Below, piece by piece: positions 1 to 64,000 of a DNA stretch of 64,000 nt. Location: assembly GCF_030503435.1 (NCBI RefSeq), contig NZ_JAUKPO010000038.1, positions 1 to 64,000 of the forward strand, read 5' to 3'. The notes below the pieces were generated by a model. That model saw nothing but the letters and a program-made list of their open reading frames with translations, was not told the origin of the DNA and ran no database searches. This DNA comes from Rhodocytophaga aerolata (lineage in GTDB: Bacteria > Bacteroidota > Bacteroidia > Cytophagales > 172606-1). Each line of letters starts with the position of its first letter. Positions within the stretch are counted from its first letter, which is position 1. Both the position numbers and the translations under genes were made by a program.

Positions 1-60
1 AAGTACTACTTCTTAACCAGTGCTTCCTTTTTAGATAATAACTTTAAACAGCTTCAATAA
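1..60 (+). CDS. C-terminal end of an upstream gene (partial)
   Basis: Reading from base 1 the frame is open for 19 codons (ending NNFKQLQ) and closes with TAA at 58-60, 27 bases before the next start codon. This would fit the tail of a gene that begins outside the window. Nothing in the 19 residues allows a family call, and an open stretch this short can occur by chance. Confidence 0.3.
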   Translation, partial: KYYFLTSASFLDNNFKQLQ

Positions 61-87
61 GTCAACTTTGTTAAATGAAAACAATAT

Positions 88-738
88 ATGAAAATAGCTA
101 TTATTGGTACTGGCCGCATGGGCAAAGCATTGCTCAACACATTCTATAAAGTGTATCCTAACGAAATTTTATTTGCAGGCCGCGACATAACACATACCCA
201 ACAAGTTATTAATGAGCTTGGATTGAATCTTCAAGCGGTGAGCTTGGAAGTAGCCATGCAGGCAGAGGTGATTATACCTACTTTATGGTTTGCCGATGTG
301 CAACCCTGGGTACAGGAGAGAGCCATGGCATTACAAGGCAAAATTCTGATAGATATTACCAATCCATTCAATGAAACCTATGAGGATTTTACAACTCCCT
401 ACGATACCTCGTCAGCCGAAATTATTCAGCAGCTTATTCCTCATACGTATGTGGTAGGGGCATTCAAAAATACCTACTGGGTAGTGTTTGATAATCCTGT
501 TCTGCAAGGACTCAAAAGTGATGTATATGTTACGGCCAATAAGGAAGAGGTACGGAAAAAAGTAATGAGGCTGCTGGAGCCTTTGCCCTTTCGCATTCTG
601 GATGCAGGCACCTTAAAAAACAACCGTACTATTGAACGGATGACCCTACTTTCCAGGGAGTTGTCGTTAAAAGCAGGCAACTATCCGCGCATAGCTTTTA
701 ACTTATGGGGCCTGGAACATTCTTCGATCAGCGGATAA
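88..738 (+). CDS. NADPH-dependent F420 reductase-like oxidoreductase
   Basis: The protein opens directly with a Rossmann dinucleotide fold, MKIAIIGTGRMGKALL, the GxGxxG form seen in the F420-dependent NADP oxidoreductase / ProC-like family. At 216 residues it has the size of the single-domain members. Around residues 93-96 it has DITNPF, matching the conserved D(x)TNP segment that follows the third strand in this family. The ATG at 88 puts the glycine-rich loop at residues 7-12, which supports the start. Members outside methanogens and actinobacteria often reduce other substrates with NADPH, so F420 use is not implied. The physiological substrate is unknown. Confidence 0.8.
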   Translation: MKIAIIGTGRMGKALLNTFYKVYPNEILFAGRDITHTQQVINELGLNLQAVSLEVAMQAEVIIPTLWFADVQPWVQERAMALQGKILIDITNPFNETYEDFTTPYDTSSAEIIQQLIPHTYVVGAFKNTYWVVFDNPVLQGLKSDVYVTANKEEVRKKVMRLLEPLPFRILDAGTLKNNRTIERMTLLSRELSLKAGNYPRIAFNLWGLEHSSISG

Positions 739-878
739 AGTAAACCCTGGCTGGGTTTTTCATCAACCGAGTTGTCTTATATTTTTACCTTATTATCATG
801 ATTCACCTAATACTCTTTTTTCTGATGCTTCAACATACTATAACAGGCATGTTGGGGCTCATTAACGAATCTCCCATT

Positions 879-1334
879 ATGCAACAAACTTTTCACCTTA
901 ACAAGACAAAATCTTCTGAGCAACTTGTTAGAGAATTTCTGCTAACTGTACGTTCAGGAAAAGACCCTGGACAAGCCAGCAAGTATATGGCAGAAAAAGT
1001 GCTTGCCCACCAGATGAATGCTGAAAATCCGCAGACGGTAGAAAGAACGCCTCAAAATTATACAGCCCATGTACAAGATTTTTTACAGATGTACGGTCAG
1101 TTTGAGTTTGAAATTACCGAGCTGATTGCACAGGACGATAAGGTGTATGCCAGGTGGAAGCAAACCGGAAAGCATTTGACGGAAATAGATGGATATCCGC
1201 CTACCGGTTTACCTTTGATTGAAATAGCCAGTGCCGTTTACCGGCTTGAAAATGGCAAGATTGTAGAGTACTGGATACAACTTGACCGGACAGGCTTTGA
1301 CAAGCAATTGCAAAGGCAATCGTCAAAAAAGTAA
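879..1334 (+). CDS. SnoaL-like / nuclear transport factor 2 family protein
   Basis: The core resembles SnoaL-type ester cyclases and NTF2-like proteins: an N-terminal helix (EQLVREFLLTVRSGKDP), a loop region, and a C-terminal strand pair with WKQTGKH and VEYWIQLDRTG, the EYW segment being typical. It is predicted to be a small cytoplasmic alpha+beta cone. The start given (ATG 879, 151 residues) removes a hydrophobic stretch not expected in this family; an ATG at 798 in the same frame would add 27 residues and cannot be excluded. The stop at 1332-1334 lies about 45 bases before the PhzF start, so the two may be cotranscribed. Family membership is fairly sure, substrate unknown. Confidence 0.7.
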   Translation: MQQTFHLNKTKSSEQLVREFLLTVRSGKDPGQASKYMAEKVLAHQMNAENPQTVERTPQNYTAHVQDFLQMYGQFEFEITELIAQDDKVYARWKQTGKHLTEIDGYPPTGLPLIEIASAVYRLENGKIVEYWIQLDRTGFDKQLQRQSSKK

Positions 1335-1379
1335 GTGATTACTCAAAATAATTCTTTTAGAAGTCTAACCAAGTTTAGT

Positions 1380-2252
1380 ATGAAAGTGACGGTTCAATTA
1401 GTAAATGCGTTTATTGATGGAAATGTTGGCGGCAATCCGGCTGGTGTCGTGTTAGGGGCAGATAATTATTCTACGGAAGAAAAGCAAAAAATAGCATCTA
1501 TGCTTGGCTATTCGGAAACAGCCTTTGTTTCCGAATCTACGGTAGCCGATTTCAAACTGGAGTTTTTTACACCCACCCAACAAATTCCGCATTGTGGGCA
1601 TGCCACCATAGCTACGTTTTCCTATTTGCATCAATTAGGCCAGATCCCTACTTCCCACACCTCCAAAGAGACGATAGACGGTGTAAGGGCCATAGTCATG
1701 CGGGGAGAATTAGCTTTTATGGAGCAAAAACCGCCTGTCTATACAAAGGTTAATAAATGGGAAGATCAAATTCTGGAATCCCTGCAACTAACCAAAGATC
1801 AGCTGATACAAGGGGCTGCCCCTTTAGTGGTAAATACTGGAAACTCTTTTCTGCTGATCCCTATAAAAACCCAAGAAATTGTAGGTGACATAAAACCTCA
1901 CTTTGAGAAGATAGAAAAACTGAGCCGGGTTTTAGGAAATTTAATAGGCTTTTATCCTTTCAGTATACAAACAAATCAAGCACAGAGAGATGCTACAGCC
2001 AGAATGTTTGCGCCGCTATATGGCATACAGGAAGAATCTGCCACAGGTATGGCCGCCGGGCCGCTTGCTTGCTATCTGCATGATGTTTTAAACATCCGTA
2101 AAAGTACCTATTTCATAGAACAAGGCTATCTGATGGAGCCACCTTCTCCGAGCCTTATACAAGTAGACATCGAAACCAGTAAAGGCTCCATTACGAAGCT
2201 TATGGCTGGAGGCAAGGGTATGGTCATGCAGCAGAAAATAGTCGCCTGGTAA
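1380..2252 (+). CDS. PhzF family isomerase/epimerase
   Basis: PhzF-type fold (DapF-like duplicated alpha/beta barrel). Diagnostic pieces are VNAFIDGNVGGNPAGVV near the N-terminus, GYSETAFVS with the presumed catalytic glutamate, HCGHAT in the first half, and EESATGMAAGPLACYL in the second half. The length of 290 residues is normal. The start at ATG 1380 (MKVTVQLVNAF) matches the family; the frame is open further upstream to a GTG at 1335, but that extension looks non-coding. Homologues isomerise phenazine precursors or unknown small acids; no other phenazine genes are nearby, so phenazine synthesis should not be inferred. Confidence 0.88.
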   Translation: MKVTVQLVNAFIDGNVGGNPAGVVLGADNYSTEEKQKIASMLGYSETAFVSESTVADFKLEFFTPTQQIPHCGHATIATFSYLHQLGQIPTSHTSKETIDGVRAIVMRGELAFMEQKPPVYTKVNKWEDQILESLQLTKDQLIQGAAPLVVNTGNSFLLIPIKTQEIVGDIKPHFEKIEKLSRVLGNLIGFYPFSIQTNQAQRDATARMFAPLYGIQEESATGMAAGPLACYLHDVLNIRKSTYFIEQGYLMEPPSPSLIQVDIETSKGSITKLMAGGKGMVMQQKIVAW

Positions 2253-2363
2253 GATTTTGGCATTCGTCCGTTCCATGGAACAAAGGCTACTTCTCTAAAA
2301 GGCCTGTTGCCGCATAGCATCACCGCCACTCACATTGTTAGTAATTAATTTCCTAAGAATTAT

Positions 2364-2404
2364 GCTCAAACCGGTTAGCTTTTGAAAACCTAACCGGTTT
2401 GAGC
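2364..2404 (+). terminator. Stem-loop after PhzF gene
   Basis: A perfect 15-bp inverted repeat (GCTCAAACCGGTTAG at 2364-2378, CTAACCGGTTTGAGC at 2390-2404) with an 11-base loop lies about 110 bases after the PhzF stop. It lacks a strong T tract, so it may be a terminator or an RNA-stabilising hairpin. Confidence 0.5.
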
Positions 2405-2480
2405 TTGATCAGCTTTCTTTGTAAAAGATGTAAATACTTATTATAAACATACTGTATACAGGTTGCCTAGAAATAGAAAA

Positions 2481-2501
2481 GCCTCTATCATGGATAGAGG
2501 C
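2481..2501 (+). terminator. Short hairpin before the lipoprotein-like gene
   Basis: GCCTCTATC / ATG / GATAGAGGC forms a 9-bp stem with a 3-base loop, preceded by AAAA and followed by CTTTAT. It resembles a compact intrinsic terminator separating the PhzF transcript from the next gene. The 2253-2704 gap otherwise shows nothing recognisable. Confidence 0.5.
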
Positions 2502-2704
2502 CTTTATAAATATACACTTTTGCATTATGAAAAGTTGTAGTGCAATTTTTAATCCAAACGGTTAAATTTTTGTGTAAAAAAGAAAATATATTTTCTTGTG
2601 AAGTTTTACCCATCAAAAGTATCAGAAGAGTGGATGAAACTATGACCAGGTTACCGATTGGTCGCCTATTGTGTGCTAACTTGAAGGAATTCAAAAAGCC
2701 AGCT

Positions 2705-3148
2705 ATGAAATTAATTAACCGTGGTCTTATAAAATACGGATTGATAATTGGAATGATCCTATTGATAACAAAGTGTAATTACAGAACATCAAGTCATAGG
2801 AGATTTTCACAAGCACTGGACATCAGAATCCCAGATGATTTTAAAGTTATTAAGGATGAATATCAGGAGAATTGGCAAGATTTTGCAGTCACTTACGAGA
2901 TAACATTGACAGATGAGTCAATGTTAAAGTTGACAAAAAGTATAAGAGAGTCAAAATTTTATAATCCCCAAGCTTTTGGTAATGATTACGTATCACGCGA
3001 GATGCTTGTTGAGCATGGGGAGGATAAAGCTGTTTGGGCAAGATCAGATTCAGGTTATATTTTTCAAAATGATTCTGATAGAGACGGTTATTCTGCAAAA
3101 ATTGATACAATTTCTTTGATTGCTGAATTCCATGAATTTCATGATTAA
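2705..3148 (+). CDS. Hypothetical exported or lipoprotein-like protein
   Basis: I do not recognise this 147-residue protein. From ATG 2705 it has a basic start (MKLINRGLIKYG), a hydrophobic segment (LIIGMILLITK) and a cysteine at residue 24, arranged like a weak lipoprotein signal, though the residues before the Cys (LITK) fit the lipobox poorly. The remainder is a polar alpha/beta domain without repeats. The reading frame stays open upstream to 2540, but that part is basic, low in hydrophobicity and probably untranslated. It stands alone between a hairpin and the TPP-riboswitch promoter region. Confidence 0.55.
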   Translation: MKLINRGLIKYGLIIGMILLITKCNYRTSSHRRFSQALDIRIPDDFKVIKDEYQENWQDFAVTYEITLTDESMLKLTKSIRESKFYNPQAFGNDYVSREMLVEHGEDKAVWARSDSGYIFQNDSDRDGYSAKIDTISLIAEFHEFHD

Positions 3149-3307
3149 TAAATTTACATCATAACACTCATTCACTTTTAACGGACCTTGCCCAATCTTA
3201 AGGCTTTACTTTAATAAGACCGGTTTACTGAAATTGTTGTAGTTTTCCAACGCTGATTTTTAGACGCCTTTTGATCCGCTAGCAAGGAGTTTGACAAAAT
3301 TTACGTT

Positions 3308-3341
3308 TTTGTAGGGACTTTCTATTTTTTTTATACCTTTG
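3308..3341 (+). promoter_or_regulatory. Bacteroidota-type promoter of the TPP riboswitch operon
   Basis: TTTG at 3308-3311 and TACCTTTG at 3334-3341 match the -33 (TTTG) and -7 (TAnnTTTG) consensus of Bacteroidota primary sigma factor promoters, separated by 22 bases. Transcription would start around 3348, exactly at the first base-paired strand of the riboswitch. The position agreement makes this one of the better promoter calls in the window. Confidence 0.75.
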
Positions 3342-3346
3342 CCAAC

Positions 3347-3429
3347 ATTACACGGGGTGCTTAACCAAACGTTAGGCTGAGAACATACCCGGAACCTGAT
3401 CTGGATAATGCCAGCGTAGGAATTGTAAG
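3347..3429 (+). promoter_or_regulatory. TPP (thiamine pyrophosphate) riboswitch, THI element
   Basis: The THI-box core is present in order: CGGGGTGC (3353-3360), GGCTGAGAA (3375-3383), ACCCGGAACCTGATCTGGAT (3387-3406) and AATGCCAGCGTAGG (3407-3420). The closing P1 helix can form between TTACA (3348-3352) and TGTAA (3424-3428). The element binds thiamine pyrophosphate and normally lowers expression. The 83 bases from P1 to the ATG at 3513 form the expression platform; GTAAG (3425-3429) in the 3' P1 strand can pair alternatively with CTTAC (3474-3478). No clear T-tract terminator is seen, so control of translation initiation is the likelier mode (inference). Confidence 0.95.
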
Positions 3430-3512
3430 GCTATTTGCATGTCTTTCTGGGCTTTTCTGCCCCTCCCTATCTGCTTACCTGGTCAGGCGTTTACTAACCC
3501 AAACTACCTGAT

Positions 3513-4238
3513 ATGAGCAATCTGGAAAAACAAAATTTTCAACTTATCACCCAGAATTTACGGAAATGGCAAGGCCGCGAAGAGTGGTTTTTCAACAGAG
3601 ACCACACCGATACCTATGAACTATGGTACGAAGGCAGATACAAACGGGCCGAAATCTGGCAAAAGAAAACCATAGCACAACTCCTTAAGAAAGATCCACG
3701 GGTGCGTACCTTACTTGAGTTTGGCTGTGGTACCACCAGATTTACCAGGTGGTGGCATCAACTAGGTATTGAAGCCAGCGGAGCTGATCTTTCACCGTTT
3801 ATGCTTGGCCAGGGCGTACATCTGTTTGAAGGTGACCTGGTGCTGGCAGATGCCCATTATATGCCTTTTAAAGACCATACCTTCGATGCATTGGCCTTTA
3901 TTACCACTTTCGAATATTATAAAGATCCGGTTAAGGTAATCCGGGAAGCTGTGCGGGTGGCCAAATATGGAGTGGTATTTGGCATGATGAACCGGAATTC
4001 CCCTAAAGTAGCCAGAAGGCGGGTGCAGCAACTATTCGGAAAAAATCCTTTTTATGTGACCGCCACCTTTTATACACCTTCCAAACTTACCGCACTCATT
4101 GAAGAGGCCTTGCAGGGAAGAAAGTATACGCTGGAATGGATGGCTACAGGCTTGCCTGAATGGTTTCCAGTGCAGCAATGGAAGGTACCCTACGGCGATT
4201 TTTTTGGGTTGTACGTAAAATTAACCGATGTACAATGA
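3513..4238 (+). CDS. Class I SAM-dependent methyltransferase (UbiE-like)
   Basis: First gene behind the TPP riboswitch. Residues about 66-85 carry motif I of Rossmann methyltransferases (TLLEFGCGTTRFTRWW), followed by an acidic strand end (ASGADLSPFML) and motif II/III-like ALAFITTFEYYKDP and VIREAVRVAKYGVVFGMM. At 241 residues it fits the methyltransferase-11/UbiE group. A long N-terminal helix region (RKWQGREEWFFNRD) precedes the domain. The stop codon overlaps the next start (ATGA at 4235-4238), so it is translationally coupled to the PurM-like gene. A Trm112-like protein encoded three genes later could be its partner. The substrate is unknown; thiamine-related chemistry is inferred only from the riboswitch. 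Confidence 0.85.
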   Translation: MSNLEKQNFQLITQNLRKWQGREEWFFNRDHTDTYELWYEGRYKRAEIWQKKTIAQLLKKDPRVRTLLEFGCGTTRFTRWWHQLGIEASGADLSPFMLGQGVHLFEGDLVLADAHYMPFKDHTFDALAFITTFEYYKDPVKVIREAVRVAKYGVVFGMMNRNSPKVARRRVQQLFGKNPFYVTATFYTPSKLTALIEEALQGRKYTLEWMATGLPEWFPVQQWKVPYGDFFGLYVKLTDVQ

Positions 4239-5299
4239 GTGCGTTCACCGATACTTCCGGAAAAATAGGCAGCAAGTTGTTTAAAGAAATGCTGCTGCCT
4301 AAATGCGGAGCCTCCCGTAGAGAAGTGCTAACCGGGCCTGGTTTCGGTGTAGATACTGCTGTTATTGAGCTAGGAAACGGGCTGGCAATGGCTGTTTCCA
4401 GTGATCCTCTTTCCCTGATTCCCTCCATTGGAATGGAAGCCTCTGCCTGGCTATCCGTACACTTGCTAGCCAACGATATGGCCACTACCGGATTAGCCCC
4501 TATGTATGCCCAATTTGTGTTAAATCTGCCAACGGAGCTCTCTGCCCGGTCTTTTAAAGAATATTGGGAGTACATTCATCTTTTTTGTAAAAAGATTGGT
4601 GTATCCATATCCGGTGGGCATACCGGCCAAATAGAAGGGATGCACTCGACTATTTCAGGGGGCGGTACCATGTTTTTAGTAGCGCCTACGCACCGCATCC
4701 TTACCTCTACCCGTGCCCAGCCGGGAGATGCATTGGTGGTAACTAAACAAAGTGCACTTACCGCATCGGCTATTTTGGCCATGAGTTTTCCTAAAACGGT
4801 TAAAAATAAAGCCGGCACCGAAATTTACCTGAAAGCCTGCGAGAGTTTTTATCAGACTTCCTCTCTGGCCGATGCCCTGGCAGCAAGCGAACGGCTGGAA
4901 CCAAACAGCCAGTTAAAAGCTATGCACGATGTAACGGAAGGAGGGGTTGTTGGAGCTATCTGCGAAATGGCCATGGCTTCTGGTTGTGGATTCAGAATTG
5001 ATGATGCTAAACTTCCGGTTAGTGAAGTGCAAAAGCAAATCTGCCGCCTGTTCGACATTGACTACCGCTTTGCCGTAGGTGCCGGTGCCATGATTATGGC
5101 GGTAAAAAAAGGACTGGAATCTGAGCTGACGGCTCATCTGCACAGCAAATCCATTCCAGCAGTGGTTGTTGGTGAGATGACACCAGCAGAAGAGGGCTTT
5201 GTGCTAATAAAGAATGGAGAAGCCAGCCATATACACGTGGATGAAAAAGATCCGTATTGGGAAGCTTTTTTTAAGGCTATAAAAGCAGGGTTAACATGA
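4235..5299 (+). CDS. AIR synthase/HypE/ThiL superfamily protein (PurM-like)
   Basis: A 354-residue PurM-superfamily ATP-binding protein. Visible landmarks are GFGVDTAVIE and SSDPLSLI (N-terminal nucleotide/Mg region), ANDMATTGLAPMY, SGGHTGQ, and in the C-terminal domain HDVTEGGVVGAICEMA, the form used by HypE, SelD and ThiL relatives. HypE's C-terminal cysteine tail is absent (the protein ends AIKAGLT) and no hydrogenase genes are near, so a HypE role is unlikely. ThiL, thiamine-phosphate kinase, belongs to the same superfamily, and the TPP riboswitch suggests a kinase acting on a thiamine-related compound, but this is inference. The start is set by the 4-base ATGA overlap with the methyltransferase; the stop overlaps the next start in the same way. 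Confidence 0.82.
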   Translation: MSAFTDTSGKIGSKLFKEMLLPKCGASRREVLTGPGFGVDTAVIELGNGLAMAVSSDPLSLIPSIGMEASAWLSVHLLANDMATTGLAPMYAQFVLNLPTELSARSFKEYWEYIHLFCKKIGVSISGGHTGQIEGMHSTISGGGTMFLVAPTHRILTSTRAQPGDALVVTKQSALTASAILAMSFPKTVKNKAGTEIYLKACESFYQTSSLADALAASERLEPNSQLKAMHDVTEGGVVGAICEMAMASGCGFRIDDAKLPVSEVQKQICRLFDIDYRFAVGAGAMIMAVKKGLESELTAHLHSKSIPAVVVGEMTPAEEGFVLIKNGEASHIHVDEKDPYWEAFFKAIKAGLT

Positions 5300-5946
5300 G
5301 CACACTTCCTGTCATTACCGGTGGTATTTATCTGGTCTTAAATCCGGATATACCCCGGCTTATACTGCTCAACAAACTGGAACAAGCGCTGGAAGGAGGA
5401 GTAGACATATTGCAACTCTGGAACAACTGGCCGGCATCGTATACTTACCAGGATAAGATCAAGTTGATCGAATCGGTAGCTCACCTGGCTGCGGCTTATC
5501 AGGTACCTTTGCTGATCAACGAAGAATGGCAATTGATCAGAGATACCCCACTTTCCGGCGTACATTTTGACCGGATACCCCAGAATTATGAACAAATAAA
5601 ATCCCAGATTGGCAGAAAGTTTATGGCAGGTATCACCTGTGGTAATGATCTGCAGGTTATTCGCTGGGCGGATAAAAACCAACTGGATTATGTTTCCTTT
5701 TGCTCCGTGTTTCCTTCAACCTCTGTCCAAAGTTGTGAGCTGGTAGATCCACAGACTATTCATAAGGCCAGAGAAATTACCCGGATGCCCATCTTTCTTT
5801 CCGGAGGAATCAAGCTGGATACTATACACAAGCTGAAAGAATATGATTTTGCTGGAATAGCCCTTATCTCCGGAATAGTAAATGCAGACAATCCTAAACA
5901 AACCACTATTCAGTATAAACACGCCTTAACCAATCTTACTCTATGA
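5296..5946 (+). CDS. Divergent thiamine phosphate synthase / TenI-like TIM barrel
   Basis: A 216-residue TIM-barrel protein of the ThiE/TenI family. It keeps the phosphate-binding end of the barrel (LSGGIKL and ALISGIVNA, equivalent to the GGI and VSAI segments) and the segment DYVSFCSVFPSTS corresponding to the YVgfGpVFpTxT strand. The diphosphate-binding QLRxK segment of true ThiE is replaced by LQLWNN, and HLGQxD becomes HFDRIP. This argues against ordinary thiamine phosphate synthase activity and leaves a TenI-like thiazole tautomerase or a new reaction as options. It is coupled by ATGA overlaps to both neighbours in the riboswitch operon. Confidence 0.78.
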   Translation: MSTLPVITGGIYLVLNPDIPRLILLNKLEQALEGGVDILQLWNNWPASYTYQDKIKLIESVAHLAAAYQVPLLINEEWQLIRDTPLSGVHFDRIPQNYEQIKSQIGRKFMAGITCGNDLQVIRWADKNQLDYVSFCSVFPSTSVQSCELVDPQTIHKAREITRMPIFLSGGIKLDTIHKLKEYDFAGIALISGIVNADNPKQTTIQYKHALTNLTL

Positions 5947-6215
5947 AACTCGCCTTAGCCGAAAAATTATGCTGCCCCGTAGACAAGCATGCCCTGAATT
6001 TAAAAATATTCCGCACCGATAGTGAAGATAATCTGATAGAGGGAATCTTTACCTGTCCGCTTTGCCGGAGGTACTATCCAGTGGTATATGGCGTTCCGGT
6101 CATGACACCGGATGAATACCGGGAAAAAACGTTGGAAGAGCCTATGTTACTAAAATGGGGAGTACAGCCAGATTTGGAAAATCCTACGCGTTTCTTGTTG
6201 AAAGAGAAAGAATAG
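5943..6215 (+). CDS. Trm112-like zinc-ribbon protein
   Basis: A 90-residue protein with the Trm112/YcaR layout: KLCCPVDKHAL near the N-terminus, a short variable insert, then FTCPLCRRYYPVVYGVPVM. The second cysteine of the first knuckle is replaced by Asp (CPVD), but adjacent Cys10-Cys11 may compensate. Trm112 proteins in eukaryotes and archaea bind and activate SAM methyltransferases; bacterial relatives often lie beside methyltransferase genes. Here a methyltransferase is in the same operon, so a partner role is plausible (inference). It overlaps the ThiE-like gene by ATGA. Confidence 0.8.
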   Translation: MKLALAEKLCCPVDKHALNLKIFRTDSEDNLIEGIFTCPLCRRYYPVVYGVPVMTPDEYREKTLEEPMLLKWGVQPDLENPTRFLLKEKE

Positions 6216-6297
6216 AACCCCTGCATTCGAAGCTGGCTGTATGGCATTGCCAGATAAATCCGTATATTTTTGGCAGAATGTACAAGCAAGCAAACCT

Positions 6298-7227
6298 ATG
6301 CGTAAACTAGTCTTAATGGATCACGATGGAGGCGTTGATGACCTGCTCTCCCAGTTATTGCTGCTGACCATGCAGGAAATAGAATTGCTAGGCATTACGG
6401 TAACACCGGCAGATTGTTTTATTGAGCCTGCATTGGAATCTAGTTACAAACTTTTACAGGTCACGCAGAAAGAACATATTCCGTTGGGCAGGGGAGAGTA
6501 TTATGGCATCAATGCGTTTCCCAGTGAATGGCGGGCAAGACCAGAGGTAATTAACGCCCTTCCCATGCTGATTAATCTGCCCCGGGCTCCTGATCCATAT
6601 ACCTACCCGGCGGCTGTTGATCTGATAGTGAAGAAGCTGATGCAGGCTTCCGGTACGGTGCAAATACTGTTAACCGGTCCTTGTTCTAACCTGGTGTTTG
6701 CCCTGGAGAAGCAACCTGAGCTGAAAAATAAAATTGCCCAGGTCGTGTGGATGGCTGGTGCTTTTGATGTGCCTGGCAATGTACAAACCTATCAGCATAA
6801 TGGAACGGCCGAGTGGAATGCTTTCTGGGACCCTATAAGTACACAGAAGTTGGTAGCCCTGCAACTGCCCCTGGTATTTGTTCCTCTGGATGTAACCAAT
6901 CATGTGCCGGTAACTAAATCCTTTCTTTCCCGATTAGCCGCACAGCTATCTTATCCACTGTCTCATTTAGCCGGCCAGATGTGGGCCATGACCATTGATA
7001 CTATTCCCAGTTACCACTATGTGTATTATATGTGGGATATATTAGCTACCAGTTTTCTGCTGATTCCACAGGCGTTTACGACTAAACCAGTTCAGGTTAA
7101 CGTAAGTACCAGGCCACCCAATGCCGGCCAGACTTATGTAGATGAACATGGATGGACAGCAACCAGGGTAACAGGTGTGGATATAGCCTCATTTTATGAA
7201 TTTATTCTTACCCAGTTTAAGAAATAA
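6298..7227 (+). CDS. Nucleoside hydrolase (IunH-like)
   Basis: The N-terminal MDHDGGVDD is the DxDxxxDD calcium/ribose-binding signature of inosine-uridine preferring nucleoside hydrolases. TGPCSNLVFAL, VWMAGAF, AEWNAFWDP and VPLDVTNHVP follow in family order. In the C-terminal active-site segment the usual HD pair reads WD (YYMWDILATS), so the leaving-group acid His is Trp here. The start at ATG 6298 gives a normal family N-terminus and 309 residues; an ATG at 6241 would add 19. It is the last gene of the TPP-riboswitch operon by spacing. The substrate may be a modified N-glycoside rather than a standard nucleoside (inference). Confidence 0.85.
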   Translation: MRKLVLMDHDGGVDDLLSQLLLLTMQEIELLGITVTPADCFIEPALESSYKLLQVTQKEHIPLGRGEYYGINAFPSEWRARPEVINALPMLINLPRAPDPYTYPAAVDLIVKKLMQASGTVQILLTGPCSNLVFALEKQPELKNKIAQVVWMAGAFDVPGNVQTYQHNGTAEWNAFWDPISTQKLVALQLPLVFVPLDVTNHVPVTKSFLSRLAAQLSYPLSHLAGQMWAMTIDTIPSYHYVYYMWDILATSFLLIPQAFTTKPVQVNVSTRPPNAGQTYVDEHGWTATRVTGVDIASFYEFILTQFKK

Positions 7228-7275
7228 GCCGTACCTATTCTTAAATTATAGTGGATAAAGTAATCCCATGAAGAA

Positions 7276-7644
7276 ATGCCAAGAATAAAATTAAATAAAC
7301 CAACTTTTGTACGTTGGAAAATTTATATTGACCGTGCCCGTATGTACATAGGCTACATCCAATTCTTCATGATTGGCATTGTCTTCTTTGAGTCATTCAA
7401 AGATAAAGCCATTGGCCAGCTAGTATACGAATACATCTATATCTCAATTCCTATACTGTTTATTCTCTTTATTCTCTTTTCCTTGGTTCTTGGCTATCTA
7501 GATTCCAGGTTAGGCTTTAAAGAGGAGGAACAACGTAATATTTCTAAGTCTAATCCTATTTTAATGGAAATTCTCAAATCTGTAAAAACCTTGGAAAAAG
7601 AAGTAAAAGAATTAAAAGAGAAGAAAGAAGAAAAAATTGAATAA
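7276..7644 (+). CDS. Small two-TM membrane protein with C-terminal coiled coil
   Basis: A 122-residue protein that I do not recognise. Two hydrophobic helices (about residues 24-42, YIGYIQFFMIGIVFFES, and 53-76, YISIPILFILFILFSLV) are followed by a charged tail. The last ~40 residues form a Lys/Glu-rich heptad region (SVKTLEKEVKELKEKKEEK), very likely a coiled coil. It follows the nucleoside hydrolase by about 50 bases but lacks the overlaps seen in that operon, so membership is uncertain. The lysine/AT-rich composition is typical of small accessory membrane proteins. Confidence 0.6.
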   Translation: MPRIKLNKPTFVRWKIYIDRARMYIGYIQFFMIGIVFFESFKDKAIGQLVYEYIYISIPILFILFILFSLVLGYLDSRLGFKEEEQRNISKSNPILMEILKSVKTLEKEVKELKEKKEEKIE

Positions 7645-7773
7645 ACACGCTAGAACAACACCTAATCCGGCTACCAGGCTGCTAAAGCGCATCTTAATGT
7701 ATGAATACTCAGCATCAATTGGTAGTAGGCTTATACAAGTCAGACATTAGGTGGATAAAAGGTAATACCTTGC

Positions 7774-9663
7774 TTACCGGAGCAAGGATACTGTACCTTT
7801 AAATACCCGGTTTCCATAATTGATCAGGTAATAATAGGTGCCAGTCGGGTAGCCTTGCCCGGTCCATTGAAATTCCCGCTCATGAGCAGAAAACACAGGC
7901 TGCCCCCAGCGGTTATATACGTTTATACCTTGAAAAATATTTTCACAATTATCGGGGGGCAAGTTGGGAATCTGAAAGGAGTCGTTGGCCCCGTCATTGT
8001 TGGGAGTAAACACATTGGGCGGAGAAAACCGGCTGAGTACACGTTCGAAACTCTCTGCCGACAACTGCACAGTTACCGTATCAAAACGGTTAAGCGAGCA
8101 GCTGTTGTCTTCGGTAATAAAATGGATAACATACCTGGAACTGCTCTCAAGCACTTCGCAGCTTGGAGTCCAGGAGAAAGGCTGCGTAATTTTGCCAGTG
8201 CCAGTGCTGTTTACGAACTGCATGCCTACTTCTTCCAGAGAAAATCCCTCACCTACTGCATAGAGTTTTAGCTGATCATTGTCGGGATCAAAGGCACTTA
8301 CGTCAAAAGTAAGAGTCTGTCCTGTCTGTACGGCAACTTCATTATTGGGTAAACTGGTCGATACTTCCGGAGAAATGGTAGGTAGTGGTGCAATATAGAC
8401 GCTTAGTAGCAGGGTGTCCCGCTTGGGAATCGGACAGCTATTGTCGCTGGCAATCACCTGAAGTAACAGAGGTTTGTCAGGTGTATGGGGTATACAGGCA
8501 TTAAAACATATCTGCGATCGAAGGGTATCGGTAATTCTATTCGTCCAGCCCTGTTTGTTGGATAATGAAACACTTTCTGCTGAGAAATTCAGGGGATTTA
8601 GCTGTAGACTGATGGTTGAATTTGGGTCAGGATCAGTAACGATTACATCCAGGCACGCTTTCCCTCCATAGGATAACTGAATGGTCTCCTCCTCCGCAAA
8701 AAAAATAGGTTCATTTGCTTTTTTAGCTTGGAGGGTGGGGGCTGTATTTACCGGACAATCAATGACCAGCAGCTGAAAGTCGCGCTGCACAGCTCCAATT
8801 TTTTTCCCATTCCGGTATTCCTCACACAGTACCGAAAAAACGTACAAGCCAAGGCGGTTAGCAATAAAAGAGATCTGGCCGGTAGTTGGATTTATCCGCA
8901 AAGGTTCGGGGCCAGCCGTTAGGGTGGCCAGGCTAAAGCCAGCTGCCCAGTTTACAGAAGCATACGGGGCCGCATAAAAGATATCCATGGCGCCTGGGTT
9001 AGGGCTTCCGCTAAAAGGCGATCCAAAACCATTACTATTTCCACGTTTGGGAGTAGTCAGCGAATACCTCAACTCATCTCCATCCGCATCAGTTGCACCA
9101 AAGTCGAAGAAAAACCGTTCATTTACGCAGGCATAATCGCCTTTTGGCCTGTCAAAGGTGGGAGAACTGTCGGCAAATCTGGTGCCGTTCAGGGAAACAG
9201 CTGGAAATTCCAGGTAAAAAACCATTCCATTGTTGCCCGGATCGGTAATGTTAACAATTGCCCAGTTCCGGCAACATCTTTCAAAGGAAAAATAATAGCC
9301 TTCCGCTTCGGTATAGATATTGGGATCTAACGTCACTTCATCAAAATAGCGGATTTGCCTGGTTTGCAAGCGGCCATTTTTACAAGCTGAATTTGTATAT
9401 TCTACAAGGGACGCTGAACGTCTGGGAAGCGCGAAGGTACCTACTTGCTTGTCTGTCCGTTTGCTGAAGGCTGCCACAAATATCTGCTCATCTTCTGCGT
9501 CACGTTCCCCGTTTATATCATCAAAATATAAGTTCAGGGATAAGGTAAACTGGTAGCTACGGCCGGTGTATAGCAAGTTCAATTCGCCGCCAACTATGTG
9601 AGTAGCCTGTACAAGCCAGGGAATCAGCATCAGCAAAGCCAATAAAAGCACCCTTTTCATCAT
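7774..9663 (-). CDS. T9SS-exported protein with gliding motility C-terminal domain
   Basis: A 629-residue secreted protein. It begins with a signal peptide (MMKRVLLLALLMLIPWLVQA, cleavage near THIVGG). The body is made of beta-sandwich/PKD- and cadherin-like segments with repeated D-P-D motifs such as VTDPDPNS and SAFDPDNDQL, plus paired cysteines. The end, NVFTPNNDGANDSF ... INVYNRWGQPVF ... YPTGTYYYLINY, is the CHU_C / type B type IX sorting domain. It should pass the outer membrane through the type IX secretion system and sit on the cell surface or be released. It stands alone on the minus strand. Binding target unknown. Confidence 0.9.
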   Translation of the reverse strand: MMKRVLLLALLMLIPWLVQATHIVGGELNLLYTGRSYQFTLSLNLYFDDINGERDAEDEQIFVAAFSKRTDKQVGTFALPRRSASLVEYTNSACKNGRLQTRQIRYFDEVTLDPNIYTEAEGYYFSFERCCRNWAIVNITDPGNNGMVFYLEFPAVSLNGTRFADSSPTFDRPKGDYACVNERFFFDFGATDADGDELRYSLTTPKRGNSNGFGSPFSGSPNPGAMDIFYAAPYASVNWAAGFSLATLTAGPEPLRINPTTGQISFIANRLGLYVFSVLCEEYRNGKKIGAVQRDFQLLVIDCPVNTAPTLQAKKANEPIFFAEEETIQLSYGGKACLDVIVTDPDPNSTISLQLNPLNFSAESVSLSNKQGWTNRITDTLRSQICFNACIPHTPDKPLLLQVIASDNSCPIPKRDTLLLSVYIAPLPTISPEVSTSLPNNEVAVQTGQTLTFDVSAFDPDNDQLKLYAVGEGFSLEEVGMQFVNSTGTGKITQPFSWTPSCEVLESSSRYVIHFITEDNSCSLNRFDTVTVQLSAESFERVLSRFSPPNVFTPNNDGANDSFQIPNLPPDNCENIFQGINVYNRWGQPVFSAHEREFQWTGQGYPTGTYYYLINYGNRVFKGTVSLLR

Positions 9664-10760
9664 AAACGGCAGATAAATGAAACCTAACAGGCTTTTCTAC
9701 ATGGGCTGTATAGAGTAGAAAATCAGCATCCGGTAAGCTAAGGAAGCGGACAATATAAAAGCCCCGATGTTCCCGTACTTAAGCACTGATACAGCTATGT
9801 AAGTTAATATAAGATCGTCAAAAAGAAAAGGAACTGGCAGGCATACTACCAAAATCTGATAAGAATACTTTTGGCTTGTACCGGCAAAACCACAGCTCAT
9901 CCATTCTGTACCCTACCCAATGCCATTTGTGCTCCTGCCTGTATAGTGGATAAGTAGGCCGTTGTGCCTGGTTATGGGTTACAGATTGGAACAGAAAGCT
10001 GGGAGATAAACAGTAAAGTGAAGGTTACATACCTATGAATATTAGTTTCAAAGGCAGCCTGAGATGATGCAAATGTTGCCAGCTAGCTGAGAAGGCTTAC
10101 AAGGTGTCTACTGTAGGCGAGCTAACTAGCCTGCCATCGTAAAAGAGGCACAAAGGTTCTACTGATCCTTCTGTCGTTTACTGCCTATATACATGTTTTA
10201 CTGTTATGTTTGACGGGAATAATGATTTATTATTTGATTGTTGCAAAAGACTGGCAATGTATTCCTGAAATTGATACTAAAAATATACTATTTGTGTAAA
10301 AAATCTTTGTTTTGTCACGTTACTCCTTATAAATTAAATATTAGCAAATACACCTAACCAGCTATGAACATGAAAAAATCTCTTACTCTGCAAATTCGTG
10401 CTGCCACCCCGCAATAGCAAAACCTTCTGTAGTTCAGCAGTCTATGGCCTAAGAATATTCATTGCACAAACAAATTTCTGATAGCTGCTTGCCCGGTTTT
10501 TTATCCGGAAAATAGTACTAGCCTCTTGTATGGCCAGGAACTTAGGTTGCTTTAGCCTCTGATACACAACTTGTTTACGAAATATTCTCTCAAAAGAAGA
10601 TTCTCTCAAGAAAAAACAATCGGTACTTGTACTTCACTGGCTGTATGTATGGGTGAATTAACAAGATTATTACCTGTATCCATAGCCAAGCAACCAATTG
10701 CCAGGCAACTAATTACCAACATAAACCACCTTTTACCACCTATACTTATTCTTTCTGTCT
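9664..10760 (+). other. 1.1-kb intergenic stretch, no convincing gene
   Basis: Frames in this stretch are broken by stops. A short start-like sequence at 10364 encodes MNMKKSLTLQIRAATPQ and then stops at TAG, with an AT-rich upstream region. It could be the ruined start of an exported protein or chance. A hydrophobic minus-strand frame at 9697-9900 (67 residues) has no recognisable family. I would call no gene here. Confidence 0.4.
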
Positions 10761-11981
10761 ATGAAAAATGTACACAAACTATTTATTGGTACGGGCGTAC
10801 TTCTCGCCATCGCTATTGGCTGTAACAAAGATGATATTTTTAATGAATTAATTCCTGAGACAAACGAGCAACCGACTACTTCTCAGGTACAAGGCTACGT
10901 ATTTAAACCGGCCCTGGCAGAGCCTACCGCCGAAAATGTTGCTCAGCTGAAAGTACCTGCCGGCTTTGCTGTAAATAAATTTGCCGAAGGACTCGGTAAA
11001 CCCAGAATTCTGGCGGTTGGCAGCATGGGGCAAGTATATGTTACCGATAGAGAAGCCGGAACGGTTACCATGCTCATGGATACAAATGGAGATGGCATAG
11101 CTGAGAATAGCAGTATAGTAGCAAACATTAAACAAGTGCATGGCATTACGTTGTATAACAACATGGCCTATATGGTAGCTGTCAGGGAAGTATACCGGGC
11201 GGCAATGAATCCGGATGGAACGCTGGGCCAACCACAACTGCTGATCAACGATTTACCGGATGCGGGGCAGCACCCCAACCGCACGATTGCTTTCGGGCCA
11301 GATGGATTCATGTATATTACGGTTGGCAGCACGTGTAATTCGTGTCCAGAACCTAATCCGGAAAATGCCACCATTCTGCGGGCGAATGCCGATGGCACTA
11401 ACCGGAAAATATTTGCCAAAGGCTTACGGAACACCATTGGCTTTGGATGGCACCCCCAAACCAGTGAACTCTGGGGCATGGATCACGGAATTGACTGGCT
11501 GGGAGACAATGAGCAAAAAGAAGAATTAAATAAAATTACCCAGAATGCCGATTATGGATGGCCTTATATTTTTGGAGAGGGCAAATACAACCCATCCGAC
11601 AGGCCAAAAGGCGACACTACCTATGCCCAGTATCTGGCTAAAACCACCCTTCCCAGCCTGACGTATCAGGCGCATAGTGCTCCTATGGGTATGGTATTTT
11701 ATACTGGCAGCCAGTTTCCGGCAGACTATCAGAATAATGCCTTTGTGGCTATGCGCGGTTCATGGAACCGCAGTGCGCCGGTAGGCTACAACGTGGTGCG
11801 CGTCCGCTTTGAAAACGGGCAACCTGCTGCTTTTGAAGATTTTCTCTCTGGCTTTTTAGTCAATAATAACAAAGCTCATTTTGCCAGATTGGTAGGCTTA
11901 GCTGTACATACAGATGGCTCTTTATTAGTTTCTGATGATACGAATGGCGTTATTTACCGGGTGGCCTATACCACACCATAA
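10761..11981 (+). CDS. Sorbosone/glucose dehydrogenase-like beta-propeller lipoprotein
   Basis: A 406-residue lipoprotein: MKNVHKLFIGTGVLLAIAIGCNKDD has a clear lipobox (AIGC, Cys21). The mature protein is a six-bladed propeller of the PQQ-dependent sugar dehydrogenase / NHL type, with FGPDGFMYITVG, KGLRNTIGFGWHP, MDHGIDWLGDNEQ, YGWPYIFGEG and a final blade GSLLVSDDTNGVIYRV. A CNSC pair sits in the third blade. Relatives oxidise sugars in the periplasm, although many annotated members have no shown activity. It is probably attached to a membrane facing the periplasm or surface. It is followed by a strong terminator hairpin. Confidence 0.85.
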   Translation: MKNVHKLFIGTGVLLAIAIGCNKDDIFNELIPETNEQPTTSQVQGYVFKPALAEPTAENVAQLKVPAGFAVNKFAEGLGKPRILAVGSMGQVYVTDREAGTVTMLMDTNGDGIAENSSIVANIKQVHGITLYNNMAYMVAVREVYRAAMNPDGTLGQPQLLINDLPDAGQHPNRTIAFGPDGFMYITVGSTCNSCPEPNPENATILRANADGTNRKIFAKGLRNTIGFGWHPQTSELWGMDHGIDWLGDNEQKEELNKITQNADYGWPYIFGEGKYNPSDRPKGDTTYAQYLAKTTLPSLTYQAHSAPMGMVFYTGSQFPADYQNNAFVAMRGSWNRSAPVGYNVVRVRFENGQPAAFEDFLSGFLVNNNKAHFARLVGLAVHTDGSLLVSDDTNGVIYRVAYTTP

Positions 11982-12000
11982 AAGATGGTTTATTTACTGC

Positions 12001-12031
12001 CAAAAGCCCGGCTATACTAGCCGGGCTTTTG
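12001..12031 (+). terminator. Bidirectional intrinsic terminator
   Basis: CAAAAGCCCGGCTA / TAC / TAGCCGGGCTTTTG is a perfect 14-bp stem with a 3-base loop and A/T ends on both strands. It lies between two convergent genes, so it can end both transcripts. Confidence 0.88.
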
Positions 12032-12081
12032 GCATGCAGAAGGGGTAGCATTTGATGAACCTGCGTTAAGCCGGACTAGCT

Positions 12082-13581
12082 TTAGTTTACAAAAGTTTTA
12101 TACGATTGGTAATATTCCAGAATGTGCTGTACATAGGATACGGGTTCTTTTCCGCGGCAGTAGCCATATTTTACTACTCCGTCTTTGTAGTATTTAGGCA
12201 GCGACAAATCCAGTAACATTTTCTCTACATTTTCCTCCCATTTCTGGGCGTCCAGGTGGTTTTTTTCGGCAAGCCTTCTGGCATCCATTACGTGGCCCAT
12301 TCCTACGTTATAAGAGGCTAGTACAAATTTTATCAACTCATTTTCGTCATTAATTAATGGCCGCCAGCTCTTTTGCAGCCATTTCAGGTATTTAATGCCT
12401 GCCTCTATATTTTTCTCTGGTGTGGTAAGCTGATGCGGCTGAACGCCTAAACTTTTGGCAGTGGCCGGCATCAATTGCATAAGCCCGGTAGCACCCACCC
12501 ACGATTTAGCCGCCGGATTAAACCGTGATTCCTGAAAAATGACTGCGGCAATTAATTTCCAGTCCCAGTGAAGCTGCTTGGCATTCTTTTTAATTAATTC
12601 ATCATAAGGAGAAATATGGCCGGCTTTTGCTAATGGAAAATTTTCCCGGAGGGTTTGCTTCTTAGTTTCAGAAAGTTGGGTGTATTTGTTCACTATCAGG
12701 TTATAGTCCAGAGTTCTGCGCCGCTTGGTTAACCAAGTGTTCAATGTTTCCAGTAATCCTTCCGAGTGTTTGCAGGTAGCCCAGCAAACCGGCTGCTTTT
12801 CAGAAAGTGTAAAAGAATAATCAATTTTGTTATAAAATACCCCCATGGTTTTAGCCACGGTGCCATTGGTAACAGTATAATCTATTTTCCCTTTGGCCAC
12901 CATTTCTATCAGGTTTTCATCGGTTAAGGTGTCCGCCGCTTCCTGGATAGTAAACGAAATATTATTTGTTTCTGCATAGGTTTGCAGGGTAGACCGGAAC
13001 GAAGAGTTTTTGCGGATCAGCACAGTTTTACCTGCCAGATGGGAAGGTTGAGAAACTAACTGCTTCCCGCCTGCACGTTGTATCAGCCGGTGGCCGCTCT
13101 CTACTACTGGATGCGTAAAATCAACTTTTTGCAAGCGTTCTGGTGTTACGTTCAGGCTTCCGGTGGCTATATCTCCGGCACCTGATTCCAGGCTGTCGAG
13201 CAGGTGTGCGGTGTGTTTTACTACCTTTACCTCCAGTTCCAGGTTGTTTTCTTTGGCAAACAGGTTAAGCAATTCGTACTCCATACCCATTAAATCGCCT
13301 TTAAAAAAAGAATGACTATACAAACTGCCATCTACCAGCAACGTAAGTTTTTTGCTTGTCAGGGGCGATCTTTTCCGAGTTCTGTTGGAAGAAGCTGTTT
13401 TGCTTGTCCTGGTAGTTTTGATATTTCTAATTATTCCCGTATGCGGTACACCCTGCATGGTTGAAAAAAGAGAGCAAAACTGAAAAAACAGAATTACTAC
13501 CAACTGAACCGGGTTAGAAATGAGTTTAAACATGTTATTTAAGTAGTAAGATGGTTTGTTTATATATTCTACTATCGTCAT
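12082..13581 (-). CDS. mltF: MltF-like membrane-bound lytic transglycosylase
   Basis: A 499-residue protein with two parts. Residues ~70-310 form a solute-binding (SBP_bac_3) domain (LLVDGSLYSHSFFKGDLMGMEYELL ... shortened here to its first half, VDGSLYSHSFFKGDLMGMEY). Residues ~335-470 form a goose-lysozyme-like SLT domain with the catalytic Glu in FQESRFNP, then GATGLMQLMPATAKSLG and ASYNVGMGHV. This is the MltF architecture. MltF cuts peptidoglycan glycan strands to 1,6-anhydro ends. The N-terminus has a hydrophobic anchor (LVVILFFQFCSLF). It converges on the sugar dehydrogenase gene and shares its terminator. Confidence 0.9.
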   Translation of the reverse strand: MTIVEYINKPSYYLNNMFKLISNPVQLVVILFFQFCSLFSTMQGVPHTGIIRNIKTTRTSKTASSNRTRKRSPLTSKKLTLLVDGSLYSHSFFKGDLMGMEYELLNLFAKENNLELEVKVVKHTAHLLDSLESGAGDIATGSLNVTPERLQKVDFTHPVVESGHRLIQRAGGKQLVSQPSHLAGKTVLIRKNSSFRSTLQTYAETNNISFTIQEAADTLTDENLIEMVAKGKIDYTVTNGTVAKTMGVFYNKIDYSFTLSEKQPVCWATCKHSEGLLETLNTWLTKRRRTLDYNLIVNKYTQLSETKKQTLRENFPLAKAGHISPYDELIKKNAKQLHWDWKLIAAVIFQESRFNPAAKSWVGATGLMQLMPATAKSLGVQPHQLTTPEKNIEAGIKYLKWLQKSWRPLINDENELIKFVLASYNVGMGHVMDARRLAEKNHLDAQKWEENVEKMLLDLSLPKYYKDGVVKYGYCRGKEPVSYVQHILEYYQSYKTFVN

Positions 13582-13969
13582 GGATTACTTACCCGGCAAG
13601 CTTAGTGGGTGGCTACCTACAAAAAGATAGCCCAGAAGCGGAAAACTATCTCTGTTAAAAGGTATTGCCCATTCTGCGTAAATAGTAGCCGGCAGTAAAC
13701 CAATAGTATTAAGTCTCAGCTTGTTCTGTAAGTGTCAGATCTATTCTGCTGAGATACCGGTTTATGTACAAAAGCTTGATTAGTAAACTGCAAGGGAATA
13801 AACTTTTTCAAAATTCTTTGAAAAGACTCAGATTTTAAAAATTGGGCCACTTTGCCAAAGAAGAGGGCTTCAGGCAAGCATCAAAATGAATTATTGCAAT
13901 CTATCGCCTGGTTAATCTGCCAGATGGGGTACAGGTGTATGTATAGCAGAATTTTCTTACTTTCAGGTC
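13582..13969 (+). other. Divergent intergenic region, nothing recognised
   Basis: This 388-base gap separates the minus-strand mltF-like gene from the plus-strand amidohydrolase gene and must hold both promoters. I saw no clear TTTG / TAnnTTTG pair and no inverted repeat. Confidence 0.4.
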
Positions 13970-15250
13970 ATGAAATGGATCAGACTTATACCCCTGCTGC
14001 TTGTTAGTTTAGTTGCCTGCCAGAGCCGCCAGACTACCCAGCCCACTTATATAGCCTTTACCGGGGCAACCATTCTGGATGGTACTGGCGCTAGCCCCCT
14101 TACAGATGGAGTATTGCTGATCCGGCAAGGGAGGATAGTAGCCGTAGGTACCAGAGACCAGGTTACCATTCCTGAGAATACCCAGGTGCGCAATGTTTCC
14201 GGAAAAACAATTATTCCAGGCTTAATTAATGCACATGGACATGTGGGGGATGTAAAAGGTATTGAGCCTGGGCATTATTCTGCCGAAAATGTGCAGGATA
14301 ATCTGGCTATATATGCCCGCTATGGAATAACTACCGTTGTCAGCCTGGGAGGCGATAAAGAGGAATCAGTAGCTCTGCGTGCTGTTAGGGATACCACATC
14401 TCATGGAAGAGCCCGGTTATATATTGCCGGGGAGGTAATAAACGGCAATACGCCGCAGGAAGCAGTGGCTGTGGTAGATCAAAATCATACCATGGGCGTA
14501 GATTTTATGAAAATCCGGGTGGACGATAATGTAGGAACATCTCCCAAAATGCCGGAGGATGTGTACCGGGCCGTCATTGCCAGGTCGCATGAGCTGGGGT
14601 ACAAAATTGCCACGCATATGTATTACCTGGACGATGCCAAAAAATTACTTGAAGCAGGTACAGACTTACTCGCCCATAGTGTACGGGATTTGCCGGTCGA
14701 TGATGAATTTATCCGGCTAATCAAGGAGAGAAACATTGGCTATTGCCCAACCCTTACCCGAGAGCTTTCTACTTTTGTGTATGAAGATACGGCTGCATTT
14801 TTCACAGATCCTTTCTTTACTAAAGCGTATGATCTGGCAACCATCAGCCCGTTAAAAGATCCGGCATACCAGCAAAAAATACAAAACAACCCGGTTGCCC
14901 AGACCTATAAACGTCAGTTACCAGTGGCTATGCAAAATCTGAAAACATTGGCTGCACAAGGCGTACCGATTGTTTTTGGCACAGACAGTGGCATGCCTGC
15001 CAGGTTTATGGGCTACTTTGAACACTTGGAAATGCAAATGATGGCCGAAGCCGGACTTACCCCCCAGCAGATTATTGAGTCGGCAACTAAAAATGCTGCC
15101 GCCTATATGGGGTTGAAAGAAATAGGTACACTAACACCAGGCTACAGGGCAGATTTTCTGGTATTAGATGCCGATCCGCTGGCAGATATTGCCAATATCC
15201 GGAAAATAGCTGATATCTATATTGGGGGCACGGAAGTAGAGGCCAAATAA
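13970..15250 (+). CDS. Amidohydrolase family lipoprotein
   Basis: A 426-residue member of the amidohydrolase superfamily (imidazolonepropionase-like group). The N-terminus MKWIRLIPLLLVSLVACQS gives a lipobox at VAC. GKTIIPGLINAHGH carries the metal-binding HxH, THMYYLDD and AHSVRD supply later ligands, and VFGTDSG the final Asp. The C-terminal strand closes with GYRADFLVLDADPL, usual for this family. It is anchored to a membrane outside the cytoplasm and probably hydrolyses an amide, cyclic or dipeptide-like substrate. The metal ligands look complete. Substrate unknown. Confidence 0.88.
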   Translation: MKWIRLIPLLLVSLVACQSRQTTQPTYIAFTGATILDGTGASPLTDGVLLIRQGRIVAVGTRDQVTIPENTQVRNVSGKTIIPGLINAHGHVGDVKGIEPGHYSAENVQDNLAIYARYGITTVVSLGGDKEESVALRAVRDTTSHGRARLYIAGEVINGNTPQEAVAVVDQNHTMGVDFMKIRVDDNVGTSPKMPEDVYRAVIARSHELGYKIATHMYYLDDAKKLLEAGTDLLAHSVRDLPVDDEFIRLIKERNIGYCPTLTRELSTFVYEDTAAFFTDPFFTKAYDLATISPLKDPAYQQKIQNNPVAQTYKRQLPVAMQNLKTLAAQGVPIVFGTDSGMPARFMGYFEHLEMQMMAEAGLTPQQIIESATKNAAAYMGLKEIGTLTPGYRADFLVLDADPLADIANIRKIADIYIGGTEVEAK

Positions 15251-15374
15251 CATATATCTACTGTAGTAGTCCATATCTTTATTCCGAATCATTAGGACGC
15301 TGGGGTGGCAGAAAACCGGTGTTTTCGCTGCATTCAGCTGGTCGGCTATGATTTGCCAGGTAGAAATGCCGGTT

Positions 15375-15712
15375 TGTAAATTTTTCCAGGCACACCTTGA
15401 AAAGTATTTTGTATGACCGGTTGTCTAAAACTATGTCTCGGTACAGACAAGCCCTTGTCAGCATCAGTTGCCAGAAGAAGGGGGCATACAAAAATTACTG
15501 TAGAAGATAATGGCTTCGGGATGGATATAACACAGTAGGATGAACTATTTGCTAGTTTTAAACGCATGCATACTCTTGTATGGAGTACAGGTATCGGTTT
15601 GGTTTGTACATTGTAACAAAGATGATAGAAAATGCCAGGCGCAGCATGGAAGTAGAAAGCAGGGTAGGGCCCAGTTTAAGCTATATTTCAAAAGTTAATA
15701 AATCACCTTATA
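15375..15712 (+). pseudogene. Decayed histidine kinase ATPase domain
   Basis: Translated pieces in shifting frames reproduce a HATPase_c domain. Bases ~15375-15450 give FVNFSRHTLKSILYDRLS, matching the N-box (NLrSILyNLlsNAiKY). Bases 15493-15600 give ITVEDNGFGMDIT, a stop (TAG at 15535-15537), then DELFASFKRMHT and STGIGLV. After another stop and a frame change, 15620-15700 give KMIENARRSMEVESRVGPS. This order is that of a Bacteroidota sensor kinase C-terminus. Sensor and dimerisation parts are missing and at least two disruptions are visible, so it is a dead remnant. Confidence 0.8.
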
Positions 15713-15778
15713 AATCCTAGTATAGATTCCTGTAATCAACAGTAAACAGGGATACGTATCTAGCATGTTAACAAAAGC

Positions 15779-17074
15779 TTACAGCGTCATTCCTGTTTTC
15801 TGAATAGCTGGTCTGGCTATGAAAAGGAGAAAAAACAGCAGGGCAAGCATAAGCAACCCGCATAAAATACCGATGGTTGGTGCCGATAGCCACGACAATA
15901 TGTACCCGGAAACATACGACCCTACCACATCACTAAAATTTACCAGGGACATATAGGTCGTAAACTGGGCTGCTTCTATCCCTTTCTGGCTGATATTCAT
16001 TAAAATAGGCATGGCCGCTATGCTAAAACTAGGATCAAACATATACCAGACCAGTAAACCAGTAGATGAGACAGCCTGATTGTTCCACAAAGGGGCCATC
16101 AGGTTAAAAAGCAACAGAAAGCCACCAATCAGGCCAATAGTAATACATAAGAGTTTGCCTGCACCCATTCTGTCGGAAAGGATGCCGCCGGCCACCATCA
16201 CCAGCGTAGCCCCTACCACCACATACGAGCTGCTGAGAGTAGAAAGATATGTATCTGTCCAATGCAATTCCTGAATCAGATAGACATTTAAGGAGCGGAC
16301 AAATATACTCAGGCAGATGTAAACAAGGGCAATTACACCAAACGTACGTAAACTCAGCTTACTGAGCAGGGCAGTAAATAATTTCAAAAAGATGGATGTT
16401 AGGGTAGGCTGTTCATTCGTGGCTTGCTGATCATTCCGGACAAAACGGAAAGCCAGGAGTGCGTCTTGTTCATTTTCTTTGATAAAAAACGTCAGCAAAG
16501 TGAATGCAAGTAACATAAGCCCCTGCATGAGTACCGCTGCCTGAAAGCCCCAACTTCGTAAGCACAGGGCCATTACTGCTCCCCCCAACGAACTACCAAT
16601 AAGCATCCCTCCCCGCATACACGCATTCACCCTACCTCTTTCGGCTACTGGCGTTACACTTATTGCCATAGCATCCACACTGGCATCTTGAATGGAGGCA
16701 AACACAGAATGTAGAAAAAAGCAGGCAGATAAAAGATAGATTTCTTGTGCCGGGTTCACTACCAGCAGCAAAGCCAGGGATGCCAAACAGGCACAGAGTT
16801 GCGACACCACTACCCAGGGTTTGCGGCTGCCCATAGCTGTATGCTGAAAACGGTCGATGAAGGGACCCCAGATAAACTGAACAGTCCAAGGTAAACCCAC
16901 CAGGGCAACAAAGGTACCTACCTGCTGAGCTGATAGTTCTTCAGCCAGTAAGAAGTTAGCAAGGGCTGTTAGTGCAAATCCGGCTGGCAAGCCTTGCATA
17001 AAATACAGGTAAAAGAAAGTAACTAACCGCAAAGGGCGGCTTTTACTCAATACAAGCGGATAGGCAGCAGTCAA
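15779..17074 (-). CDS. MFS transporter, AmpG-like
   Basis: A 431-residue protein with about 12 hydrophobic helices. The first helix, TFFYLYFMQGLPAGFALTA, and PWTVQFIWGPFIDRF in the TM2-3 loop fit the AmpG / peptide-acetyl-CoA transporter-like branch of MFS. A second loop, GGILSDRMGAGK, gives the MFS motif A of the second half. AmpG imports anhydro-muropeptides in proteobacteria, but this group is broad in Bacteroidota. No ATG is available near the first helix: the frame opens with TTG at 17074 and a stop lies at 17105-17107. The substrate is inferred only. Confidence 0.8.
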   Translation of the reverse strand: MTAAYPLVLSKSRPLRLVTFFYLYFMQGLPAGFALTALANFLLAEELSAQQVGTFVALVGLPWTVQFIWGPFIDRFQHTAMGSRKPWVVVSQLCACLASLALLLVVNPAQEIYLLSACFFLHSVFASIQDASVDAMAISVTPVAERGRVNACMRGGMLIGSSLGGAVMALCLRSWGFQAAVLMQGLMLLAFTLLTFFIKENEQDALLAFRFVRNDQQATNEQPTLTSIFLKLFTALLSKLSLRTFGVIALVYICLSIFVRSLNVYLIQELHWTDTYLSTLSSSYVVVGATLVMVAGGILSDRMGAGKLLCITIGLIGGFLLLFNLMAPLWNNQAVSSTGLLVWYMFDPSFSIAAMPILMNISQKGIEAAQFTTYMSLVNFSDVVGSYVSGYILSWLSAPTIGILCGLLMLALLFFLLFIARPAIQKTGMTL

Positions 17075-17244
17075 TTCAGTGAAAATGATAAATCCGGTGG
17101 TTGTTTACAGCTATCTTTGTAACAAGCCTACGTGCCAATTGTTTTCAGAACTGACCGTGTGCCGGTTTTCCTGAATAACCGGATAAAAGCCTTTACTATG
17201 TTGGATGGGAAAGTTTCCCTGGAAGGGAAGGGAAAGAAAACAGT

Positions 17245-17276
17245 CAGGTGCATACGTAAGTTTGCGTATGCACCTG
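17245..17276 (-). terminator. Terminator hairpin after DsbA-like gene
   Basis: CAGGTGCATACG (17245-17256) and CGTATGCACCTG (17265-17276) form a perfect 12-bp stem with an 8-base loop, about 55 bases beyond the stop of the minus-strand DsbA-like gene. On that strand a T-rich run follows after a few bases. Confidence 0.7.
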
Positions 17277-17332
17277 AAAAGAGCTAATTACTTATAGATA
17301 ATGAAATAGGGTAGTAGAGAGGTAAAGCAGCG

Positions 17333-18022
17333 TTACTGGCAAATACCATCAGGCGTACAGAATCCCCCATCTGCTGTAAGGGTTAACTGCTCTTCCTCAT
17401 GGGCTTTTTGCAGGGCTTTGGCAAATACACTACTTGGCTGTGCCCCAGATACCGCATATTTGTTGTTGAACACGAAGAAAGGTACCCCTCTGGCCCCAAC
17501 CTGCCCAGCCAGGTATTGATCTTCCTGCACTTCTTGTGTATACCTGTCACTTTCCAGCACCTGTTTTACTTCTTCTGCATTCAACCCAATTTCAATTCCC
17601 AGCTGTAGCAAAATATCAGTGTTTCCAATGTCTTTGCCTTCGGTAAAGTAGGCTATAAACAAACGTTCTTCCGCCTGGTCAGCCAGGCCATGTTTGGCGG
17701 CTAGGTGAATAAGCCGGTGGGCATTCAGGGTGTTCGCCACTACAGCCTTGTCTAAATTATACGATAGGCCTACTTGCTGGGCCGCTTGGGTAACATACTC
17801 ATTCATTTCTCGGGCATGCTCCAGGGTAATTCCTTTACGCTTGGCCAGGTAATCGTTCAGTGTTTGTCCGGAGTTGGGCTTAATTGACGGGTCAAGCTGG
17901 AAACTCCGCCAGACTATTTCCACAGATTCTTTGGCTGCGAAATCTTTTAATGCATTCTCAAAGTGGCGTTTGCCAATGTAGCAGAACGGGCAAACCACAT
18001 CAGACCATATTTCTACTTTCAT
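17333..18022 (-). CDS. DsbA family oxidoreductase, FrnE-like
   Basis: A 229-residue thioredoxin-fold protein. IWSDVVCPFCYIGKRHFENAL has the CPFC redox motif at residues 11-14, and RGVPFFVFNNKYAVSGAQP holds the cis-proline region. This is the FrnE/2-hydroxychromene-2-carboxylate isomerase-like branch, which has no signal peptide and acts in the cytoplasm. FrnE relatives are thiol oxidoreductases linked with stress tolerance, and some take part in polyketide tailoring. The tail carries GFCTPDGICQ with two more cysteines. Single-gene transcript by context. Confidence 0.9.
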   Translation of the reverse strand: MKVEIWSDVVCPFCYIGKRHFENALKDFAAKESVEIVWRSFQLDPSIKPNSGQTLNDYLAKRKGITLEHAREMNEYVTQAAQQVGLSYNLDKAVVANTLNAHRLIHLAAKHGLADQAEERLFIAYFTEGKDIGNTDILLQLGIEIGLNAEEVKQVLESDRYTQEVQEDQYLAGQVGARGVPFFVFNNKYAVSGAQPSSVFAKALQKAHEEEQLTLTADGGFCTPDGICQ

Positions 18023-18327
18023 ACGTTTAAGTTATTTCTACGGAATATTGTTTTTCTTTGTATGCCTTATTAACCTATCATCTTTTCCTAAAAGATAACA
18101 GGCAGGTATACGTACCTAGAAACCGAGAAGGAGATAGATAGTTCCCTTCTTTTCTACTAAGCAAAACCTCCCAACGCAGAAAAAACTAGTTGCTTATAAA
18201 TGTAATACAGTAGAATAAAGCCAGTGAAGGGAACAAGCTTTCATGATCTATTACTATTCGGTGAACTGCCTCAAAAGCAGGCGATTGAAAGCTGTTTACA
18301 TAGAGGAGTACCGGTGCAGCAGCCGGA
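18023..18327 (+). other. Intergenic region, nothing recognised
   Basis: The 305 bases between the YdeI-like gene stop and the DsbA-like start, both minus strand, contain no open frame of note and no strong hairpin. A promoter for the DsbA-like gene is expected here. Confidence 0.35.
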
Positions 18328-18810
18328 CTAGCCTGGATTTCGCGGTGTACGTTTTAATTTTTCTACTATCTCCAGTGCCCTTTTTATGCGGGTATCTACC
18401 GTCTTAGCTGACCGTACATAGTGAATGTAGCCTCGTTGCCTGCCCGGCAACACAGTATTGAACAGAGAATTGCCCCAGGCATCTTGTGCCAGTACTTCTT
18501 GTAGCTCTTCTGGTAACAGTAACCCATTTTCCGGATCGGGGCGGATTGCCACCTTAAATGGGTTGCCATAGGTTAGTTTATGTTGCTTAATTAAGGCCTT
18601 GCTCACAATAATGATGTAGTCGTTTCCTCTGGGGTTGAGTGCACAAGGAAATTCTTCCGCCTGTTCTATAGAACATAATACCCGGATAGCTCCCTTAGGT
18701 GTTCTGAATTGCTCAGCTACCTGGGCCGGAAGCAGAATGGAAGAAGTAAACATGGGGCTTTCCTGTTCGGTAAGGGTAGCCATAAAATGTACAGGTGTTT
18801 CTTTCTCCAT
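18328..18810 (-). CDS. YdeI/OmpD-associated family protein
   Basis: A 160-residue protein with an N-terminal DUF1905-like beta barrel (FTSSILLPAQVAEQF ... GAIRVLCSIEQ ... EEFPCALNPRGNDYIIIVSKALIKQ) and a C-terminal helical part (RGYIHYVRSAKTVDTRIKRALEIVEKLK) of the OmdA type. Such proteins have been linked to bacteriocin and antimicrobial peptide tolerance in enterobacteria, but their biochemical function is not settled. It is presumably cytoplasmic. The ATG at 18810 fits the family start. It is followed on the same strand by the DsbA-like gene after a 305-base gap, so a shared transcript is unlikely. Confidence 0.8.
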   Translation of the reverse strand: MEKETPVHFMATLTEQESPMFTSSILLPAQVAEQFRTPKGAIRVLCSIEQAEEFPCALNPRGNDYIIIVSKALIKQHKLTYGNPFKVAIRPDPENGLLLPEELQEVLAQDAWGNSLFNTVLPGRQRGYIHYVRSAKTVDTRIKRALEIVEKLKRTPRNPG

Positions 18811-18884
18811 ATGTACTGGTGAACCAAAAGACTTTTAAGAGATATTTCTGCTTGATTATTCCTTTTCCTGGCAACTATTGCTTT

Positions 18885-19427
18885 TTAAGTGAGAGAAAAC
18901 GCATGAGGCTGCTTGCCCAAGGCTAGCTGAATATGTGCCAGATGGTGTTCCAGATGCCATACTGCCATATGCAAAGCGGCTTTCAGGCTGAAGTGGATTT
19001 TCCGCACCGGATGATAATACGATTTACTAAATGCCTGTTCATCCACTCGCTTGAGCAAGTACAGAAACCGGTTAGTTATTCCTTCCAGCATCAGCAGGGA
19101 ATCGGAAACTGGTGCATCCGTGGCATCTTTGGTAGCCGCCCAGGCATCCATGTCTATAGTAGTAGCTATGTATCCTTCTTCAGTTAGTAGTTTTTTCACC
19201 CGCAAAAAATTAAGCAGGTGAATATCGGCTACATGGTGCGTTAGTTGCCTGATGGTCCAGCTGCCCTCCCGGTAGGTTTTTTCCAGATCAGTTTCTGCTA
19301 AAGAGGCTACCTGTTGTTTGTACCGTGTAGGGGCCGTTGCCATAGCAGCCAGTAGTTTTTCCATGTCCCCGTCGGTATAGGTGGGCTTCACTCCAAAGCG
19401 GCCAATGGGGTATTGCAGGTTTTCCAT
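18885..19427 (-). CDS. DinB/YfiT-like putative metal-dependent hydrolase
   Basis: A 180-residue four-helix DinB-fold protein of the YfiT/bacillithiol-transferase group. It starts with LQYPIGRF, the family signature, and has three histidines placed as metal ligands: THHVADIH after GSWTIRQL, and VWHLEHHLAHI near the C-terminus. YfiT-type proteins bind nickel or zinc and transfer low-molecular-weight thiols or hydrolyse adducts. It lies 74 bases upstream of the YdeI-like gene on the same strand, so the two may share a transcript. Function is inferred at family level only. Confidence 0.85.
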   Translation of the reverse strand: MENLQYPIGRFGVKPTYTDGDMEKLLAAMATAPTRYKQQVASLAETDLEKTYREGSWTIRQLTHHVADIHLLNFLRVKKLLTEEGYIATTIDMDAWAATKDATDAPVSDSLLMLEGITNRFLYLLKRVDEQAFSKSYYHPVRKIHFSLKAALHMAVWHLEHHLAHIQLALGKQPHAFSLT

Positions 19428-19737
19428 ATGCGTAAAGTTTACCAGCTGCTAGTTAGAGTCAATCGGGCAAAAAGTCAATATTGAGTTGTAAATAAACTTT
19501 CTGCTTAGAAGAGTCTGTACCCAATCTGGGATTATTCCTCTTGTAAAGGCTGGCTGTTGGTTATTTCCTTGTACTACTCATGCGTTAGCCGGGCAGAAAA
19601 GGGTGTTTTGTTTGTTTCCGATGGAGCTTTTTTCTATTATTGCTTGCAGTCAACAAGTACCTCCAGGAAAATAACATGGTTAATCCCTTTAGAAAGCTGC
19701 GCTTCGCTGTTGATTTTAATTTTCCGTACTGTATCCG
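19428..19737 (+). other. Divergent intergenic region, nothing recognised
   Basis: This 310-base gap lies between the minus-strand YfiT-like gene and the plus-strand LacI-type regulator. Both promoters must lie here. I found no clear palindrome like the one downstream of the regulator, so autoregulation by that operator is not supported. Confidence 0.4.
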
Positions 19738-20796
19738 ATGAAAAAAAGTTTAAATGAATCTGGCGTAAAAGAGATAGCCCGGCGGGCAAATGTATCCATA
19801 GCAACGGTAGACCGGGTAATTCATAACCGGACCGGCGTTTCCTTGAAAACCCGCAATAAGATCAGTAAGATTATTGAAGAATTAAATTACCAGCCCAACT
19901 TACTGGCCAGCCGCCTGGCTTCCAGAAAAGTATTTACCTTGGGCATCCTGATTCCTGGGGTATCGGCAGAAACCGTATTCTGGGAAGCTCCCCTGAAAGG
20001 TATTCAGCGGGCGGCAACCGAAATTAAACAGTACGGGTTTATGACGGAAATTTACTTTTTTGATCTTAATGATAAAGATTCCTTTAAAAAGCAAGCTACC
20101 TTGATGCTCGATAAACAGCCAAATGGCGTGTTGCTATCTCCGTCTTTTTTAGAAGAATCCATTGAAGTGGCCAGCATTTGTAAGCAACTGGCTATCCCGT
20201 ATGTCTTCATAGATTCCAATATACCTGGCCAGGAAAATCTCTGCTATATAGGTCCTCACTTGTTCAAAAGCGGCTACGTTGGCGCCAAATTACTAACCTA
20301 TGCAATAAGTAACCAAAGTAAAGTGCTGGTGGTAAATATCTCAAAAGAGATAGACAATTACAATTACCTGCAGATAGAAGAAGGCTTCCGGGCCTATTTC
20401 TCCGATCATTCGCATACACATACAATTGTACGGGTAGATATCCGGCAAACAGATTACCCGTCCATCGCCAGTAGTCTTACTCAGGTGCTGAATACGCATG
20501 CAGACATTGAAGCAATCTTTGTAACCAATTCCAGAGTCTTTTCGGTAGCTAACTTTCTGGAATCCCGCAAAGAAACCAATATCACGTTAATCGGCTACGA
20601 TTTTCTGGAAGATAATATTGAACAACTTAAGAAAGGCACCATCCAGTTTTTAATTTGCCACAAGCCTGAAGAGCAAGGTTACCGCGGAGTGATGGCCCTT
20701 TATCAACGGCTGTTGGGCGCATCTCCAGTAGAAAAAGAGTATTATATGCCTATAGACATCATTATGAAAGAGAACTATGAGTTTTACCGGAACTAA
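19738..20796 (+). CDS. LacI family transcriptional regulator
   Basis: A 352-residue regulator. The helix-turn-helix occupies residues ~9-30 (VKEIARRANVSIATVDRVIHN) with the hinge ending NYQPNLLASRLAS, then a periplasmic-binding-protein-like sensor (LGILIPGVSAETVFWE ... VLLSPSFLEE). The recognition-helix region reads VSIATVDRVIHN where most LacI proteins have VSxxTVSRVLN, a variant common in Bacteroidota sugar regulators. It directly precedes the exported oxidoreductase / amino-sugar genes, and an 18-bp palindrome with a central CG lies about 135 bases after its stop. It probably represses that region until a sugar or sugar phosphate binds. Confidence 0.9.
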   Translation: MKKSLNESGVKEIARRANVSIATVDRVIHNRTGVSLKTRNKISKIIEELNYQPNLLASRLASRKVFTLGILIPGVSAETVFWEAPLKGIQRAATEIKQYGFMTEIYFFDLNDKDSFKKQATLMLDKQPNGVLLSPSFLEESIEVASICKQLAIPYVFIDSNIPGQENLCYIGPHLFKSGYVGAKLLTYAISNQSKVLVVNISKEIDNYNYLQIEEGFRAYFSDHSHTHTIVRVDIRQTDYPSIASSLTQVLNTHADIEAIFVTNSRVFSVANFLESRKETNITLIGYDFLEDNIEQLKKGTIQFLICHKPEEQGYRGVMALYQRLLGASPVEKEYYMPIDIIMKENYEFYRN

Positions 20797-20920
20797 CTTT
20801 TAACTCCAGTACTGTCTGCAAAATTGGCATTCAGCGGTCATTACAACTTTTTATTTGCCAGTTTTACTTAGCAACAAAAGTATATGGAAACTAAACGAAA
20901 AAGTTGTTTATAAAAAGAAG

Positions 20921-20956
20921 TTTGCCTACTTTCGGGTACGTACCCGAATAAGTTTG
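20921..20956 (+). promoter_or_regulatory. Promoter of the sugar catabolic region
   Basis: TTTG at 20921-20924 and TAAGTTTG at 20949-20956 match the Bacteroidota -33 and -7 elements; the -7 match to TAnnTTTG is exact. The spacer of 24 bases is slightly long. Transcription would start near 20963, giving a ~48-base leader before the ATG at 21011. An 18-bp palindrome fills most of the spacer. Confidence 0.65.
20931..20948 (+). promoter_or_regulatory. Putative LacI-type operator
   Basis: TTCGGGTACGTACCCGAA is a perfect 18-bp palindrome with the central CG typical of LacI-family operators. It sits between the -33 and -7 elements, where a bound repressor would block RNA polymerase. The LacI-type gene just upstream is the obvious candidate to bind it (inference). 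I saw no second copy in the window. Confidence 0.75.
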
Positions 20957-21010
20957 TACATAGTATACATTTACGATTACCCATCTGATTTACAAGGGTA
21001 TAATAAGCAT

Positions 21011-22027
21011 ATGAAACAGACGCATAATCGAAGAAACTTTTTAAAAGCCATGGCAGCCACAGGTATTGGTTTAGGGCTAAGCGGAAATCTGCCGGCAGCC
21101 GGAAAAGCAGATGCCGGAAAAAGGGTAGGCATTATCGGCCTGGATACTTCCCATAGTATTGCGTTTACTAAAGTATTGAATGCACAAGATGCCGGGCCAC
21201 AGTTTGGAAATTATAAAGTGGTAGCCGCCTATCCCTATGGCAGTAAAGACATAGAATCCAGTACAAAACGGATTCCTGATTATATTGAAGAAATAAAAAC
21301 GTATAAGGTAGAAATAGTAGGTTCCATTAAAGAACTGCTTGATAAGGTAGATGTAGTGCTGCTGGAAACCAACGACGGACGTCTGCACCTGGAGCAAGCC
21401 TTACAGGTGTTTAAGGCCGGTAAGCGGATGTTTATAGACAAACCGGTTGCCGGATCATTGGCTGATGCTGTAGCCATTTACGATGCCTCTAAAAAATATA
21501 ACATCCCGGTGTTTTCTGCTTCTTCTTTACGCTACATTAAAGGGGTTGAAGGCCTGGATAAAAGCAAGGTTTTGGGTGCCGATACCTTTAGCCCGGCTAC
21601 CATTGAAAAAACACACCCGGATTTGTTCTGGTATGGCGTTCATGGGGTAGAAACCTTATTTACTGTGATGGGCAGAGGATGCAAAAGTGTAGTTAGGGTG
21701 CATACCGAAGGCACCGATGTGGTAATTGGCACCTGGGAAGATGGCCGGGTAGGCACTTTCCGTGGAACCCGTACCGGCAAGCATGAATACGGAGGAACCG
21801 TGTATGGAGAAAATGGAAATATTGTATTAGGGCCGTATGCTGGGTATGAGCCTTTGCTGGAAAATATTATTACCTATTTTCAAACAGGCCAGGTACCGGT
21901 AAGCCCGGAAGAAACCCTGGAAATATTTGCCTTTATGGAAGCAGCTGATGAGAGCAAACGCAAAAACGGGGCCTCAGTAACCCTGGCCAGTGTGTTAGAG
22001 AAAGCAAAAAACAATAAACGAAAGTAA
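21011..22027 (+). CDS. Exported Gfo/Idh/MocA family oxidoreductase
   Basis: A 338-residue NAD(P)-binding oxidoreductase. The start at ATG 21011 reveals a twin-arginine-like leader (NRRNFLKAMAATGIGLGL) cleaved near PAAGKAD. The Rossmann start is KRVGIIGLDTSHSIAF, a short variant of the GxGxxG loop, and RMFIDKPVAG is the family EKP-type motif with Asp instead of Glu. The frame runs upstream to 20855, but that part spans the promoter and operator and is not expected to be translated. First gene behind the putative LacI operator. It could oxidise or rearrange a sugar outside the cytoplasm, with the cofactor loaded before Tat export. Confidence 0.85.
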   Translation: MKQTHNRRNFLKAMAATGIGLGLSGNLPAAGKADAGKRVGIIGLDTSHSIAFTKVLNAQDAGPQFGNYKVVAAYPYGSKDIESSTKRIPDYIEEIKTYKVEIVGSIKELLDKVDVVLLETNDGRLHLEQALQVFKAGKRMFIDKPVAGSLADAVAIYDASKKYNIPVFSASSLRYIKGVEGLDKSKVLGADTFSPATIEKTHPDLFWYGVHGVETLFTVMGRGCKSVVRVHTEGTDVVIGTWEDGRVGTFRGTRTGKHEYGGTVYGENGNIVLGPYAGYEPLLENIITYFQTGQVPVSPEETLEIFAFMEAADESKRKNGASVTLASVLEKAKNNKRK

Positions 22028-22304
22028 ATCCTGGGCTTCTTCTGGCAGCAGCCTGCAATAATGGCTTCCACTATAAAGATAACCCCTCTTAGGATTACAC
22101 ATTTGACAGGTTTTTTGTACATTTCCTTACACTCAATGATCGATTAGTCAGCTGATATATTTTCTGAAACATGTTACAGGATTACGAGTATGGCAAGATG
22201 GCTACTTTCTTTTTAATAAAGCAAGAAAAGCGTGAATAAGCTCATGCTTCCTGAAGGTAATGACTAGTAAAGTGAAGATCTTAACAAATTAACCTATACC
22301 AATT

Positions 22305-23657
22305 ATGACAACCATGAATGATTCCCGCAGGAGTTTTATCAAAAAAACAGTCGCCGGGGCTGCTGCCTTATCCGTAGGTGGCATTTTGCCAGCTTTTACA
22401 GCAAAAAGTTATGGCAGCATCTGGAAAGCCAATGAGAAAATACGGGTAGTTGTGATGGGCGTAAATAGCCGGGGTCTGGCACTATCCAACAACTTTGCTT
22501 CACAGCCTAATTGCGAAGTAGCGTATATTTCTGATGTAGATTCCAGAGCTGCGGAAAAATGTATAGCGAGTGTAGAAAGCATTCAGAAGAAAAAGCCGAA
22601 AGCCCAGAAAGATTTCAGAAAAGCTCTGGAAGATAAAAATGTAGATGCATTAGTTATTGCTGCTCCTGATCACTGGCATGCTCCGGCAGCCATTATTGCC
22701 TCCAAAGCTGGCAAGCATGTATACCTGGAAAAGCCTTGCAGCCACAATCCTAACGAAGGCGAAATACTGGTGGCTACGGCCAGTAAATACAAAAATGTAA
22801 TCCAGATGGGTAACCAGCGGCGCTCATGGCCTAAAGTCATGGAAGCCATTGCTGAGTTGAAAAGCGGTGTCATTGGTCGCCCGTATTTTGCCAAAGGCTG
22901 GTATACCAACAACCGGGCTTCTATCGGAACAGGGAAGGAAGCAGCCGTACCCACCTGGCTGGATTATGAGCTGTGGCAGGGGCCGGCACCCCGTATGCCG
23001 TATAAGGACAATGTGGTGCACTACAACTGGCATTGGTTCTGGAACTGGGGTACCGGCGAGGCATTAAATAATGGGACACATATGGTGGATTTAATGCGCT
23101 GGGGCCTGGGTGTGGAATATCCTACGCGTGTTACTTCTTCCGGAGGGCGCTACCGCTATAAAGATGACTGGGAAACCCCGGATACGCAGGTGATCAACCT
23201 GGAGTTTGCCAATAATACGGCCATGACCTGGGAGGGAAGAAGCTGCAATGGCAGAACTGTGGAAGGAAGCAGTGCAGGGGTGATGTTTTATGCAGAAAAT
23301 GGTTCCATGCTACTGGATGGCGGAAATTCCTACAAGATTTTTGATCTCGACAATAAGGTAGTAAAAGATGTAAAGAATGATATAGAAGTGAATGCCCTCG
23401 ACCGGACTAACCCTTCCCAGTTGCTGGATGCGTTGCATATTCAAAACTTCTTTGAAGCTATCAGCAAAGGAACAGCCTTGAATGCTGAAATAGTGGGTGG
23501 TCACCAGAGCACGTTGCTTTGTCAGCTGGGTAACATTGCCCTGCGTTCAGGTGGTACGTTGAATATTGATGCAAGTAATGGCCATATCAAAGATAATCCT
23601 GGTGCATTACAATACTGGAAAAGAGACTACCATCAGGGCTGGGAACCCACCGTGTAA
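22305..23657 (+). CDS. Tat-exported Gfo/Idh/MocA family oxidoreductase
   Basis: A 450-residue protein with a classic twin-arginine leader (SRRSFIKKTVAGAAALSVGG). The Rossmann domain reads RVVVMGVNSRGLALSN, and HVYLEKPCSHNP gives the EKP motif with the catalytic-lysine loop. The C-terminal sheet includes HWFWNWGTGEALNNGTHMVD and a trailing ALQYWKRDYHQGWEPTV. This long, exported subfamily is frequent in Bacteroidota and Planctomycetes; some members (GH109 and relatives) use NAD to cleave glycosides, but others have unknown activity. It follows the shorter exported paralogue after 277 bases. Confidence 0.88.
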   Translation: MTTMNDSRRSFIKKTVAGAAALSVGGILPAFTAKSYGSIWKANEKIRVVVMGVNSRGLALSNNFASQPNCEVAYISDVDSRAAEKCIASVESIQKKKPKAQKDFRKALEDKNVDALVIAAPDHWHAPAAIIASKAGKHVYLEKPCSHNPNEGEILVATASKYKNVIQMGNQRRSWPKVMEAIAELKSGVIGRPYFAKGWYTNNRASIGTGKEAAVPTWLDYELWQGPAPRMPYKDNVVHYNWHWFWNWGTGEALNNGTHMVDLMRWGLGVEYPTRVTSSGGRYRYKDDWETPDTQVINLEFANNTAMTWEGRSCNGRTVEGSSAGVMFYAENGSMLLDGGNSYKIFDLDNKVVKDVKNDIEVNALDRTNPSQLLDALHIQNFFEAISKGTALNAEIVGGHQSTLLCQLGNIALRSGGTLNIDASNGHIKDNPGALQYWKRDYHQGWEPTV

Positions 23658-23662
23658 TGGAT

Positions 23663-23728
23663 TACTGACGAATGACTATGGATTGCAGGAATTTGATATA
23701 ATCAGTCATCAATTGTGATTCGTCAGTA
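23663..23728 (+). terminator. Inverted repeat between oxidoreductase and MFS genes
   Basis: TACTGACGAAT (23663-23673) and ATTCGTCAGTA (23718-23728) form an 11-bp stem with a 44-base loop, directly after the stop of the long oxidoreductase gene. It may fold in RNA as an attenuating or processing hairpin. The loop is long for a standard terminator. Confidence 0.4.
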
Positions 23729-23772
23729 CCCTTTTGTGGGAAGTAGTCCTTTGTTTTAAAAACAACTTTTTC

Positions 23773-25095
23773 ATGAGCCACTCAGCAGCCGTTGTCGATG
23801 TACAAACCTTAAATAAACGGGATACGGTCGTTTCTATCCTGATTATTGGTGTGTTGTTTTTTATTTTTGGATTTATTTCCTGGGTAAACGCCATTCTGAT
23901 TCCCTATTTTAAGATTGCCTGCGAACTCACCAGTTTTCAATCATACCTGGTGGCTTTTGCTTTCTATATTTCTTATTTTATTATGTCGGTGCCTGCTTCT
24001 TACCTGCTGAAAAAAGTAGGTTTTAAAAAAGGCATGATGCTTGGCTTCTGGGCTATGGCCTTGGGGGCATTTATTTTCGTTCCGGCGGCGCTTGTACGTA
24101 CCTATGAAATCTTTTTACTTGGCTTATTTACGATTGGCGTAGGGTTAGCCATCTTGCAAACAGCGGCAAACCCCTATATTACCATTCTGGGCCCCAAAGA
24201 ACGGGCGGCTCAACGAATCAGTATGATGGGCATTTGCAACAAAGCAGCCGGAATTCTGGCGCCTATTCTATTTGCCGCGGTTATCCTCCGGCCAACCGAT
24301 ACTGAGTTGTTTAAGGAATTAGCTACCATGAGTGAAATGGAAAGAGGTGCCGCATTAGATGAACTTATCCGCAGAGTGATTCCTCCCTATGCAACGGTTG
24401 GCACTTTTCTTTTTGTACTGGGAATACTGGTGTATAAATCTCCCTTGCCGGAAATTAATACCGAACAGGAAGATGAGAAGCTGGCTACGGCCAATGCCGG
24501 AAAATCCAGTATCTTCCAGTTCCCTCATTTAATTCTGGGAGCACTGGCTATTTTTCTGCATGTGGGCACCCAGGTAATAGCTATCGATACCATTATTGGC
24601 TATGCCAACTCGATGGGTATAGATTTGCTGGAAGCCAAAGTATTTCCGTCGTATACTTTGTTTGTTACTATTTGTGGCTATCTACTAGGCATTGTTACTA
24701 TTCCAAAATACATCCGGCAGGTAAATGTATTTCGTATCTGTGCACTGCTCGGAACATTCTTTACACTGATGATTATTCTCACCAGCGGATCAGTAAACTT
24801 GCTGGGACATCAAACGGATGTTTCTATCTGGTTTGTAGTGCTGCTTGGCCTGCCTAATTCTCTGATATGGGCAGGTATTTGGCCACTAGCGCTAGATAGT
24901 CTGGGCCGTTTTACCAAATTAGGGGCTTCTATCTTAATTATGGGTTTGTGTGGCAATGCCCTGATGCCACTTGCTTATGGATATGTAGCCGATTTATATG
25001 ATGTGCGAACTGCCTATTGGGTGCTTTTTCCTTGCTATCTGTACCTGGTGTATTATGCATTCTATGGGCACCAGGTAAGAAGGTGGAAATTATAA
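23773..25095 (+). CDS. Sugar MFS permease, FucP/GluP-like
   Basis: A 440-residue 12-helix permease of the FHS family. FFIFGFISWVNAILIPYFK is the first helix of FucP/GluP-type sugar:H+ symporters, then FIMSVPASYLLKKVGFKKGMM and LQTAANPYITILGP, a hallmark of this family (NPxxTxLG), and LPNSLIWAGIWPLALDSLG near the end. Members import fucose, glucose, galactose or GlcNAc (NagP). Because nagA and a nagB-like gene follow, GlcNAc import is the most likely role (inference). The ATG at 23773 gives the usual short polar N-terminus; the frame opens at 23734. Confidence 0.9.
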   Translation: MSHSAAVVDVQTLNKRDTVVSILIIGVLFFIFGFISWVNAILIPYFKIACELTSFQSYLVAFAFYISYFIMSVPASYLLKKVGFKKGMMLGFWAMALGAFIFVPAALVRTYEIFLLGLFTIGVGLAILQTAANPYITILGPKERAAQRISMMGICNKAAGILAPILFAAVILRPTDTELFKELATMSEMERGAALDELIRRVIPPYATVGTFLFVLGILVYKSPLPEINTEQEDEKLATANAGKSSIFQFPHLILGALAIFLHVGTQVIAIDTIIGYANSMGIDLLEAKVFPSYTLFVTICGYLLGIVTIPKYIRQVNVFRICALLGTFFTLMIILTSGSVNLLGHQTDVSIWFVVLLGLPNSLIWAGIWPLALDSLGRFTKLGASILIMGLCGNALMPLAYGYVADLYDVRTAYWVLFPCYLYLVYYAFYGHQVRRWKL

Positions 25096-25116
25096 AATTA
25101 CATTAGCCAGCAAACC

Positions 25117-26319
25117 ATGCAACCTACCTACATAAAGATACATAATGGCAAAATACTTACCCCATACCGCATCATCGAGGGCGGAACGGTAGTTATTTCT
25201 GGTAATACCATCATTGAGGTAAGCGGAGGAGAGATAGAAGTGCCCCATGCGTTTGAAATAGATGCTGGTGGCAAATACATTGCGCCTGGCTTTATGGATA
25301 TACATATTCATGGGGGTGGCGGCTACGACTTTATGGATGGCAGCGAAGAAGCATTTCTGAAAATAGCCGAAATCCATGCCCAACATGGCACTACTTCCAT
25401 GGTGCCTACCACCCTTACCAGTGAAAAAGAAAACCTGCTGCAAACACTCAACATATACGAGCAAGCTAACAGGAACAATACCAAAGGTGCCCATCTCCTG
25501 GGTATGCACCTGGAAGGTCCGTATTTTGCCATGAATCAGCGGGGCGCCCAGGACCCACGTTACATCCGCAAACCAGATCCGGCAGAGTATCAGGAAGTGC
25601 TGGCAAAGTCTTCTTCCATCTTGCGCTGGAGTGCCGCCCCTGAGCTGGATGGAGCCATTGAATTTGGCAAATACCTTCGTTCTAAAGGCGTACTGGCCGC
25701 TGTAGCCCATACAGACGCTATTTATGAAGAAGTATTGGAAGCTTTTGAGCATGGCTATAGTCTGGCCACGCATTTATACTCGGCTATGTCTGGGGTAACC
25801 AGGCGAAATGCTTTCCGCTATGCCGGCACCATTGAGGCAGCTTACCTGATTGATGAAATGGATGTGGAAATCATAGCCGATGGTATACATCTGTCGGCAC
25901 CCCTGTTAAAACTCGTCTATAAGATTAAAGGATCGGGCCGGACAGCCTTAGTTACCGATGCCATGCGGGCTGCTGGTATGCCTCCCGGCGAAAGCATTCT
26001 GGGTCCAATCAAAAACGGATTGAAAGTAATTGTAGAAGATGGTGTGGCAAAATTACCAGACCGTACCTCGTTTGCTGGCAGTGTAGCTACTGCCGACCGC
26101 CTTGTTCGCAATATGATCCGGATGGCAGGGGTGCCCTTACTTGAAGCTGTACAAATGATTACCACTACGCCTGCCAGAATTATGGGCGTGGATAAAAAGA
26201 AAGGCTCCCTGGTGGCAGGCAAAGATGCAGATATTGTCATTTTTGATGAGAATATTCAGATAGAGCTAACCATGGTGAATGGAAACGTAGTCTATAACCG
26301 GCAATTTTTACTAGTGTGA
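25117..26319 (+). CDS. nagA: N-acetylglucosamine-6-phosphate deacetylase
   Basis: A 400-residue amidohydrolase that removes acetate from GlcNAc-6-phosphate in the cytoplasm. Visible active-site parts: GFMDIHIHGGGGYDFMD (HxH), GMHLEGPYF with the metal-binding Glu, AHTDA and THLYSAMSG with the two histidines, and VTDAM with the catalytic Asp. The sugar-binding loop KGAHLLGMHLEGPY is typical of NagA. It lies 21 bases after the permease and 43 before the nagB-like gene, making a transport-deacetylation-deamination set for GlcNAc. All key residues appear intact. Confidence 0.93.
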   Translation: MQPTYIKIHNGKILTPYRIIEGGTVVISGNTIIEVSGGEIEVPHAFEIDAGGKYIAPGFMDIHIHGGGGYDFMDGSEEAFLKIAEIHAQHGTTSMVPTTLTSEKENLLQTLNIYEQANRNNTKGAHLLGMHLEGPYFAMNQRGAQDPRYIRKPDPAEYQEVLAKSSSILRWSAAPELDGAIEFGKYLRSKGVLAAVAHTDAIYEEVLEAFEHGYSLATHLYSAMSGVTRRNAFRYAGTIEAAYLIDEMDVEIIADGIHLSAPLLKLVYKIKGSGRTALVTDAMRAAGMPPGESILGPIKNGLKVIVEDGVAKLPDRTSFAGSVATADRLVRNMIRMAGVPLLEAVQMITTTPARIMGVDKKKGSLVAGKDADIVIFDENIQIELTMVNGNVVYNRQFLLV

Positions 26320-26362
26320 GGTATACTTCTCAACCGAAAGTTTTATAACCATTTATTTTAAC

Positions 26363-27157
26363 ATGCATGATCAGATGAAGAAAGACAAGCTGGAGGTAAA
26401 GATTTTCGAAAACAGGCTTTTAATGGGCAACGCTGCGGCCAGTGAGGTAGGAGAGAAGATTAAAGAACTACTGGAAAAGCAAGAATCAGTAAACATCATA
26501 TTTGCAGCAGCTCCTTCCCAAAATGAATTTCTGGCTGCTTTAGCTAAGGAAAAGGAGATTGACTGGAGCCGGGTAAATGCTTTTCATATGGATGAATACA
26601 TAGGTTTACCGGCTGATGCTCCCCAAAATTTCGGTACGTTCCTGAAAGAGAGGTTTTTTTCTAGGGTTCCGCTTAGGTCTGTTCATTACCTGAATGGAAA
26701 TGCCACTGATATACAAGCGGAATGCAACCGTTATGCTGCGCTGCTAATGAACTATCCGACAGATATTGTGTGCATGGGGATCGGGGAAAATTGCCACATT
26801 GCCTTTAATGATCCGCATGTAGCCAGGTTCGAAGATCCCAGGTTGGTAAAGGAAGTAAACCTGGACAATGCATGCCGACAGCAACAAGTCAATGACGGAT
26901 GTTTTCATGCGTTTAAAGAGGTGCCTGCTTTTGCTTTAACCTTAACCATTCCGGCATTAATGCAGGCAACTACGGTGTATTGCATGGTGCCAGGACCTAC
27001 TAAAGCACAGGCCGTACACTACACATTAACTGAGCAAATCAATGAAAAATACCCTTCTACCATCCTGCGTAAACATACTCAGGCTACTCTTTTTATTGAC
27101 AAAGATAGTGCAGGGCTGTTGAAATCCGTTAACCTTCTACAACATAGCTTCAGCTGA
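26363..27157 (+). CDS. nagB: Glucosamine-6-phosphate deaminase/isomerase family protein
   Basis: A 264-residue NagB-type protein. NAFHMDEYIGLP matches the FxMDEYxGL catalytic strand (Asp72 in E. coli numbering), and GIGENCHIAFNDP matches GxGNDGHIAFNEP. In the latter the E. coli catalytic Asp141 position is Asn and Glu148 is Asp, while His143 is kept. This belongs to a recognised subgroup of NagB-like proteins and could deaminate a related amino sugar phosphate or act through a slightly different ring-opening step. Its position after nagA supports GlcN-6-P conversion to fructose-6-P. ATG 26363 or 26375 are both possible starts. Confidence 0.85.
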   Translation: MHDQMKKDKLEVKIFENRLLMGNAAASEVGEKIKELLEKQESVNIIFAAAPSQNEFLAALAKEKEIDWSRVNAFHMDEYIGLPADAPQNFGTFLKERFFSRVPLRSVHYLNGNATDIQAECNRYAALLMNYPTDIVCMGIGENCHIAFNDPHVARFEDPRLVKEVNLDNACRQQQVNDGCFHAFKEVPAFALTLTIPALMQATTVYCMVPGPTKAQAVHYTLTEQINEKYPSTILRKHTQATLFIDKDSAGLLKSVNLLQHSFS

Positions 27158-27769
27158 GTATTTCGCCGATATAGTCTCGAACATTTGCCTATCAAACTCC
27201 TATCGAAATTAAAAAATATTAAAAAGTCTTTTATCGTAGTTAATTTTATTGTAAATTTCGTGTACGTTACCGGAGCTAAAAATTGCAGTTAGCTTATATT
27301 CTGCTAAGCAAAATTTTTTCATGCTTGCGTAATGCAATAAACCACTACATGCCAGACACAAGAATGAAAGTGCTAGACCGGCCATGGTATGTTACCTGTG
27401 TAAATAAATACTTGCCTAAGCTAGTTAAAGGCAGATGTTTGGGCTAAGCCTGAAGTTTTTCATTGTTTGAATGTTTAAGGTTACCTATTAATAATTGGTT
27501 TGGTTAAATAGTCCTGCCCCTGGATAAGCGCAATACTTGTGCAGGTGGCAGGAGTATTTTAATAGATGAAAAGGCGAAGTAGAAATCCTATATATATGAG
27601 GTTGCTAGGTTTAGGTAGTTAAAACCTGTACGCAGATGTGCTGCCTGTTGCCGAATGATAGATTCTAGAAGAGGCGAATACCTGGATGACAGAATATTTT
27701 CGGTTGGGAGTATTTCACCAGAACACCAGAAGCATTATCTTGAATGCTGCCTTCATTTAATGTAAATCT
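27158..27769 (+). other. 612-base intergenic region, nothing recognised
   Basis: No gene-like frame and no clear inverted repeat was seen between the nagB-like gene and the Nramp-like gene. TAAATTTCG near 27251 is one base from a -7 element but has no good partner. The gap suggests a new transcription unit starting before 27770. Confidence 0.4.
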
Positions 27770-29041
27770 ATGACGCCAAAAACGATTAAAAATTCGTCTA
27801 TACCTACAGAAGAGAAAACGTATGAGGAAAGAGGGGTTATTTCGCAGGTAAAACAATGGCTACTATCGCTGGGACCGGGCATTATTACGGCTGCACTCGT
27901 ATTTGGCCCCAGCAAAATGACGATAACTTCTAAACTGGGGGCAGAATATGGCTATGCCTTATTATGGATAGTGGTGGTGGCTATCTTTTTTATGGTCATT
28001 TTTACAGCTATGGCGGCCCGCATAGGCATGGCTACCCGCCAATCTTTGCTAAGTACGATCCGGCAAAAATGGGGTAGGGGGGCAGCGGTGGCTATTGGCT
28101 TGGGTGTTTTTTTTGTTACTACTTCTTTCCAGGCGGGTAATTCGATCGGTGTGGGTATTGCTATTGCAGAAGCAAATGATACATCGCCTGCTACATGGGT
28201 TGTTTTATTTAATATAGTAGGAATTGGCCTTCTTTTTTTCAGGGCTTTTTATAAAGTATTAGAAAAACTCATGATTTTTTTGGTGGGCTTAATGCTTTTT
28301 GCCTTTGTCACTACCCTATTTTTAGCCGAGCCCGACCTGGCCGGAGTAGCCAGTGGATTTGTTCCTTCATTACCTGTTGGTTCGCTGGGATTGGTAATTG
28401 CCTTTACTGCTTCCTGTTTTTCCATTGTAGGTGCTTTTTACCAATCGTATCTGGTGCAGGAAAGAATAAAAGCCAATCCTGGAAGCCAACAAACCACCGA
28501 TAGCAGTAAAACAGGCATTATCATCCTGGGAGTAATGAGTGCCATCGTCATGATCTGTGCAGCTGCTGTTTTAAACCGGCAAGGAATTAAAGTTAGCAGT
28601 GCTTCCGATATGGCCAAAGCCTTGGAGCCTCTTTTCGGCAGTTATGCTTCTACCTTATTTCTCACCGGCTTATTTGGGGCCTCTTTCTCTTCTCTGGTGG
28701 GCAATGCAACCGTAGGGGGTACCTTATTGGGCGATGCATTGGGGTATGGCAGTAGCTTACATGCAAAACCTGTAAAAATCCTGATTGCCCTGGTTATGAT
28801 CATTGGAGCAACCATTGCTATCTTATTTGGAAAACTTCCACTGCAATTAATTGTATTTGCCCAGAGTATTACTATTTTTCTGGTTCCTTTTATTGGCATT
28901 GCCCTGTATGCTATTGCCAACGATGCCGGCATTATGGGTGCGCAGAAAAACTCTGTAGCTGTAAAAGTTTTTGGTGGCCTGGGCTTGCTGCTCATCATTA
29001 CCCTGGCATTGAGTAATGTAAAAGAATTGTTTTTTAAATAG
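27770..29041 (+). CDS. Nramp-fold transporter lacking the metal-binding signature
   Basis: A 423-residue inner-membrane protein with about 11 helices and the Nramp opening LGPGIITAALVFGPSKMTI. In Mn/Fe transporters TM1 carries DPGN, whose Asp and Asn bind the ion; here the segment reads GPSK. In TM6 the usual MPHN stretch is replaced by FSIVGAFYQSYLVQE. Transition-metal transport is therefore doubtful. Other features (FQAGNSIGVGIAI, GLFGASFSSLVGNATVGGTLLG) still place it in the family. It precedes a dehydratase and a DapA-family protein by 17 bases and then 1 base, so it may carry their organic substrate (inference). Confidence 0.8.
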   Translation: MTPKTIKNSSIPTEEKTYEERGVISQVKQWLLSLGPGIITAALVFGPSKMTITSKLGAEYGYALLWIVVVAIFFMVIFTAMAARIGMATRQSLLSTIRQKWGRGAAVAIGLGVFFVTTSFQAGNSIGVGIAIAEANDTSPATWVVLFNIVGIGLLFFRAFYKVLEKLMIFLVGLMLFAFVTTLFLAEPDLAGVASGFVPSLPVGSLGLVIAFTASCFSIVGAFYQSYLVQERIKANPGSQQTTDSSKTGIIILGVMSAIVMICAAAVLNRQGIKVSSASDMAKALEPLFGSYASTLFLTGLFGASFSSLVGNATVGGTLLGDALGYGSSLHAKPVKILIALVMIIGATIAILFGKLPLQLIVFAQSITIFLVPFIGIALYAIANDAGIMGAQKNSVAVKVFGGLGLLLIITLALSNVKELFFK

Positions 29042-29058
29042 ATGATAACCGTTCATAG

Positions 29059-30075
29059 ATGCAAAGTTTACGTGAATTAGAAGAGGAGTTAGTAAAACCC
29101 TCTCAGGCCTTGATAAACGATTTGCGGGAGATAGCAGGCGATATAGTCATTTTAGGTGTAGGAGGGAAGATGGGCCCGAGCCTGGCGAAACTTGCCAAAC
29201 GGGCAGCAGAGGCAGCAGGCATACATAAGCGGATCATTGGGGTTTCCCGCTTTTCAGAAAAAGGCTTACAGGAAGAGCTGGAAGCAGCAGGCATCGAAAC
29301 TCACGCGGCAGATCTGTTAAACGAGGATGAGCTGGCAAAGGTACCAGAGGCTGCCAATGTATTGTACCTCGCGGGAACAAAATTCGGTACCACCGGAAAA
29401 GAATCGTTTACCTGGGCTATGAATACCTATTTGCCAGGCCGGGTAGCTGAGCGGTATAAACATTCCAGAATTGTAGCCTTTTCTACCGGAAATGTCTATC
29501 CTTTTACATCCGTGGCATCAGGTGGCCCCTCGGAAGATCATCCCACAGGCCCAATAGGTGAGTATGGGCAGTCTTGCCTTGGCCGCGAGCGGGTTTTTCA
29601 ATATTTCTCCACCCACTATAACATTCCTACGCTGATCTACCGGCTGAATTATGCCATTGATCTGCGGTATGGGGTATTACTTGAAGTAGCCAAAGCTGTA
29701 AACGAGCAGCGCCCTATAGATCTAACCACCGGCAATGTAAATGTAATATGGCAAGGAGATGCCAATGAGATAGCCCTCCGGGCTTTGAGACACTGCGAAG
29801 TGCCAGCTAAACTACTGAATGTAACAGGCCCGGAAACCGTTTCTATACAATGGCTGGCAGAGCAGTTTGGCAAGTTGTTAGGAAAAACACCAGTATTTAT
29901 CAATCAGGTGCAACCTACGGCCTTACTGAGTAATGCTTCGCAGGCACATCGCTTGTTTGGGTATCCGAGAGTAACCCTGCGGCAAATGATAGAACTCACG
30001 ATAGCCTGGCTTACTCAAGGAGGAAAAACTATTAATAAACCTACGCATTTTCAGGAAAGAAACGGTCAATTTTAA
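29059..30075 (+). CDS. NAD-dependent epimerase/dehydratase family protein
   Basis: A 338-residue extended short-chain dehydrogenase-type protein. The nucleotide loop is VILGVGGKMGPSLAKLAKRA rather than GxxGxxG at the very start, placed after a 30-residue N-terminal helix. NVLYLAGTKFGTTG and FSTGNVYPF give the second and third core strands, and GEYGQSCLGRERVF holds the YxxxK-like position with Gln-Ser-Cys-Leu-Gly instead of YxxxK, so classic catalysis is uncertain. It probably acts in the cytoplasm on a sugar or sugar acid. It lies 17 bases after the Nramp-like gene and 1 base before the DapA-family gene. Confidence 0.8.
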   Translation: MQSLRELEEELVKPSQALINDLREIAGDIVILGVGGKMGPSLAKLAKRAAEAAGIHKRIIGVSRFSEKGLQEELEAAGIETHAADLLNEDELAKVPEAANVLYLAGTKFGTTGKESFTWAMNTYLPGRVAERYKHSRIVAFSTGNVYPFTSVASGGPSEDHPTGPIGEYGQSCLGRERVFQYFSTHYNIPTLIYRLNYAIDLRYGVLLEVAKAVNEQRPIDLTTGNVNVIWQGDANEIALRALRHCEVPAKLLNVTGPETVSIQWLAEQFGKLLGKTPVFINQVQPTALLSNASQAHRLFGYPRVTLRQMIELTIAWLTQGGKTINKPTHFQERNGQF

Positions 30076-30076
30076 G

Positions 30077-31150
30077 ATGAACAACCTAGCCTTATGTCCG
30101 GAAATTAACGCATTACTACAGCAGGGAACCGTCATACCGGCACATCCGCTGGCACTTAATGAGCAGCGGCAGCTGGATGAAAAGCGGCAGCGCGGACTTA
30201 CCAGGTATTATCTGGCGAGTGGAGCCGGTGGCGTGGCCGTAGGAGTACACACAACGCAGTTCGAAATCAGAGATCCAAAAATTAATTTATATGAACGGGT
30301 ATTGCAGCTAGCGGCTGACGAGATTCAGCAGTCCAAAATTACCCGTCCGTTTATTAAAGTAGCTGGCATTGTTGGCCCCACTCAGCAAGCCTTAAAAGAA
30401 GCTAATCTGGCATTAACATATGGCTATGATCTGGGGCTGCTGAGCATGGGCGGCCTGCAAGGCTGGAGCGAAGAGCAGATCTTGGAGCGGGTAAGAGCTG
30501 TAGCCAACGTTATCCCAGTATTTGGATTTTATCTGCAACCCTCTGTGGGCGGCCGCATATTTACCTATGATTTCTGGCGGGCATTTGCCGATATTCCAAA
30601 TATTTATGCCATCAAAGTGGCTTCTTTCAACCGCTACCAGACCCTGGATGTCGTGAGGGCGGTGTGTGCTTCAGACAGAAGAAATGATATTGCTTTATAC
30701 ACTGGAAATGATGACAATATAGTAGCAGATTTATTAACTACCTACCGTTTTACTATCGGTGGGCAAAAGATAGAAAAAGGGTTTGTCGGCGGCTTACTGG
30801 GCCATTGGGCCGTTTGGACTAAAAAAGCCGTAGAACTTCTCGCAGAAATTAAACAATGCCGGAATAATGGAAATGCCGGGATGGCTGAACTGCTTACCCG
30901 CAACATCGAAGTTACTGACATGAATGCAGCCATTTTTGATCCTAGCCATCATTTTCACGGGTGTATTCCTGGTATCCATGAAGTATTGCGCAGGCAAGGC
31001 TTATTGGAAGGCAGGTGGTGCTTAAACCCTATGGAAGAACTGTCTCCCGGCCAGCTGGAAGAGATAGACCGGGTGTGTGCCATGTATCCGCATTTGATTG
31101 ATGATGCCTTTGTGAGGGAATTGCTGGCACAACAAGTTGCTATAAACTAA
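30077..31150 (+). CDS. Dihydrodipicolinate synthase (DapA) family protein
   Basis: A 357-residue class I aldolase-like TIM barrel. GLTRYYLASGAGGVAVGVHT corresponds to the start of the DapA barrel; VFGFYLQPSVGG supplies the Tyr region, YAIKVASFNRY the Schiff-base Lys, and LYTGNDDNIV the C-terminal strand. It is about 60 residues longer than DapA, with an extended C-terminus. Such relatives cleave or form keto-deoxy sugar acids, so a sugar-acid aldolase role fits the neighbouring dehydrogenases better than lysine synthesis (inference). It is almost certainly cotranscribed with the epimerase-like gene (1-base gap). Confidence 0.85.
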   Translation: MNNLALCPEINALLQQGTVIPAHPLALNEQRQLDEKRQRGLTRYYLASGAGGVAVGVHTTQFEIRDPKINLYERVLQLAADEIQQSKITRPFIKVAGIVGPTQQALKEANLALTYGYDLGLLSMGGLQGWSEEQILERVRAVANVIPVFGFYLQPSVGGRIFTYDFWRAFADIPNIYAIKVASFNRYQTLDVVRAVCASDRRNDIALYTGNDDNIVADLLTTYRFTIGGQKIEKGFVGGLLGHWAVWTKKAVELLAEIKQCRNNGNAGMAELLTRNIEVTDMNAAIFDPSHHFHGCIPGIHEVLRRQGLLEGRWCLNPMEELSPGQLEEIDRVCAMYPHLIDDAFVRELLAQQVAIN

Positions 31151-31417
31151 CTACTATTCATCTGCTTTGTATAGTAAATAATTAAAGTCAAGGCTATATA
31201 CATTACCGTAACTGGGCTGCTCTATAACGGTATCTGCCGGCAACCTGAGTCTGATGGATATATATGAAAAGGTAGCCTTTGACTAAGAAAGTAATTTCTT
31301 GCAGCAAGGCAGAGTTATTCTTTCGGTTGTAGCATTGTTAAGCATTTTTTACCGGAAATTTATAAATTACCAAGTGTTCGCTGGCATCCTGGCAGCATAT
31401 TACAAGCCTAATTCTTT

Positions 31418-32185
31418 ATGGAAGACAAACAAACGAGCAACCGCCGAAGTTTTATTAAAACAGCTTCTCTGGGAAGTGTGCTGGCTCTCAGTATTCCTGA
31501 CATGGTAAAAGACGTGTTTGAGGAACAAAAAGTGAATAAAGTAACCTTATCAACCAATGATACAATCCTTTTTCAGGGAGATTCCATAACGGATGCTGGC
31601 AGGAAAAAGGAAGAGAAACATTTTAATTCTGCCCCAGCCTTAGGTTCTGGATATGCGTTTCTGGCGGCTGCCGAACTGCTCCATAAATATCCGGGTAAGC
31701 AGCTGAAAATTTATAACAGAGGGATAAGTGGAAACAAAGTATACCAGCTGGCCGAACGCTGGGAGGAAGATTGCCTGGCTATACAGCCCACCGTATTAAG
31801 CATACTCATTGGGGTAAACGACCACTGGCACGTAAAAAGAAATGGATACACTGGCACCCTAAAAACTTATCAGGACGATTACAAGGCATTACTAGACCGG
31901 ACCAAACAAAAACTTCCGGATATAAAACTAATTATCGGCGAACCGTTTGGCGTGGCTGGCATAAAAGGGAATTATGAAATCTGGGAATCCCTGTTCAACG
32001 ATTATCAGAAAGCTGCCCAGGATATTGCCAGTACCTTTGGCGCAGTATTTATACCTTATCAACGTGTGTTTGACAAAGCCATCAAGTCGGCTCCCAGGGA
32101 ATACTGGACATATGATGGGGTGCATACAACCCTGGCAGGTGCCAAACTGATGGCGCAGGCCTGGACAGAAGCGGTAAAAGGATAA
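31418..32185 (+). CDS. SGNH/GDSL hydrolase with export leader
   Basis: A 255-residue SGNH esterase. LFQGDSITDAG is block I with the nucleophile Ser, GISGNKVYQL block II with Gly-Asn, IGVNDHW block III (GxND), and YDGVHTTLAGAK block V with DxxH. The N-terminus (SNRRSFIKTASLGSVLALSI) is a twin-arginine-like leader, so the enzyme is probably exported. SGNH proteins of this type often remove acetyl or other ester groups from polysaccharides. It stands 17 bases before the blue-copper gene and may start a new three-gene operon. Confidence 0.9.
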   Translation: MEDKQTSNRRSFIKTASLGSVLALSIPDMVKDVFEEQKVNKVTLSTNDTILFQGDSITDAGRKKEEKHFNSAPALGSGYAFLAAAELLHKYPGKQLKIYNRGISGNKVYQLAERWEEDCLAIQPTVLSILIGVNDHWHVKRNGYTGTLKTYQDDYKALLDRTKQKLPDIKLIIGEPFGVAGIKGNYEIWESLFNDYQKAAQDIASTFGAVFIPYQRVFDKAIKSAPREYWTYDGVHTTLAGAKLMAQAWTEAVKG

Positions 32186-32201
32186 TAGTAATTAACTCCT
32201 C

Positions 32202-33341
32202 ATGCATGTGGTGCTGAAAATCAAACGGCTTTTTCTATTTGTTTCACTTCTATTTAATAGTCTTGGATTAGCCTATTCGCAGGCGGATTCTGCGGTACTG
32301 ATTGCCATAAAAGCTATTCCAGGTTTACAATTTGATCAGGTACGTTTTCAGGTGAAACCTGGCACCAGGGTAACGCTCGTCTTAACAAACGAAGATGACA
32401 TGAGCCATAACTTACTGATTACAGAGCCTGGGGCCAGAGAAGCGGTCGTACAGGCAGCCATGAACCTGGGAGAAAATGGCCCTAAGAAAGACTATGTGCC
32501 GGATTCTCCTAACGTGCTATGGTATATTCCGGTGCTTTTGCCAGAACAAACACAATCTATCACCTTTACTGCTCCTCAAACAACAGGAGTTTACCCCTAT
32601 GTGTGTACCTATCCCGGCCATGGAGTCATCATGTACGGAGCCATGTATGTATCTACCGAACCTATGCCGGATCTAAAAATGGATAGGCATGTTCCACCAA
32701 GTAGAAAAGTAGCCGATTCACAGGCTAACTCTGGCGTTTCTCATGCAGAACACACCACACAAGCATTCCAAACCTATCATCCCTATCAGCCGGCCGCCCC
32801 GTATCTCTACCGTATTTTTATGCCGGATGCCAGTCCGGCTACTATTGCTGTGCACCTTCCACAAAAGGTATCGTATTGCTGGGATGCAGGTACGTGTTAT
32901 CTGCGGTATGCCTGGCAAGGCGAATTTCTGGCCAATACAGACCAGTGGCAAGGCAAGGGAGATACCTTTGGTAAGCCAGGCGGTCCAATTTTTTTCCGGG
33001 ACAAAACAGCGTACCCTTTACAAATGGGAAAGACGGATAGTAAACCTGACGTTGCGTTTATCGGGTACAAATTAAGTGAACGGTATCCGGAGTTTCATTA
33101 CCAGGTAGATGGCATAGATGTGTATGAGTTAATAAAACCTACCCAGGAGGGGAATGGCCTGATCCGTACCTTTAGAATTCCTGACGTAAAAAGCACTGTA
33201 TGGTTTATTACGCATCCCGGAGATGGTGTTGTCTATAGGTCGTCTGGTGGAAAATGGGTAGATAACAGATTAAAGCTCTCCCCAAAACAGGCCAGAACAT
33301 TTACCATTTATATGGAAAAGAAGGGGGAACCAGGCTTATGA
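32202..33341 (+). CDS. Exported blue-copper (plastocyanin-like) domain protein with C-terminal extension
   Basis: A 379-residue protein. The leader (RLFLFVSLLFNSLGLAYSQA) is followed at ~30-150 by a cupredoxin domain: DDMSHNLLI supplies the first His, and PYVCTYPGHGVIMYGAM the Cys, second His and Met of a type 1 copper centre. Residues ~200-375 form a second domain with RIFMPDASPATIAVHLP and SYCWDAGTCYLRYAW, found in the same class of Bacteroidota/Planctomycete exported proteins. The stop overlaps the next start (ATGA), tying it to the dehydrogenase-like gene. It could pass electrons from that enzyme (inference). Confidence 0.85.
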   Translation: MHVVLKIKRLFLFVSLLFNSLGLAYSQADSAVLIAIKAIPGLQFDQVRFQVKPGTRVTLVLTNEDDMSHNLLITEPGAREAVVQAAMNLGENGPKKDYVPDSPNVLWYIPVLLPEQTQSITFTAPQTTGVYPYVCTYPGHGVIMYGAMYVSTEPMPDLKMDRHVPPSRKVADSQANSGVSHAEHTTQAFQTYHPYQPAAPYLYRIFMPDASPATIAVHLPQKVSYCWDAGTCYLRYAWQGEFLANTDQWQGKGDTFGKPGGPIFFRDKTAYPLQMGKTDSKPDVAFIGYKLSERYPEFHYQVDGIDVYELIKPTQEGNGLIRTFRIPDVKSTVWFITHPGDGVVYRSSGGKWVDNRLKLSPKQARTFTIYMEKKGEPGL

Positions 33342-34819
33342 AAGGAAAATTACACCTACTTTTCATAACCTTTATAGCCCTATTCACCGGTGCCACATTG
33401 CCTACCTCAGATCCGGAGCCTTCATACCGGGTAGAATCTATAGAAATGCCAGAAGGGCTAGTGAGTGAAACCGGAGCCATTGAATTTTTGCCGGATGGAC
33501 GCCTGGTAGCCGGATTCCACCGGGGAGAAATCCTCATTTATGATCCCAAAACCAAGCAGTGGACCTTGTTTGCAGAGGGCTTGCATGATCCGCTTGGCAT
33601 ACTGGTGGTGAGTAATACGGAACTGTTAATTATGCAACGTCCGGAGTTGACACGGGTGAAAGATACCGATGGCGACGGGCAAGCCGATGTATATGAGAAG
33701 GTGACCGATGATTTTGGCATTTCCGGCAATTACCACGAATACAATTATGGTCCGGTAAAAGATACGGCTGGAAATTTATTTGTCGGATTTAATACTGCTT
33801 CTCCCAACGGAAGTGTCTGGAAACAGGTACGTGGGCGGCTCGATACGTTAACGATTGGTTTTAAAGGGCAAATGTTTTCTCCGGTTCCTTACCGCGGATG
33901 GATTATGAAATTAACCCCTGATGGAACATTGCTGCCGTATGCGAGTGGCTTTCGGTCCCCCAATGGACTAGGTTTCGATCTGCAAGGAAATTTATTTGCC
34001 ACCGATAACCAGGGAGACTGGGTAGGTACAAGTCCATTATATCATGTTCAGGAGGGTAAATTCTATGGGCATCCTTCCAGCCTGGTGTGGCAGAAAGGCT
34101 GGAATAAAGGTAATCCGCTAAAATTGCCAGTGGCTGAGCTGGACCAGATGCGGACAAAAGCCAGTGTGCTCTTTCCACATGGCATTATGGCTAATTCGCC
34201 TACACAACCGGTCTGGGATAAAACACAGGGCAAGTTTGGGCCTTTTGCCGGCCAGTTATTTGTAGGTGAAATGAACCAGGGGCGGATTGTACGGGTAATG
34301 CTGGAAGAAGTAGGGGGGCAGTGGCAAGGAGCCTGTATTCCTTTTCTTGACGATCAAGGTTTGCGGAAGGGTAACAATCGCCTGGCTTTTGCACCGGATG
34401 GCAGCTTATGGGTCGGGCAGAATGACCATGGCTGGGCAGGAGATAGAGGTATTCAGCGGATTGTGTTTACCGGCAAAACCCCAATGGACGTGTACACCAT
34501 GAAGCTAACTAACACTGGCTTTGAGTTAACGTTTACTCAGCCAGTAGACGAAAAATCAGCTACTGATCTCAATACGTATAAGTTTCGACGATATAGGTAT
34601 GCTTACCATGCCAAATATGGTTCTGACCAGTCGGATGTGCAGGCAGTAGCGGTAACCCATGTCAGCCTCTCCGCAGACCGCAGGAAGGTATCTCTTGACT
34701 TAGAGAGTTTAAAGCCTGGCTATGTATACGAACTTCAGTTAGGAGATATTCAAGCTGCTACAGGAGAGCCTATAGCCAACAAAATTATTTGCTACACCTT
34801 AAATCGATTAGCTATCTAG
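33338..34819 (+). CDS. Exported PQQ-dehydrogenase-like / membrane-bound dehydrogenase propeller
   Basis: A 493-residue secreted propeller. The leader is KLHLLFITFIALFTGATL. Blades include GAIEFLPDGRLVAGFHRGE, LTRVKDTDGDGQADVYEKV (a DxDxDG calcium loop), GWIMKLTPDGTLLPYASGFRSPNGLGF and NRLAFAPDGSLWVGQND, as in Planctomycete-type membrane-bound dehydrogenase domains related to PQQ sugar dehydrogenases. The last ~100 residues form an Ig/fibronectin-like sandwich (YELQLGDIQA). Translational coupling (ATGA) with the blue-copper gene suggests a periplasmic oxidation pair. Cofactor and substrate are not proven. Confidence 0.82.
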   Translation: MKGKLHLLFITFIALFTGATLPTSDPEPSYRVESIEMPEGLVSETGAIEFLPDGRLVAGFHRGEILIYDPKTKQWTLFAEGLHDPLGILVVSNTELLIMQRPELTRVKDTDGDGQADVYEKVTDDFGISGNYHEYNYGPVKDTAGNLFVGFNTASPNGSVWKQVRGRLDTLTIGFKGQMFSPVPYRGWIMKLTPDGTLLPYASGFRSPNGLGFDLQGNLFATDNQGDWVGTSPLYHVQEGKFYGHPSSLVWQKGWNKGNPLKLPVAELDQMRTKASVLFPHGIMANSPTQPVWDKTQGKFGPFAGQLFVGEMNQGRIVRVMLEEVGGQWQGACIPFLDDQGLRKGNNRLAFAPDGSLWVGQNDHGWAGDRGIQRIVFTGKTPMDVYTMKLTNTGFELTFTQPVDEKSATDLNTYKFRRYRYAYHAKYGSDQSDVQAVAVTHVSLSADRRKVSLDLESLKPGYVYELQLGDIQAATGEPIANKIICYTLNRLAI

Positions 34820-34905
34820 GAAAAGATACAACACCAGAAAAAAGAACTGGACGAGCAGGTAAAAATACTGCCCACTAGACGCTAGAATAATAATCTTCTC
34901 TTAGG

Positions 34906-36228
34906 TTATCCTTGCGCTTCGGCTACTTCTACAGGCTGTGCATTGGGTGTTGCCTGGTAAAGAATATAGCTTCCTTTGGCATCCTTTTGTACAGAAACTG
35001 TTTGCTCAGTTTCTCCTTGTTTTACCTGCGCAGTATTCCAATTATCGGGCACATAGGTTTTTAAGGTGAGAGGAACGGTATACATAGTTTTATCCAAAGA
35101 GTGGGTCAGGTTTACAAGAAGCTTATTGGTTTGCTCGGTAAGCGCTACTTTCGCATTCATCCGTTCACGCATATACTTTGTTGCATCTGCAAAAGTAGCT
35201 ACCCATAGTTCATTTTCCTGCTTTTTAATATACTGAAAATATTCATCGAGCACTTCATGCGAAATAGCTTCCCAGCCAATGCCATCTACCCCATGAAAAA
35301 CCAACACCAACCAGATATTATCATGTGCTGCCACGGTGTCAACCCAGGATTTCATTAAATCCATGGGAGTTTTGGAGAGTGCTCCTCGTTGCCATTGCAC
35401 ATATTCCTTGCCGGCCGTGCCAGGCTGAATTTTGCTGCTCCTGTTTAATTCTTCCAGAAATGGTTCGGGCATACGGTTTCGCAAGGCCGGATAAATTTTA
35501 TGGGCATACGACATTACCCGTTCATCCTCTGTACCATAGGGACCTTCAGCTGAAAAAGTAGAGGCCGGGCCTAATTGTTTAAGAATATCTTCCTTGCTTT
35601 TTTCAAGCTCGTATAGCAGGTTAGCTTCGTCCAGCACAGCCAGGCGGGGATGCGTAACGGTATGGCTGGCAAATTCGTGCCCTTGTGCAGCATATTTCCG
35701 GATATCGTCCCAGGTAAGATCCTCTGATTCGGCTACTTCATTTTTGTTGGTTTGCCCGGGTTTGATTTCTCCCTTTCGCACCTTCTGGTATCCTTCGTCT
35801 ATTGTTTTGTATGCTTCTTCCATTTTACCTGCTTCAAACAAGCTGCCAGCTCTGGTATGGTATTCTACGGTTCCTTCATAGCCGAGGAACCCTACAGCTG
35901 AGGCCCGTTCAAAAAAGTTTGCTTGATTGGTAGGAGTGGTAGCTGTTTCCGCAATAATTTCTTTCACTGGCCTGCCAATAAACTTGCCCTGATATTGTGA
36001 ACCAGGAATATGCCCGGTGATGATAAAAAAGGTAGCAGGTAATTTCAGCCGGTTCATAATAGGTAAGGCCTGCCGGAACTGATTAATGGACCCATCGTCA
36101 TAGGTGAGAGAAATGGCTCCTTTTTTTCCATGTGCCCATTTGGTTATTTCAGTCTCCCCGAATTTGTTCTCATGGGTAGTACAGGCATTCAATAGGCAAA
36201 CAAAAGCAATTACAAATATTATTTTCAT
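34906..36228 (-). CDS. Polysaccharide deacetylase family lipoprotein
   Basis: A 440-residue lipoprotein; MKIIFVIAFVCLLNACTTHEN has a lipobox (LNAC). A NodB-type domain follows: KKGAISLTYDDGSINQF gives the TYDD metal/catalytic motif, and EFASHTVTHPRLA the HxxxH metal ligands. LVFHGVDGIGWE is a later family motif. The C-terminal ~90 residues form a separate beta domain. It probably acts in the periplasm or on the surface to remove N- or O-acetyl groups from glycans; the YEKWxx-type specificity cannot be read. It stands apart from the next minus-strand gene by about 195 bases. Confidence 0.88.
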   Translation of the reverse strand: MKIIFVIAFVCLLNACTTHENKFGETEITKWAHGKKGAISLTYDDGSINQFRQALPIMNRLKLPATFFIITGHIPGSQYQGKFIGRPVKEIIAETATTPTNQANFFERASAVGFLGYEGTVEYHTRAGSLFEAGKMEEAYKTIDEGYQKVRKGEIKPGQTNKNEVAESEDLTWDDIRKYAAQGHEFASHTVTHPRLAVLDEANLLYELEKSKEDILKQLGPASTFSAEGPYGTEDERVMSYAHKIYPALRNRMPEPFLEELNRSSKIQPGTAGKEYVQWQRGALSKTPMDLMKSWVDTVAAHDNIWLVLVFHGVDGIGWEAISHEVLDEYFQYIKKQENELWVATFADATKYMRERMNAKVALTEQTNKLLVNLTHSLDKTMYTVPLTLKTYVPDNWNTAQVKQGETEQTVSVQKDAKGSYILYQATPNAQPVEVAEAQG

Positions 36229-36423
36229 CAGGTTTAAGCTATTAATGTATGCTAGATAAGCGCACAGGAATATGGATACTGATTGACTGTGCTTAGCAGA
36301 GCAGGGGATAATATAGCAATGTTTTAAGTGCCTGAAAAGAATATCCGCTAAAAAAGAGTTTTTCTCAGAGAATATAGCTGATTTTAAAACAGACGTATGG
36401 GAAAGGAGACGAAGGTTATCTAG

Positions 36424-36984
36424 TTAATCTAGAATGGTATAGGCTAATGACAATAAATCTTTGCTGATTTTCATGCCCTGGCTTTCTATTTTTCCTTTAT
36501 TAATTTCAAACTTGGTTTTGCCTTTGTCTTCTTCATCCACAAACAAGTTAATATCTATTCCTTTGCGAATTAATCCGGCTTTGCAGGAAACAAGCAAAAT
36601 AGATTTGTTTTTACAAGCTTCTACATATTGCTTGAGCTTCCCGGCCTCTGAGGTAGGAATATACACTACCTGGCAATTATCTATTTCGGAAGCATCATGT
36701 ATTTTCTTGATAATGATTTTGCGTCCTTTCATTTGGTTGGCAGTAGACATCTTATCAAAATGCTCGGTAGAGGTATTCCCTACAACGCCAATAATAAATT
36801 CAGATCCGGTATTGACAGGCCACTCAATATACTTGGTAAAGTTATAAATGAAAACAGGCACTATTTTCTCGTTTACTTCCTGTGCATGGCAAGATGGCCG
36901 CATTACCAGCGTGATAATTATGCTGCTTAGCAGGATAAAAAGTAATTTTCTAGACAAGGAAGTATATGTCAGGAAGGATGTCAT
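36424..36984 (-). CDS. YfiR family (DUF4154) periplasmic protein
   Basis: A 186-residue protein with a signal peptide (LFILLSSIIITLVMRPSCHAQE). The mature part has the YfiR signature, VFIYNFTKYIEWP at the start of the domain, then FIIGVVG, VVYIPTSEAG, SILLVSCKAGLI and a final DINLFVDEEDKGKTKFEIN. YfiR proteins sense or gate signals in the periplasm, commonly with a partner diguanylate cyclase or a hybrid kinase. Here it lies 12 bases after the TonB-dependent receptor gene on the same strand, and no kinase or cyclase gene follows. The pair probably forms a small operon. Confidence 0.88.
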   Translation of the reverse strand: MTSFLTYTSLSRKLLFILLSSIIITLVMRPSCHAQEVNEKIVPVFIYNFTKYIEWPVNTGSEFIIGVVGNTSTEHFDKMSTANQMKGRKIIIKKIHDASEIDNCQVVYIPTSEAGKLKQYVEACKNKSILLVSCKAGLIRKGIDINLFVDEEDKGKTKFEINKGKIESQGMKISKDLLSLAYTILD

Positions 36985-36996
36985 TTCTAGGCTCTG

Positions 36997-39042
36997 TTAA
37001 AAATTTAAAGAATAAGATAGTTTTAACACAAATTCTCTTCCTGGCCCTGGCAGAGGTGCATGGCCACTGTTATACGGCTGAATAAATTGGAATTGCTTAT
37101 TGAGTAGATCGTACACACCTGCACCTACCGTTACCCGCTTTTCCCATAGGTTTTCGTATTGTACAAACAGGTTAGCCAATACTACCGGATCAAAACTTTG
37201 CAGCATGCCACTATTACTTTCAGCATTGTAGGCATAGCCGAACCGTTTGCTCATAAATGTTCCGGAAGGATTTATACTCAGGCCTTTATACAAAATAAAA
37301 CTGCTGTTTACATTCAGTTTGTGTCCGGCAAAAGCGAGCATCAGGTTTGGCTGTCCACTAACTGCATAAGTATCTATGCGATTTTTATTAGCTGCTGTAT
37401 AAAAGGAATAGTTTAAATTTATATATCCCCATTGGTCTTTTACTTTATACTCCAGTTCAATACCTCTGGTGCCGGTTCTGGCAAAATTAGCATAGCCCTC
37501 AGCCGCCGTTTCCTCATCTACAAAATACACAATGGGATGAAAGGTAGTAATATCATACACGTTTGCCGTGAGCAGCATCTTACTGGTAAACTGATAGCCT
37601 GCTTCAAATTCCAGGACGTGGGTCTTTTCAGGTTTAATGTTTCCATCCAGGCTTAGTTCAATGTTTTCAATGCCCGGTGCCCGAAAGGAAGAACTATAAA
37701 GCAATTTAAAATTAGCTTTATCTAGTTTTTTAGTAAGGCCCACTCTAGGCACAAATGCAGAACCATACGAATTGTTCTGGTCATATCTGGCTCCGATAAT
37801 TACATTTACCAAGCGGTTTTTCAGGATGCCTTCAGCAAATAAAGCTGTATTCCGGTAAGCGACTGTAGGTTCTCCATTCACAAACACGACAGAATCTATC
37901 CGGTTTCTGGCTCTATCATTAAAAAACTCACTTCCTATGGTCAGGTTAAGGTAGCGGTTGGGCTCGTATAAGGCTGTAAGACTTCCCCGGTAGCGGTCAG
38001 CTGCAATGTTAAAATCTGTACTGCCTTCCGCCAAGGGTGGCGATTGCCAGGGAATCTGATGTTTAAAGTTGATGCGGGGCGTAATGGTTAGTTTTTTGCC
38101 TACTTCCAGATCATATTTTAGGTCTGCGTAATAGCTTTTGAAGTTGTTATAGGCCAGTTGGTATACTTGTCCTACATTATCCCGGTTGGTAGTCTGATAA
38201 CTATCATAGATGCCTCGGAAACTAAGCTTTTTGTAGCTCAAGCCTAGATTTATATTGGTAGGATTAAGGGCTGAGCTGTTGGTAAGCGTATAGGTATTGC
38301 CATCAAAATCGGTGTACTCCCCGGTGCTTCGTCTTCCCTGTCCTATAAAGGAAGATAGGGTAAAAGCAAAATCTTTTGTTTTTTTGCCAGCAGATACATT
38401 AATAATCCGTCTGCCATAGGTATTGCCCAGGTGGCTGTAGGTAGCCGATGCCTGAATGCCATGAAGGTCTTCAACGTCTTTGGTAATAATATTTATTACG
38501 CCATATTCTGCATATCCTCCATAAATGGCCGAGCCTGGCCCCCGGATTATTTCTATTCTTTTAATCTGATCTACGTTAAAATTATTGCCAAGCTGTATGG
38601 TTGAATAGAGTATTTCATTTAACTCTTGGCCATCCAGTAACAACAATGCTTTTCCTTCATGCGCCCAGTTGCCGCGGATGCCTATTCCGATTACACCCTG
38701 TACATCTACACCAAAATCAAATCCGGGAACCAGCCGGAGGACGTCCAGTAAATCCCTGGCACCAGAGCGGGAAATTTCTTCCTGTGTAATAAGGGAGATA
38801 ATGGAGGGTGATTTCCGCACAGAAACAGCTTTTTTAGAAGCTACCCCAATTAAGGAATTAATCATCTCTTCAAGTTCACTGGATACCCCGGTTGCTTTTA
38901 AATTTGTGAGTTCTTCTAAACTCATCGAATAAATATCCAAGGAGTCTGACTGGGTTGGCTCTACCTGTGCCTGTACTTGGCAGTATAATAGGAGCAACAA
39001 GGAAATACACAATGCAGCTTTTTTCTGTAAGGAAATGAGCAT
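36997..39042 (-). CDS. TonB-dependent receptor
   Basis: A 681-residue outer-membrane receptor. The leader is KAALCISLLLLLYCQVQA. A plug domain spans ~70-180 (SIISLITQEEISRSGARDLLDVLR ... cited here as ITQEEISRSGARDLLDVL) and contains KRIEIIRGPGSAIYGGYAEYG, which is longer than needed for recognition of the RGPGSAIYG box. A 22-strand barrel ends in the aromatic FVLKLSYSLNF. It lacks the CarboxypepD_reg/SusC N-terminus, so it is a vitamin-B12/siderophore-size type. Ligand unknown. It precedes the YfiR gene and is probably cotranscribed with it. Confidence 0.9.
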   Translation of the reverse strand: MLISLQKKAALCISLLLLLYCQVQAQVEPTQSDSLDIYSMSLEELTNLKATGVSSELEEMINSLIGVASKKAVSVRKSPSIISLITQEEISRSGARDLLDVLRLVPGFDFGVDVQGVIGIGIRGNWAHEGKALLLLDGQELNEILYSTIQLGNNFNVDQIKRIEIIRGPGSAIYGGYAEYGVINIITKDVEDLHGIQASATYSHLGNTYGRRIINVSAGKKTKDFAFTLSSFIGQGRRSTGEYTDFDGNTYTLTNSSALNPTNINLGLSYKKLSFRGIYDSYQTTNRDNVGQVYQLAYNNFKSYYADLKYDLEVGKKLTITPRINFKHQIPWQSPPLAEGSTDFNIAADRYRGSLTALYEPNRYLNLTIGSEFFNDRARNRIDSVVFVNGEPTVAYRNTALFAEGILKNRLVNVIIGARYDQNNSYGSAFVPRVGLTKKLDKANFKLLYSSSFRAPGIENIELSLDGNIKPEKTHVLEFEAGYQFTSKMLLTANVYDITTFHPIVYFVDEETAAEGYANFARTGTRGIELEYKVKDQWGYINLNYSFYTAANKNRIDTYAVSGQPNLMLAFAGHKLNVNSSFILYKGLSINPSGTFMSKRFGYAYNAESNSGMLQSFDPVVLANLFVQYENLWEKRVTVGAGVYDLLNKQFQFIQPYNSGHAPLPGPGREFVLKLSYSLNF

Positions 39043-39496
39043 AGATTTTATTCTTAACTAGTTAGGGGAAATATGCCAGCGGTTGTTTTTAGGCTAGTAG
39101 CATGGCACAAATTATATATTCTGTCTGTGTTGGAATATGAAGTGTGACTTTTTTACTTACGGAAGTAATATTGGCTGTTAATTAAGTTACTTAAATGCAG
39201 ATGAATGAGCTACGAGGATGAAAAATGAAAGGTATGGCTTTAAGTTTGTAGCAGCAAAAGGTAGGTATAATGAATAATGCTTGTAGGAATTACTAAAGAA
39301 CTTTCGCTATAGGGAGTATACGCAGAAAAACCCAACTAGCCGCTGGGTTTTAAAATAGTATTATTCTGGCAACGTTATTTGTCGCTATTTAAGTAGCTGG
39401 CAATAAATAATCATAGATACCCAAATTCGGGTATTAGGCTATAGAAGGGTGTCTTCTTCCCGATAGGCTTGTTTCGTATCCTGCCACATGATTTGC
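39043..39496 (-). other. 454-base intergenic region with a terminator
   Basis: Apart from the hairpin at 39327-39351, which can end the mutarotase transcript on the minus strand, nothing recognisable is present. The promoter for the TonB receptor should lie near 39050-39120; I saw no convincing -33/-7 pair. Confidence 0.4.
39327..39351 (-). terminator. Terminator of the mutarotase operon
   Basis: AAAACCCA (39327-39334) pairs with TGGGTTTT (39344-39351), loop 9 bases. On the minus strand this gives a stem followed by T residues, ~150 bases after the mutarotase stop. Confidence 0.6.
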
Positions 39497-39844
39497 TTAC
39501 TTATCAGGGTTGTGTTGAAAAATTTTATCCATCAATACCCATTTCTGGCCTGGTTTTGCCCAAGGTAAGGGTTGTTGAAATTTCCACATCAGATCTTCCC
39601 ATTCCTTTATTTTTGGGTTGGTAGCATCCATAGCTGCTTTTTTCTCAAAAGTGAAATCATCGTTGGTTTCCAGAATCATAAACATCCGGTTACCGGTGCG
39701 GTAAATTTCTATGTTGGTAATTCCTGCTTCCACATCATGTCTGGTTACTTCAGGCCAGGCACTTCCGGGTTGATGCCATTTTTCATAGTCACGGATTAGT
39801 TCTGGGTCGTCTATCAGGTCAAGGGCCAGGCAAAATCTTTTCAT
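39497..39844 (-). CDS. L-rhamnose/L-fucose mutarotase family protein
   Basis: A 115-residue RhaM/FucU-type dimeric alpha+beta barrel. Typical pieces are RFCLALDLIDDPELI at the start, YEKWHQP (family YxxxH), RTGNRMFMILETNDDF and WEDLMWKFQQPLP. These enzymes interconvert anomers of 6-deoxy-L-sugars such as rhamnose or fucose. The start at ATG 39844 fits; the frame extends only to a TTG at 39853. It is the last gene of the four-gene cluster with aldo/keto reductase, Zn-alcohol dehydrogenase and TIM-barrel isomerase, which supports a 6-deoxy or L-galactose-type sugar pathway. Confidence 0.85.
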   Translation of the reverse strand: MKRFCLALDLIDDPELIRDYEKWHQPGSAWPEVTRHDVEAGITNIEIYRTGNRMFMILETNDDFTFEKKAAMDATNPKIKEWEDLMWKFQQPLPWAKPGQKWVLMDKIFQHNPDK

Positions 39845-39885
39845 AGGTTTCAATTATAAAGGTGGGTATACAATTAAATTACAGT

Positions 39886-40722
39886 TTACATGGATAATTT
39901 ATTGCCAAAATGCTGCTTAAAAGATGCTATGGTTTGTTTGGCTGCCTCATCCGGGGTAGGCCAGGGAAAGGCTTCAGCAGAAAGGTATCCCTGGTATCCG
40001 ACCTCTTGCAAGACAGCGGCAATAGCTGGCATCCCTGTATGCCCCATACCCATTGGCCGCCGGTTGCTATCTGCCAGGTGAATATGCCCAATCAACAGGC
40101 TGTTTTTCCGGATACTCTCTGGCAAGGAGGCTTCTTCAATATTCATGTGAAATAAATCGGCGAGTAAACGTATGGCGTGAGTCGGTAGAGAACTGATAAA
40201 AGATGCCCCCTCTTCTAATGTATTTATCAGGTTGGTTTCATAGCGGTTGAGTGGTTCATAGATCAGTGTCACCTGGTTTGCCTCCGCATGTTTACCTAGT
40301 ATGGTTAATCCCTCGGCGAGCCATGTTAACACCTTTTCTCTGGCCAGGCCAGACGTTACATTTCCTTGCATAGAACCGATGATGGCAGGTGCACCAAAAT
40401 TAGCTCCAAACGAAATCATCTCTGTAATAAAAGAAATAGCTTCTTTGCGGATGTGCGGATCAGGGTCGGTAAGTGTTAATCCATGAATTACCTTTCCGGC
40501 GCCAGTGCCTACTGCTGCTAAGGCAAGTCCGGTGTCAGCAAGTAAAGCCTGTAAATGGGTTGAATCTATGGCACTGGCTGAAGAGGTGAATAACTCTATG
40601 CCATCAAAACCTAGCTTGGCGGCTTTGGCTATACTTCCTTCCAGATCTTCCCAGTAAATCCAGGGACCGGTTTTTATTTGGGGCACTAATGCAATGGTTA
40701 CACTCGATTTGATCATAGCCAT
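39886..40722 (-). CDS. Sugar phosphate isomerase/epimerase family TIM barrel
   Basis: A 278-residue AP-endonuclease-2-like TIM barrel. The strands LGFDGIELFTSSASAI, LIYEPLNRYETNLIN (conserved Glu), LLADLFHMNIEE (metal-binding Asp-x-x-His) and IGHIHLADSNRRP with LSAEAFPWP (second Glu) match sugar isomerases/epimerases of the xylose-isomerase-like superfamily. Four metal ligands appear intact. It starts directly at the end of the alcohol dehydrogenase gene, with no gap, and 41 bases separate its stop from the mutarotase ATG. Probable role: isomerising a keto sugar made by the neighbouring dehydrogenases (inference). Confidence 0.85.
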   Translation of the reverse strand: MAMIKSSVTIALVPQIKTGPWIYWEDLEGSIAKAAKLGFDGIELFTSSASAIDSTHLQALLADTGLALAAVGTGAGKVIHGLTLTDPDPHIRKEAISFITEMISFGANFGAPAIIGSMQGNVTSGLAREKVLTWLAEGLTILGKHAEANQVTLIYEPLNRYETNLINTLEEGASFISSLPTHAIRLLADLFHMNIEEASLPESIRKNSLLIGHIHLADSNRRPMGMGHTGMPAIAAVLQEVGYQGYLSAEAFPWPTPDEAAKQTIASFKQHFGNKLSM

Positions 40723-41742
40723 TTATTTGTCGAGCTCAACCATGATTTTAGTAATGGGGCCAGGATTTTCTGCCCATGCCGCCAGCGCTGCCCCTGCTTC
40801 ATCTAACGAAACAACTTTGCTGATTACTTCCTCTACCGGAAACTTGCCGGCTTCCAGGTACTGGATTACTTCTGTAAACTCTCCCTGGCAATTGCGGGAG
40901 CCCAGGATTTCTATTTCTTTCCGCACAAAGATGCCCGTGTTAAATTCCACCGGTTTTTTGGCATAGCCAATACATATTACACGGCCAGTATAGGCTACTT
41001 CTTCTACGGCCGTGCGGTAGGTGGCAGGGCTTCCCACTGCTTCAATAAACACATCCGGACCATCGCCACCGGTAATTTTCATCAGTGCCTCATGCAAGTC
41101 TACCTGAGAAGTGTTGATAGTATGTTGAGCACCTATTTTTTTGGCTATCTGCATTTTAGATTCATCAATATCAATGGCAATTACCTCTGCTCCGCGGCTT
41201 ACTGACCCGGCAATGGCTCCTATGCCTACAATGCCGCACCCAATAACGGCTACTTTGTCCTGGGCGGTCACACGGCCTCTGGTGACGGCATGAAATCCTA
41301 CCGTAAGAGGCTCTACCAGGGCAAGTTCCCGGAGAGATAATTTTTGTGAAGCATATAACTTGCTCCAGTGTACAGCCAGGTATTTTGTCATGGCTCCAGG
41401 GCGCCTAACACCCATCGTCTTGTTATCCTGGCAGGCATTCGGGCGGCCTTTGCGGCAGGAAATACACTCTCCGCAGTTCAAATACGGGGATAAGGTGACT
41501 TTCATGCCTGGGGTAAATGTATCCGGAACCTGGCTGCCTACCTTTTCTATCGTTGCGCCTACCTCATGGCCAAGTATATTCGGGTATTCTTGTAATTCAA
41601 ATAATCCTCTAAATCCATTCAAATCTCCGCCACAAAATCCTACCATGCCTATGCGCAACAGCACTTCTTCTGGCTTTATCTGAGGTTCATCTACCTGGCG
41701 TACTGCGGTTTTTCCCGGTTCTGTTAGAAATAATGCTTTCAT
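40723..41742 (-). CDS. Zinc-dependent alcohol dehydrogenase, sugar type
   Basis: A 339-residue medium-chain dehydrogenase. NILGHEVGATIEKVG gives the GHE catalytic-zinc region; CGECISCRKGRPNAC has the structural-zinc cysteines, and VAVIGCGIVGIGAIAG is the NAD-binding GxGxxG loop. The N-terminal GFCGGDLNGFRG carries the catalytic Cys with Gly-Asp rather than Cys-His-Ser/Thr-Asp. The subfamily fits sorbitol/L-threonine/galactitol-like dehydrogenases used on sugars and sugar acids. It lies 6 bases after the aldo/keto reductase stop on the minus strand, in the same operon. Confidence 0.88.
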   Translation of the reverse strand: MKALFLTEPGKTAVRQVDEPQIKPEEVLLRIGMVGFCGGDLNGFRGLFELQEYPNILGHEVGATIEKVGSQVPDTFTPGMKVTLSPYLNCGECISCRKGRPNACQDNKTMGVRRPGAMTKYLAVHWSKLYASQKLSLRELALVEPLTVGFHAVTRGRVTAQDKVAVIGCGIVGIGAIAGSVSRGAEVIAIDIDESKMQIAKKIGAQHTINTSQVDLHEALMKITGGDGPDVFIEAVGSPATYRTAVEEVAYTGRVICIGYAKKPVEFNTGIFVRKEIEILGSRNCQGEFTEVIQYLEAGKFPVEEVISKVVSLDEAGAALAAWAENPGPITKIMVELDK

Positions 41743-41748
41743 TGTAGG

Positions 41749-42696
41749 TTAATTCTGTTTTTGGGGAATATTATTTTCAGGTTTCCCTTCATACCACATG
41801 TTATTTTTGACAGGAGCTACGAGTTGTTCAATTTCCTGCAACAGGCCATCGGGTATCTCAAGATTTACTGCCCGTAAATTCTGCGTAATATGATCCATTG
41901 TATAAATACCCACAATAGTGGAGGCAATGTCCGGATGGTCCAGTGCATAGCGAATGGCCACTTCACTTACATTTACGCCATACCGTTTGCAAACGTCTAT
42001 TAGTTTAGGCTGCAACTGCTTTACTTCTTGTGGAGAGCGGTGCCAGGCAGGCAAGGGAGCATCGGATAAAATGCGCTGGAGCAGGGGAGAGGCATTCAGT
42101 AATCCAAAGCCTTTTTCATTGGAAAGCGGCACGAGTTCATCGTTAATTTCATCTTCCAGTAAATTATAATGTCCCCAGGAAAGCACCGTATCCAGATCTA
42201 CTTGCCGTGCTATATGCGCCAGATACCGTACCGGCAGGCCAGTAATGCCTACATAGCGGGCTTTTCCCATTTCCTTTACTTTATGTATGGCAGGAATGGC
42301 TTCTTCAAGTATCTGCTGTTTATCCACAAATTCAATATCGTGCAGCTGGAAAATATCTACATAGTCTGTTTGCAGTCTAATAAGCGATTCGTCGATGCTG
42401 CGCAAGATCCGGTCGTAGGAAAAGTCAAACTCTTTCAGGCCATAGCGGCCACATTTGGTTGCCAGAAAAATGTTTTGCCGCTTGCCTTTTAAGGCTTTTC
42501 CGAGCCGCTCTTCGGCAAGGCCTGCGCCATAAAAAGGGGCAACATCAAAAAGGTTGATGCCATGATCGATGGCATAATGGACGGCCTGAGTTCCTTCGCG
42601 TTCATCAGCTACCTCAAAAACGTTACCCAAGGGGGAGGCGCCAAAACTTAACATAGACACATTTAATGCTGTTCTTCCCAGTTTCCGGTATTGCAT
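41749..42696 (-). CDS. Aldo/keto reductase, L-galactose/L-fucose dehydrogenase-like
   Basis: A 315-residue AKR TIM barrel. MQYRKLGRTALNVSMLSFG opens it, GINLFDVAPFYGAGLAEERLG holds the catalytic Asp and Tyr, LATKCGRYG the Lys, and TDYVDIFQLHDIEF the His. ALDHPDIASTIVGIYTMDHI gives the NAD(P)-binding end. The layout is that of L-galactose dehydrogenase and L-fucose dehydrogenase-type AKRs, which oxidise C1 of the sugar. First gene of a four-gene minus-strand operon. The identity of the sugar is inferred from neighbours (mutarotase for 6-deoxy-L-sugars). Confidence 0.88.
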   Translation of the reverse strand: MQYRKLGRTALNVSMLSFGASPLGNVFEVADEREGTQAVHYAIDHGINLFDVAPFYGAGLAEERLGKALKGKRQNIFLATKCGRYGLKEFDFSYDRILRSIDESLIRLQTDYVDIFQLHDIEFVDKQQILEEAIPAIHKVKEMGKARYVGITGLPVRYLAHIARQVDLDTVLSWGHYNLLEDEINDELVPLSNEKGFGLLNASPLLQRILSDAPLPAWHRSPQEVKQLQPKLIDVCKRYGVNVSEVAIRYALDHPDIASTIVGIYTMDHITQNLRAVNLEIPDGLLQEIEQLVAPVKNNMWYEGKPENNIPQKQN

Positions 42697-43037
42697 AGGT
42701 TTGTATTACTAAATTTAATAGATAATGATCAGCTAGTAAACCGGCTGACAATTTATGATTTATTCATAAAAAATTTATCTGTTTTTGAGAATTATCCTGG
42801 ATTAATTAAGCTGGTTAATGTATGCTACATGGTTGTCCTGGTGTTGCAAGGTACTACAACCTCAATACGGAAGCAGAAAGGGGGATACGGATAGTATTTT
42901 GTAGTATCTTGAATCGGGCGATAGGCTTGCTGTATTATATAACAATGATAGATAGTAGGGACAACTGAAAATGCTTGTAAATTATAACATAAGCCTTGTA
43001 TTCCAATGGAGCCTGCAACTAGTCAACGGAAGTGTTT
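42697..43037 (+). other. Divergent intergenic region, nothing firm
   Basis: This 341-base gap separates the minus-strand AKR operon from the plus-strand ThuA gene. Promoters for both should be here. AT-rich stretches (around 42750) occur, but no perfect TAnnTTTG element was found on either strand. Confidence 0.35.
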
Positions 43038-43889
43038 ATGATGAAACGAATGCTGAAAATAATTTTATGGTCTGGTATAGGCATTATTGCTGTGGCAGGC
43101 ATTTTACTTGCCGGTTTCCTGTACAAAGTCAAGCATGGCTTTCCGGTTTCTTACGAAACGCAAGTTCCTAGCATTGATTTTCCGTCCACCCATACTAGTG
43201 TGCTGCTATTTTCTAAAGCTACCGGTTTTCGTCATGGAGAATCTATAGAGGCAGGTAAAAAAGCCTTCGCTGAACTGGCCCGGAAGAATAACTGGTTTTT
43301 GTACAGCACTGAAGAAGGAGGGGTATTTAACCCTGAGCAGTTAGCTAACTTTGATGTGGTGATTTTCAATAATTCTACTGGCCGGGTGCTAAACGATACT
43401 CAGCAAAGGGCTTTGGAAAATTATGTGGAGCAAGGCGGCAGCCTGATTGGCATTCATGGCTCGGGCGACGATTCGCATCACTGGGAATGGTACGAGCAAA
43501 ATTTAACTGGTGTACGGTTTTCTCATCATCCGATTGACCCGCAGCTACAGCAAACAACGGTTATGCTGAACGCTGTTCCCGACACCTTACTTATACAGGG
43601 GTTGCCAAAGCAATGGACCCATACCGATGAATGGTACGTGTTTTTTGAAAATCCCCGTACCAAAGGTTTTGAGGTGCTCTATACCATAGATGGAGAAAAG
43701 ATTATTCCCGGAGGAAATTTTCTCTGGATAATAGATAAAGATTTTGGTATGGGGAAAGATCATCCGGTTAGCTGGTACCGGGCAAGTGGCCGTGGCCGGA
43801 CTTTTTACACGTCTATGGGACATCAAGCGGAGGCATGGGAACAACCCGCTTTTTTACAGATGTTAGAAAACGCTGTAGGGAGCCGCTAA
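43038..43889 (+). CDS. ThuA domain protein with N-terminal membrane segment
   Basis: A 283-residue protein. A membrane anchor near the N-terminus (IILWSGIGIIAVAGILLAGFL) precedes a glutamine-amidotransferase-like ThuA domain with VLLFSKATGFRHGES, FDVVIFNNSTGRVLN, YVEQGGSLIGIHGSGD and GMGKDHPVSWYR. ThuA proteins bind or transform trehalose-type sugars in some bacteria, but biochemical proof is limited and the family is very common in Bacteroidota exported sugar loci. The ATG at 43038 is preferred; the frame begins at a GTG at 43032. It converges on the DUF6600-like gene with a terminator between them. Confidence 0.88.
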   Translation: MMKRMLKIILWSGIGIIAVAGILLAGFLYKVKHGFPVSYETQVPSIDFPSTHTSVLLFSKATGFRHGESIEAGKKAFAELARKNNWFLYSTEEGGVFNPEQLANFDVVIFNNSTGRVLNDTQQRALENYVEQGGSLIGIHGSGDDSHHWEWYEQNLTGVRFSHHPIDPQLQQTTVMLNAVPDTLLIQGLPKQWTHTDEWYVFFENPRTKGFEVLYTIDGEKIIPGGNFLWIIDKDFGMGKDHPVSWYRASGRGRTFYTSMGHQAEAWEQPAFLQMLENAVGSR

Positions 43890-44074
43890 AGGCATTTGAT
43901 GGCAGTTTCTAAATACGCATTCAGTGTATTATACGACTTTGCAATATTATAAATCGCTGCCGGCTAATTTTGACTCTGAATCCACTCATGGGAAACTAGT
44001 TGCTTGCTTTTTTCTCAGGAATCCTTTGGGCTACTATCAACCTATGTTATCCATCCCTAAGCCTGTTTTACTTA

Positions 44075-44117
44075 AAACGGGAGCCTTCTGAAAGGTTGCT
44101 TCAGAAAGCTCCCGTTT
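44075..44117 (+). terminator. Terminator between ThuA and DUF6600-like genes
   Basis: AAACGGGAGC (44075-44084) pairs with GCTCCCGTTT (44108-44117), and inner TTCTGAA/TTCAGAA extends the stem after a one-base bulge. It lies between convergent genes and ends with T and A residues, fitting both strands. Confidence 0.8.
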
Positions 44118-44165
44118 GTAGGAACTTATGACTTATAGTGCAGGAAGCTATTTTACCGCAGGCCC

Positions 44166-45353
44166 TTACTCATTTCTTCTGGCTTTTTCGCTTTCTGTCC
44201 GGGAAGACCTCTGCCGCGGTGATGTTTCCCCGTGAGTTTGCGGCTGTCTTTGAGATCTGCTTTCACTGCTCACCTGAGACCGATGTTGTGCTGGCTCAGG
44301 TGTTCGTTGCCGGCTGGCGGTAGAAGGCTGTCGTGTGGGTTGCTCATAACGGCTTTCTGACCGGCTTTCTCTGGTAAAATCAGGGCTAGAGGAAGTAGCG
44401 CCTGTCCTTCCGGCATTACCCTGGTTTCTTTCTTCTCTTGAATTACTAGCCCTATTCTCTCTGGGTTGATTCGCGCTATTTCCTCTGGGATTGTTAGCAG
44501 GGGTATGTTGGGTATAAGGAGTTTCCTGGCTTTCTATTCTACTATTTCTATCTGCCCTGCCTGGTGTTTGCCTGTTGTTACCTTGCGAATGATCCGTTTC
44601 TCTGCCGGATACTTGCCGGGGTGAACTAACTTCCGGGCGGTACATCGCAATAGAACCATTGCGAGAGAGCGGACGGCCAGGCCTACTCGTAGACTCTATC
44701 CGGTGAACGGGTACAGTTCTTCGGGTAGTTCTTTCTATTTCGTGGCGGTAAGGTCCACAGACATATACACGATTGTTGTAGCGGTAGGTATTCCGAATAT
44801 AGACAGTTCTGTTGTAGATATGAACGATCCGTGGTCTGGGTGCACAATATCTGTAAATATAAGGGCTGGCAATATGTATTTGCGGAACAAATACCCAGTG
44901 TATAGCCGGAATATTTATAGATACATTAATATTCATTCCCGGACCAAGGGGAGCCCATCCATAGTACCCACCTCCCGATCGCCATGCAACCCAGGCAGGT
45001 CCCCATTCGTCGCCAGGAACCCATACCCAACCATCATAGTCGTCATAAAACCAGCGGCCGTAATGAAAAGGAGCCCATCCCCATACATAGTCTGATACCC
45101 AGGTGTTGCCATATTCCGTCATAATCCAATGGCCATTACTGGCATACGGACGAAAGTCTTGCTCCACGGCAGGAATCCATACGGAGCCATACTGAGGATG
45201 CACCACCCACTGTCCATAAGGAGCCAGTTCGTCGTAAAACGTCTGGAAAGAAATGCTGCCTCCCCCTTGTGCCTTGGCCTGTTGATAACTTGCTAGTATA
45301 CACATCCATAGGAGCAGTATGCCCAGGATGCCGGTTCGTTTCGCTGTCTTCAT
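44166..45353 (-). CDS. DUF6600-like exported protein with low-complexity tail
   Basis: A 395-residue exported protein with a signal peptide (GILGILLLWMCILASYQQAKAQ). Residues ~30-180 are an aromatic/glycine-rich domain with WVVHPQYGSVWIP, GHWIMTEYGNTWVSDY, WGWAPFHYGRW, GWVWVPGDEWGPAWV and YYGWAPLGPG, the repeated W-x-P/YGRW pattern of DUF6600 proteins. Residues ~215-395 are a disordered Arg/Ser/Gln/Asn-rich tail (for example SRSESRYEQPTRQPSTA). The domain may fold as repeated W-rich hairpins in the periplasm or envelope. Function not known. Confidence 0.75.
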   Translation of the reverse strand: MKTAKRTGILGILLLWMCILASYQQAKAQGGGSISFQTFYDELAPYGQWVVHPQYGSVWIPAVEQDFRPYASNGHWIMTEYGNTWVSDYVWGWAPFHYGRWFYDDYDGWVWVPGDEWGPAWVAWRSGGGYYGWAPLGPGMNINVSINIPAIHWVFVPQIHIASPYIYRYCAPRPRIVHIYNRTVYIRNTYRYNNRVYVCGPYRHEIERTTRRTVPVHRIESTSRPGRPLSRNGSIAMYRPEVSSPRQVSGRETDHSQGNNRQTPGRADRNSRIESQETPYTQHTPANNPRGNSANQPRENRASNSREERNQGNAGRTGATSSSPDFTRESRSESRYEQPTRQPSTASRQRTPEPAQHRSQVSSESRSQRQPQTHGETSPRQRSSRTESEKARRNE

Positions 45354-45692
45354 ATGCTAGATTGCTTAAGTAAACGTGTAACCTTTGATTGTGCAATGGC
45401 CACCTACATACATCCTGTAAAAACCTTGCCGAACTATGCATGTTCTCGATAAGAAGTTAAAATCAATCGACAAATCTGCTATAGATACTTATTGAAACCG
45501 TTAAATGCACCCACGCTGAGAAAACTTCCGAAGGCCGACCACAAGGGGTAGACAATACATTTATTTCATAGATTGTCATGGATGACAGTTAACTCTTTCT
45601 TGTAAAACGGATTACGGGGGCGAAATCGTGTTTCTTCCAAGAAATATTAACTTACTGGTACTTGCAATCAGGCATTGAAATTTGAAAAATCA
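45354..45692 (-). other. Intergenic region, nothing recognised
   Basis: 339 bases between the truncated LytTR gene and the DUF6600-like gene (both minus). No hairpin or element stood out. Confidence 0.35.
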
Positions 45693-46019
45693 TTAGGCGT
45701 GCATCCACTCTTTGTTAAAGCCTTCATAACTTTCGCCTACAGGTAATTCTTTGCCAGAAGCGAGCACTACCTTCCGCTTACCGATGGCTTTTACCTGATC
45801 AATTCTCACTACATAGCTTCTGTGTATCCATTTAAGTTTTCCGGATGGAAGTTTTTCTACTGCTTTTTTTATAGGCATCAAGGTCATTACCGGCTTAGAG
45901 CCCATCAGGTGGATACGGATATAGTCTTCCAGGCTTTCTATGTATTCAATGTCTCGAATATTGATTTTAACCATCCGGTACTCAGAATACACAAATAAAC
46001 ATAGCAGGCTAGTAGTCAA
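45693..46019 (-). CDS. LytTR DNA-binding domain, receiver domain missing
   Basis: The sequence is a full LytTR domain: LFVYSEYRMVKINIRDIEYIESLEDYIRIHL (only its first part needed, EYRMVKINIRDIEYIES), then KKAVEKLPSGKLKWIHRSYVV and VVLASGKELPVGESY. In response regulators this follows a receiver and a linker, and the homology here begins right at the left end of the open frame (LLCLFVYSEY), with only a TTG at 46019 to start it. The first ATG (45974, 93 residues) would lose the first strand. I read this as an N-terminally truncated response regulator, either a relic or an unusual free-standing DNA-binding domain. Confidence 0.65.
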   Translation of the reverse strand: MTTSLLCLFVYSEYRMVKINIRDIEYIESLEDYIRIHLMGSKPVMTLMPIKKAVEKLPSGKLKWIHRSYVVRIDQVKAIGKRKVVLASGKELPVGESYEGFNKEWMHA

Positions 46020-46050
46020 TAATACAAGGAATAAGGCTGAAAACGAAGAC

Positions 46051-46088
46051 AGCGTATGTGTACACTGTTTCTATTGTACACATACGCT
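46051..46088 (-). terminator. Perfect 14-bp inverted repeat after the dienelactone hydrolase gene
   Basis: AGCGTATGTGTACA (46051-46064) and TGTACACATACGCT (46075-46088) pair perfectly with a 10-base loop. It lies 53 bases after the stop of the minus-strand hydrolase gene, and on that strand GTCTTCGTTTT follows, so a terminator is likely. It also sits just upstream of the LytTR fragment and could be an operator. Confidence 0.6.
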
Positions 46089-46140
46089 GCCAGCCATCAG
46101 ACAATAAAAGCTTTTAAAGAAGCATGCTACTCGTAGTTTG

Positions 46141-47028
46141 CTACTTCAATTCTGCATTAAAAAAATCGACGGTGCGTTTCCAGGCAAGTTCAGCCGCTGC
46201 TTTGTCGTAACGGGGGGTTGTATCATTATGAAAGCCATGGTTGGCATTGGCATACATATAAACTTTATAGTCTTTTTTGTTCGCTTGCAATGCTTTCTCA
46301 TAGGCCGGCCAACCCTCATTTACCCGCGTATCTAATTCTGCATAGTGCAAAAGGAGTGGAGCCTTTATTTTGGGAACATCTTCTATGGCAGGCTGCCCTC
46401 CGTAAAATGGAACAGATGCCGCTAACGTTGGAATGCGTACAGCCATCATATTAGCAATCCAGCCACCGAAGCAAAAGCCTACTACTCCAATTTTGCCATT
46501 ACAGCTTTTGTTGCTTTTCAGAAAGTCATAGGCAGCAATAAAATCTTCTAGCATGTCGTTTCTGTCCCGTTTACTTTGCAGTGTACGGCCTTCATCATCA
46601 TTTCCAGGGTAGCCGCCCAAAGGGGTTAAGGCATCTGGTGCAAACGATACAAATCCTGCCAGGGCAGCTCTTCTGGCTACATCTTCAATATGGGGATTTA
46701 GTCCCCGGTTTTCATGAACCACCACAATGCCTCCAAGCTTCTTTTTCGAGTCTGCAGGCATAGATAATAAACCTTTCATCTTTCCGCCGCCTTTGGGAGA
46801 TTCGTAATTGACATATTCTGATTTTAATCGAGGATCGTCTGCTTTAATCTGAATACCACCCTTGTAATCTGGCATCAGAAAACCCATGAGTGAAGCTACC
46901 GTAATGCCTCCCACCGCATACGTAGAAAGCTTTTGCATAAACTCACGTCTGTCTAGCCGGTTATGGGCATAGTCATCGTAGAGGTCAAATACTTCTTGTT
47001 TAATGGCTTCTTTTTTGATTTCGTCCAT
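46141..47028 (-). CDS. Dienelactone hydrolase family protein with export-like leader
   Basis: A 295-residue alpha/beta hydrolase. GVVGFCFGGWIANMM is the nucleophile elbow with Cys in place of Ser (GFCFGG), as in true dienelactone hydrolases; DTRVNEGWP provides the Asp and ANHGFHND the His. The N-terminus (DRREFMQKLSTYAVGGITVAS) resembles a twin-arginine leader after ~25 residues, so it may be exported although the leader is internal. It lies 22 bases after the carboxylesterase stop on the same strand, so the two hydrolases probably form an operon. Confidence 0.88.
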   Translation of the reverse strand: MDEIKKEAIKQEVFDLYDDYAHNRLDRREFMQKLSTYAVGGITVASLMGFLMPDYKGGIQIKADDPRLKSEYVNYESPKGGGKMKGLLSMPADSKKKLGGIVVVHENRGLNPHIEDVARRAALAGFVSFAPDALTPLGGYPGNDDEGRTLQSKRDRNDMLEDFIAAYDFLKSNKSCNGKIGVVGFCFGGWIANMMAVRIPTLAASVPFYGGQPAIEDVPKIKAPLLLHYAELDTRVNEGWPAYEKALQANKKDYKVYMYANANHGFHNDTTPRYDKAAAELAWKRTVDFFNAELK

Positions 47029-47050
47029 GTTCGTTTCTGTTCGTAATTGC

Positions 47051-48691
47051 TTACTTCATATTTGCTTGCTCTAATAACAGAAAACGTTCCCGCTGCTGAT
47101 CAGGCCGGGCGCCGGATTTTACATCAATGTGCATTACCTGAGCCGGCTTATCTCCACTGACAGCTGGCCAGTCAGGTAAGTTCTTGCCATTGGGATTCTT
47201 CAACTTAATGAAATTAGCAAAGTACTCCTGCATCAGCTGGGATACTTTGTAGTCCTCTGGTGCCCATGCGTATACTTTATTGGTTGCGAGATTACCCATG
47301 GCATACTCAATTTCCGCTGAATGTACTGCCCCTTGTGCTGGAGGCACTTTCATAGCCTCTGCATCCGTGCCTCGTACTACACCTCCAGCTAGCCCTGGAG
47401 CTGCATCGCCCATTTCGGGAGTCATAGGAGGTCGTGGCCGTGTATAGTAGTAGCGGTATACAGATTTGCCACTTGTTTTACTATGTACATCTATCCATTT
47501 CCAGGTACTGTAGCCTGTAAACCGGTCGCCGGCTAAGGCCGTAGCTGACTGCATTACTTCCTGCTGGGTAGAAGCCGGATACAGTTTCAGTACTTTTTCC
47601 GCATGGTCACCAAAGAGTTTCTCTACGGCTTTCTGGTAGTTTTCCGGGGTAGGAGCTTCCTCTCCCAGAATGGACCGGTAATTCATTTCTTCCGAGTTCC
47701 AGCCAGCCAGTAAAGGTACCTTTGCCTGCTCTCCGGCCTGGAATATTGCCATTGCAGATTTGGGTAAGAAGTACCCATCCACAATAGGTCTGAACCGCGG
47801 GCTTTCCGGGTTAGCTGTAGCTTCCAGCAACTTTTCAGCTGGCATGGCTCGTAAATCAGGTAGGGAAGTTACACCTGCGATTTTAGCAAAATTTACGCCT
47901 GCTTCTTCTGCCTGGGCAAGCGTTGTAGCTGGTAATAAGGATAACAACGATCCACTTTCTCCAATAGCAGCACTAATTAAATCTTTGGATAATGGAGAGG
48001 CCATTTGGGCACAAACTGAGGATGAACCGGCTGATTCACCGGCAATAGTTACTTTCTTAGGATCTCCACCAAAAGCGGTAATATTCTGCTGAACCCAGCG
48101 TAACGCAGCCGACTGGTCTAGTAGGCCATAATTACCAGAGGCATTCTTACTTGATTCTTTGGTAAGTTCCGGATGTGCCATAAAACCAAATACACCTAAG
48201 CGGTAGTTCACGGTAAGAGCAACTATGCCTTTCTGGGCCATATTTTCCCCATCATACCGTGGCTCTGATCCATCTCCGGCCATAAAACCTCCTCCATAGA
48301 AATAGACCAGTACCGGCAGCTTCTCTTTATTTGATTTAGCTGGCGTCCATACATTCAGATACAGGCAATCTTCACTCATGCCATCAGAACGAAAGTTCAT
48401 ATCTCCAAAAACTGCCCGCTGCATAGCCATGGGTCCAAATTTGTCAGCTTTGCGCACTCCCTGCCAGTTTTTTACCGGTTGCGGTTCCTTCCAACGCAGT
48501 TCACCTACGGGTGGAGCAGCAAAGGGTATTCCTTTAAAAGCGCGGATGCCACTTTTTTCAATAACACCTTCCAGGGTGCCGTTTGTTATTGTAACGCGGT
48601 TTATGCCACTGGTTGTCCCGCTTGGGGTTTGTGCTACAGCCAGCGACACTAGCTGGCTTGAAAACAGAAGAAAAAAAATGAAGTTTTTCAT
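47051..48691 (-). CDS. Exported type-B carboxylesterase/lipase
   Basis: A 546-residue esterase of the COesterase family. The leader FIFFLLFSSQLVSLAVAQ ends near TPSG. Family landmarks: RAFKGIPFAAPPVGELRW, EDCLYLNVWTP, the oxyanion YGGGFMAGDGS, and the nucleophile VTIAGESAGSSSV. An acid residue in the second half and VHSAEIEYAMGN (His) complete the triad region. It should act in the periplasm or outside on esters of unknown type. It sits in front of the dienelactone hydrolase gene. Confidence 0.9.
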   Translation of the reverse strand: MKNFIFFLLFSSQLVSLAVAQTPSGTTSGINRVTITNGTLEGVIEKSGIRAFKGIPFAAPPVGELRWKEPQPVKNWQGVRKADKFGPMAMQRAVFGDMNFRSDGMSEDCLYLNVWTPAKSNKEKLPVLVYFYGGGFMAGDGSEPRYDGENMAQKGIVALTVNYRLGVFGFMAHPELTKESSKNASGNYGLLDQSAALRWVQQNITAFGGDPKKVTIAGESAGSSSVCAQMASPLSKDLISAAIGESGSLLSLLPATTLAQAEEAGVNFAKIAGVTSLPDLRAMPAEKLLEATANPESPRFRPIVDGYFLPKSAMAIFQAGEQAKVPLLAGWNSEEMNYRSILGEEAPTPENYQKAVEKLFGDHAEKVLKLYPASTQQEVMQSATALAGDRFTGYSTWKWIDVHSKTSGKSVYRYYYTRPRPPMTPEMGDAAPGLAGGVVRGTDAEAMKVPPAQGAVHSAEIEYAMGNLATNKVYAWAPEDYKVSQLMQEYFANFIKLKNPNGKNLPDWPAVSGDKPAQVMHIDVKSGARPDQQRERFLLLEQANMK

Positions 48692-49103
48692 AATGGTATA
48701 GGTAAATGAATTTTAAGGTCGCCGTGCATTTTACTATCAATACTATCTATCATACCCTTCAAAATATACGTACTTTTTGAAGTAATCTTGAAGTGTAGAA
48801 ACTGCAATGATGGAAAGTTCTTGGTAAAATGGATAAAAGCTACTTGGTAAAGTAGCGATTTTTTCCGCGATAGAGCAATAAAAGTAGCATTATCCTTTCA
48901 CAATCGGTTGCCAGATACTGGCTAGCGTGTTTTGTAATGCCATCAATACCCGTTTGTTAAAATACTTTTCTTCAAGATTGCTTCAAATTCTTATGCTATC
49001 TTTGGATAGAAATGAATAGTGGATAGGTATAACCAGTCCCTGTTTATTTAAACTAGTTTAGGTATAAATTATCATCACATTTACTTATTTATTCGAAAAC
49101 AGT
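48692..49103 (+). other. Divergent intergenic region with a likely YceI promoter
   Basis: A 412-base gap between divergent genes. Apart from the TATCTTTG element at 48997-49004 described separately, no palindromes or RNA-like folds were seen. Confidence 0.4.
48978..49004 (+). promoter_or_regulatory. Possible promoter of the YceI gene
   Basis: TATCTTTG (48997-49004) matches TAnnTTTG exactly; TTG at 48978-48980 is a possible -33 element, though the 16-base spacer is short. A start near 49011 would give a leader of about 90 bases. Confidence 0.45.
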
Positions 49104-49763
49104 ATGAGAACAGTAAAAATCTTGTTAAGCGTAATCGTATTCACTTTGTTGTTCAATCAGGTAAACCTGGTAGCAGGTGAGGACCCTGGCAAATCTAAGG
49201 CAGCTAAGGCCTCAACCTTGGCAGTAGACCCTGCAAAAAGTGAGCTTACCTGGAATGCGAAAAAAGTAGGCGGAGAACATACCGGCAAAGTTAAAGTAGC
49301 CAAAGGCAGCTTGACAGTCAATGCAAACAAGCTAACCGGAGGCACCTTTACTATGGACATGACCAGCATCTCAGTTACCGATATTACGGATGAAGGCATG
49401 AACGCCAAATTAACCAACCATTTAAAGTCAGAAGATTTCTTTTCCGTAGAGAAAAATCCTGCTTCTACTTTTAAAATTACCAAAGCAGAGCCTATAGCCA
49501 ATGCTAAAGCAGGAGAGGCTAATTACAAAATTACCGGAGATTTAAGCATTAAAGGCATTACCAATTCGGTAACCTTCCCTGCCGTTGTAAATCTGACTAC
49601 AAGTAGTGCGCAAGCTACAGCCAAGATTGACGTAGACCGGACAAAGTATGATATTAAATACCGGGCAGCTATTATTGGCACTGCAGCAGACAAAATTATT
49701 GACGATACCTTTACTATTAATCTGAAACTGGTGGCTGGCAAATCTGAAACCGCCAGCAAATAA
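49104..49763 (+). CDS. YceI family periplasmic protein
   Basis: A 219-residue exported lipocalin-like protein. The leader (KILLSVIVFTLLFNQVNLVAG) precedes the YceI domain: AVDPAKSELTWNAKKVGG, KGSLTVNANKLTGGTFTMDM, LKSEDFFSVEKNPASTFK and GDLSIKGITNSVTFPA. It folds as a beta barrel that binds a long isoprenoid or fatty chain. It is commonly placed next to respiratory or stress genes; here it stands alone, followed by a large palindrome that serves as terminator. Confidence 0.92.
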   Translation: MRTVKILLSVIVFTLLFNQVNLVAGEDPGKSKAAKASTLAVDPAKSELTWNAKKVGGEHTGKVKVAKGSLTVNANKLTGGTFTMDMTSISVTDITDEGMNAKLTNHLKSEDFFSVEKNPASTFKITKAEPIANAKAGEANYKITGDLSIKGITNSVTFPAVVNLTTSSAQATAKIDVDRTKYDIKYRAAIIGTAADKIIDDTFTINLKLVAGKSETASK

Positions 49764-49834
49764 GCGCCTCAACAAAGTTGGATCACAGGGAATTCACTTG
49801 TCGAAACAAATAGGTTGCTACTAAATATAGATCT

Positions 49835-49892
49835 TAACCAGTAAAACAGTAAGGCCAGAGAATATTCTCTGGCCTTACTGTTTTACTGGTTA
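49835..49892 (+). terminator. 58-bp perfect palindrome after the YceI gene
   Basis: Two 29-base arms without a spacer pair perfectly; the centre is GAGAATATTCTC at 49858-49869. In RNA it folds as a long hairpin and probably ends the YceI transcript, with ACTGTTTTACTGG on the 3' arm. It is unusually long and exact for a terminator. Confidence 0.75.
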
Positions 49893-49982
49893 TTACTTGA
49901 GCCAACTATATTTACTTCCACAATATGCTGGCATCTGCAAAATACCTAAGCATGTATTAATTCGAGGCAAGTAAGAAGATAG

Positions 49983-50198
49983 TCATAAATAATCAGTAAA
50001 GGACTCTTCACTAAATATAACTTCAACATAACTATCGGCTTCATCACCCAGGAAAACTTTTGCATGAACGCTGCCTACCCAATATAGGTTAATTATGCAA
50101 TCTTCTTTAATTTGAGTAGCTAAGAACTCCCCATTCTCCAAAACATATTGAACCTGATCGTGTAAGGGGAGATGCTGAAGCTGGAAGATAGTAAGCAT
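49983..50198 (-). CDS. Hypothetical 71-residue protein
   Basis: I do not recognise this protein. From ATG 50198 it reads MLTIFQLQHLPLHDQ and continues as a small acidic alpha/beta domain (VQYVLENGEFLATQIKE, IINLYWVGSVHAKVFL, VEVIFSEESFTDYL). The frame opens at a TTG at 50237. The composition is coding-like, and its size and position next to a broken FRG gene and a tRNA suggest an accessory gene. A role as immunity or modulator protein is possible but not supported by any motif. Confidence 0.5.
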   Translation of the reverse strand: MLTIFQLQHLPLHDQVQYVLENGEFLATQIKEDCIINLYWVGSVHAKVFLGDEADSYVEVIFSEESFTDYL

Positions 50199-50363
50199 AT
50201 AAAGCGGTTGAAAAGCCTGAAGATAATTCTGAGGCAAATTAATTCCTAATACCTATTTTCTTTTCTATTCCTTTTTATCCAGTATTTCCTGGCTGGCCAA
50301 GTAGGTGAATGTTGAGCCATTCCTTGCAGGAAGATTTGGAAGTGGGGGAGGATGCGACACAAA

Positions 50364-50742
50364 TTATTTAATGGATTCAATATATTTCCATTTTAAATAG
50401 TTAGATAAGCCAACCAAATCTGGATATATAGCATATATATTTATTCCGTAGGAATCTACTCTATTTAATACTGAATTTCTAACATTGTCCGGGCAGACAA
50501 ACTTGTATAAACCTTTCTTATAGGAAGGATTTTCACTCCAGTCTAACAGCCTTGTGGGTAAATCATGATGTTGAGCTAATGCCAGTAATTCTAATTTTAA
50601 ATCTATATTTAATAAGCGGGGCAAGAAAGGCAACATCCTTCTTTTAAAATCTGCCAATAATCCTGTTTCTGTCTTAAGCAAAGCTAAGTTATTGGACTAG
50701 GCACAAGTTGCCAAGATTCTTCTCTTTGACCTCTATATTAGA
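50364..50742 (-). pseudogene. Broken FRG-domain protein gene
   Basis: Pieces in different frames reconstruct an FRG domain. Bases 50726-50737 encode YRGQ, followed in frame by REESWQLVPSPIT and a stop. After a frameshift, 50364-50681 encodes LLADFKRRMLPFLPRL, LALAQHHDLPTRLLDWSENP (the FRG core) and then jumps to YKKGLYKFVCPDNV and IYAIYPDLVGLSNYLKWKY, the usual C-terminal end; about 100 residues between these are missing. Upstream, NYFEEYLDKIQSILESKK (to ~50810, other frame) looks like the domain's N-terminal helix. So there are at least two frame changes and one internal deletion. Confidence 0.8.
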
Positions 50743-50876
50743 AAGTGTTTTTTTACTTTCTAATATAGACTGAATTTTATCTAAATACTCTTCGAAGTAA
50801 TTTATATATAGTCTCTGACATAAATTAAATATTAGAATTATTAATGCACTTGCCCTATAATTTCCCCCTAATAGAA

Positions 50877-50909
50877 AAAAGCCTCTAATTTCTAAAATTA
50901 GAGGCTTTT
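50877..50909 (-). terminator. Terminator of tRNA-Lys
   Basis: GCCTCTAATTT (50881-50891) and AAATTAGAGGC (50895-50905) form a perfect 11-bp stem with a 3-base loop. On the minus strand, 3' of the tRNA, it is followed by TTTTTT, a textbook intrinsic terminator. Confidence 0.88.
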
Positions 50910-50912
50910 CAG

Positions 50913-50985
50913 TGATCCCGCTGGGATTCGAACCCAGGACCCATACATTAAAAGTGTATTGCTCTACCGACTGAGCTACGGAATC
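50913..50985 (-). tRNA. tRNA-Lys (anticodon TTT)
   Basis: On the minus strand the 73 bases fold as a cloverleaf. The acceptor arms GATTCCG and CGGGATC pair with one G-T, the D arm has AGCTCAGTCGGTAGAGC, the anticodon loop is CTTTTAA with TTT at its centre, and the T arm has GGTTCGAATCC. Discriminator base A; CCA is not encoded. A terminator follows. The 3' end faces the broken FRG gene, the side where integrating elements usually insert. Confidence 0.96.
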
Positions 50986-51055
50986 TTTTTGTACTTTTGC
51001 AAGTGTCTAAGGTGTTTCCTTAATTGCGTTGCAAATATAGATGTTCAGGTTTTAA

Positions 51056-51793
51056 ATGCAAAATATAGATTTAAAAAAAATAGCTTTTTTTTTATGGGGA
51101 TGCCTTGTTTTAAGCCATCTGGCTTATAGCCAGGATATTAAATTGTTATTGGCTCAGGCAGATACACTGTTTGTTCAGCAAAAGTATACGCAGGCGCTGC
51201 ATCAGTATGAACAAATTTTTTCTCAAACCGGGCAAGCTTCCCCTGCTATGCTGTTGAAAATGGCGTATGTGGAGGAAGGGAACGGCAATTATACCAAAGC
51301 CTTATATTTTCTTAGCCTGTATTACTTACAGCGGCCCAATCTGCAAGTTGTTAATAAAATGAAGGAAATAGCTGCCACCTATAATTTGCAAGGCTATGAA
51401 TTCAGGGACGTTGACCTTTTTCTAATTCTCTATCAGCGGTATTATACTTATCTGGCAGCGGCCATATTAGTAATTTGCATTATTTGGATAGTATCCTTAA
51501 TTGTCCGAAAAGTCCGGAGAGAGTACTTACCTGCCCGGCATCTGGCTGGTTGCATGCTTTTTTTGGTGCTAGTATTACTTTTTCTCAATATTCAAAAGGC
51601 AGACCAGCAGGCAATTATTTCGCAGGATAATGTATACCTGATGAGTGCTCCCTCAGCAGGAGCCGAATTAGTGTATATTGCTCAGAAGGGACACCGGTTA
51701 GATGTGCAACAGCAACAGGATATCTGGGTGCAGGTGCAATGGAACGGTCAAATTGCCTATGTCCGGAAGCAAAATGTGTGGCTGGTGGAATAG
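51056..51793 (+). CDS. TPR and SH3-like domain membrane protein
   Basis: A 245-residue exported protein. The leader is IAFFLWGCLVLSHLAYSQ. Residues ~25-105 form two TPR-like helical hairpins (LLAQADTLFVQQKYTQALHQYEQIF and AYVEEGNGNYTKALYFLSLYY; the KYxQALxxYE form is diagnostic). Two transmembrane helices follow (~131-150 YLAAAILVICIIWIVSL and ~165-180 LAGCMLFLVLVLLFL), then a C-terminal SH3b-like domain (NVYLMSAPSAGAELVYIAQKG). This matches the BatE-type layout of Bacteroidota, although no bat genes are adjacent. It likely acts in the periplasm as an adaptor. Confidence 0.8.
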   Translation: MQNIDLKKIAFFLWGCLVLSHLAYSQDIKLLLAQADTLFVQQKYTQALHQYEQIFSQTGQASPAMLLKMAYVEEGNGNYTKALYFLSLYYLQRPNLQVVNKMKEIAATYNLQGYEFRDVDLFLILYQRYYTYLAAAILVICIIWIVSLIVRKVRREYLPARHLAGCMLFLVLVLLFLNIQKADQQAIISQDNVYLMSAPSAGAELVYIAQKGHRLDVQQQQDIWVQVQWNGQIAYVRKQNVWLVE

Positions 51794-51796
51794 TTT

Positions 51797-52603
51797 TTAT
51801 TTAAAAGGAGAGTCTTTTTCTTTAGCCATTACATTATACACTACATTATCCATGATACCTGGTATCCATTTGTTGAGGAATACAGCCAGTTTGCCTTGTG
51901 TGGTTAAAATCAGATCGCGTTTCCGGCTGATGGTAGCTTTGTAGATATGCCGGGCAACTTCCTCAGCGCTCATAAGCTTCTCTTCTGCCCGTGGTGACTC
52001 GCCTTGAGGTTGACCATTGGCCAGAAGGGCAGCATTCCGGATGTTAGATGCTGTGAAACCCGGACAAGCTACTAATATATGTACTCCGCTTTTCATTACT
52101 TCTGTCCGTAGCGATTCCAGAAAGCCTTGCATAGCATATTTAGAAGCCGTATAAGCGGTGCGGGCTGGTGTGCCCCTGTATCCATTAATAGAAGAAATAC
52201 CGATAACAGACCCTTTGGTGGCAAGAATATACGGAAGACAATACTTAGTGGCATACACTGTACCATAAAAGTTAATGTCCATTACTTTTTCAAATACCTG
52301 CAAATCAAGTTCAGCAAACAGGGCTCGCATAGAGATACCGGCGTTGTTGATCAATATATCTATTTTGCCATAGTGCCTAATGGTTTCTTCCACCATGCGT
52401 TTATTGTCTTCCTGTAAACTCGCATCGGCTACAATAGGAAGAGTATCTATACCGGATGAACGCAGGTAATCTGCGGTTTCAAGTAAGCTCGTTTGGCTCC
52501 GGCCAGTAATGACTACTTTCGCCCCGTTTTTACCAAATTCTTCAGCACAGGCTGAGCCAATGCCTGAGGATGCTCCGGTTATAATAACAACTTTATCTTT
52601 CAT
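51797..52603 (-). CDS. Short-chain dehydrogenase/reductase
   Basis: A 268-residue classical SDR. VVIITGASSGIGSACAEEF is the TGxxxGIG nucleotide loop, ILINNAGIS the NNAG motif, and ISSINGYRGTPARTAYTASKYA holds the Ser and YxxxK catalytic residues. A hydrophobic C-terminal region (ILTTQGKLAVFLNKWIPGIMD) is typical of the DltE-like branch, which often sits at the membrane. NADP is the likely cofactor by family. It follows ribF by 14 bases on the same strand and converges on the TPR gene with only 3 bases between stops. Confidence 0.92.
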   Translation of the reverse strand: MKDKVVIITGASSGIGSACAEEFGKNGAKVVITGRSQTSLLETADYLRSSGIDTLPIVADASLQEDNKRMVEETIRHYGKIDILINNAGISMRALFAELDLQVFEKVMDINFYGTVYATKYCLPYILATKGSVIGISSINGYRGTPARTAYTASKYAMQGFLESLRTEVMKSGVHILVACPGFTASNIRNAALLANGQPQGESPRAEEKLMSAEEVARHIYKATISRKRDLILTTQGKLAVFLNKWIPGIMDNVVYNVMAKEKDSPFK

Positions 52604-52617
52604 ACAACAAGCAGAAA

Positions 52618-53556
52618 TTAGGAGATGATAGTTTTAAAAAGCTCAACCGTCTGGTGGTAATCTTTCTGAAGTTGTACCTGTAAAGCATGCATGTTGTCAA
52701 ACTTTTGATCTTTCCGGATGAGTTCCATAAAATAAATAGCCAACCTGTCTCCATAAATGGTTTGATTGAAATCAAAGATATTTACTTCAATGCTTCTCAT
52801 TTTGCCATCTATGGTCGGACGACTACCGATATACAGCATTCCTTGATAAAGTTTATCAAGGTGAGCCACTTTAACTGCATAAATGCCATCCATGGGTACT
52901 AATTTGTATGCCTGTTCAAGGTGAATATTTGCTGTGGGAAATCCCAGTTGGCGGCCAATCTGATCTCCTGCGACAACTCTGCCACTCAGTGTATAAGGAC
53001 TCCCCAGGTATTCATTAGCGATATGAATATTGCCTTCCATCAGTGCATGGCGGATTCTGGTAGAGCTAACTCCCACATCATCAATATCCTGACGGGGAAT
53101 TTCTTCTACTTCAAACCCATAGGTAGAGGCGTTCTGGATCAGGTGTTCAAAGCTCCCTTCTCTGTTTTTTCCAAACCGGTGGTCATAGCCAATCACCAGT
53201 TTTTGGGTGCCTATCTTTTCAACCAGAATCTGGGTAATAAATTCTTTAGAACTTAGTTGTGAGAACTCTTTGGTAAAAGGAATAATAACCAGATGGTCTA
53301 TCTGATGCTTGTCCAGAAGTTCTATTTTTTCATCTATGGTAGAAAGTAGTTTAAGGTCTGCACTATCTGTAGATACAATGAGCCTGGGGTGTGGCCAGTA
53401 AGTAATCACTACGGTTTCTCCCTGATGCAACCGGGCCACCTCCCGTAAACGGGCAAGTATTTTCTGATGACCTACGTGTACGCCATCGAATGTGCCGCTG
53501 GTAACGACTGCAAAAGGTAATTTGGTAAAATGATCAAGTCCCTGGTGTACCTTCAT
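52618..53556 (-). CDS. ribF: Bifunctional riboflavin kinase/FAD synthetase
   Basis: A 312-residue enzyme making FMN and FAD. The N-terminal adenylyltransferase has VTSGTFDGVHVGHQKIL (HxGH-type loop) and VIGYDHRFGKNREG; ISSTR-like VSSTRIRHALMEG closes it. The C-terminal kinase begins with GRVVAGDQIGRQLGFPTANI (GRxLGFPTAN) and contains the NIFDFNQTIYGDRL segment. The start at ATG 53556 is right for the family; the frame opens at a TTG a few codons earlier. It overlaps the truB stop by 23 bases, so they are cotranscribed, the usual Bacteroidota arrangement. Confidence 0.95.
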   Translation of the reverse strand: MKVHQGLDHFTKLPFAVVTSGTFDGVHVGHQKILARLREVARLHQGETVVITYWPHPRLIVSTDSADLKLLSTIDEKIELLDKHQIDHLVIIPFTKEFSQLSSKEFITQILVEKIGTQKLVIGYDHRFGKNREGSFEHLIQNASTYGFEVEEIPRQDIDDVGVSSTRIRHALMEGNIHIANEYLGSPYTLSGRVVAGDQIGRQLGFPTANIHLEQAYKLVPMDGIYAVKVAHLDKLYQGMLYIGSRPTIDGKMRSIEVNIFDFNQTIYGDRLAIYFMELIRKDQKFDNMHALQVQLQKDYHQTVELFKTIIS

Positions 53557-54226
53557 GTGTTTGCCCAAGTGATTGTATAAATTGTTCGATGGTTAATGCC
53601 TCTGCTACAGTAAACTCTCCAATTCTGACTCTGCGCAGCTCAGATAAGTAGGCACCCGAATGCAGATATTGTCCGAAGTCCCGTACCAAACTGCGAATAT
53701 AGGTACCTTTAGAACAAATAATACGAAAATGTACCACAGGAAAGTCAATATGGGTAATATCAAATGCCTGCACATACACTTCACGCGCTTTTAACTCCAC
53801 TATTTCCCCTTTACGGGCTTTTTTATACACCCGCTGTCCATTTACCTGTATGGCTGAATATACAGGAGGAACCTGCTGAAGCATACCAGTTAACGAACTG
53901 GCTGCTTCCTGAAGCATGGCCGGAGTAATATGTTCAATGGGATAGGAATGATCGAAATCTGTTTCCAGATCTACAGATGGCGTGGTTTTACCAAGTACCA
54001 GTTGGCCGGTATACTCTTTCTCCTGCGCCTGATACAGGTCTATACTCTTTGTTTTTTTGCCTGTACAAAGAATTAACAGGCCGGTTGCCAGGGGGTCCAG
54101 GGTGCCGGCGTGTCCTATCTTCTTTATTTTTATGGTATTTCTGATTTTTCGCACTGCATCAAAGGAAGTCCAGCGGTAGGGCTTATCAATCAGCAGCACT
54201 TCTCCTTCTTCAAAGTGATAAGGCAT
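53534..54226 (-). CDS. truB: tRNA pseudouridine-55 synthase
   Basis: A 230-residue TruB enzyme that isomerises U55 of tRNAs. [17 protein letters not shown] begins the fold; [16 protein letters not shown] carries the catalytic Asp; [30 protein letters not shown] and [12 protein letters not shown] are all family motifs. It is shorter than proteobacterial TruB, lacking the C-terminal PUA domain, as is normal in Bacteroidota. It lies between uppP and ribF on the minus strand; a weak 9-bp inverted repeat (54248-54276) separates it from uppP. Confidence 0.95.
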
Positions 54227-54336
54227 ATGGAAAGGGAATAAGTTGAATCAACTGAGCCTTGGATTTGCTCAGTTGATACGTGTAAAGTAAAATAGTTCTA
54301 GGATGAAAGGACTAGTCCCTGCAGCCTATTGCCGGA

Positions 54337-55116
54337 TCAGACCTCTAAGTCTACCCCCATCATAAATAAGATCAACAGCAGCAACCCAAGGGCAATCCGG
54401 TAATATCCGAATACCTTAAATCCATATTTCGTTAGAAAAGAGATAAAAAACTTGATAGCCAGCATAGCTACGATAAATGCTACCACATTGCCAATCAGTA
54501 AGGTATCAATGTTCTGTATGGTTATGTATTTGTAATCTTTTAACAGCTTGTATCCGGAGGCAGCAAACATCGTAGGCACGGCTAGAAAGAAAGAGAACTC
54601 TGCTGCTGCTTTCCTGCTTAATTTTTGAGTCATGCCACCAATAATGGTAGCAGCCGAGCGCGAAACGCCGGGGATCATAGCTAAGCACTGAAACAACCCA
54701 ATGGTAAATGCCTTTTTGTGATTTACCTGATCTAGTTCATTTTCCGGATTATTAAACAGGCGGTCAATGAAAATCAATACAAAACCTCCCACTAACAACA
54801 TTACCGCAACTACCACCACATTTTCTAACAAGGCATCAATTATATCAATAAACAGCAGTCCGAAAATGGCCGATGGAATAAAAGCAATAAATAGTTTTAA
54901 ATAAAATTCAAAAGATTGAAAGAAACGCCGCCAGTATAGCACAACCACTGAAAGTATGGCGCCAAATTGTACATTAACGGTAAATATTTTGGTAAACTCT
55001 TCCTCATTGATCCCCATCATTGCAGAGGCGATAATCATATGTCCGGTAGAGGAAATGGGTAAGAACTCGGTAAGTCCTTCAACTATTGCCATAATAATGG
55101 CCTCTATTACATTCAT
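54337..55116 (-). CDS. uppP: Undecaprenyl-diphosphatase
   Basis: A 259-residue integral membrane enzyme that dephosphorylates undecaprenyl pyrophosphate for the cell-wall lipid cycle. [17 protein letters not shown] is the conserved (E/Q)xxxE-type active-site region with PISSTGH, and [16 protein letters not shown] supplies the second conserved PGxSRS motif. About seven to eight helices are visible. Its start codon overlaps the DUF3098 stop by four bases (ATGA), so the two are translationally linked. The standard Bacteroidota order ftsX-DUF3098-uppP-truB-ribF is kept. Confidence 0.96.
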
Positions 55117-55322
55117 TTTTTTGGATTACGTAAGATGGCAAAAAATTCAATTATAAATCCGATCATGACGATGATGGGGCCAACCGTTAAGCCTAATACA
55201 CCAAAACCGAAAGGTTCTTTATCCAGGGACATAATGATGAAGCCTAGAATTAGTACAGCTATGCCAGCCAGCATAAGTATGTAATTTTGTTTGCCAAAGG
55301 CCATTTTACTTTTATTTTCCAT
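55113..55322 (-). CDS. DUF3098 family membrane protein
   Basis: A 69-residue protein with two transmembrane helices ([20 protein letters not shown] and [19 protein letters not shown]) and a basic C-terminus (LRNPKK). The motif FGKQNYILM near the N-terminus is typical of DUF3098. The family is confined largely to Bacteroidota and regularly sits between ftsX and uppP, as here, suggesting a role in envelope biogenesis or cell division, but no activity is known. Its stop overlaps the uppP start. Confidence 0.9.
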
Positions 55323-55458
55323 ACACGTGTTTGATGGTTGAAATGAAGAGCGGAATGAGGAGTAATAAGCTAAAAGTTATTGTTCAAAAATACACCGATT
55401 GAATTATATGTTAGATAGCTATATTTTTATTAAATTGTTATTTCTGCAAGCAGCCTTA

Positions 55459-56358
55459 TTAATAGAGTTCATCTAGAGACATCTGTAAGTATTTGTTTAC
55501 GGATCTGTATGAACTGAATAACGAGATAAGTGGCCCGAGTATACAGAGCCCAGCCAGAAGAAGGAATATTTGCTCCTGTACCTGTAACATTACCAATTCT
55601 TTTATCTGGGTATTTGCATATTGCAGCAACACATACAGTAAAACCGCAGCCAGAATCCCACTGAGAAAACCTTGCCCCAACGAGCGGAATAAAAAAGGAC
55701 GCTGGATAAACCAGGAGGTGGCGCCCACCAACTGCATACTGCGGATGAGAAATCGTTGCGAGAATAAAGCCAGCTTAATAGTATTGTTAATAAGGATGGT
55801 TATGGTAAAAAGCAACAAGGCCGCAAAAACCAGCAAGACAAACGATATCCGGTAGATATTGCGATTAATTTCCTCTACTAGGTTCTCTACATACGTAGCT
55901 TCAAAAACACCTGGTATTTTCTCTACATCCTGCTTAATCAGTTGCATTTTACGGTTGTCGTAAAACTCCGGCTTAATCTTAATTAAATACGCATCTCTTA
56001 ATGGATTTTCACCTAGCAAGGTCATAAAGTTTTCTCCGGTAGCTTCTATAAATTTTTTGGCTGCTTCGTCTTTATGCACAAATTGAATCTGAGGGGTATT
56101 CTCCTTTTTTTCCAGATAAGGCCGCTTCTGTAAAGCTTTCTCCACATTAGCTGTTTCTTCTTGCGAAAGGTATCTGTCCAGGTAGATTTGAATTTCTATA
56201 CTTTCCCTGACAATACTGGAAAGTTTGCTGGCATGTAAAAGTAATAGACCGCCTAACCCAATCACAAACAAAGCCATGGTGAGGCTAAAAACAACAGTAA
56301 AAAACGGGTAACTGCCTAATCTTTTTTTTCGCTTATATGTTATTTCCTGTACTTGCAT
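55459..56358 (-). CDS. ftsX: Cell division permease-like protein FtsX
   Basis: A 299-residue four-helix protein of the FtsX/MacB permease family. Helix 1 (FFTVVFSLTMALFVIGLGGLLLL) follows a short cytoplasmic start with KRLGSYPFF. A periplasmic ECD (~50-165) contains IEIQIYLDRYLSQEE and GENPLRDAYLIK. The remaining three helices include VLLVFAALLLFTITILINNTIKLALFSQRF and RSMQLVGATSWFIQRPF, a cytoplasmic loop matching the FtsX signature (M(k)LVGAtxxFIrxPF). With FtsE it regulates peptidoglycan hydrolases at division. A TACCTTTG -7 element lies 18 bases upstream. Confidence 0.95.
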   Translation of the reverse strand: MQVQEITYKRKKRLGSYPFFTVVFSLTMALFVIGLGGLLLLHASKLSSIVRESIEIQIYLDRYLSQEETANVEKALQKRPYLEKKENTPQIQFVHKDEAAKKFIEATGENFMTLLGENPLRDAYLIKIKPEFYDNRKMQLIKQDVEKIPGVFEATYVENLVEEINRNIYRISFVLLVFAALLLFTITILINNTIKLALFSQRFLIRSMQLVGATSWFIQRPFLFRSLGQGFLSGILAAVLLYVLLQYANTQIKELVMLQVQEQIFLLLAGLCILGPLISLFSSYRSVNKYLQMSLDELY

Positions 56359-56375
56359 TGAATAAAATCAGGCAG

Positions 56376-56383
56376 CAAAGGTA
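56376..56383 (-). promoter_or_regulatory. -7 element upstream of ftsX
   Basis: On the minus strand TACCTTTG matches TAnnTTTG exactly and lies 18-25 bases before the ftsX ATG, giving a very short leader. No clean -33 TTTG is seen at the expected distance. Confidence 0.45.
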
Positions 56384-56425
56384 AGAATTTATTTCTATTG
56401 TTATTTCCATTGATGGGGCAAAAGC

Positions 56426-56459
56426 AAAAAACCTTTCCTGATTCGAGGAAAGGTTTTTT
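56426..56459 (-). terminator. Terminator of the sigma/anti-sigma-like operon
   Basis: AAAAAACCTTTCCT (56426-56439) and AGGAAAGGTTTTTT (56446-56459) form a perfect 14-bp stem with a 6-base loop. On the minus strand it ends with a T run, 72 bases after the stop at 56531. Confidence 0.88.
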
Positions 56460-56530
56460 TAAAATATGTATACTCTTTTTACCTCAATGCCTGTACTTAT
56501 TATTGGATCAGGTGTATGAGCGCATGACAT

Positions 56531-57430
56531 TTATGGATTATTTGACTTATAAGACTCAAGTGCTTTTATCTCCTGTTGGTCATCTACTAATTGTATAGGA
56601 GAGATCTGAGGCTGATTGCGGTTTAGCTTATAAAATTTGCCATCATATAGCAAAAAGCGTTGAGTCTGGTCTGGTAGATCAATAATTTTATAAGGTTTTT
56701 CAAAGCCATATAAAAACAACTGGCCGTTGGTATACTTATACTGCAATTTATATTTGGATGTATTATTATCAACAATAATTAATGTTGGTTCGGCACTGGC
56801 AGCCGGTTTTGTTACACCACTTTCTGGGAGTACTAGTTTATCATCTTTTTGGATTTCCTCTTCTTCAACGATAGCCTGGGTAGCTTCAACTACTACTGGA
56901 GCTATGGTTGTTTGTGTATTTTTTGCAGGTGTTGTTTTTTTTGGCGCAGGATTAACATTTGCAGGACTTGTTACCGTTTCAGGCATGTTACTGTCTGCTG
57001 TGTCGTAAGTGTCTGCTAAAGCAATAGTATTTTCAGAAGTTACTTCACTAGGGTTGGTTGCATGTTGTGAATCCACAGGCATTTGAGAAACGGCACCGGA
57101 AAGCTGCGTAGATGACAGATCCTTCCCTGAGTCTTTAAAAATTAGAAAGCCGGCTACACCAACAATGGCAATACCTCCCAGAATAGCACCTCCTACAGTA
57201 AAGTCGCCTGGTGAACTTTTGCTACTCACATCAATCTTATTCAACCGCTGCTTTAATTCATTTTTCCGGTAATCACTAATAGAGGCAATAATGTCTTTCT
57301 GCAAGGTAAGTTCATTTTGCAAAAGGGGATCTTGCCGCAATTGTTCTTCCAACTCCAGTCGTTCTTTTTCTGTAAGTTCGTTTCTGATGTACGCTTCTAA
57401 CTTTTCCGAGTAGTTTAATCCTTTGTTCAT
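56531..57430 (-). CDS. Putative anti-sigma factor-like membrane protein
   Basis: A 299-residue protein. Residues ~1-60 are a charged helical region resembling the cytoplasmic part of Bacteroidota anti-sigma factors (EKLEAYIRNELTEKERLELEEQL; the pattern NxLtxxErxxlExxL is common in them). A single transmembrane helix follows at ~80-98 (VGGAILGGIAIVGVAGFLIF). The rest is a Ser/Thr/Pro/Ala-rich linker (TPAKNTQTTIAPVVVEATQ) and a C-terminal beta domain (YKLQYKYTNGQLFLYGF, TQRFLLYDGKFYKL). It starts 3 bases after the sigma factor stop, which strongly suggests partnership. Confidence 0.7.
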   Translation of the reverse strand: MNKGLNYSEKLEAYIRNELTEKERLELEEQLRQDPLLQNELTLQKDIIASISDYRKNELKQRLNKIDVSSKSSPGDFTVGGAILGGIAIVGVAGFLIFKDSGKDLSSTQLSGAVSQMPVDSQHATNPSEVTSENTIALADTYDTADSNMPETVTSPANVNPAPKKTTPAKNTQTTIAPVVVEATQAIVEEEEIQKDDKLVLPESGVTKPAASAEPTLIIVDNNTSKYKLQYKYTNGQLFLYGFEKPYKIIDLPDQTQRFLLYDGKFYKLNRNQPQISPIQLVDDQQEIKALESYKSNNP

Positions 57431-57433
57431 ATT

Positions 57434-57973
57434 TTAGTCTAGGAAATCCGAGGCCTTGTATTTCGATTTAATTAATTCGTCAAGCTCTTTTTTACACTTA
57501 TATTTTTTCGTCTTCGCAGTATCCGCATTGGCAAACCCCATTTTCTCGGCTATGTCACTCATCGATAGATTATCGAAATAGTAATAAGTTAAGATTTTCC
57601 GGCATGTTTCGCCCAGGTTGTTTATAGAGTTATTTATAATTTCAATACGCTCCCGACGGTCTACATCATTAATTTCAGGGCTGTCTTTTTCTTCACTGCT
57701 AAGTTTGCTTTTTCTTTCCAGCTCTTTGCGCCACAAATTCTGGCATATGCTGTAAATAAAGGTACTTATCTTAGAAGAAAGCACAAGATTGCCACTTACA
57801 GCTTTCTGCCAGAAAACAATTAAAGCATCCTGATAAATATCTTTTGCTTCGTCTTCAGTACCACTGTTATTAATGACCATTTTGGTCATCATCTTGTAAT
57901 TTTTTTTATAAAGGTAATCTAGTGCGCCTTCATCTCCTTGTCGTATCCTGGCAAGTATCTCGCTATCCTTCAT
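57434..57973 (-). CDS. ECF-type RNA polymerase sigma factor
   Basis: A 179-residue sigma-70 family protein. Region 2 runs through about residues 10-75 (IRQGDEGALDYLYKKNY, AKDIYQDALIVFWQKAV, STFIYSICQNLWRKEL), and region 4 through ~115-175 (INNLGETCRKILTYYYFDNLSMSDIAEKMGFANADTAKTKKYKCKKEL, of which SMSDIAEKMGFANADTAK is the helix-turn-helix). Groups of this type work with a membrane anti-sigma factor encoded next to them; here that is the following gene. The ATG at 57973 matches; the frame opens earlier with TTG at 57985. Confidence 0.9.
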   Translation of the reverse strand: MKDSEILARIRQGDEGALDYLYKKNYKMMTKMVINNSGTEDEAKDIYQDALIVFWQKAVSGNLVLSSKISTFIYSICQNLWRKELERKSKLSSEEKDSPEINDVDRRERIEIINNSINNLGETCRKILTYYYFDNLSMSDIAEKMGFANADTAKTKKYKCKKELDELIKSKYKASDFLD

Positions 57974-58243
57974 TATCAAAAGCAAAGCTTTAAGGTTTAA
58001 TACTCAATGTAAAAATTTGGTAACCGGATTATTTTAAATAAAACTGTTAAATTATATTTAAAAGGTAAAACAACTTTTCTTCTTTCAATTTAACAGAATA
58101 TTAATCAAAATAGCAAATGCAAGCATGCATGCGAACGATCGTATATGTAAGTTAATTTGTAGATTATTTTCCTCTTATACTACCATTACCTGCAAATGGG
58201 TTGCCTTTTCAGCCACAGAAAAACAAATTCCTTTCTCATTTGC

Positions 58244-58906
58244 CTAATTTATTCTCTTCACCACTGTACCTGCTATAGCAAACACCCTGCTTTCAGGTTC
58301 AGGATTAATAATTGCTTTCCCCGTGAAACTGCCAAAAGCAGGTAAGATACCTGTTGATTTCCCAAAATAAAAACAAGGTAACGTAAGAACTTGCTTTCCT
58401 TTGCCATATAGTGTAACTGCCGGATGGATATGTCCACAAAGTGTATAATACGGTGAAGGTTCTGTAAGAGGAGTGTGAGAAAATATAAACGGAGGATTAA
58501 GTAAAGATTGCATACAAAGACTTATCGTAGCTGTATCATAAAATGACTTAGGTAGAATATCATGGTTGCCTTTCACTAAAGTAAATCTGATATGCTGATA
58601 GTTTAAAACCCATTTTGAAAATTCAACGCAGGCATGGTTTGCCTGACTATGAAACAGATCACCTAAAAATACTACTTCCTGAATAGTATACTGGTTTAAA
58701 ATTCTATCTAAAACAGGATAATCAGTGATTGCAACTGTTTGTGGAACAGCTATTCCTGACTTTCTGAAATGATTTACTTTACCCAAATGAACATCTGCTA
58801 CTAATAAAATTCCTTTTTCTTTCCAGATTATTGCTTTTTCAGGAAGTAATACTAATGTTTGCTCCAATAAAGAAAATGTATAAGCTCCGTTGGCTAAATC
58901 TGACAC
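58244..58906 (-). CDS. pdeM: PdeM, ligase-associated DNA damage response endonuclease
   Basis: A 220-residue calcineurin-like phosphoesterase. GILLVADVHLGKVNHFRKSG gives the D-x-H ligand and the typical HLGKxxHFRxxG segment of PdeM; VVFLGDLFHSQAN supplies GDxxH, FTLVKGNHDIL the GNHD, and YYTLCGHIHPAV the GHxHP. LPCFYFGKSTGILPAFGSFTG is diagnostic for the ligase-associated PdeM group, usually found with LigD/lhr-type genes. None are adjacent here. It has a GTG start at 58906. It probably works in DNA end processing. Confidence 0.9.
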   Translation of the reverse strand: MSDLANGAYTFSLLEQTLVLLPEKAIIWKEKGILLVADVHLGKVNHFRKSGIAVPQTVAITDYPVLDRILNQYTIQEVVFLGDLFHSQANHACVEFSKWVLNYQHIRFTLVKGNHDILPKSFYDTATISLCMQSLLNPPFIFSHTPLTEPSPYYTLCGHIHPAVTLYGKGKQVLTLPCFYFGKSTGILPAFGSFTGKAIINPEPESRVFAIAGTVVKRIN

Positions 58907-59195
58907 GTAAAAGTAATTTTTAATAGCTCATTAAATATAAATTTTATAAAATTAGCCCTTTTTATATTTCTACAGAATATATTTTGAACAGGATTATCAT
59001 AAAAAGGTCTTATGTTTTTCGGTATTATATTCAAATTAACATTACTCTTACTGCTATTTACCTGCTTGTAGTTTTTGTGATCGTTTGTTTGTAAGATGAA
59101 AAAAGAATAGGCACTTGGCTATATATTTATGATCTCTGTTGAAATGAGCTTATTAAAAGAGCTATTGTATAGTTAGTTGCATCAGCCTAATAGTA

Positions 59196-60191
59196 ATGAA
59201 TAAAAAAAGGAATCGGCATCCGGTAAAAACCTATTTTGATGGTATCCTTCGTTCAGACAGGCTACTCTTAAGCCAGGCAATCACGTTGGCAGAGAGTAAC
59301 CTGCCGGCTGATCAAAAATTAGCTCAGGAGCTATTAACACAAGTATTGCCTCATACCGGGCGTGCTATCCGCATTGGTATTACAGGTGTGCCGGGAGTAG
59401 GCAAAAGTACATTTATCGAAGTATTTGGTAAAATAATTACCTCTTTAGGGAAAAAGCTTGCCGTATTGGCAGTAGACCCAAGCAGTCAGCGGACCAGGGG
59501 AAGTATTATGGGCGATAAAACCCGTATGGAAACATTATCTAATGATCCACTGGCTTATATCAGGCCCTCGCCTGCAGGAAACTCATTGGGAGGGGTAACC
59601 AGAAATACCCGGCAAGCATTGCTTCTTTGTGAAGCTGCCGGGTATGAAGTGATTATTATTGAAACTGTTGGCGTCGGGCAATCGGAAACAGCTGTGCATG
59701 GAATGGTTGACTTTTTTCTATTGCTCGCTTTAGCCGGGGCTGGCGATGAACTACAAGGAATAAAAAGAGGAATTATGGAAATGGCGGATGCCATTGCTAT
59801 AACCAAAGCCGACGGACAAAATAAGCAGGCAGCAGAACAAGCCGCTGCGATGTATAAAAATGCCTTGCATCTTTTCCCTCTCTCAGAAAAAAAATGGAAT
59901 CCGCCGGTTGTTACCTGCTCAGCTTACACACAGGAAGGTATTAGGCAGGTTTGGGAAATTATTACCGTCTATCATCAACAAATGCAAGCCAGCGGTTACC
60001 TTTTGAAAAACCGGCAAACCCAAAGCCTGCAATGGATGTATGAAACAATCAAACAAGGTCTGGAAGGCAATTTTTATAATCATCCCCAAATACAAGCCCA
60101 GCTGCCAGTAATAGAACAGGAGGTAATTAATGGTCAATTGCCCGCATTGACGGCTGCTCTTCACCTGTTATCTCTGTTTAAGGTGTCCTGA
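59196..60191 (+). CDS. meaB: Methylmalonyl-CoA mutase-associated GTPase MeaB
   Basis: A 331-residue G3E GTPase. RIGITGVPGVGKSTFIE is the Walker A, LAVDPSSQRTRGSIMGDKTRM the switch region, IIIETVGVGQSETAV the DxxG-like element, and ITKADGQN the guanine-specificity site (xKAD). This is the MeaB/ArgK group, which protects and loads B12 methylmalonyl-CoA mutase. The C-terminal dimerisation helix includes LLSLFKVS. The mutase genes are not next to it here, as is common. The start ATG 59196 gives the usual basic N-terminus (NKKRNRHPVKTYFDGIL). Confidence 0.95.
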   Translation: MNKKRNRHPVKTYFDGILRSDRLLLSQAITLAESNLPADQKLAQELLTQVLPHTGRAIRIGITGVPGVGKSTFIEVFGKIITSLGKKLAVLAVDPSSQRTRGSIMGDKTRMETLSNDPLAYIRPSPAGNSLGGVTRNTRQALLLCEAAGYEVIIIETVGVGQSETAVHGMVDFFLLLALAGAGDELQGIKRGIMEMADAIAITKADGQNKQAAEQAAAMYKNALHLFPLSEKKWNPPVVTCSAYTQEGIRQVWEIITVYHQQMQASGYLLKNRQTQSLQWMYETIKQGLEGNFYNHPQIQAQLPVIEQEVINGQLPALTAALHLLSLFKVS

Positions 60192-60248
60192 GGGTGTAGA
60201 TGATAGGTTGGGAATTTATTTTGAGGAAAAATATGTTATCTAACCTGT

Positions 60249-60995
60249 ATGAACATTTGGTTAGGAATAATGAAACAGCAGATAAGGATATTTTTGTTGG
60301 AAGTTGTAGCAATCATCTATTTACTTATCAAAGGTTTTTTCCTTTTAGGAAGGAAAGCTGCCCAGTACCTCTATACTCACCGGATTCAGATTATACAACA
60401 TAAACTTACGTTACCCACGCTGATCCTCTTATCTATCATCTGGACTGGGTTTTCTTCTTTCAAAAATGTGGCTGCCATTCAACCAAGTCAACCAAGCTCA
60501 GTTTCTCTACAAACAGAAATGGTTACAGATGAAGTTGTGCCTAGGGTAATCCCCGTCAATCGGCAGGAAGAACAGGAAACCTCAGCGGATGATAGCAATG
60601 CTGAAGAGCCTTTCCGGGATACCAAGCTTGTAGCCCATATCATGGACTGGGTAGGCACGCCTCACCGCGACAACACACAATCCAAAAATGGGACAGACTG
60701 CTCAGGCTTTGTGCAAGCCGTTTTTCAGGATGCGCATGGCATTGAACTAAGCCGCAGTTCCAAAGCTATGTATGAAAAGGATGTCTATAAAATTCATAAA
60801 ACCGATTTACAAGAAGGAGATCTCGTGTTTTTTAATACGTTTGGGAACAGTATTTCCCATGTAGGCATCTATTTAAAAGACGGAAAATTTGCTCATACAT
60901 CTTCTTCCAGGGGGGTTACTGTAAGCTCTCTACAAGACAACTATTATCAAAAAAAGTATAGAGGGGCTGGAAGAGTAAAAGACTTGGTCAATTGA
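60249..60995 (+). CDS. C40 family peptidase (NlpC/P60) with membrane anchor
   Basis: A 248-residue peptidoglycan endopeptidase. Two hydrophobic segments near the start (IRIFLLEVVAIIYLLIKGFF and LPTLILLSIIWTGFSSF) anchor it, followed by a Ser/Glu/Gln-rich linker. The NlpC/P60 domain covers ~125-245: KNGTDCSGFVQAVFQDA contains the catalytic Cys, NSISHVGIYLKDG the His, and GKFAHTSSSRGVTVSS the third polar residue. LQEGDLVFFNT is typical. It cuts peptide cross-links in the wall, likely in the periplasm. ATG 60270 is an alternative start. Confidence 0.9.
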   Translation: MNIWLGIMKQQIRIFLLEVVAIIYLLIKGFFLLGRKAAQYLYTHRIQIIQHKLTLPTLILLSIIWTGFSSFKNVAAIQPSQPSSVSLQTEMVTDEVVPRVIPVNRQEEQETSADDSNAEEPFRDTKLVAHIMDWVGTPHRDNTQSKNGTDCSGFVQAVFQDAHGIELSRSSKAMYEKDVYKIHKTDLQEGDLVFFNTFGNSISHVGIYLKDGKFAHTSSSRGVTVSSLQDNYYQKKYRGAGRVKDLVN

Positions 60996-61038
60996 CCGGT
61001 TATCTACAATTATGTAAAGCGTATTACCTGATAATTTG

Positions 61039-61046
61039 TATATTTG
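61039..61046 (+). promoter_or_regulatory. -7 element of the glycerate kinase gene
   Basis: TATATTTG matches TAnnTTTG exactly, 51 bases before the ATG at 61098. A -33 TTTG is not evident. It supports the downstream ATG rather than the open-frame start at 61044, which would fall inside the promoter. Confidence 0.5.
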
Positions 61047-61097
61047 TCAGGCTGCCGGAGACTACCTGCCTGCCTAAACTTTCCGGCTGTCTGCCCA

Positions 61098-62426
61098 ATG
61101 ACCTCTCCAGTAGATTATAAACTTAGTGCTACACGTATATTTTTAGAGGCAGTAGCGGCTGTTCATCCCTACTCATTAATTACTCAATCGATTCGCTTAA
61201 CAGAAACCCATTTAACGGTTGGAGATCAGTTACTTGAAATAGCAGAGATTGGTCATATTTATGTAATTGGGGCTGGTAAAGCTACGGCTGCTATGGCAAA
61301 AGCCGTAGAAGATGTATTAGGAAACCGGATAGCGGGCGGGGTAATAGTCGTGAAATATGGACATACTATGCCGTTAAAGTATATATCCATTATAGAAGCG
61401 GCGCATCCCATACCTGATCAGAACGGGGTGGAAGGCACAAAAAGAATGCTTCAATTACTGGCTACTATTTCGCCGCGTGACCTTGTTATTGCTTTATTTT
61501 CCGGAGGCGGTTCTGCTTTATTAACCGATATGCCGCCAGGATGTACATTGGAAGACATGCAACTTTGTTTTGATCTGTTATTAAGATCGGGTGCTTCTAT
61601 CAAAGAAATAAATACAATCCGCAAGCATTTATCGGCAGTAAAAGGTGGCCAGCTGGCAAAAGCTGTGTATCCTGCCAGACTTGTTAGCCTGCTTCTATCC
61701 GATGTAATTGGAGATCCGGTAGATGTTATTGCTTCTGGGCCAACCGTAGCAGATCCTTCAACTTTTGCAGATGCCTGGCAGGTCATAGAAAAATACAACT
61801 TACAACAGCATATTTCTACCAATATCACCCTACATTTGCAGCGTGGCTTAGAAAAACAGATTCCAGATACTCCCAAACCAGCTGATCCACTATTTCTGCA
61901 GATGAATACAAAGGTTATTGGGAGTAATGCAATTGCCTTGCAAGCCGCCGGTAAAACCGCAGAATCTATGGGCTTTACTACAAAAATAGGGAGGGCAGAT
62001 ATTCAGGGAGATGCACCACAAGCTGCTTATGCGTTGGTAGAAGAGGCTAGAACTATAGCAGCCGATATAACTATTCCTAAGCCAGTTTGTCTACTAACCG
62101 GCGGAGAAACAACAGTCGTGGTAACTGGGAATGGAAAAGGAGGACGTAATCAGCATTTTGCTCTTTGTGCTGCTCTGCAACTAGCTCCTGGTGAAAAGAT
62201 AGTGATTCTTTCGGCAGGAACAGATGGAACAGATGGGCCTACAGATGCTGCAGGAGCAGTAGTGGACGGGTTTACAGTCAGTAACGCAGCGCAGATGGAT
62301 TTAGCTGCTGCAGACTATGTGTCCAGGCATGATTCTTATGATTTTTTTAGGCAGGCTGGTGGTCATATTACAACTGGGCCTACTATGACAAATGTGATGG
62401 ATATTATGCTGGCAATAATTTATTAA
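61098..62426 (+). CDS. Glycerate 2-kinase (MOFRL/DUF4147 type)
   Basis: A 442-residue enzyme phosphorylating D-glycerate at C2. The N-terminal DUF4147 domain shows IYVIGAGKATAAMAKAVE, VVKYGHTMPLKYI, EAAHPIPDQNGVEGT, ALFSGGGSALLTDMPPG and the lysine segment INTIRKHLSAVKGGQLAK. The C-terminal MOFRL domain has CLLTGGETTVVVTGNGKGGRNQH (the GGETTV ... GKGGRNQ core) and LSAGTDGTDGPTDAAGA. The length fits the family. It is preceded by a TATATTTG element and may form a short unit with the following beta-barrel gene. Confidence 0.92.
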   Translation: MTSPVDYKLSATRIFLEAVAAVHPYSLITQSIRLTETHLTVGDQLLEIAEIGHIYVIGAGKATAAMAKAVEDVLGNRIAGGVIVVKYGHTMPLKYISIIEAAHPIPDQNGVEGTKRMLQLLATISPRDLVIALFSGGGSALLTDMPPGCTLEDMQLCFDLLLRSGASIKEINTIRKHLSAVKGGQLAKAVYPARLVSLLLSDVIGDPVDVIASGPTVADPSTFADAWQVIEKYNLQQHISTNITLHLQRGLEKQIPDTPKPADPLFLQMNTKVIGSNAIALQAAGKTAESMGFTTKIGRADIQGDAPQAAYALVEEARTIAADITIPKPVCLLTGGETTVVVTGNGKGGRNQHFALCAALQLAPGEKIVILSAGTDGTDGPTDAAGAVVDGFTVSNAAQMDLAAADYVSRHDSYDFFRQAGGHITTGPTMTNVMDIMLAIIY

Positions 62427-62484
62427 TAAAAACAGGCTTACAAGTTTCTTTACATTGAAAACGCTTACTTTCTATACTAACTTC

Positions 62485-63084
62485 ATGTGGCAATACTTCC
62501 TCCAGGGTTTCCTTAGTTTGCTATTCCTTAGTAGCTTTTTGCCTGCCCAGGCCCAGGACGACGATGAAAAAGAAAAGGAGAAAGACAGCAAAGGTGCAAA
62601 CATACATCATACACTGGAGCTGGGATACACCATAGGGGGGCAGATATCCAATGATAACTTTATTTATAAAGCAGGCTTACTGGGGCAATATACCGCCGAT
62701 TTTCAGGTGAGTACGCGGGTGTATTATGGAGTGGGCATCGGATACGAACGGCTTGACCAGGAACGATTCATTCCCATCTTTGCCAGCTTCAAAGGGCTTC
62801 TTAAAAAAAAGGATTCTACCCCTTTTCTCACCGCACAAATCGGGTATGCACTGGCCTCAAATAAAAATATATATAGGTATGAAGGCTATTCGTATAGAGG
62901 AGGCATCCTATTCAGCCCGGGATTTGGCTATAAACTTAATGTGCAGGATAAATACTCAGTGTTGTTTAGTGTAAATTATAAGCACCAGTTTGCCAGAATC
63001 CGCTATAAAACCCTGGACGACCATACCTATGCAGATAACCTGAATTTTGATTTGCTTTCCTTCAGGATAGGTATATTATTATAA
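62485..63084 (+). CDS. Outer-membrane beta-barrel protein
   Basis: A 199-residue exported protein. The leader (MWQYFLQGFLSLLFLSSFLPAQAQ) starts at ATG 62485; the frame opens ten codons earlier with a TTG. A short highly charged linker (DDDEKEKEKDSKG) precedes eight or so amphipathic strands: HHTLELGYTIGGQI, YKAGLLGQYTADFQV, YYGVGIGYERLDQER, FLTAQIGYALASNK, ILFSPGFGYKLN, SVLFSVNYKHQFA and a final FDLLSFRIGILL. This is the OmpW/OmpA-like or PorT-like small barrel type. No specific ligand can be named. Confidence 0.8.
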   Translation: MWQYFLQGFLSLLFLSSFLPAQAQDDDEKEKEKDSKGANIHHTLELGYTIGGQISNDNFIYKAGLLGQYTADFQVSTRVYYGVGIGYERLDQERFIPIFASFKGLLKKKDSTPFLTAQIGYALASNKNIYRYEGYSYRGGILFSPGFGYKLNVQDKYSVLFSVNYKHQFARIRYKTLDDHTYADNLNFDLLSFRIGILL

Positions 63085-63104
63085 TTGACTTGCCTGCTTT
63101 AGCT

Positions 63105-64000
63105 ATGTTCCTACTCTCAAGTAAACGGTTACGTATTTGTGCTATATATATATGTGTACTTGTTGGCCTGCTTCTGGCTACTGAAGGCAATGCTCAGCGG
63201 GTAGTGATAAACGAACTGATGACCTCTAATGCTCAAACTATACAAGATGAGGATGGAGATACACCCGACTGGATAGAACTATATAATGCCTCCACTACTC
63301 CAGTAGATCTGACAAACTGGGTAATAACCGATGATTCTCTGGAAATAGATAAATGGCTTTTTCCGGCTATAGTTATGCAACCTGGCGCATACCTGCTGAT
63401 ATTTGCCTCTGACAAAGACCGCAAAGAAGGAAAATACCTGCATACCAGTTTCCGGTTGGGGGCCGGGCGGGAGTCAGTCTTTTTGTATAACCAACTTGGG
63501 CAACGCGTAGATGACTATATTTCTACGTGTATACCTTCCGGATTTTCTTATGGACATACGCCGGATGGAACAAACCCTAAAACACATTTACTTACGCCTA
63601 CTCCCGGAAGGAGTAATAATGAAAGTCTTACGGCTACCATTAAGCCTGGGAAGGACACCCTGGTTTTTTCTCAAAGTGGTGGATTTTTTACGCAAGCCTT
63701 TAGTTTACAGTTGTCTACAGGTTTGCCTGGTACTAGGATTTATTATACTCTGGATGGCTCCGTTCCTGATGAAAATGCCCAGCTATATACAAGTCCAATT
63801 CAGGTAAAGAGTAGGAAAGGAGATAAAAATGATGTTTCAGAGGAAGAAACGGTAGCTACCTGGCAACCTCCCCAAGGCGAAGTATTTAAAGCTACGGTTA
63901 TCCGGGCAGTAGCTTATATAGACGCTTGTCCGGCAGGCCCAGTTATAACCCATACCTATTTTGTTGATGAGAAAATGCCTCAGCGGTACACATTTCCCAT
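63105..64000 (+). CDS. Lamin-tail domain exported protein, CotH-type (partial)
   Basis: The 3' end lies beyond the window; 298 codons are visible. A leader (ICAIYICVLVGLLLATEGNAQR) is followed by a lamin-tail domain (~32-140): VVINELMTSNAQTIQDEDG, DWIELYNASTTPVDLTNW, WVITDDSL and YLLIFASDKDR. A chitobiase/beta-hexosaminidase C-terminal-like segment follows (GTRIYYTLDGSVPDENAQLY), with a charged insert, then YFVDEKMPQRYTFP. In Bacteroidota this order usually leads into a CotH kinase-like domain and a sorting domain, not visible here. Predicted secreted or surface protein. Confidence 0.85.
   Translation, partial: MFLLSSKRLRICAIYICVLVGLLLATEGNAQRVVINELMTSNAQTIQDEDGDTPDWIELYNASTTPVDLTNWVITDDSLEIDKWLFPAIVMQPGAYLLIFASDKDRKEGKYLHTSFRLGAGRESVFLYNQLGQRVDDYISTCIPSGFSYGHTPDGTNPKTHLLTPTPGRSNNESLTATIKPGKDTLVFSQSGGFFTQAFSLQLSTGLPGTRIYYTLDGSVPDENAQLYTSPIQVKSRKGDKNDVSEEETVATWQPPQGEVFKATVIRAVAYIDACPAGPVITHTYFVDEKMPQRYTFP

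Follow-up and report, generated by a model that had tools for sequence, protein, structure and literature searches.

The window analyzed here, i.e. the whole stretch of 64,000 nucleotides at positions 1-64,000 of contig NZ_JAUKPO010000038.1 of Rhodocytophaga aerolata (the genome referred to below as the host), harbors near its start a predicted promoter, a TPP riboswitch, and five genes, laid out as follows.

3308-3341, + strand: predicted Bacteroidota-type promoter, read from the letters, with -33 TTTG (3308-3311) and -7 TACCTTTG (3334-3341)
3343-3440, + strand: TPP riboswitch aptamer (RF00059), 67.3 bits
3513-4238, + strand: class I SAM methyltransferase, 241 aa (PF08241, E 1.3e-15)
4235-5299, + strand: PurM/HypE/ThiL-superfamily protein, 354 aa (PF02769, E 4.4e-21; PF00586, E 5.3e-10)
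5296-5946, + strand: ThiE/TenI-fold protein, 216 aa (PF02581, E 3.1e-30)
5943-6215, + strand: Trm112-like zinc ribbon, 90 aa (PF03966, 26.4 bits, cutoff 22)
6241-7227, + strand: nucleoside hydrolase, a downstream passenger (PF01156, E 5.9e-48)

The TPP riboswitch that a preliminary description had placed at the head of the operon is borne out by the RF00059 covariance model, which scored above its gathering cutoff of 54.3 bits and aligned over its full length (model 1-105 of 105); across the 64 kb, two Rfam matches exceed the gathering score, this aptamer being one of them. The ATGA overlaps said to join four of the five genes were likewise read in the sequence, at 4235-4238, 5296-5299, and 5943-5946, where they couple the first four genes, and the hydrolase gene, without an overlap, follows a 25-base gap (a later start is possible at 6298). 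The promoter was assigned with TTTG/TAnnTTTG, the Bacteroidota consensus. In 46 of 81 loci, the 45 bases upstream of the aptamer contain a TAnnTTTG or TAnnTTAG box, a count made without a chance control. A terminator-like hairpin stands between aptamer and gene in 46/81 loci, as against a mean of 7.8/81 in ten letter shuffles; none was found at this position in the window's own locus, and scanning the window for sigma-70 promoters and terminators did no better than scanning shuffles. The host's second TPP riboswitch leads a TonB receptor, and TonB-receptor domains also lie behind the other TPP riboswitch in 14 further carriers inspected.

Conservation of the four-gene unit

Relatives were sampled as the best 80 of 223 loci, weaker relatives falling outside this sample, and a further set of 10 loci was kept apart from it. 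Among these best 80 of 223, the order methyltransferase, PurM-like, ThiE-like, Trm112-like is kept in 79, the one exception being a locus cut by its contig, and a riboswitch precedes the operon in all 80 according to the covariance model, which was used because a regular expression for the aptamer core had missed 32 of the 80 loci. The riboswitch also precedes the operon in seven of the 10 further loci; of the other three, two end at a contig edge and one, L042, lacks it (for the contig-end locus L162, the riboswitch is present in its missing part). The expectation that the gene set stays behind a TPP riboswitch in other genomes is thus upheld, and clusters without the riboswitch, which were to count against it, come down to the single carrier L042. 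Such a kept gene order together with a riboswitch is far beyond chance. Of the five-gene operon first described, the four-gene unit stands, but the nucleoside hydrolase as fifth member is rejected: it is absent from all 80 relative loci (best 80 of 223) at E ≤ 1e-3 and from the 10 further loci at E ≤ 1e-4. Because the hydrolase is not a member, the salvage or repair of an N-glycoside, which had also been proposed, is not supported either.

Carriers include Pontibacter, Mucilaginibacter, Algoriphagus, Chryseobacterium, Pedobacter, and Runella, among others, and no gene family regularly adjoins the operon in the neighborhoods of the relatives. The divergences of three operon proteins correlate (Spearman 0.42-0.64, label-permutation maximum 0.19), a result for which shared descent alone would suffice. 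A contig scan with the ThiE-like protein alone gave 32 stretches, none of which was confirmed.

Canonical thiamine genes in the host and in carriers

Profile searches of the host genome gave no match for ThiC. For ThiG there is one partial match (24.2 bits against a cutoff of 23, profile positions 126-207 of 247, E 7.2e-5), a full ThiG scoring about 350 bits, and for ThiD the best PF08543 match is also partial (51.7 bits against a cutoff of 27, profile positions 102-225 of 246), full ThiD scoring about 285-326 bits; both are read here as probable related folds. The lack of standard thiamine genes remarked on in the preliminary description is therefore true of the operon and, in the genome, of ThiC, full-length ThiG, and full-length ThiD. 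Nor does the riboswitch belong to a larger, ordinary thiamine operon that has been split, a candidate rejected because the host has neither ThiC nor a full ThiG or ThiD and the operon has no regular neighbors.

The three enzymes are scarce in the carrier genomes searched. ThiC was found in none of the 21 carriers of a first set and in four of 44 carriers from the relatives (best 80 of 223), ThiD (E below 1e-80) in 1/21, and TPK (PF04263) in 13/21. Within the order, ThiC occurs in 0/11 carriers and 56/183 others and ThiG (E below 1e-100) in 0/11 carriers and 55/183 others, and within the phylum ThiC occurs in 0/13 carriers and 138/382 others, these comparisons ignoring phylogeny. The supposed link between the operon and the absence of thiC and thiG is thus seen for both genes in these samples, but not as strict complementarity, and complete exclusion of ThiC by the operon is rejected on the four carriers that have it. 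In view of these four, it would be too simple to see the operon as a substitute for de novo synthesis, and the 13 carriers with TPK could live on imported thiamine without it.

It is nevertheless conceivable that thiamine, or one of its halves, arises de novo by an undescribed route independent of ThiC and ThiG. The PurM-like protein would use ATP to form a ring, the methyltransferase would supply a methyl group, and the ThiE-like protein would make the final bond with a chemistry other than the usual one. PurM closes its ring with ATP, on an N-formyl substrate, and such a route would fit a TPP riboswitch of the kind found ahead of biosynthesis operons, the general lack of ThiC, ThiG, and ThiD in the carriers searched, and the standing of the ThiE-like protein as the only one above the PF02581 cutoff in the host. 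On the other hand, ThiC is kept in some carriers and four proteins look too few for a whole synthesis. Moreover, no ThiC-free prototroph was met among leaf bacteria in the accessible part of PMC9666465, which gives ThiC as present in all 21 thiamine prototrophs (100%) but in 7% of the 14 auxotrophs and does not state the operon status of the strains. We regard a de novo route as unlikely.

The methyltransferase and its Trm112-like neighbor

With 79% mean pairwise identity over 40 sequences, the methyltransferase shows the highest conservation among the three proteins compared. It resembles Hvo_0019 and human BUD23, and among the structure matches of its model, a weak one (pLDDT 66), ranks 4 and 5 are Hvo_0019 from the Hvo_0019-Trm112 complex; given this weakness, its structure matches serve as leads only. 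The Trm112-like protein exceeds the PF03966 gathering score (26.4 versus 22 bits) and falls below the narrower NF038101 equivalog (54.1 versus 77 bits); Cys10, Cys11, Cys38, and Cys41 are invariant in its alignment, and the only solved relatives of this zinc ribbon at E ≤ 1e-3 are 6zxw_H and 6f5z_C. Both partners of the Haloferax volcanii Hvo_0019-Trm112 complex (PDB 6f5z, whose title says of Hvo_0019 only that it is a putative methyltransferase) thus have a homolog in the operon, and because the methyltransferase and the zinc ribbon both match these partners, they may form a two-subunit enzyme, as sequence comparison and modeling suggest. Unlike the H. volcanii complex, the operon pair is bacterial and co-encoded behind a TPP riboswitch.

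For the Trm112-methyltransferase pairs known so far, the targets are mostly tRNA, rRNA, or proteins and not small molecules, the Trm112 partners acting on the translation apparatus. Together with the likeness to Hvo_0019 and BUD23, this speaks for an explanation in which the pair modifies a macromolecule (tRNA, rRNA, or protein) and the operon, instead of being a source of TPP, responds to its shortage. However, ThiE-fold and ThiL/HypE-fold proteins lie alongside the pair in 79 of the 80 loci (best 80 of 223), and TPP riboswitches, in the known cases, control thiamine supply genes; a macromolecular target appears improbable.

The ThiE-like and PurM-like proteins

The ThiE-like protein, the sole match above the PF02581 cutoff in a profile search of the host genome, scores below the equivalog cutoff of ThiE (TIGR00693, 103.1 against 145.1 bits) and below that of TenI (NF005819, 42 against 251 bits). 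It has in common with ThiE (TIGR00693, PDB 1g67/2tps) and TenI (1yad) the fold and G188, S209, Q57, and N92. The family thereby retains phosphate-side residues, G188 and S209 belonging to the thiazole-phosphate side of ThiE. In contrast to ThiE and TenI, the operon protein lacks R59, K61, D93, D112, and K159, the PPi/Mg residues of ThiE; none of them is kept in any of 51 ThiE-like rows (Trp or Tyr stands at 59, with Arg at 61 in one row and Glu at 112 in one row), whereas all five are present in 18 of 20 control frames of the ThiE family taken from the same order. Asp92, Cys136, and Cys147, by contrast, are invariant in the operon protein. That the ThiE/TenI-like protein of the preliminary description is no ordinary ThiE is supported by this loss in 51/51 rows.

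The PurM-like protein, modeled at a pLDDT of 90.9, has the fold of the HypE/ThiL/SelD/PurM superfamily, its best structural matches being HypE, then ThiL and SelD, but it stays below the ThiL, HypE, and SelD family cutoffs (78.3 against 184.15 bits for ThiL TIGR01379 and 68.4 against 251.6 bits for HypE TIGR02124). The tail of HypE ends in a Cys, whereas no C-terminal Cys is present in the nine rows aligned here. Asp40, Asp57, and Asp81 are invariant in 40 sequences and, as we assume, sit in the nucleotide site; the protein is presumably ATP-dependent.

ThiE and ThiL are still the best family names for these two proteins, and with no other PF02581 match above the cutoff in the host, an ordinary ThiE and ThiL might make and phosphorylate TMP from salvaged HMP and thiazole, the other two genes being passengers. 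The curated cutoffs and the lost residues, on which a canonical ThiE plus ThiL is rejected, speak against this explanation, as do the lack of ThiD in 20 of 21 carriers and the conservation of the methyltransferase, which is unlike that of a passenger, and we find it quite improbable. Bacimethrin synthesis includes a nucleoside-cleaving enzyme and a methyltransferase, but it is highly improbable that the operon detoxifies or makes a bacimethrin-like thiamine analog (antivitamin) by means of the hydrolase and the methyltransferase, given a hydrolase found in 0/80 relatives (best 80 of 223), five proteins without a match to thymidylate synthase or thiaminase families, and one gene order across many genera, unlike an antibiotic cluster.

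Proposed role and implications

Our best reading, which we favor tentatively, is that of a self-contained, TPP-repressed operon whose salvage or repair activity supplies thiamine or TPP to bacteria that, for the most part, import the vitamin, its putative target being a thiamine- or thiazole-phosphate-like compound. This retains the thiamine-type salvage or repair of the preliminary description, without the N-glycoside. Repressed when TPP is abundant, the operon would be released by its riboswitch as TPP falls, alongside the TonB receptor behind the second TPP riboswitch. Together, the methyltransferase and the Trm112-like protein would act as one two-subunit enzyme methylating a small molecule, the PurM/HypE-like protein would activate either a phosphate or an oxygen (formyl, amide, or carbamoyl) at the expense of ATP, and the ThiE-like barrel, with its thiazole-phosphate side kept and the residues that would hold HMP-PP lost, would act through its two cysteines on a thiamine-phosphate- or thiazole-phosphate-like intermediate; the steps might follow this order, and the product would be thiamine or TMP. 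Set against salvage or repair are the locus L042 without a riboswitch, the weak model behind the Hvo_0019 match, and the usual macromolecular targets of Trm112 pairs.

It is also possible, although we hold this with less assurance, that the operon represents a new branch of B1 metabolism, in which thiamine phosphate is made or restored, from a compound outside the known pathways, by the joint action of a two-subunit methyltransferase, a PurM/HypE-type enzyme that activates with ATP, and a remodeled ThiE barrel carrying two cysteines. A concrete chemistry, by analogy with PurM, would be the ATP-driven closure of ring-opened N-formyl thiamine.

In Bacteroides thetaiotaomicron, the accessible part of PMC5613172 names the TPP-riboswitch operons thiSEGCHF-tenI, OMthi, and pnuT-tnr3. 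These resemble the present system in the leading TPP riboswitch, the thiamine context, and a TonB receptor controlled by another TPP riboswitch of the same genome, whereas the four-gene operon is without thiC, thiG, and thiD, its ThiE-like protein is without the PPi/Mg residues, and its methyltransferase and Trm112-like protein are absent from the B. thetaiotaomicron operons as named in that part of the source. No description of the operon was found in the open-access collection searched, which misses most subscription papers, and the four-gene unit may be an undescribed way to recover or remake vitamin B1. Because most carriers searched lack ThiC, surveys using known genes only would class them as plain thiamine auxotrophs; if the operon does make thiamine from a precursor or a damaged form, the needs of carriers and their exchange of the vitamin would change. 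With its Trm112-like partner, the methyltransferase of the operon is, moreover, a likely bacterial example of a two-part enzyme of this kind, in a metabolic context that can be tested.

Results

The operon in the window comprises the following features.

3308-3311 and 3334-3341, + strand: TTTG/TACCTTTG pair directly 5' of the aptamer, which we take to be the promoter by the Bacteroidota-type consensus
3343-3440, + strand: TPP riboswitch (RF00059), 67.3 bits (gathering score, 54.3)
3513-4238, + strand: class I SAM methyltransferase, downstream of the riboswitch
4235-5299, + strand: PurM-superfamily protein
5296-5946, + strand: ThiE-fold protein
5943-6215, + strand: Trm112-like zinc ribbon
6241-7227, + strand: nucleoside hydrolase

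ATGA overlaps occur at three gene junctions, and the nucleoside hydrolase is set off by a 25-base gap; in the latter, an N-terminal extension precedes the motif DHDGGVDD, and a start at 6298 is also possible. Further upstream, 1335-2252 encodes a PhzF-family protein (PF02567, E 1.3e-47).

Searching 194 genomes of the order sample with the ThiE-like protein returned a close relative in 10 further genomes (E <= 3.4e-48; next matches 1.9e-15 and weaker), and 8 of these 10 loci carry the four genes in the same order, a contig end falling inside the operon in the other two (L043 and L044). The methyltransferase alignment, run against the contig collection, picked out 285 stretches, 223 of them encoding relatives; among the best 80 of the 223, of which L047 and L120 were taken as identical to order-sample loci L036 and L039, the methyltransferase, PurM-like protein, ThiE-like protein, and zinc ribbon share order and strand in 79, the remaining locus (L100) being interrupted by a contig end. 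The preliminary description had claimed a five-gene set; the conserved unit is instead one of four genes, as no nucleoside hydrolase was found at E <= 1e-3 in any of these 80 loci. The commonest neighbor family occurs in 22 of the 80 (within 1.5 kb in 8, there always on the opposite strand) and every other neighbor cluster in at most 8; the simplest reading is that the operon is a self-contained unit. In seven of the 80, one gene family lies on the operon's strand and begins 112-114 bases past the zinc-ribbon match, and one such gene (L094:12723-13730) encodes a tRNA-dihydrouridine synthase (PF01207).

We built a covariance model on seven riboswitches (six of the operon and the host's second one); it matched once upstream of the methyltransferase in each of the best 80 of 223 loci, which had been chosen by protein and not by riboswitch, and once in the window. 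The riboswitch is also present in 7 of the 10 order-sample loci; the upstream part of L043 is missing at a contig end, and L162, a stretch from the L044 genome that also lies at a contig end, carries the front part of the operon including its riboswitch. The earlier question of whether the operon stays behind a TPP riboswitch is answered positively by these loci. Among carrier loci the only exception is L042 (L042:2487-6602), where the upstream region is uncut yet no TPP riboswitch was found; the gene ending 24 bases 5' of the methyltransferase there encodes a dihydroorotase (NF006688, 622.7 bits). In 46 of 81 loci, the stretch separating the aptamer from the first gene contains a hairpin with a run of four or more T behind it, whereas ten letter shuffles gave 7.8 of 81 on average, an excess that fits a terminator-type OFF switch in those 46 loci; no terminator-like hairpin with a T run was detected there in the window.

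The ThiE-like protein scores 103.1 bits against a ThiE cut-off of 145.1. Aligned with Bacillus subtilis ThiE in 51 rows (11 of alignment A3 and 40 of A9, with the window protein in both and L036 equal to L047), it keeps none of five ThiE residues in any row: R59 (W 49, Y 2), K61 (N 28, H 20, G 2, R 1), D93 (N 26, E 22, and Q, R, H), D112 (P 44, others 7), and K159 (A 26, V 15, S 8, and N, T). Retained are Q57 (51/51), G188 (51/51), N92 (49/51), and S209 (50/51), while S130 is T in all 51. As a control, all five residues were kept in 18 of 20 ThiE-family frames from L017-L035, the exceptions being a TenI-like frame in L025 and the second frame of L033, which is probably spurious. Cys136 and Cys147 of the ThiE-like protein are invariant (11/11 A3 and 40/40 A9 rows). 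Judged by its sequence, the protein is not an ordinary ThiE. In ThiE, the mapped residues serve in binding PPi/Mg and thiazole phosphate, and the barrel retains the phosphate side of its pocket.

The PurM-like protein falls under the ThiL, HypE, and SelD cut-offs. Its structure model is good (pLDDT 90.9), and HypE came first among the 50 Foldseek matches listed, the five best having TM 0.70-0.81 by query length; across the matches listed, TM was 0.63-0.81 for HypE, 0.60-0.67 for ThiL, and 0.62-0.72 for SelD. For the zinc ribbon, two relatives of solved structure were found at E <= 1e-3: 6zxw_H (titled "Uncharacterized protein"), an archaeal Trm112, and 6f5z_C ("UPF0434 family protein"), from an entry titled as the Haloferax Trm112-Hvo_0019 complex. 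The methyltransferase model, although weak (pLDDT 66), matched two 1vlm chains, one 3l8d chain, and then the Hvo_0019 chains of 6f5z (ranks 4 and 5); by sequence, human BUD23 was among 8 matches (1.5e-5 and 2.9e-5), the best being 1vlm (1.3e-9). The matches of both partners thus suggest a pair of the Trm112 type. Across 40 sequences, pairwise identity averages 79% in the methyltransferase, 54% in the PurM-like protein, and 44% in the ThiE-like protein; the divergences of the three are correlated, a pattern also expected from common descent.

The host genome has no ThiC match, and its one PF02581 match above cut-off is the operon's own protein. In the order sample, ThiC is present in 56 of 194 genomes and ThiG (E below 1e-100) in 55, and both in 0 of 11 carriers; the ThiG counts leave out weak partial matches, which occur in carriers and non-carriers alike and are often formally above the low Pfam cut-off (host, 24.2 bits against 23). 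In the phylum sample, where carrier status rests on the ThiE-like protein alone (13 of 395 genomes, E <= 1.2e-81, next best 4.9e-30; stop codons lie within the match in G459 and G464), ThiC occurs in 138 genomes and no carrier. One-sided Fisher p values, which ignore relatedness, are 0.021 (order ThiC), 0.0034 (phylum ThiC), and 0.023 (order ThiG). On the earlier question of whether the operon tracks presence or absence of thiC/thiG, ThiC is absent from the 21 carriers of both samples combined and ThiG from the order carriers, but strict exclusion of ThiC is contradicted by 4 of 44 carrier genomes (L056, L058, L102, and L113) in the contig-collection set, a part of the 80 that includes several MAGs of unstated completeness. 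Of the 21 carriers, one (G433) has ThiD (E below 1e-80), as do 2 of 3 comparison non-carriers; thiamine pyrophosphokinase (PF04263) is present in 13 of the 21 and in none of the three. The host is among the 8 carriers without PF04263, an absence that says little about the operon since the non-carriers G004, G024, and G040 also lack it. In G004, a congener of the host with an estimated completeness of 100%, neither the ThiE-like protein (E <= 1e-5) nor ThiC nor PF04263 pyrophosphokinase was found.

Two TPP riboswitches are present in the host genome, the second leading a TonB-dependent receptor. Across 32 carrier genomes (17 from the order and phylum samples, 15 from the contig-collection set), we found 1 to 5 TPP-riboswitch matches each at E <= 0.001, above cut-off in 31. 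Among 20 stretches taken at such matches in order- and phylum-sample carriers, a TonB-receptor-type protein is the next gene in 14, from 14 carriers; 12 of these match the beta-barrel PF00593 and two (L161 and L174) the plug domain, the L174 riboswitch being under cut-off at 50.5 bits. Another of the 20, L162, is the operon. The last five (L169-L173) score low, four under cut-off and L171 at 54.3 bits; a PnuC-family transporter (PF04973) follows in L169, and no recognizable gene lies behind the riboswitch in the other four. In Bacteroides thetaiotaomicron, OMthi corresponds to the receptor and PnuT to the transporter (PMC5613172). In L157:304-3651, riboswitch and TonB receptor are immediately followed by an NMT1/THI5-like protein (PF09084), which suggests that a pyrimidine precursor is taken up or used.

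Discussion

Members of the PurM superfamily activate a formyl, amide, or carbamoyl oxygen or phosphorylate TMP. Because of this chemistry and the phosphate side kept by the ThiE-like protein, we tentatively place first the salvage or repair of a compound resembling thiamine or thiazole phosphate, a reading we hold at somewhat less than an even chance. An unknown de novo thiamine route comes second and is unlikely. Among leaf bacteria, one study found ThiC in every one of 21 thiamine prototrophs (100%) but in 7% of the 14 auxotrophs (PMC9666465), which is mild evidence that ThiC-free de novo synthesis is not common. Leaf176 and Leaf394, leaf strains with the operon, do not occur in the main text of that paper. 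No description of the operon was found in the open-access literature by title and abstract start; an older subscription paper on thiamine regulons may mention it. Together, a riboswitch-controlled unit of four proteins, genomes mostly without ThiC, and a TPP-linked TonB receptor argue for a supply of thiamine in these bacteria from a source other than the ThiE-catalyzed joining of HMP and thiazole.
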